From positions 1 through 18,572 of the forward strand of contig CAKPRX010000044.1 of the NCBI GenBank assembly GCA_934183135.1: a stretch of 18,572 nucleotides of DNA, in the 5' to 3' direction. Each line of letters begins with the position of its first letter. Positions within the stretch are counted from its first letter, which is position 1. The notes beneath the pieces are model-generated. The model made no database searches. It saw only the letters and a program-made list of their open reading frames with translations, and was not told where the DNA came from. The stretch comes from an uncultured Prevotella sp. (GTDB lineage Bacteria > Bacteroidota > Bacteroidia > Bacteroidales > Bacteroidaceae). Positions 1-18,572 of the stretch are shown here, one piece after another. Made by a program: the position numbers and the translations under genes.

Positions 1-871
1 TACGCAGCGACTCAGACATCAGGGTAAGTTTGCTCTGCTTGTCACCGTGAACGGGGATACAGGTGGGGTGAATCTGTACGTAGCAGGGGTTAGCGAAGTA
101 GGCACCCTTGCGATAGCACTGCACAGCGGCTGTACAGTTGCAGCCCATGGCGTTAGTAGAGAGGAAGTAAGTGTTGCCATAACCGCCGGTGGCTATAACC
201 ACGGCGTTGGCAGAGAAGCGCTCGAGCTCGCCAGTAACGAGGTTCTTGGCAATGATACCGCGGGCGTGACCGTCAACGATAACCAGGTCCTCCATCTCGT
301 AACGGGTGTAGAGCTTGACACGGCCCTCGTGTACCTGACGGCTCAGCGAAGAGTAGGCACCCAGCAGCAGCTGCTGGCCGGTCTGACCCTTAGCGTAGAA
401 GGTACGCGACACCTGAGCGCCACCGAAAGAGCGGTTGGCCAGCATGCCGCCGTACTCGCGGGCGAAAGGAACACCCTGGGCCACGCACTGGTCAATGATA
501 TTGTTAGACACTTCGGCCAGACGGTACACGTTGGCCTCGCGGGCACGGTAGTCGCCACCCTTCACGGTGTCATAGAAAAGACGGTACACAGAGTCGCCGT
601 CGTTCTGGTAGTTCTTAGCAGCATTGATACCACCCTGTGCGGCGATAGAGTGGGCACGGCGCGGAGAGTCCTGGATGCAGAAGTTGAGCACGTTGAAACC
701 CATCTCGCCGAGCGAGGCAGCAGCGCTGGCGCCAGCCAGGCCGGTACCTACGACGATGATGTCAAGTTTGAGTTTGTTCTTGGGGTTTACCAAGCGCTGA
801 TGAGCCTTGTAGTTGGTCCACTTCTCAGCTACGGGACCCTCAGGTATTCTGGAATTTAAAGTCTTAGTCAT
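1..871 (-). CDS. frdA: Fumarate reductase / succinate dehydrogenase flavoprotein subunit (N-terminal part, runs off the left edge)
   Basis: Catalytic flavoprotein of the membrane-bound quinol:fumarate reductase, which reduces fumarate to succinate in anaerobic Bacteroidales. The minus strand stays open from ATG at 871 to base 1, giving 290 codons of a family usually near 650 residues, so the C-terminal half lies outside the window. A roughly 35-residue N-terminal extension precedes the Rossmann FAD motif VGTGLAG (residues 41-47). [11 protein letters not shown] follows, and its His74 is the expected site of covalent FAD attachment. TGGYGNTY and the substrate-side HPTCIP motif are near the window edge. 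The start is fixed by the FAD motif and by its position 42 bp downstream of frdC. Transcription most likely comes from the promoter upstream of frdC. FrdA and SdhA of this family cannot be told apart by sequence alone; fumarate reductase is inferred from the Bacteroidales setting. Confidence 0.93.
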
Positions 872-913
872 AACTTTACTATTACTTATTCGGGTTGATA
901 CATTAATAATAAC

Positions 914-1600
914 TTAGGCAGCGCAGCACAGACTGGGAGCCAGGTGGAAAGCAAATGCCAATACCACTACAACGAAGAGCGCCATCAGGATGGTGGTATA
1001 GACCACGCCGATACACTTCCAGCGGCAGAACCACACCTTGCCGCTGATGCCGAGGGTCTGCATGGCGCTCCAGAAACCGTGGGTAAGGTGGAACCAGATG
1101 GCTACCAGCCAGATGATGTACAGCACCACATACAGGGGATTGCTGAAGGTGTCGCGGATGAAGGCGAAACCGTCTGAGGGCAGGTGTCCTACCGACATGC
1201 CGGTAAGCTCGGCAAACATCATGTTGTACCAGAAGTTGAACAAGTGGAGCAGCAGACCCAGCAGGACGATGATGCCCAGCACCAGCATGTTCTGCGAGGC
1301 CCACTCTACCTTCTCGGGCTTGGCGGTAACCTCATAGCGCGATGCGCCACGCGCACGGCGGTTCTGCGCGGTGAGGATGAAGGCATAAACGATGTGGATT
1401 ACGGCCAGGGCAGCCAGGCCCAGCGTAGCCGCAACGGCATACCAGTGGGCACCGAGCAACTTACAGATAGTGTTGTAAGCCTCTTCCGAGAAGAGGGCGG
1501 CAACGTTCATACAGCAGTGGAACGTCAGGAAGAGAATAAGCGCAATGCCAGTAACCGACATCACCACCTTTCTACCAATAGATGAATTGATTAACCACAT
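914..1600 (-). CDS. frdC: Fumarate reductase / succinate dehydrogenase cytochrome b558 subunit
   Basis: Integral membrane anchor (228 aa) that passes electrons between quinol and the FrdAB catalytic subunits. Five hydrophobic segments are visible at about residues 13-33, 52-77, 103-127, 154-175 and 199-220, matching the five-helix di-heme cytochrome b family (SdhC b558 type). Histidines inside or at the edge of helices, H28, H69, H119, H171 and H174, supply candidate axial ligands for two hemes. It is the first gene of the operon, with frdA 42 bp downstream; an iron-sulfur subunit frdB would be expected beyond the left edge. The start MWLINSSIG gives a normal short cytoplasmic N-terminus. A well-formed Bacteroidetes promoter lies about 135 bp upstream, so the mRNA should have a leader of roughly 125 nt. 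The C-terminus ends in an unusual Cys-Cys-Ala-Ala. Confidence 0.93.
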   Translation of the reverse strand: MWLINSSIGRKVVMSVTGIALILFLTFHCCMNVAALFSEEAYNTICKLLGAHWYAVAATLGLAALAVIHIVYAFILTAQNRRARGASRYEVTAKPEKVEWASQNMLVLGIIVLLGLLLHLFNFWYNMMFAELTGMSVGHLPSDGFAFIRDTFSNPLYVVLYIIWLVAIWFHLTHGFWSAMQTLGISGKVWFCRWKCIGVVYTTILMALFVVVVLAFAFHLAPSLCCAA

Positions 1601-1620
1601 AAATGATTGTAATTTAATTA

Positions 1621-1638
1621 TTTGAATTGTTTGAATTG
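1621..1638. repeat. Tandem 9-bp repeat in the frdC leader
   Basis: TTTGAATTG occurs twice head to tail, 1621-1629 and 1630-1638. On the coding (minus) strand this reads CAATTCAAA twice, about 20 nt before the frdC start codon, where a ribosome or regulator could bind. Function is unknown and the match may be chance in AT-rich leader sequence. Confidence 0.5.
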
Positions 1639-1732
1639 TTAATGTCTTCGTCTACCATCGGTGGCCATGTCACTACCCGCCTATCAGTACGCTTCTAATA
1701 TATATAAGGTATTGGCAAGGCCACACAGCATG

Positions 1733-1763
1733 CAAAAATACTATATTTTAGTGATAATTCAAA
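1733..1763 (-). promoter_or_regulatory. Bacteroidetes-type promoter for the frd operon
   Basis: On the minus strand this reads TTTG (1763-1760), a 19-bp spacer, then TATTTTTG (1740-1733). That is an exact match to the Bacteroidetes -33 TTTG / -7 TAnnTTTG consensus with accepted spacing. Transcription would start near 1727, giving a leader of about 125 nt before frdC. It lies back to back with the mnmG promoter. Confidence 0.72.
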
Positions 1764-1795
1764 GCAAAACCGTCAAAAAATTGGATTTAATTTCT

Positions 1796-1803
1796 TACTT
1801 TTG
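1796..1803 (+). promoter_or_regulatory. -7 box of the mnmG promoter
   Basis: TACTTTTG matches the Bacteroidetes -7 consensus TAnnTTTG exactly and ends 20 bp before the mnmG ATG, predicting a short leader of about 15 nt. No TTTG -33 box is found at the usual distance, so only half of the promoter is supported. Confidence 0.55.
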
Positions 1804-1823
1804 CCGAAAATACAGTAACCTAT

Positions 1824-3695
1824 ATGGAATTTACCTACGATGTGATAGTAGTCGGAGGGGGCCACGCTGGCTGCGAAGCCGCTGCGGCGGCCGCCCGGAT
1901 GGGTGCCCGTACCTGCCTGATTACTATGGACATGAACAAGATTGGACAGATGAGTTGCAACCCGGCCATAGGCGGCATAGCCAAGGGCCAGATAGTCAGG
2001 GAGGTCGACGCCATAGGCGGCCACATGGGCCTGGTAACCGACGCCACCGCCATCCAGTTTCGCATGCTCAACCAGGGCAAGGGGCCGGCCGTATGGTCGC
2101 CCCGCGCACAGTGCGACAGAAGCAAGTATATATGGAAGTGGCGCGAGGTGCTCGACGCCACCGACAGACTGGACATCTGGCAGGACCAGGCCGACACGCT
2201 CATCGTAGAGCAGGGCGTGGCCACGGGTGTACAGACCGTGTGGGGCGTAACCTTCAGGGCCAGGGCCGTGGTCATCACGGCGGGCACGTTCCTGAACGGA
2301 CTGATGCACATAGGCCGGCACCAGTATCCCGGCGGACGGTGTGCCGAGCCGGCCGTGCCCCACCTGAGCGAGAGCATAGCCAAGCACGGCGTGCGCGTGG
2401 GCCGCATGAAGACGGGCACCCCGGTACGCATAGACCGGCGCAGCGTACACTTCGAGGATATGGAAGAGCAGCCCGGCGAGCAGACTTTCCACCAGTTTAG
2501 CTACATGGGTACCCACCGCCAGCTGCGCCAGCTGCCCTGCTGGACCTGTTACACCAACCGCGAGGCCCACGACGTACTGCGCAGCGGCCTGGCCGACTCG
2601 CCGCTCTTCAACGGGCAGATACAGAGCACCGGCCCACGCTACTGCCCTTCTATCGAGACCAAGCTCGTCACCTTTCCGGGCAAAGACCAGCACCCCCTCT
2701 TCCTTGAGCCCGAGGGCGACAACACCAACGAAATGTATCTTAACGGCTTCTCGTCCAGTATGCCCATTGACATACAGATAGAGGCCATACACCGCATCCC
2801 GGCACTGCGCGACGCGCGTTTCTACCGTCCGGGCTACGCCATAGAGTACGACTACTTTGACCCCACCCAACTTTCGCACTCGTTAGAGTCCAAGGTGATA
2901 GACGGCCTGTTCCTGGCCGGACAGGTCAACGGCACCACGGGCTACGAGGAGGCCGCCGCCCAGGGGCTGGTGGCCGGCATCAACGCTGCGCTGAAGTGCA
3001 GCGGAGGCGAGCCGTGGGTGATGAAGCGCGACGAGAGCTACATCGGCGTGCTCATAGACGACCTTACCACCAAGGGGGTCGACGAGCCTTACCGCATGTT
3101 TACCTCGCGGGCCGAGTACCGCATCCTGCTGCGGCAGGACGATGCCGACGCGCGGCTCACCGAGCGTGCCTACCAGCTGGGCGTGGCCTCGCGCGAGCGC
3201 TACGACTGGTGGCTGCAGAAGAGAGAGGGCATCGGGCTACTGCTGGACTACTGCGACAACACACCCGTCCATCCGCGCGACATCAACGGCTACCTGGAAC
3301 ACCTGGGCACCACTCCCCTACGCTTTGGCTGTAAGGTGAGCGACCTGATAGAACGCCCGCAGATAGGCATAGGCCAACTGGCCGAGGCGCTGCCACAGCT
3401 GCGCGCCCTGATAGAGGGCCTGCCCAACCGGCAGGAGGAGATAACCGAGGCGGCCGAAATCAAGATTAAGTACAAGGGCTACATAGAGCGCGAGCGGCTG
3501 ATAGCCGACAAGATGCACCGGCTGGAAGACATAAGGATAAAGGGACGCTTTGACTACAGCCAGCTGCACGAGATTTCGACCGAGGGCCGCCAGAAGCTCA
3601 CCAAGATCAACCCCGAGACACTGGCACAGGCCAGCCGTATTCCAGGCGTGTCGCCCAGCGACATCAATGTGTTACTGGTACTTATGGGGAGATAG
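1824..3695 (+). CDS. mnmG: tRNA uridine-5-carboxymethylaminomethyl modification enzyme MnmG (GidA)
   Basis: FAD-dependent partner of MnmE in the cytoplasmic modification of wobble uridine-34 of certain tRNAs. At 623 aa it is full length for the family. The FAD-binding motif VVGGGHAGCEAA is at residues 9-20. SCNPAIGGIAKG contains the conserved Cys45, and PRYCPSIE contains Cys274, equivalent to the second catalytic cysteine of E. coli MnmG. A second dinucleotide-binding segment, LAGQVNGTTGYEEAAAQG, is near residues 364-381. FTSRAEYR and the C-terminal MnmE-interaction region are also present. The start is supported by the -7 box 20 bp upstream. It probably heads an mnmG-apt(-uvrC) transcription unit. 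The last base of its TAG stop codon is the first base of a parS-type palindrome. MnmG (GidA) genes lie near the replication origin in many bacteria. Confidence 0.97.
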   Translation: MEFTYDVIVVGGGHAGCEAAAAAARMGARTCLITMDMNKIGQMSCNPAIGGIAKGQIVREVDAIGGHMGLVTDATAIQFRMLNQGKGPAVWSPRAQCDRSKYIWKWREVLDATDRLDIWQDQADTLIVEQGVATGVQTVWGVTFRARAVVITAGTFLNGLMHIGRHQYPGGRCAEPAVPHLSESIAKHGVRVGRMKTGTPVRIDRRSVHFEDMEEQPGEQTFHQFSYMGTHRQLRQLPCWTCYTNREAHDVLRSGLADSPLFNGQIQSTGPRYCPSIETKLVTFPGKDQHPLFLEPEGDNTNEMYLNGFSSSMPIDIQIEAIHRIPALRDARFYRPGYAIEYDYFDPTQLSHSLESKVIDGLFLAGQVNGTTGYEEAAAQGLVAGINAALKCSGGEPWVMKRDESYIGVLIDDLTTKGVDEPYRMFTSRAEYRILLRQDDADARLTERAYQLGVASRERYDWWLQKREGIGLLLDYCDNTPVHPRDINGYLEHLGTTPLRFGCKVSDLIERPQIGIGQLAEALPQLRALIEGLPNRQEEITEAAEIKIKYKGYIERERLIADKMHRLEDIRIKGRFDYSQLHEISTEGRQKLTKINPETLAQASRIPGVSPSDINVLLVLMGR

Positions 3696-3708
3696 TTTCA
3701 CGTGAAAC
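3695..3708. promoter_or_regulatory. parS: parS-type ParB-binding site, copy 1
   Basis: GTTTCACGTGAAAC is a perfect 14-bp palindrome identical to the core of the widely conserved bacterial parS site (consensus TGTTTCACGTGAAACA). The flanks here are A and C, so it matches 14 of 16 consensus positions. It overlaps the last base of the mnmG stop codon. parS sites are bound by ParB and seed the chromosome segregation complex, usually near the origin. No parA or parB gene is in the window; the assignment rests on sequence identity and on the second copy 671 bp away. Confidence 0.85.
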
Positions 3709-3741
3709 CGAACGATAACAACGATAAAATCAATTATAATT

Positions 3742-4272
3742 ATGAACAACGAAGTACTAATTAAAAATCTGCGATGCATCCCCGACTGGCCGATTAAAGG
3801 CGTCAATTTCCGGGATGTCACCACCCTATTCAAGAGTGCCGAGTGCCTGCGCATCATAACCGACGAGATGTGCGAGCTGTACAAGGACAAAGGTATAACC
3901 AAGATAGTGGGCATCGAAAGCCGTGGCTTTGTGATGTCATCGGCCGTGGCCCTGCGTCTCAATGCCGGCATCGTACTCTGCCGGAAGCCTGGCAAACTGC
4001 CCTGTGAGACCGTTCAGGAAAGTTATGCCAAAGAATACGGCATCGATACCATCGAGATACACAAGGATGCCATCAACGAAAACGACGTGGTACTGCTGCA
4101 CGACGACCTGTTGGCCACGGGCGGCACCATGAAGGCTGCGTGCGACCTGGTAAAGAAGTTCCACCCCAAGCGCGTGTACTGCAACTTTATCATCGAGCTC
4201 GTCAACGAGGGTCTTAACGGTCGCGCCGCCTTTGACGACGACATAGAGATAACCTCGCTCATACAGATATAA
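3742..4272 (+). CDS. apt: Adenine phosphoribosyltransferase
   Basis: Cytoplasmic purine-salvage enzyme that makes AMP and pyrophosphate from adenine and PRPP. At 176 aa it has the usual length. The PRPP-binding loop VVLLHDDLLATGGT is at residues 116-129 with the invariant acidic pair and TGGT turn. IVGIESRGFVMSSAVA (55-70) and RKPGKLP (81-87) are the family's other conserved elements. The N-terminal IPDWPIKGVNFRD is also typical of Apt. The start ATG at 3742 follows mnmG by 46 bp, and a parS-type palindrome occupies the beginning of that gap. No separate promoter is evident, so it is probably transcribed with mnmG. A 13-bp-stem hairpin follows the gene. Confidence 0.96.
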   Translation: MNNEVLIKNLRCIPDWPIKGVNFRDVTTLFKSAECLRIITDEMCELYKDKGITKIVGIESRGFVMSSAVALRLNAGIVLCRKPGKLPCETVQESYAKEYGIDTIEIHKDAINENDVVLLHDDLLATGGTMKAACDLVKKFHPKRVYCNFIIELVNEGLNGRAAFDDDIEITSLIQI

Positions 4273-4274
4273 AC

Positions 4275-4340
4275 ACGCAGACCGCTGCGTACACTTTATG
4301 GATAGGGGCTGGGATGCGCGTAGACGCCCCAGCCCCTATC
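4275..4340 (+). terminator. Two consecutive hairpins after apt (probable terminator or attenuator)
   Basis: A small stem, ACGCAG (4275-4280) with CTGCGT (4285-4290) and a 4-nt loop, is followed by a strong perfect 13-bp GC-rich stem: GATAGGGGCTGGG (4301-4313) with its complement at 4328-4340 and a 14-nt loop. There is no T-tract after it, so it is not a textbook intrinsic terminator. It could stop or pause apt transcription, or protect the 3' end. Confidence 0.5.
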
Positions 4341-4359
4341 GCTGTTACTGCGGGAAACA

Positions 4360-4385
4360 CTTAAAGTTTCACGTGAAACTTTAAG
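4360..4385. promoter_or_regulatory. parS: parS-type ParB-binding site, copy 2, inside a 26-bp perfect palindrome
   Basis: The core GTTTCACGTGAAAC at 4366-4379 is identical to copy 1. Complementarity continues outward by six bases on each side (CTTAAA left, TTTAAG right), making a perfect 26-bp palindrome centred between 4372 and 4373. It lies in the apt-uvrC gap, 33 bp before the uvrC start. The core matches parS; the extended arms are unusual and go beyond what ParB is known to need. Confidence 0.86.
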
Positions 4386-4418
4386 CATACAACTAACTCG
4401 TTCACAACCATTTAGACC

Positions 4419-6284
4419 ATGACCAAAGACAACCAGGAGCGAATAGCAAGGCTCAAGAACATAGTGCTGAATATGCCGGAGAAACCCGGGAGCTACCAGT
4501 TCTATGACAAGGACCACACCATCATCTACGTGGGCAAGGCCAAGCGGCTAAAGAGCCGTGTGTCGTCGTACTTCCATACCGAGGTAGACCGGTTCAAGAC
4601 CAAGGTGCTCGTATCTAAAATCTGCGACATCAGCTATACCGTCGTCAACACCGAGGAAGACGCCCTGCTGTTAGAAAACAGTCTTATCAAGAAGTACAAC
4701 CCCCGTTACAACGTACTGCTCAAGGACGGCAAGACCTACCCCAGCATCTGCATCACCAAGGACTACCTGCCCCGCATCTTCAAGACACGCACCATTAACC
4801 GCCGTGGGGGCACCTACTACGGCCCCTACAGCCACATCAGCAGTATGTACAACATCCTGGAGCTTATAGGCAAGGTGTACAAGCCCCGCAAGTGTCACCA
4901 GCCCATTACGCGCGAGGGTATAGCCTGTGGCAAGTACAAGGCGTGCCTGGAGTACCACATACACAACTGCTACGGCCCCTGCATAGGCCGCCAGAGCTAC
5001 GACGACTACATGGAGAACATACGCCAGGCCCGCGAGATACTCAAGGGCAACACCCGCGAGCTCAGCGAGCTGCTGTACAAGCAGATGCAGGCGCTGGCCG
5101 AGCAGCTGCAGTTCGAGCGGGCCGAGGTCATCAAGCAGCGCTACCTGCTCCTGCAGAACTTTGTGAGCCGCAGCGAGGTGGTAAGCCATACCATTACCGA
5201 TGTAGACGTGTTCAGCATCACCGACGACGAGGCCAACCACAACGCCTACATTAACTATATACACGTCAAGAACGGCACCGTCAACCAGAGTTTTACCTTC
5301 GAGTACCACCGCAAGCTCGACGAGACCGATGCCGACCTGCTCCTCGCGGCCATTCCCGAGATCAGGGAGCGTTTCGGCAGTTCCGCCCGCGAGATCATAG
5401 TGCCCTTCGAGCTCGAGTGGACGCTCCGCGACACCACCTTTACCGTCCCGCAGCGTGGCGACAAGCGCCACCTGCTCGAACTGTCTGAGATGAACAGTCG
5501 CCAGTACAAGTTTGACCGCCTGAAGCAGGCCGAGAAACTCAATCCGGAGCAGAAACAGACACGGCTGATGAAAGAGCTGCAGCAGAAGTTGCACCTGGAG
5601 CGCCTGCCCTATCAGATAGAGTGTTTTGACAACTCCAACATCTCGGGTACCGACGCCGTGGCGGGCTGCGTGGTGTTCAAGGGCATGAAGCCCAGCAAGA
5701 AAGACTACCGCAAGTACACCATCAGAACCGTGGAGGGCCCTGACGACTACGCCTCGATGCAGGAGGTGGTACGGCGGCGTTACTCGCGCATGACCGAGGA
5801 GGGGGCCACCCTGCCCGACCTTATCATTACCGATGGCGGCAAGGGCCAGATGGACGTGGTAAGCGCCGTGGTACATGGCGAGCTGGGCCTGAGCATACCC
5901 GTGGCCGGCCTGGCCAAGGACGACCGCCACCGCACCAACGAGCTGCTCTATGGCGACCCCATCCGCACTATAGGCCTCGACGTCAAAGGCGAGCTCTTCC
6001 ACGCCCTCACACGCATCCAGGACGAGGTTCACCGCTACGCCATCACCTTCCACCGCGACAAGCGGTCCAAGCATGCCCTGCACAGCGAGCTCGACGACAT
6101 ACGCGGCATAGGGCCTAAGTCCAAGGAGGCGCTGTTGGCCCAGCTGAAGACGGTAAAGGCTATCAAAGCAGCTGACATACAGACACTTGCAACAGCCATA
6201 GGCGCGGCCAAGGCGCGGGTGGTCTATCAGCATTTCCACCCCGGGGACAAGGCCGACGGGGCCAGCGCCCAGCCCACTCTGTAG
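4419..6284 (+). CDS. uvrC: Excinuclease ABC subunit C
   Basis: Nuclease subunit of UvrABC nucleotide excision repair, which cuts damaged DNA on both sides of the lesion. It is full length at 621 aa. The GIY-YIG nuclease domain (about 20-100) shows GSYQF, IIYVGKA and Glu86 in LLLENSLIK. Cysteines 159, 176, 184 and 188 (the last three spaced C-x7-C-x3-C) match the four-cysteine cluster of E. coli UvrC reported to hold an iron-sulfur centre. The UVR (UvrB-binding) motif is near 219-245. The RNase H-like second nuclease domain has ECFDNSN (Asp404), IITDGGKGQ (Asp472) and DEVHRY (His538). A tandem helix-hairpin-helix region lies at about 558-606. The start MTKDNQER is the only suitable ATG ahead of the GIY-YIG domain. 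It is followed by 880 bp of non-coding DNA. Confidence 0.97.
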   Translation: MTKDNQERIARLKNIVLNMPEKPGSYQFYDKDHTIIYVGKAKRLKSRVSSYFHTEVDRFKTKVLVSKICDISYTVVNTEEDALLLENSLIKKYNPRYNVLLKDGKTYPSICITKDYLPRIFKTRTINRRGGTYYGPYSHISSMYNILELIGKVYKPRKCHQPITREGIACGKYKACLEYHIHNCYGPCIGRQSYDDYMENIRQAREILKGNTRELSELLYKQMQALAEQLQFERAEVIKQRYLLLQNFVSRSEVVSHTITDVDVFSITDDEANHNAYINYIHVKNGTVNQSFTFEYHRKLDETDADLLLAAIPEIRERFGSSAREIIVPFELEWTLRDTTFTVPQRGDKRHLLELSEMNSRQYKFDRLKQAEKLNPEQKQTRLMKELQQKLHLERLPYQIECFDNSNISGTDAVAGCVVFKGMKPSKKDYRKYTIRTVEGPDDYASMQEVVRRRYSRMTEEGATLPDLIITDGGKGQMDVVSAVVHGELGLSIPVAGLAKDDRHRTNELLYGDPIRTIGLDVKGELFHALTRIQDEVHRYAITFHRDKRSKHALHSELDDIRGIGPKSKEALLAQLKTVKAIKAADIQTLATAIGAAKARVVYQHFHPGDKADGASAQPTL

Positions 6285-6414
6285 CACCTGCCCGTAGACG
6301 CCCCTGGCAGACATGCGGGCATCTATGGGCAGCACGGGCTCTAACGGCCGTCCTCATTTCCGTTTCCCCACATATTGTCCTCATTTTTCCTAATTTTCTC
6401 CCCTGCCCCCATTA

Positions 6415-6430
6415 TGTATATTTATGCAGA
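6415..6430 (+). repeat. 16-bp motif TGTATAwTTATrCAGA, copy 1 (plus)
   Basis: TGTATATTTATGCAGA. Identity with the inverted copy at 6776-6793 extends to 18 bases (6415-6432), and then CGGG matches after a one-base gap. The right half TTATGCAGA differs from a DnaA-box consensus TTATNCACA at one position. Confidence 0.65.
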
Positions 6431-6532
6431 AACGGGGGTTGTGGGTCTGCCATAACTTACACAGAGCGCCACCATGACCCCGACGGCCGCCAAAATGAAA
6501 ACTACGGCGAGGGCCGGAAGCGTCGCCAGCGG

Positions 6533-6576
6533 GCTAATGACCATCATTAGCGAGCTGGGAGCCGTCATTAGCTCCC
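6533..6576. repeat. Two adjacent hairpins sharing a TCATTAGC repeat
   Basis: GCTAATGA (6533-6540) pairs perfectly with TCATTAGC (6544-6551) across a 3-nt loop. GGGAGC (6557-6562) pairs with GCTCCC (6571-6576) across an 8-nt loop. TCATTAGC recurs at 6565-6572, so the octamer appears three times in 40 bp counting its complement. Confidence 0.55.
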
Positions 6577-6585
6577 TAAAGGTAC

Positions 6586-6603
6586 TTTTCGGGGCCCCGA
6601 AAA
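6586..6603. repeat. 18-bp perfect palindrome
   Basis: TTTTCGGGGCCCCGAAAA reads identically on both strands. A partial copy, TTTTCGGGGCCC, is at 6653-6664. A dyad of this length fits a dimeric protein-binding site, or a cruciform or hairpin; nothing in the sequence identifies the ligand. Confidence 0.65.
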
Positions 6604-6644
6604 CCATCTGCCGGTTTTGCCAAAATAGCTGTTTTCAGACCATA

Positions 6645-6726
6645 TTTTGACCTTTTCGGGGCCCAAAACGACCTCCATCCGCTTCCCTGCAACCACGATT
6701 TTTGACCAAAACACCACTTTTTGACC
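6645..6726 (+). repeat. Three TTTTGACC direct repeats
   Basis: TTTTGACC occurs at 6645-6652, 6700-6707 and 6719-6726. The octamer count is higher than expected for 80 bp, but the sequence is simple, so chance cannot be excluded. Confidence 0.4.
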
Positions 6727-6775
6727 CATTATCGTCCCCAGTTTGCTCCTACCTTATTTCGCCATGGCGGCCCGT

Positions 6776-6793
6776 TTTCTGCATAAATATACA
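6776..6793 (-). repeat. 16-bp motif TGTATAwTTATrCAGA, copy 2 (minus)
   Basis: Read on the minus strand, this is identical over 18 bases to 6415-6432. Together the two copies form inverted repeats bounding a 379-bp segment. Confidence 0.65.
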
Positions 6794-6809
6794 GAACTCG
6801 GCGTGCCGA

Positions 6810-6825
6810 TGTATAATTATACAGA
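6810..6825 (+). repeat. 16-bp motif TGTATAwTTATrCAGA, copy 3 (plus)
   Basis: TGTATAATTATACAGA matches copy 1 at 14 of 16 positions. Its first 14 bases (6810-6823) also form a perfect palindrome. Confidence 0.6.
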
Positions 6826-7109
6826 GCCTTCTGTCCGTCTTTTTTACCTATCCGGCAGACAGCTCACGCCCCCTCGCCCTATGACAGGGAGAACGGTGGC
6901 CATCACCCCATCCTCCGCGGCGCCTACAGCCCCTCTAACACACCCCACAGCCCCGTAGCAGGCCAACCCGCCACCGTAGCCCCAGGACGCACGTACAGCC
7001 CCCCCCGAGAGCGCCCATGCAGGGCATGGCTACACGCTCCCCAACCCGAGAAACGGCCGCGAAGACAAAAAAATATGGCCAAACCCCACGCTGTAACTAA
7101 TTAATTTGC

Positions 7110-7117
7110 TATCTTTG
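7110..7117 (+). promoter_or_regulatory. -7 box of the dtd operon promoter
   Basis: TATCTTTG is an exact TAnnTTTG match, 47 bp before the dtd start. No TTTG -33 box stands at the usual distance. The predicted leader is about 40 nt. Confidence 0.55.
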
Positions 7118-7164
7118 TAAGCGTGTCCGGCACCGCAGCCGGCCCACTTAGTACACAGACCATT

Positions 7165-7617
7165 ATGCGAATTGTCATACAGCGCGTAGCCCACGCATCG
7201 GTAACCATAGGCCAGCAGGTCCGGTCGGCCATAGGCCCGGGCATGCTCATCTTGGTGGGCATAGAGGCCGCCGACACCACCGCCGATGCCGACTGGCTGG
7301 TACACAAGGTGATAGGACTGCGCATATTCAGCGATGACCAGGGCATTATGAACCGCGACATCGTACAGGCCGGTGGCGACATCCTGGTAGTGTCGCAGTT
7401 TACCCTCATGGCCAGCTACAAGAAGGGCAACCGCCCCTCGTGGTTTCGCGCCGCCCCTCACGACATCTCCATCCCCCTCTACGAGTACTTCTGCACCCGT
7501 CTGAGCGAGGCGCTGGGGCACCCTGTGGGCACGGGCGAGTTTGGGGCCGACATGCAGGTGTCGCTGCTCAACGACGGGCCGGTAACCATCTGTATGGACA
7601 CCAAGAACAAGGAGTAG
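7165..7617 (+). CDS. dtd: D-aminoacyl-tRNA deacylase
   Basis: Cytoplasmic proofreading enzyme that hydrolyses D-aminoacyl-tRNA (and glycyl-tRNA-Ala), keeping D-amino acids out of proteins. At 150 aa it is full length. The family's N-terminus MRIVIQRV fixes the start at the ATG at 7165; a GTG at 7123 would add 14 residues that do not belong to the family and would sit directly on the -7 box. The catalytic motif SQFTL is at residues 77-81 and the substrate-recognition Gly-Pro motif NDGPVT at 136-141. It is the first gene of a tight five-gene unit continuing with two small membrane proteins, a MazG-like enzyme and deoC. The -7 box at 7110-7117 is its likely promoter. Confidence 0.95.
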   Translation: MRIVIQRVAHASVTIGQQVRSAIGPGMLILVGIEAADTTADADWLVHKVIGLRIFSDDQGIMNRDIVQAGGDILVVSQFTLMASYKKGNRPSWFRAAPHDISIPLYEYFCTRLSEALGHPVGTGEFGADMQVSLLNDGPVTICMDTKNKE

Positions 7618-7655
7618 CCCCACCCGTACACTGAACTATTATAATTCCTATCAAT

Positions 7656-7940
7656 ATGCAGGAAAAGACTGTCAACCGCATACTCTACACACTGAGGCTC
7701 AGCGGACTGGCCCTCATCATAGCGGCCTCTAAGTTCAAGCATCAGCCCGCAGGCTACTGGATGGCCTCCGTGGGCTGTCTGCTGGTAGGCATCAGCACGG
7801 CCGTGGTACTACTGTCGCGCTGGCGACTACCCTACGCCACCACAGGCCAGCGCGTCCGCGGTGTGGCTTACTACGCCGTCATCACCCTGCTATGGGCCGT
7901 GGGCACGGTGTGGATGGCCGTCTTAGGATGTACCCTATAA
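7656..7940 (+). CDS. Small membrane protein of unknown function (94 aa)
   Basis: I do not recognise the family. A basic N-terminus, MQEKTVNRILYTLR, is followed by three hydrophobic stretches at about residues 13-27, 35-55 and 69-91, with Arg-rich loops (SRWRLP, QRVRG) between the second and third. By the positive-inside rule that loop is probably cytoplasmic. There is no signal peptidase site or known motif. It starts 38 bp after dtd and ends 32 bp before the next gene, another small three-segment membrane protein, so the pair may form one complex or derive from a duplication; sequence similarity between them is weak by eye. Reading-frame integrity and operon spacing support a real gene. Confidence 0.75.
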   Translation: MQEKTVNRILYTLRLSGLALIIAASKFKHQPAGYWMASVGCLLVGISTAVVLLSRWRLPYATTGQRVRGVAYYAVITLLWAVGTVWMAVLGCTL

Positions 7941-7972
7941 GGCCCCACAGTCCTTAATATAAACCAATGACT

Positions 7973-8236
7973 ATGGACAAGAACGAGATAAGACACGAAG
8001 TGATAGAGACCGCCGTATGGCTCCTACAGATAGCGGGCCTGCTGCTGCTCGTCGTGGGCGGCATCATCTACCACGGCCAGCAGAGCACCTATGTGGGCGG
8101 CCTGCTCTGCACGGCCTACTTCATCATCACTGCTTTCCGCCGCCGTCGCAGCCGCCGCCAGGCCGTCATATACGGGCTCATGGCCGTGGTGCTGGCGGGG
8201 CTGCTCATAGGCCATTATCTGACCCAAAGCCTATGA
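7973..8236 (+). CDS. Small membrane protein of unknown function (87 aa)
   Basis: Unrecognised family. The start MDKNEIRHE at 7973 is preferred; an ATG at 7967 would add only Met-Thr. Three hydrophobic segments lie at about residues 16-33, 38-54 and 65-83. A strongly basic cluster, RRRRSRR, between the second and third should face the cytoplasm. The stop codon TGA (8234-8236) overlaps the start ATG (8233) of the pyrophosphohydrolase gene in an ATGA arrangement, which implies translational coupling. The ATGA overlap is the best evidence that this frame is translated. It may work with the similarly sized membrane protein just upstream; no function can be assigned. Confidence 0.77.
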   Translation: MDKNEIRHEVIETAVWLLQIAGLLLLVVGGIIYHGQQSTYVGGLLCTAYFIITAFRRRRSRRQAVIYGLMAVVLAGLLIGHYLTQSL

Positions 8237-8577
8237 CTATCAAGCAAGCCCAGCAGATGGTCGACGAGTGGATACACCGCTACGGTGTACGCTACTTCTC
8301 GGAACTCACCAACATGGCCTGCCTTACCGAGGAGGTGGGCGAACTGGCCCGCGTCATGGCCCGCAGCTATGGCGACCAGAGTTTCAAGCCCGGCGAGCGC
8401 CCCAACTTAGGCGAGGAGATGGCCGATGTGCTCTGGGTACTGCTCTGCCTGGCCAACCAGACGGGCGTAGACCTCACCGACGAGTTGCGCAAGAGCTTCG
8501 AGAAGAAGACCCGCCGCGACGCCACACGCCACATAGACAACCCCAAACTACATGACCCTCAGCAAGATAAACATTAA
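8233..8577 (+). CDS. MazG-like nucleotide pyrophosphohydrolase
   Basis: Short single-domain member (114 aa) of the all-alpha NTP pyrophosphohydrolase superfamily, which hydrolyses (d)NTPs to the monophosphate and pyrophosphate and often removes damaged nucleotides. The metal-binding signature is visible: EEVGE at residues 33-37 and ExxD (E62, D65) in GEEMADVLWVL. An upstream helix, ITDNA-free and beginning TIKQAQQMVDEW, packs as in MazG-type dimers. The start at 8233 is set by the ATGA overlap with the preceding gene; the open frame upstream overlaps that gene's body and is spurious. deoC begins 12 bp downstream, so two nucleotide-metabolism genes are coupled here. The exact substrate (canonical, oxidised or modified nucleotide) cannot be read from the sequence. 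Confidence 0.88.
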   Translation: MTIKQAQQMVDEWIHRYGVRYFSELTNMACLTEEVGELARVMARSYGDQSFKPGERPNLGEEMADVLWVLLCLANQTGVDLTDELRKSFEKKTRRDATRHIDNPKLHDPQQDKH

Positions 8578-8589
8578 CACCATATAGAT

Positions 8590-9522
8590 ATGATAGACAC
8601 TACTAAACTACATCTGAAGGTAGAGGGACAGCCCACCGGGCAGCCCGACAAGTATCAGCAGGCGCTGAGCAAATACCGCCTGGACATTACCGATGCCGAG
8701 GTGGCCGACCAGGTACAGGCCATCGTGGCCAAGGCCGCCGAGAACAACACCCCCGAGGTATGGAAGTTTCTGCTGGGCAGCGTAGAGCTTACCTCGCTCC
8801 ACACTACCGATACTGAGGAAGAGATACTGGCCCTGGTAGAAAAGGTCAATACCTTTGCCACCGACCACGCCGACCTGCCCCATGTAGCCACCATCTGCAC
8901 CTATCCCTGCTTTGCCAAACTGGTGAGCCAGAGCCTTGAGGTCGACGGCGTAGAGGTAACCAATGTATGTGGCTCGTTCCCCTCGTCGCAGACCTTCTTA
9001 GAGGTCAAGATAGCCGAGACAGCCCTGGCCATAGGCGACGGGGCCACAGAGATAGACATCGTACAGCCGGTGGGCAAGTTCCTGTCGGGCGACTACGAGG
9101 GAGTGTCCGATGAAATCGGTGAAATCAAGGAGACTTGCGGCGAGGTGCCCCTCAAGGTCATCCTCGAGACGGGCGACCTGCGCGGAGCCGCCGACATCAA
9201 GCGCGCCGCCATCATAGCCATGTATGCCGGGGCCGACTACATCAAGACATCGACCGGCAAGGAGAAGGTAAGTGCCACCCCCGAGGCCGTGTACGTCATG
9301 TGCCAGGCCATCAAGGAGTATTACGACCAGACGGGCATCCAGATAGGTCTGAAGCCTGCCGGTGGCATCAACACGGTCATGGATGCCGTGACCTACTATA
9401 CCATCGTCAAGGAGGTGCTGGGCGAGAAGTGGCTCACCAACAAGTGGTTCCGCCTGGGAACCAGCCGCCTTACCAACCTGCTCATCAGCGCCATCACCGG
9501 CACCGATGTCAAGTACTTCTAA
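8590..9522 (+). CDS. deoC: Deoxyribose-phosphate aldolase
   Basis: Class I aldolase that splits 2-deoxyribose-5-phosphate into glyceraldehyde-3-phosphate and acetaldehyde, the last step of deoxynucleoside catabolism. At 310 aa it belongs to the longer variant, with about 60 extra N-terminal residues relative to the short bacterial enzymes. The Schiff-base lysine is Lys219 in DYIKTSTGKE; the second catalytic lysine is Lys255 in GLKPAGGI; the acidic partner is Asp156 in TEIDIV. It is the last gene of the dtd operon and ends 32 bp before a perfect 21-bp-stem hairpin. The linkage to a nucleotide pyrophosphohydrolase suggests that deoxynucleotide breakdown products are channelled onward. Confidence 0.96.
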   Translation: MIDTTKLHLKVEGQPTGQPDKYQQALSKYRLDITDAEVADQVQAIVAKAAENNTPEVWKFLLGSVELTSLHTTDTEEEILALVEKVNTFATDHADLPHVATICTYPCFAKLVSQSLEVDGVEVTNVCGSFPSSQTFLEVKIAETALAIGDGATEIDIVQPVGKFLSGDYEGVSDEIGEIKETCGEVPLKVILETGDLRGAADIKRAAIIAMYAGADYIKTSTGKEKVSATPEAVYVMCQAIKEYYDQTGIQIGLKPAGGINTVMDAVTYYTIVKEVLGEKWLTNKWFRLGTSRLTNLLISAITGTDVKYF

Positions 9523-9554
9523 CCCCCGCTACCCCACCTACGGGAAACCTCATA

Positions 9555-9602
9555 ATAGCCAAGAAGGCCCGGAACTCTGCTGTTCCGGGCCTTCTTGGCT
9601 AT
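9555..9602. terminator. Bidirectional terminator hairpin, perfect 21-bp stem
   Basis: The arms 9555-9575 and 9582-9602 are exact reverse complements over 21 bp, with a 6-nt loop (TCTGCT). It lies between the convergent ends of deoC and the polyprenyl synthase gene, so it can terminate both transcripts. The arms carry AAGAAGG / CCTTCTT rather than a pure T-run. Confidence 0.85.
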
Positions 9603-9625
9603 GCCTGTCACCCCCATAGGGTGCC

Positions 9626-10603
9626 TCATAGCTTGCGCTTAATCACGTAGTCCAGGTAAGCCTGGAGCGCGCTGCGTATGCTGTCGTCGTGTACGTACCG
9701 AGCTATAAACGAGCGGGCCTCGTCGTGAAACTCCCACATACGGCGCTCGGCATACTCTATGCCTCCGTGCTCCTTGGTATAAGCCACCAGCCGGCCTATC
9801 TCATCGTGGCTTATGGTGCGGTCCTTAACCTTGTAAGCCAGGGCCTTAATGGCCTCCGGGGCACCGTTATTGACCGCGTAAATGGCTGGCAGAGTAAGCT
9901 TGCCCTCAGCCATGTCGTTGCCGGTAGGCTTGCCTATGACCTCCGAGTCGTAGTAGTCAAATATATCGTCGCGTATCTGGAAGATAATGCCTAAGTTCTG
10001 ACCGAAACGGGCTGCCGCAGCCACCTCCTCGTCACTGGCACCCGACGCCTGGGCCCCTATGGCCGCACAGGCCTCGAAGAGGGCGGCCGTCTTGCCCTTG
10101 ATAATGTTGTAGTACACCTCCTCAGACAGCTCGCGGTTACTGATGTTGGACAGCTGCAGTATCTCGCCGTCCGAGAGGGTCCGGCCCAGCTGCGCCAGGT
10201 AGCGTACTATCTTCTCTGAGTGCGTGTACGACACGTGGAGCAGGGCGGTAGACAGGATGTAGTCGCCCACCAGCACGCTCACCTTGTTATCATAGAGCGC
10301 ATTGACCGAAGCCTGACCGCGGCGCTCGCCACTCTCGTCGACCACGTCGTCGTGTACCAGCGAGGCGGTATGCAGCAGTTCCAGACCTATGGCTGCGTTC
10401 TGCGTCACCTCTGTCACTCGCCCGAAGTTTTTGGCTATCAGCAGTATCAGCATGGGCCTCATACGCTTGCCGGCCCGCTTGCGTATGTGGTTCAGGGCCT
10501 GGGCCAGCATGCCATCCTCGTGGTCGAGCGCGGCGTTAAAGAGCACGATGAAATCGTCTAATTCGGCTGATATGGGTGTTCTTATGAGTGATAGGTAATC
10601 CAT
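9626..10603 (-). CDS. Long-chain polyprenyl diphosphate synthase
   Basis: Trans-prenyltransferase (325 aa) that elongates an allylic diphosphate with isopentenyl diphosphate. Both aspartate-rich Mg-binding motifs are present: DDVVD at residues 85-89 and DDIFD at 212-216. GKRMRP (45-50) and the KGKTA segment near residue 169 bind diphosphates. The residues at positions -5 and -4 before the first motif are Ala80 and Ser81, both small. In this family small residues there permit long products, so an octaprenyl- or longer-type synthase (IspB-like) making the menaquinone side chain is likely. This would fit the quinol-dependent fumarate reductase in the same window, but chain length is inference. 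It is convergent with deoC and divergent from polA. Confidence 0.92.
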   Translation of the reverse strand: MDYLSLIRTPISAELDDFIVLFNAALDHEDGMLAQALNHIRKRAGKRMRPMLILLIAKNFGRVTEVTQNAAIGLELLHTASLVHDDVVDESGERRGQASVNALYDNKVSVLVGDYILSTALLHVSYTHSEKIVRYLAQLGRTLSDGEILQLSNISNRELSEEVYYNIIKGKTAALFEACAAIGAQASGASDEEVAAAARFGQNLGIIFQIRDDIFDYYDSEVIGKPTGNDMAEGKLTLPAIYAVNNGAPEAIKALAYKVKDRTISHDEIGRLVAYTKEHGGIEYAERRMWEFHDEARSFIARYVHDDSIRSALQAYLDYVIKRKL

Positions 10604-10622
10604 GACGGGTATTAATTTGATA

Positions 10623-10630
10623 CAAAATTA
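10623..10630 (-). promoter_or_regulatory. -7 box of the polyprenyl synthase promoter
   Basis: On the minus strand it reads TAATTTTG, an exact TAnnTTTG match, ending 19 bp before the start codon at 10603. No clear -33 box is seen. The predicted leader is about 14 nt. Confidence 0.55.
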
Positions 10631-10664
10631 CGGATTATTTCTTATACTTATGCCTTTTTTTTCG

Positions 10665-10672
10665 TAATTTTA
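10665..10672 (+). promoter_or_regulatory. Possible -7 box for polA
   Basis: TAATTTTA matches TAnnTTTG except at the last base and sits 20 bp before the polA ATG, the same distance as the mnmG box. Weak, with no -33 partner. Confidence 0.35.
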
Positions 10673-10692
10673 CAGGATAAAAGATATCCACT

Positions 10693-13455
10693 ATGAACAA
10701 ATTGTTTCTCTTAGATGCCTACGCGCTCATCTACCGCTCGTACTACGCATTTATAAAAAATCCCCGCATCAACTCCAAGGGTCTCAACACGTCGGCCATC
10801 ATGGGGTTTATGAACACCCTGAACGAGGTGCTTACCAAGCAGCGTCCAGACTATATAGCCGTGGCTTTCGACCATGGCAAAACATTTCGCAATGAGGCTT
10901 TCCCTGCCTATAAGGCACAGCGCGAGGAGACGCCCGAGGACATCAAGGCCAGTGTGCCCATCATCAAGCGCATCCTGGAAGCCTACCACATACCCATCCT
11001 GCAGGTCGATGGGTTCGAGGCCGACGACGTCATAGGCACCATGGCCACCCTGGCCTCGCACGAGGGCATCGAGACCTACATGCTCACCCCCGACAAGGAC
11101 TACGGACAGCTGGTGCGACCCAACGTGTTTATCTTCCGCCCACGGCATGGCGGAGGCTACGACACACTGGGCGAGGCTGAGGTTACCGCGAAGTACGGTC
11201 TGACCTCGGCGGCCCAGGTGGTGGACCTCCTGGCTCTCATGGGCGACTCGGCCGACAACTTCCCAGGCTGCCCGGGCGTGGGCGAGAAGACAGCTGCCAA
11301 ACTGATACAGCAGTTTGGCAGTGTGGACAACATGCTGGCCCACACGGACCAGATCAAGGGCAAGCTGCGCGAGAAGGTAGAGGCTGCCACCGACGACATA
11401 CGCATGAGCTACTTCCTGGCTACCATCCGTACCGATGTGCCGGTAACCTTAGACCTGGAAAAGATGAAGGTGACCGAACCCGATGCCACCATGCTCGAAC
11501 CCATACTCACCGAACTGGAATTTAAGGCCATGGCGGACAAGTTACTCAAGAAGGCGCCAAGTGCCCCGAAAACGGCCTCTTCAGAGCTTGATATATTTGG
11601 CGAATTTACGGCCGACGGGGCAGGAGCCGCCGAAAACGCGAAATATGAGACGGCTAAAACCACGCCACACGAGTACGTTCTGATTGATACTGAGGACGAA
11701 GCACGCAAACTGTGTGACTTTTTTAGGACAAAAAAAAATGTCAGTATAGACACAGAGACCACTTCCACCTCGCCCATTGATGCCGAATTGGTAGGACTGA
11801 GCTTCGCGACCGACGAGTTTAAGGCTTTCTACGTGCCCGTGGCGGCCAATCGTGAAAAAGCGTTAACAACTGTAAATATATTCAAGCCCATCTACGAAGA
11901 CGCCACCATTATGAAAGTGGGGCAGAACATCAAGTACGACATGGAGGTACTGGCCCGCTATGGGGTGACCGTCCGGGGCAAGCTCTTTGACACCATGCTG
12001 GCCCACTACGTACTCCAGCCCGAGCTACACCACAACATGGACTACATGGCCGAGACCCTGCTGGGCTACCAGACCATCCACATAGAAGAACTCATAGGCC
12101 CCAAGGGGCGGGGACAGCTCTCCATGCGCGACGTGGCCCCCTCCACGATATGCGAGTACGCCGCCGAGGATGCCGACATCACCCTGCGACTGAAGAATGT
12201 ACTCGAGCCACGTCTGCAGGAGGCCGGGGCCGAGCGCCTGTTCTGGGATATAGAGATGCCACTGGTTCCGGTACTGGCCGAGATGGAGCTCAACGGTGTC
12301 ATGACAGACACGGCATCGCTCCATGAAACGTCAAAGATTTTCAACACACGCCTGGCCGAGATAGAGCAGAAGATTTACAGCGAGGCAGGCGAGAGTTTCA
12401 ACATAGCGAGCCCCAAGCAGGTGGGCGAGATACTCTTTGGCAAGATGCAGATAGTAGACAAGCCCAAGAAGACCAAGACGGGCCAGTACGTAACCTCCGA
12501 GGAGGTGCTCACACAGCTGCGCAACAAGGCTCCGATAGTCGACGACATACTGACGCACAGAGGATTGAAAAAACTCCTCGGCACCTACGTCGATGCCCTA
12601 CCCCGCCTTATCAACCCCCGTACCGGCCACATACACACCAGCTTCAACCAGGCCGTTACTGCCACCGGGCGGCTCAGCTCTTCGGACCCCAACCTACAGA
12701 ACATACCCATCCGCGACGACGATGGCAAGGAGATACGCAAGTGCTTCATACCAGAGCCGGGCTGTCTGTTTTTTTCAGCAGACTATTCGCAGATAGAGCT
12801 ACGCATCATGGCCCACCTGTCGCAGGACGAGCACATGCTCGAAGCCTTCAGGACAGGCACCGACATACACGCGGCCACCGCGGCCAAGATATGGCATATA
12901 CCCGTGAGCGAGGTGACCCCCGACCAGCGCAAGAAGGCCAAGCAGGCCAACTTTGGCATCATCTACGGCATCAGCACCTACGGCCTGGCCCAGCGCATGA
13001 ACATCGATAACCGCGAGGCCCGACAGCTCATAGACGACTACTTTGCCACCTTCCCCAAGGTACGGGCTTACATGGAGAGCGCCAAGGAACTGTGCCGGCA
13101 GCGGGGGTATGCCGAGACCATCTTCCACCGCCGCCGCTATCTGCCAGACATCACCTCGCGCAACGCCACGGTACGCGGCTTTGCCGAGCGCAATGCCATC
13201 AACGCGCCCATACAGGGCTCTGAGGCCGACATCATCAAGGTGGCAATGATAAACATCTTCAGGAGGTTCAAGGCAGAGGGCATACGCTCCAAGATGATAC
13301 TCCAGGTACACGACGAGCTCAACTTCAGCGTGCTGCCCGAGGAGCGCAGCCAGGTAGAGCGCATCGTCATCGAGGAGATGCAGAACGCCTATCCGCTCAG
13401 CGTGCCCCTTACGGCCGACGCAGGCTGGGGAAAAAACTGGCTGGAGGCCCATTAA
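10693..13455 (+). CDS. polA: DNA polymerase I
   Basis: Three-domain repair and Okazaki-fragment polymerase, 920 aa. The N-terminal 5' nuclease domain (about 1-290) has DGFEADDVIGT and GDSADNFPGCPGVGEKTA. A short low-complexity linker (about 291-335) contains SELDIFGEF. The 3'-5' proofreading domain appears active: DTE at 353-355, NIKYDMEVL and YAAEDAD supply the exo I, II and III acids. The polymerase domain has motif A SADYSQIELR (Asp697), motif B KKAKQANFGIIYG (Phe754, the residue that discriminates against dideoxynucleotides) and motif C QVHDEL (Asp874). Length and motifs are normal. A nine-A run (11730-11738) lies just before the exo I motif. The gene is divergent from the prenyl synthase and is followed 51 bp later by an unknown membrane protein. 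Confidence 0.97.
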   Translation: MNKLFLLDAYALIYRSYYAFIKNPRINSKGLNTSAIMGFMNTLNEVLTKQRPDYIAVAFDHGKTFRNEAFPAYKAQREETPEDIKASVPIIKRILEAYHIPILQVDGFEADDVIGTMATLASHEGIETYMLTPDKDYGQLVRPNVFIFRPRHGGGYDTLGEAEVTAKYGLTSAAQVVDLLALMGDSADNFPGCPGVGEKTAAKLIQQFGSVDNMLAHTDQIKGKLREKVEAATDDIRMSYFLATIRTDVPVTLDLEKMKVTEPDATMLEPILTELEFKAMADKLLKKAPSAPKTASSELDIFGEFTADGAGAAENAKYETAKTTPHEYVLIDTEDEARKLCDFFRTKKNVSIDTETTSTSPIDAELVGLSFATDEFKAFYVPVAANREKALTTVNIFKPIYEDATIMKVGQNIKYDMEVLARYGVTVRGKLFDTMLAHYVLQPELHHNMDYMAETLLGYQTIHIEELIGPKGRGQLSMRDVAPSTICEYAAEDADITLRLKNVLEPRLQEAGAERLFWDIEMPLVPVLAEMELNGVMTDTASLHETSKIFNTRLAEIEQKIYSEAGESFNIASPKQVGEILFGKMQIVDKPKKTKTGQYVTSEEVLTQLRNKAPIVDDILTHRGLKKLLGTYVDALPRLINPRTGHIHTSFNQAVTATGRLSSSDPNLQNIPIRDDDGKEIRKCFIPEPGCLFFSADYSQIELRIMAHLSQDEHMLEAFRTGTDIHAATAAKIWHIPVSEVTPDQRKKAKQANFGIIYGISTYGLAQRMNIDNREARQLIDDYFATFPKVRAYMESAKELCRQRGYAETIFHRRRYLPDITSRNATVRGFAERNAINAPIQGSEADIIKVAMINIFRRFKAEGIRSKMILQVHDELNFSVLPEERSQVERIVIEEMQNAYPLSVPLTADAGWGKNWLEAH

Positions 13456-13506
13456 CGGGCCTGGTGGCCCCCTTGGCAGAATAATCAGTCACTATCCTAA
13501 ATCAAT

Positions 13507-14628
13507 ATGAAGACCTATCGTATCCTATCACTGCTTTTCTGCCTGTGCGTAGCTACCTTGGCACAGGCCCAGACCTATGTAGTAGACTGCCTGGTGGCCC
13601 CCGAGCTCAGGGCAGTAGCTGCCAGTAAGCCTACCGACTTTGACGGCACGCGCACAGTACTCTACCTGCGTAACGGAGCCACCGTCCAGGTGGTGGGACG
13701 CCGCGTGGTGGGCCCAGACGGCCAGTCGGCCGCACACACCACCAGCGCGGGCGACACGCTGGATGCCAGGCAGATTAAGGCTGTCATAGCCTACAAAGGC
13801 AAACGCTATCTGGCCGAGGCCCGCTGGCTGCGCTATGCCGACCAGAACCCGCCCTCGGCATCCGATATATTTGCCTCGGACAACTTCAGGCCACGGCCCC
13901 AACTGGCCCGGTGGCTCACCCTGCCCCGGATAGACATGCACGCCGCCGCCACGCGAACCCTCTACGGCCCTGTGCTGCCCCTGGTAGCGCTGGCACTCAT
14001 GGCCATAGCCGTATGGATGACACTGCGCACCCGGTTCGTGCTCCTGTCGGCCCTGCCGTTCGTAGCCGCAGCCGCTATCGTGGCCTATACGGCAGTGATG
14101 ATAGACTGGGACGCCCTGTGGTGGTGCAACCCCGACTACGTAGGTCTGCCTAAAGCCATCGGCGGAGCCCTGCTCGTGGCCCTGTTCATGGTACTGGCCT
14201 TCTGCTACATGTTCTGCGTAACGCTGTTTGCCAGCCACTCGCTCCTGGTATGGCCCTTCGTCATAGGCTATCTGGTACAGTGGCCCGCGCTGCTGCTGTC
14301 GTACCAGCTCACGGGCAGCCTGTGGCCCGCCCTCTTAGCATGCTACGGCATACCCATACTCATCAACGGCCTGCGCGCACGCCTCTATGGCGTGGTCATG
14401 ACGGCCACGGGCATCGTGGCGCTCCATCTCTTTGTGATAACGCTGGCCGTGGTGGTCCAGGTATCGCTCTGGATACTCATGGCTGTGGCCCTGGCCTCGC
14501 CCGTGATAGGCATAGCCCTGTCGACCACCGTGGGCAAACTGGCCCGCGAGGGCAAGCAGCGGTGGGTATGGCGCGACGGACGGGCCCAGTACGTACACCA
14601 CACGCACCCCACCGACCGCACCGTATAG
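13507..14628 (+). CDS. Unknown membrane protein with signal peptide and about seven transmembrane segments (373 aa)
   Basis: I do not recognise this family. MKTYRILSLLFCLCVATLAQAQ is a clear signal peptide, probably cut after AQA at about residue 21. A soluble, presumably periplasmic region of about 130 residues follows. Then come about seven hydrophobic segments near 155-172, 177-198, 217-241, 246-264, 271-287, 294-318 and 319-341, and a basic cytoplasmic tail starting KLAREGKQRWVWRDG. No catalytic motif stands out. The gene starts 51 bp after polA with only a small hairpin between (GGGCC 13457-13461, GGCCC 13466-13470) and no TAnnTTTG box, so it may be co-transcribed with polA. The layout, a periplasmic sensor-like domain followed by a membrane bundle, resembles 7TM-type receptors in outline only. 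Confidence 0.8.
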   Translation: MKTYRILSLLFCLCVATLAQAQTYVVDCLVAPELRAVAASKPTDFDGTRTVLYLRNGATVQVVGRRVVGPDGQSAAHTTSAGDTLDARQIKAVIAYKGKRYLAEARWLRYADQNPPSASDIFASDNFRPRPQLARWLTLPRIDMHAAATRTLYGPVLPLVALALMAIAVWMTLRTRFVLLSALPFVAAAAIVAYTAVMIDWDALWWCNPDYVGLPKAIGGALLVALFMVLAFCYMFCVTLFASHSLLVWPFVIGYLVQWPALLLSYQLTGSLWPALLACYGIPILINGLRARLYGVVMTATGIVALHLFVITLAVVVQVSLWILMAVALASPVIGIALSTTVGKLAREGKQRWVWRDGRAQYVHHTHPTDRTV

Positions 14629-14641
14629 CACAGCCATGGCC

Positions 14642-14677
14642 CCCCACGGCAGTCTCTACCACCCTGCTGCCGTGGGG
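14642..14677 (+). terminator. GC-rich hairpin after the unknown membrane protein
   Basis: CCCCACGGCAG (14642-14652) pairs perfectly with CTGCCGTGGGG (14667-14677) across a 14-nt loop, 14 bp after the stop codon. There is no T-tract. Probable transcription end or 3'-protecting structure. Confidence 0.55.
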
Positions 14678-14783
14678 CCGTGCCACGGGGGCAACGATGC
14701 CCAATAGATAAAAATCCGTACTTTCTGGAGCTATTATCTAAAAAAAAGGAAAACTTTATGGTACTTATCTAAATATTTTTACT

Positions 14784-14791
14784 TAACTTTG
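14784..14791 (+). promoter_or_regulatory. -7 box of the DUF805 gene promoter
   Basis: TAACTTTG is an exact TAnnTTTG match in a conspicuously AT-rich stretch (14705-14795). No clear -33 box. It predicts a leader of about 75 nt before the start at 14872. Confidence 0.55.
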
Positions 14792-14871
14792 TCCCTGTAC
14801 AGATGGTTTATACTACCTTACGGAGCATCAGATAAACAACTATAGTATTCATCCTAAAAAACCACACAACT

Positions 14872-15264
14872 ATGGAATTTACCCAGTCAGTCAAGAGTGT
14901 ATTCAGTAAGTACGCCACGTTCTCAGGACGCGCCAGCCGCTCAGAGTATTGGTACTTCGTCCTGTTTAACATTATCGCAAGCATAGCCCTCTTTCTCTTA
15001 GGCATCGCCATAGGCGCTGCAGTCGGAGGCTCTGACGGTGCTATGGGTGGCCTGGTCGTGGGCTATATCCTCTATGTCATCTATGGCTTAGGCGTGCTGA
15101 TACCCTCGCTGGCCGTTACCGCTCGCCGTCTGCACGACACCAACAACAGCGGATGGCTGATACTCATCGGCCTGATACCGTTTGTCGGCAGCGTTGTCCT
15201 GCTGGTATTCATGATTTTGCAGGGTACCAATGGCGAGAACAAGTACGGTGATATTCCCGAATAA
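14872..15264 (+). CDS. DUF805 family inner-membrane protein
   Basis: Small membrane protein (130 aa) of the DUF805 family (YhaH/YhaI type in E. coli), whose role is unknown. Family marks are visible: GRASRSEYWYF at residues 19-29, RRLHDTNNSGW in the second half, and the C-terminal GTNGENKYGDIPE. Hydrophobic segments lie at about 30-50, 58-82 and 95-112, with the RRLHDTNNSGW loop between the last two. The length is normal. It is monocistronic: its own -7 box lies about 80 bp upstream and a terminator with a T-tract lies downstream. Flanking gaps are more AT-rich than the gene. Confidence 0.92.
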   Translation: MEFTQSVKSVFSKYATFSGRASRSEYWYFVLFNIIASIALFLLGIAIGAAVGGSDGAMGGLVVGYILYVIYGLGVLIPSLAVTARRLHDTNNSGWLILIGLIPFVGSVVLLVFMILQGTNGENKYGDIPE

Positions 15265-15320
15265 GATTGACGCCCATGAGGGCAAATATTATAATACATT
15301 TTTTCAGATGAGATGTTTTT

Positions 15321-15364
15321 GGCGCTCGGAGGATGCAGAGGCATTACCCCGGGCGTCTTTTTTT
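15321..15364 (+). terminator. Intrinsic terminator after the DUF805 gene
   Basis: GGCGCTCGG (15321-15329) pairs with CCGGGCGTC (15349-15357) using two G-U pairs. Inside, ATGC/GCAT forms a second short stem with an AGAG loop. Seven T's follow immediately. This is the most classical terminator in the window. Confidence 0.8.
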
Positions 15365-15479
15365 GTACCCCTACCATTCGCCTACAACGTAGAGAGCTAC
15401 CCCGTGTTTACAAAGACCGACCTTTAGCTTTCTAACGACGGCTCCCAGCACACAGCGAACGCTTTTTACGTTCTTACTC

Positions 15480-15522
15480 TTTTACCTTTTTACCTTTCAA
15501 GAAGCGCTTTTTTACCTTTCAA
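15480..15522. repeat. Short tandem-like repeat TTTTTACCTTTCAA
   Basis: TTTTACCTTT at 15480-15489 overlaps TTTTTACCTTTCAA at 15487-15500, and the longer unit recurs with one more T at 15508-15522. It lies in the gap downstream of the minus-strand HhH gene. I have an impression that such TTTTTACCTTT stretches are common between Prevotella genes, but cannot verify it here. Confidence 0.6.
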
Positions 15523-15547
15523 AGCCCCCCTGTACACGGAGCGGGCA

Positions 15548-17542
15548 TCAGAAGCGTAGGCGCAGCTGCAACTCCACATCGGTCTGCGAGCTACGGTCTA
15601 TCTGCTGCAGCCCCGACGATATGTGGTCGCGGTCCATATAGTTGGTAGTGCCAGCCCTAACAGCCGCCTGGACATGGCGCGACACATCGGCACGCACACT
15701 CACCGCGTAGTGCAGTCCCTGGCCGTAGTACGAGGGGAAACCGAAGGTATAGAGCAGACCGCGCTCATAGTAGTAGAGCCGGCTCTCGTAGTCGTCGGTA
15801 TCAAAGTAGGCCACCGAGCCACTGACCTGCCAGCGGTCGGTGCCATAGCGCAGCCACTGGCCCACCAGCCACCCCATGCTGCCACGGCCCTTGGCACTGT
15901 AGGCCACGCCCACTACCGACTTGGCGCCCACCCTACCCCACTGGCCAGCCACCGACGTCTGTCCGCGGTGGGTGGCATAGTCTACCAGGTGGCTGTGGTC
16001 GGCGGCATCAGCCTGGCAGCGCTTCAGACGGTAGCGCGTCTGCCACACCACGTTGCCACGGCTGTATTCGGCCGCGAGCAGATGGTCCCACACGTGCGAG
16101 GAGAACGACATGCCGTAACGGGGCCACGCGAAGTAAGCATAGTCGGTATAGGCACGTACCGTCCAACCGTGCGACAGGCTCCACCGAGCGCCTAAGTACA
16201 CGCCGCTCTCGTTGCTCACCTGTCCGCCCTCGGCAAAACTACGACCCTGCAACGCATGATAGCGATAGCTGTAGAAACGCTGTACGGCCATGAGCGACAG
16301 GCGCTGTACAGGACTGTACACCAGACGGTTAACCGTGGCCAGACCACCACCGTCGCCCGTGGCCGTCTCGCCCGTCAGCTCGAAGCCATGGGCCCGGTAG
16401 GCATAGTCTACACTCAGGTTCCAGAAGCCGCTGCCCACAGGCGCATAGCGGCGGTAGAGCGCGGCCGTGTCGGGACGCAGGGGGCGGTTGTAGTGGCTGT
16501 ACACCCCCGACAGACCCACCCTGAGGCCGCCATGGCTATAGGCCACACTGGCGCCCCCCAGCGCCTGCGCGGTGTTGTGGCGTCGGCTTATCTCGCTCTG
16601 GGTACGATGATAGCCCGTACGCAGCAGCGTGGCCACGGTAGTAGAGTCGGCATTGAGCGTGGCATCGACCCATCGGTACGAGCCAAAGAGCGTTACCGCC
16701 ACCCGTCTGGTCAGCGCCACGGTGGCCGCGGCACCCTGCAGATAGTTGGCCTCCGAGCGCGAAGAGTGGCCCGTTATCGCCGGGTCCATGCGCCCCATGG
16801 TGCTGAGCACGGCCAACTTGCCAAAGCCGTAGTTGGTATTCATAATCAGGCCCATGCCCAGGCGCAGCCGGTAGCGCCCCACCACCAGCGAGCGCAACCA
16901 TCCCCGGTGGCGCAGCTGTAGGTAGAACGAGTAGTAGTCGTAGCCCAGGCGGTTAGGGGCTGCCATAAACGGCTCGCCCGCATCCTGGGCTCCCACGAGG
17001 GCAGCCCGCACGTCCTGACCGTAATTATAGGTATAACGTACCCAGTGACGGTAGGCATAACCCTGATAGCCCTGGCGGTCGCCACGACGTTCATAGCAGG
17101 GCAGCCCCATGTAAGCCACGGCCTCGTGATGGCCGTAGCGTAGCAGGTCGGCCATGGTGAGCCGGTGGTGCGCCTGCTCAGGCTCGCCCAGATAGGCAAA
17201 GTAGGGCAGCAGTCCACGTAGCCGGTCGTCGCCTATGCCTGCCACGCGCAACTCATCCCAGGAGCGTATGGCCCCCACACGGTCGCGATAGGCTATCAGA
17301 CTGACCATCTGGTCATAGGTAAGCAGCGGCAGGCGCTCCATGTCCTCGCGCCGGGCCGTGTTCAGGTTCAGGCGGTTGGCAGCCAGCTCGCATAGGTCGT
17401 CGTAGCGCGCCTCCAGGTCGGCCGACTCCACGTCCTCTGCCAGCCCCGTCTGCGCCAGATAGTCCTCCCAGGGCTGGCGGGTCTGCGCCGGCAGCACCGT
17501 GGACATGGCCACCATTATCAGTATAAGCAGGATACGCGTCAT
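15548..17542 (-). CDS. Helix-hairpin-helix protein with predicted outer-membrane beta-barrel
   Basis: 664 aa from the ATG at 17542. That start is chosen because MTRILLILIMVAMSTVLPAQ is a complete signal peptide and because a full promoter lies just upstream, inside any longer frame. After the cleavage site a ComEA-like helix-hairpin-helix region spans about residues 58-115 (LNLNTARREDMERLP, then VAGIGDDRLRGLLPYF). The remaining 540 or so residues are rich in alternating aromatic and polar residues (RLGYDYYSFYLQLRHRG type) and end in LQLRLRF, a typical C-terminal barrel strand with terminal Phe. This fits a secreted protein anchored as an outer-membrane barrel. Such HhH-plus-barrel proteins occur in Bacteroidetes with unknown function; DNA binding is inferred from the HhH fold only. 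It is divergent from the DUF4294-like gene. Confidence 0.85.
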   Translation of the reverse strand: MTRILLILIMVAMSTVLPAQTRQPWEDYLAQTGLAEDVESADLEARYDDLCELAANRLNLNTARREDMERLPLLTYDQMVSLIAYRDRVGAIRSWDELRVAGIGDDRLRGLLPYFAYLGEPEQAHHRLTMADLLRYGHHEAVAYMGLPCYERRGDRQGYQGYAYRHWVRYTYNYGQDVRAALVGAQDAGEPFMAAPNRLGYDYYSFYLQLRHRGWLRSLVVGRYRLRLGMGLIMNTNYGFGKLAVLSTMGRMDPAITGHSSRSEANYLQGAAATVALTRRVAVTLFGSYRWVDATLNADSTTVATLLRTGYHRTQSEISRRHNTAQALGGASVAYSHGGLRVGLSGVYSHYNRPLRPDTAALYRRYAPVGSGFWNLSVDYAYRAHGFELTGETATGDGGGLATVNRLVYSPVQRLSLMAVQRFYSYRYHALQGRSFAEGGQVSNESGVYLGARWSLSHGWTVRAYTDYAYFAWPRYGMSFSSHVWDHLLAAEYSRGNVVWQTRYRLKRCQADAADHSHLVDYATHRGQTSVAGQWGRVGAKSVVGVAYSAKGRGSMGWLVGQWLRYGTDRWQVSGSVAYFDTDDYESRLYYYERGLLYTFGFPSYYGQGLHYAVSVRADVSRHVQAAVRAGTTNYMDRDHISSGLQQIDRSSQTDVELQLRLRF

Positions 17543-17565
17543 AAGTACACAGGTAGAAAGACTTA

Positions 17566-17597
17566 CAAATGTAAGAAAAACAGAGTAACTGAGCAAA
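17566..17597 (-). promoter_or_regulatory. Complete promoter of the HhH-barrel gene
   Basis: On the minus strand: TTTG (17597-17594), a 20-bp spacer, and TACATTTG (17573-17566). This is an exact match to the Bacteroidetes -33/-7 consensus, ending 23 bp before the start codon. It supports the start at 17542. Confidence 0.75.
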
Positions 17598-17635
17598 TAT
17601 CCCGGAAATTATTTCACTACATGGATAATTATAGC

Positions 17636-17643
17636 TACATTTG
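17636..17643 (+). promoter_or_regulatory. -7 box of the DUF4294-like gene, abutting the start codon
   Basis: TACATTTG, identical to the divergent gene's -7 box, with a near-match -33 (TTTC, 17612-17615) 20 bp upstream. Only 5 bp separate it from the ATG, so the start site would fall at or next to the start codon (leaderless mRNA). Confidence 0.6.
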
Positions 17644-17648
17644 CGCCG

Positions 17649-18299
17649 ATGAAGAGCGTGTATTTTGTCATAATAGCGGCCCTGTCCCTGATGGTCGCCC
17701 TGCCTGCCGGGGCACAGACTGTACGACCCCAGACCGTGAATCCAGAGGACCGAGAGGTAGACATGGAGAACCCCACCTTTGTGCCTATGGTCAAGGTGGG
17801 CAAGGTACTGCTGGGGCGCGACTCCATCCAGTACGTAGAGCTCAACAACATCTATGTGTACCCCAAGCCCGTGTTCCAGGATGCCCGCCAGATGCAGGCT
17901 TACAACCGCCTGGTGTATAATGTCAAGAAGGTGCTCCCTATCGCTAAGGAGTGCCGCGCTATCATTATCGAAACCTACGATTACTTGCAGACCCTGCCCA
18001 ACAAAGAGGCTCGCGACCGCCACCTGAAGCTCGTCGAGAAGGGCATTAAGACCGAGTACACGCCCCGCATGAAGAAACTCACTTACCAACAGGGCAAGCT
18101 GCTCATCAAACTTATCTACCGCGAGTGCAACTCGTCTTCGTACAATCTTATCCAGTCCTTCTTCGGACCTACCCGTGCTGGCGTCTATCAGGCTTTTGCC
18201 TGGCTCTTCGGTGCCAGCCTCCGCAAGGGTTACGACCCTAACGGCGTGGACCGTATAACCGAGCGCGTGGTGCGCCAGGTAGAGAGCGGGCAGCTCTGA
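17649..18299 (+). CDS. Secreted DUF4294-like protein
   Basis: 216 aa. MKSVYFVIIAALSLMVALPAGAQ is a signal peptide (probable cut after AGA, about residue 22), so the protein is periplasmic or surface-exposed. The mature part resembles the DUF4294 family, which I know from Bacteroidetes and whose function is unknown: ELNNIYVYPKPVF, RLVYNVKKVLPIAK (87-100), LTYQQGKLLIKLIYRECN (144-161) and a C-terminal FAWLFGASLRKGYDP segment. The family assignment is from memory of these motifs, not a search. No membrane segment is seen after the signal peptide and there is no lipobox Cys. It is divergent from the HhH-barrel gene with a matching -7 box; the pair may be expressed together. The start is supported by the signal peptide, although the promoter is unusually close. 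Confidence 0.85.
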   Translation: MKSVYFVIIAALSLMVALPAGAQTVRPQTVNPEDREVDMENPTFVPMVKVGKVLLGRDSIQYVELNNIYVYPKPVFQDARQMQAYNRLVYNVKKVLPIAKECRAIIIETYDYLQTLPNKEARDRHLKLVEKGIKTEYTPRMKKLTYQQGKLLIKLIYRECNSSSYNLIQSFFGPTRAGVYQAFAWLFGASLRKGYDPNGVDRITERVVRQVESGQL

Positions 18300-18572
18300 G
18301 ACCATCGCCCCACTCACCGATGCCCTACAGGTCATAGGCATCACTTATAGTGGGCCTGCCTGTCGCCGTTCCAGGTCATACTACCTTAATGTGTGCGATA
18401 CGTGTTACCCTCCCATTTTTTCTTGTCTCTTGCATTGTTCTCGTCCCTTTTTATTAGTTGCATTGACTCTATGATAGCAGCATTACTTCTTGTCATTTCC
18501 TGACTTCATCACTTTTCTGCGCCATCACATAGCGCGGATTGAAAATCAATGAGTTATGTCAAAAAAGTGGGT
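18300..18572. other. Non-coding tail with a nested hairpin; possible start of a further gene at the edge
   Basis: Directly after the DUF4294-like gene, CCCACT (18309-18314) can pair with AGTGGG (18349-18354), enclosing GATGCC (18319-18324) paired with GGCATC (18337-18342). This is a plausible terminator without a T-tract. The rest is pyrimidine-rich on the plus strand and more AT-rich than the upstream genes. ATGs at 18549 and 18556 open short frames to the window end, too short to identify. Confidence 0.4.

Follow-up and report, generated by a model that had tools for sequence, protein, structure and literature searches.

Two copies of a 14-bp palindrome that flank apt in an uncultured Prevotella are, judged from sequence comparison, very probably chromosomal parS sites, forming a minimal, origin-proximal pair beside mnmG that would act as the centromere, with parAB and dnaA located elsewhere. 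The core of both sites is identical to parS, conserved across relatives and nearly absent from the remainder of their genomes. These relatives also encode a ParB with ParB-type residues, and in two of them the pair lies near the GC-skew minimum.

The window, that is, the whole stretch of DNA analysed here, comprises 18,572 nucleotides. Site A (GTTTCACGTGAAAC, 3695..3708) lies in the gap between mnmG (gidA; 1824..3695, plus strand) and apt (3742..4272, plus strand), while site B (again GTTTCACGTGAAAC, 4366..4379) lies between apt and the next gene, uvrC (4419..6284, plus strand); both are exact copies of the core, and neither is assigned to a strand. The gene names given by an earlier sequence-only reading of this DNA were borne out by NCBIfam models over their cut-offs (TIGR00136 for mnmG, NF002636 and TIGR01090 for apt, and TIGR00194 for uvrC). 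Site A begins within mnmG, on the G that ends its TAG stop codon, and site B forms the middle of a perfect 26-bp palindrome (CTTAAAGTTTCACGTGAAACTTTAAG, 4360..4385, no strand assigned), the end of which is the coordinate 4385 reported by that reading, 6 bases beyond the second core. Its statement that the 14-mer occurs twice, 671 bp apart and with no other copy in the window, was likewise confirmed: the start-to-start distance is 671 bp, and on both strands no further copy was found at up to three mismatches. The exact copies expected from the base composition of the window number 4.2e-5, in agreement with the claim that such a 14-mer is not expected even once by chance. At up to three mismatches, two matches alone are unremarkable (12 of 200 shuffles), and the weight therefore rests on the exactness of the sites and on their conservation elsewhere. 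The further claim, that this is the exact core of a conserved ParB site, also holds, as the 14-mer is identical to the chromosomal parS consensus, TGTTTCACGTGAAACA, which the available part of PMC7022226 gives together with variants for B. subtilis, M. smegmatis, C. crescentus and others. The window yielded neither a tRNA nor, at gathering cut-offs, any Rfam family. A perfect 12-bp inverted repeat (ATAGGGGCTGGG / CCCAGCCCCTAT, 4302-4339) with no T run behind it was seen by eye in the gap that separates apt from site B; the repeat is perhaps the apt terminator.

The same gaps were then compared among relatives, as had been suggested for related Bacteroidales. The relatives, the best 80 of 158 Apt-matching loci from an Apt search of genome contigs, are labelled as Prevotella or a genus split off from it, as Prevotellaceae or, in one case, as 'Bacteroidales bacterium'; together with the window they make 81 sequences. 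The closest among these best 80 of 158 (L001) encodes an Apt 98% identical to that of the window. All 80 loci share the co-directional gene order mnmG-apt-uvrC. Site A was recovered from 78 of the 81 sequences, in 48 as the exact core and in 30 with a single mismatch; site B was recovered from all 81, in 49 exactly, in 25 with one mismatch and in 7 with two. Three sequences (L014, L036 and L080) lack site A; over the 700 bp that precede apt, their closest 14-mers differ from the core at 5 or 6 positions. Across the 81 sequences, the core columns are nearly invariant against variable flanks, and the sites are under purifying selection; retention of both in 78 of 81 sequences means that selection acts on no fewer than two copies in Prevotellaceae. 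The spacing between them ranges from 576 to 1488 bp, with a median of 683 bp in the 78 sequences that have both. Their distances to apt vary as well, site A starting 36 to 553 bp ahead of the matched apt start and site B lying 3 to 894 bp past its matched end (+5 in L066). Among the site variants, a change at position 4 (GTTCC) is permitted by consensuses tabulated in the available part of PMC7022226. A change of the central CACGTG to CACATG (or its complement) was observed in both sites of L006, L010, L049, L059, L071 and L073. This change tends to co-occur, with 6 sequences altered in both sites, 4 in one only and 68 in neither (Fisher p 2e-6, kinship uncontrolled), and reflects either concerted change or shared ancestry.

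Beyond the family, the sites remain linked to mnmG, the gene that usually adjoins them wherever in the phylum loci were read. At the order level and with at most one mismatch, 55 of 79 genomes were positive and 24 had no match, and the 100 copies found compare with 39 for a reversed control pattern, so that part of these matches is due to chance. Among the order-level loci read, mnmG stands beside the site in 21 of 30, comprising 13 of 14 with the exact core and 8 of 16 with one mismatch; the exact-core exception (L168), which lies outside the family, lacks mnmG for at least 1.5 kb on either side. At the phylum level, the exact core occurs in 106 of 148 genomes, in 193 copies (one in 43 genomes, two in 55 and more in 8), and is absent from 42, as compared with 3 copies in 3 genomes for the reversed control. 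In all 29 newly read phylum loci with an exact site, mnmG was found within 1.5 kb on each side; overall, it lies beside the exact site in 42 of 43 loci, S. baroniae included and counted once, the loci read being those picked by the search program. At least 24 genomes carry two exact sites 1896-1932 bp apart, approximately the length of mnmG, and in all 12 of these wide-pair genomes for which a locus was read, mnmG begins or ends near one of the sites. Such pairs therefore most likely bracket mnmG. Many loci read outside the family (3-kb locus) have mnmG and no apt near the site.

These patterns bear on the bracket that the pair forms around apt in Prevotellaceae. We lean towards regarding this bracket as an accident of gene order around true parS sites, in which an ancestral site at mnmG was joined by a second, drifted one and the bracket itself is functionless. 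The spacing of one mnmG length in at least 24 other Bacteroidota genomes, the single exact site in 43 of 148 phylum genomes and the missing site A in 3 of 81 sequences all favour such an accident, against which stands the retention of two sites in 78 of 81 Prevotellaceae sequences. It is compatible with the parS explanation and refines it. A good deal less probable, in our estimate, is that function resides in the bracket as such: a parS pair round a single housekeeping gene, which is mnmG for some Bacteroidota and apt for Prevotellaceae, would serve as a condensin-independent centromere, and ParB clamps entering at either end would fill the gene between the sites and might couple its expression to segregation. 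Here, mnmG, dnaA, parAB and parS would have formed an ancestral origin cluster, and the mnmG address would be a relic of it, left behind by dnaA and parAB.

Whole genomes of 58 of the 80 relatives were scanned at up to one mismatch, in a first set of 8, in which S. baroniae B14 is represented by a complete chromosome 1, and a second set of 50. The pair and nothing else was found in all 8 of the first set and in 35 of the 50, and thus in 43 of 58. Two matches were present in 36 of the 50 (in one of these, the two are not the pair), and the remaining 14 deviate, with 0, 1, 3, 4 or 6 matches. The 50 genomes contain 112 matches, 93 at the apt locus and 19 off-locus; as the reversed control pattern gave 25, the off-locus matches are at background level, and the 14-mer is not scattered genome-wide. 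The genome of L014 has no match at one mismatch, and G119 has two pairs and two ParBs; some of the deviating genomes, G119 for example, may be mixed bins. In the S. baroniae B14 assembly (G001), the approximately 1.1 Mb outside contig C1, with C2, hold neither a parS-like site at up to one mismatch nor a ParB over cut-off.

This distribution also bears on whether the palindromes might be operators of a transcription factor controlling apt or uvrC, for instance in purine salvage, rather than parS. Palindromes centred on CACGTG are a common operator shape, and both sites occupy the gaps flanking apt. However, their distances to apt vary widely, off-locus matches at the control level leave no regulon, and many loci outside the family have mnmG and no apt beside the site. 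Together with the identity of the sequence to parS and the origin-proximal position in two relatives described below, these observations make an operator very improbable.

Over the TIGR00180 cut-off, ParB was found in 8 of 8 and 49 of 50 relatives (57 of 58); the relatives are thus not genomes without ParB, the one exception by this search being G090 (2.1 Mb). Most of the genomes scanned have a single ParB over cut-off, and in all eight parB loci read (L081-L088) a ParA-like ORF precedes parB, as recognised by eye from its KGGVGKTT motif. With residues numbered as in C. crescentus ParB and counted from the GKSR motif, R173 and G201 are present in all 38 ParBs read, out of 57 genomes (35 by script and three, L215, L216 and L224, by eye), and the Q173 and R201 of Noc in none of them; the ParB of L215 has K at 172, and those of L216 and L224 have S at 170. 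By sequence, the PDB relatives of the Prevotellaceae ParB include Spo0J, ParB, Noc and KorB, and it matches PDB Noc chains nearly as well as ParB chains. Noc being related to ParB, a ParB paralogue acting in nucleoid occlusion might instead bind the sites, which would then be of the Noc type; this is nonetheless hardly credible, as Noc sites are spread widely over genomes where here there is one pair, most genomes have a single ParB, and both the residues and the bases of the sites are of the ParB type. According to the available part of PMC7383237, R173/G201 distinguishes ParB from Noc with Q173/R201, and parS differs from the Noc-binding site (NBS) at two bases, parS having G1 and A6, which the window sites carry. 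Like the NBS of Firmicutes, which are palindromes bound by a ParB-family CTPase, the sites are palindromes that such a protein would bind, but they differ in the diagnostic bases and in the residues of the protein.

The same eight relatives were searched for the condensin partners of parS. ScpB (TIGR00281) was found in none of the eight and SMC (TIGR02168) over cut-off in none, with weak partial matches of at most 58 bits (cut-off 567) in all eight; in named control genomes, the ScpB and SMC models were over cut-off in 9 and 10 of 14, respectively. The Smc-ScpAB that characterises the SMC-loading type of parS, as in B. subtilis, was thus not detected in these eight relatives.

The position of the pair relative to the origin was assessed by GC skew, sampled in 20-kb stretches (45 of S. 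baroniae chromosome 1 and 35 of H. marshii). In S. baroniae the signal is strong, the cumulative minimum at 2.10 Mb lying about 16 kb from the pair (2.083-2.084 Mb), while in H. marshii the minimum at 1.825 Mb lies about 29 kb from the pair (1.795-1.796 Mb), with a weak skew whose detrended lows are nearly equal between 1.54 and 1.87 Mb. The detrended maxima, at 0.854 Mb and 0.505 Mb, respectively, are approximately half a chromosome away. By skew, the locus is accordingly near the origin rather than the terminus, a placement that is clear in S. baroniae and weak in H. marshii, and a third chromosome is ambiguous: in H. multisaccharivorax the skew switches sign at 540-620 kb, beside parS at 520 kb, yet the raw cumulative minimum falls at about 2.9 Mb, and its skew was dropped as support for the origin. 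In a Bacteroidota genome sampled coarsely (G201, 20 samples of 4 kb from a 3.47-Mb contig of about 3.5 Mb), the raw minimum of about 2.57 Mb compares with parS at 2.567 Mb, and detrending shifts the minimum to 2.73 Mb. As for other landmarks, dnaA lies 341 and 937 kb from parS in S. baroniae and H. marshii, and parB 578 and 735 kb, in keeping with the earlier supposition that parAB are elsewhere. It is notable that parS keeps a fixed address at mnmG although dnaA and parAB are located elsewhere. Skew at fourfold sites was rejected as an origin signal, being confounded by the coding strand. Closer in, at distances of up to 8 kb from apt, the GC skew does not switch, rising downstream in 26 of 64 loci, as would be expected if oriC is further out, leaving both sides in one replichore.

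Candidates for oriC were sought by scanning for matches to the DnaA-box consensus; in both chromosomes, the scan covered the sampled sequence only, with denser sampling near parS. The densest cluster in the H. marshii samples, at 1,819,475, packs 11 boxes into 400 bp when one mismatch is allowed, and that in S. baroniae, at 2,108,873, has 5 boxes upstream of nadA; they lie 23 kb and 24 kb, respectively, from site B on the uvrC side. Other clusters exist, one of 7 boxes at 6.9 kb and one of 5 boxes at 1.98 Mb in H. marshii and, as the best of G008, one of 6 inexact boxes 82 kb from parS; the oriC candidates are therefore provisional. The gene nadA was found in 27 of 40 genomes, and at least 5 boxes in 400 bp occur at 14 of 28 nadA loci, whereas none of the 81 apt loci (1.23 Mb) has more than 3. 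With only half of the nadA loci box-rich and 13 of 40 genomes without nadA, it was rejected as a universal neighbour of oriC. Among the matches listed, nadA shares the parS contig in 12 genomes, in 11 of which it lies at 18-122 kb, always on the uvrC side, and 10 of these 11 near loci carry at least 5 boxes; in the twelfth (G004), it is 2.0 Mb from parS on the same contig and has no boxes. In the nearest relative (G006), a 5-box cluster at nadA is on another contig than parS. A DnaA-box peak just upstream of mnmG was also dismissed as oriC on the reading of the window, the nearest box there, TTAACCACA at 1591, being read as coding because it is the complement of the sdhC gene start. It was observed by eye that the H. 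marshii 11-box cluster (L129:19475-19750 with L302; G003, 1.8195 Mb) adjoins mobile-looking genes, mobilisation- and DNA methyltransferase-like, and this cluster is possibly oriC next to an insertion. A window gene without an NCBIfam match (17649-18299) has a product resembled, by eye, by a protein about 5 kb beyond the H. marshii oriC candidate (L302 4841-5578); the stretch between parS and oriC thus seems rearranged among species. Provisionally, oriC is probably outside the mnmG-apt-uvrC block, some 18-122 kb off on the uvrC side, and the window is probably near oriC without containing it. The suggestion that mnmG-apt-uvrC is the chromosome segregation centre is hence supported as to an origin-proximal parS in relatives and refined as to oriC itself, while a segregation centre at this block would follow if the sites function as predicted.

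Compared with known ParABS systems, the window has the same 14-bp core, in relatives likewise origin-proximal and accompanied by a chromosomal ParB with ParB-type residues and a ParA-like neighbour. It differs in that sites of this type are found at mnmG-apt-uvrC and not beside parAB or dnaA, mostly as exactly two, and in that the eight relatives have no ScpB and no SMC over cut-off. The closest parallel is the OMM12 gut consortium, for whose 12 genomes the available part of PMC10197239, using a parS consensus of the GTTTCACGTGAAAC type, describes parS as clustering mostly near ori, ori as sometimes lying away from dnaA, and B. caecimuris as having no condensin homologue. The relatives resemble that consortium, which includes the gut Bacteroidota B. 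caecimuris and M. intestinale, in near-ori parS and in an ori apart from dnaA, and B. caecimuris in that no Smc-ScpAB was detected, whereas that part of the paper names no gene address, mnmG linkage or pair, and its 12 species do not include Prevotella. In the titles and abstract openings of the literature searched, a linkage of parS to mnmG in Bacteroidota is not described. On these comparisons of sequence, the sites are almost certainly genuine, origin-proximal parS of a known type; what goes beyond the routine is that they form a conserved pair with an address at mnmG and that no Smc-ScpAB was detected in the eight relatives searched.

If the genome of the window behaves as those of its relatives do, ParB dimers would nucleate on both palindromes, load as CTP-bound sliding clamps and spread over mnmG-apt-uvrC, and the resulting partition complex would be moved by ParA such that the origin region segregates first. 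The centromere of this lineage would then consist of two sites 0.6-1.5 kb apart, next to mnmG and close to the origin. The likely segregation locus of Prevotellaceae thereby gains a gene address, mnmG-apt-uvrC, which provides an origin landmark where dnaA misleads (0.34 and 0.94 Mb from parS in two chromosomes) and would be useful for growth-rate estimates from metagenomes. In a family with a putative two-site ParABS centromere and no detected Smc-ScpAB, the mode of action of such a centromere becomes testable.
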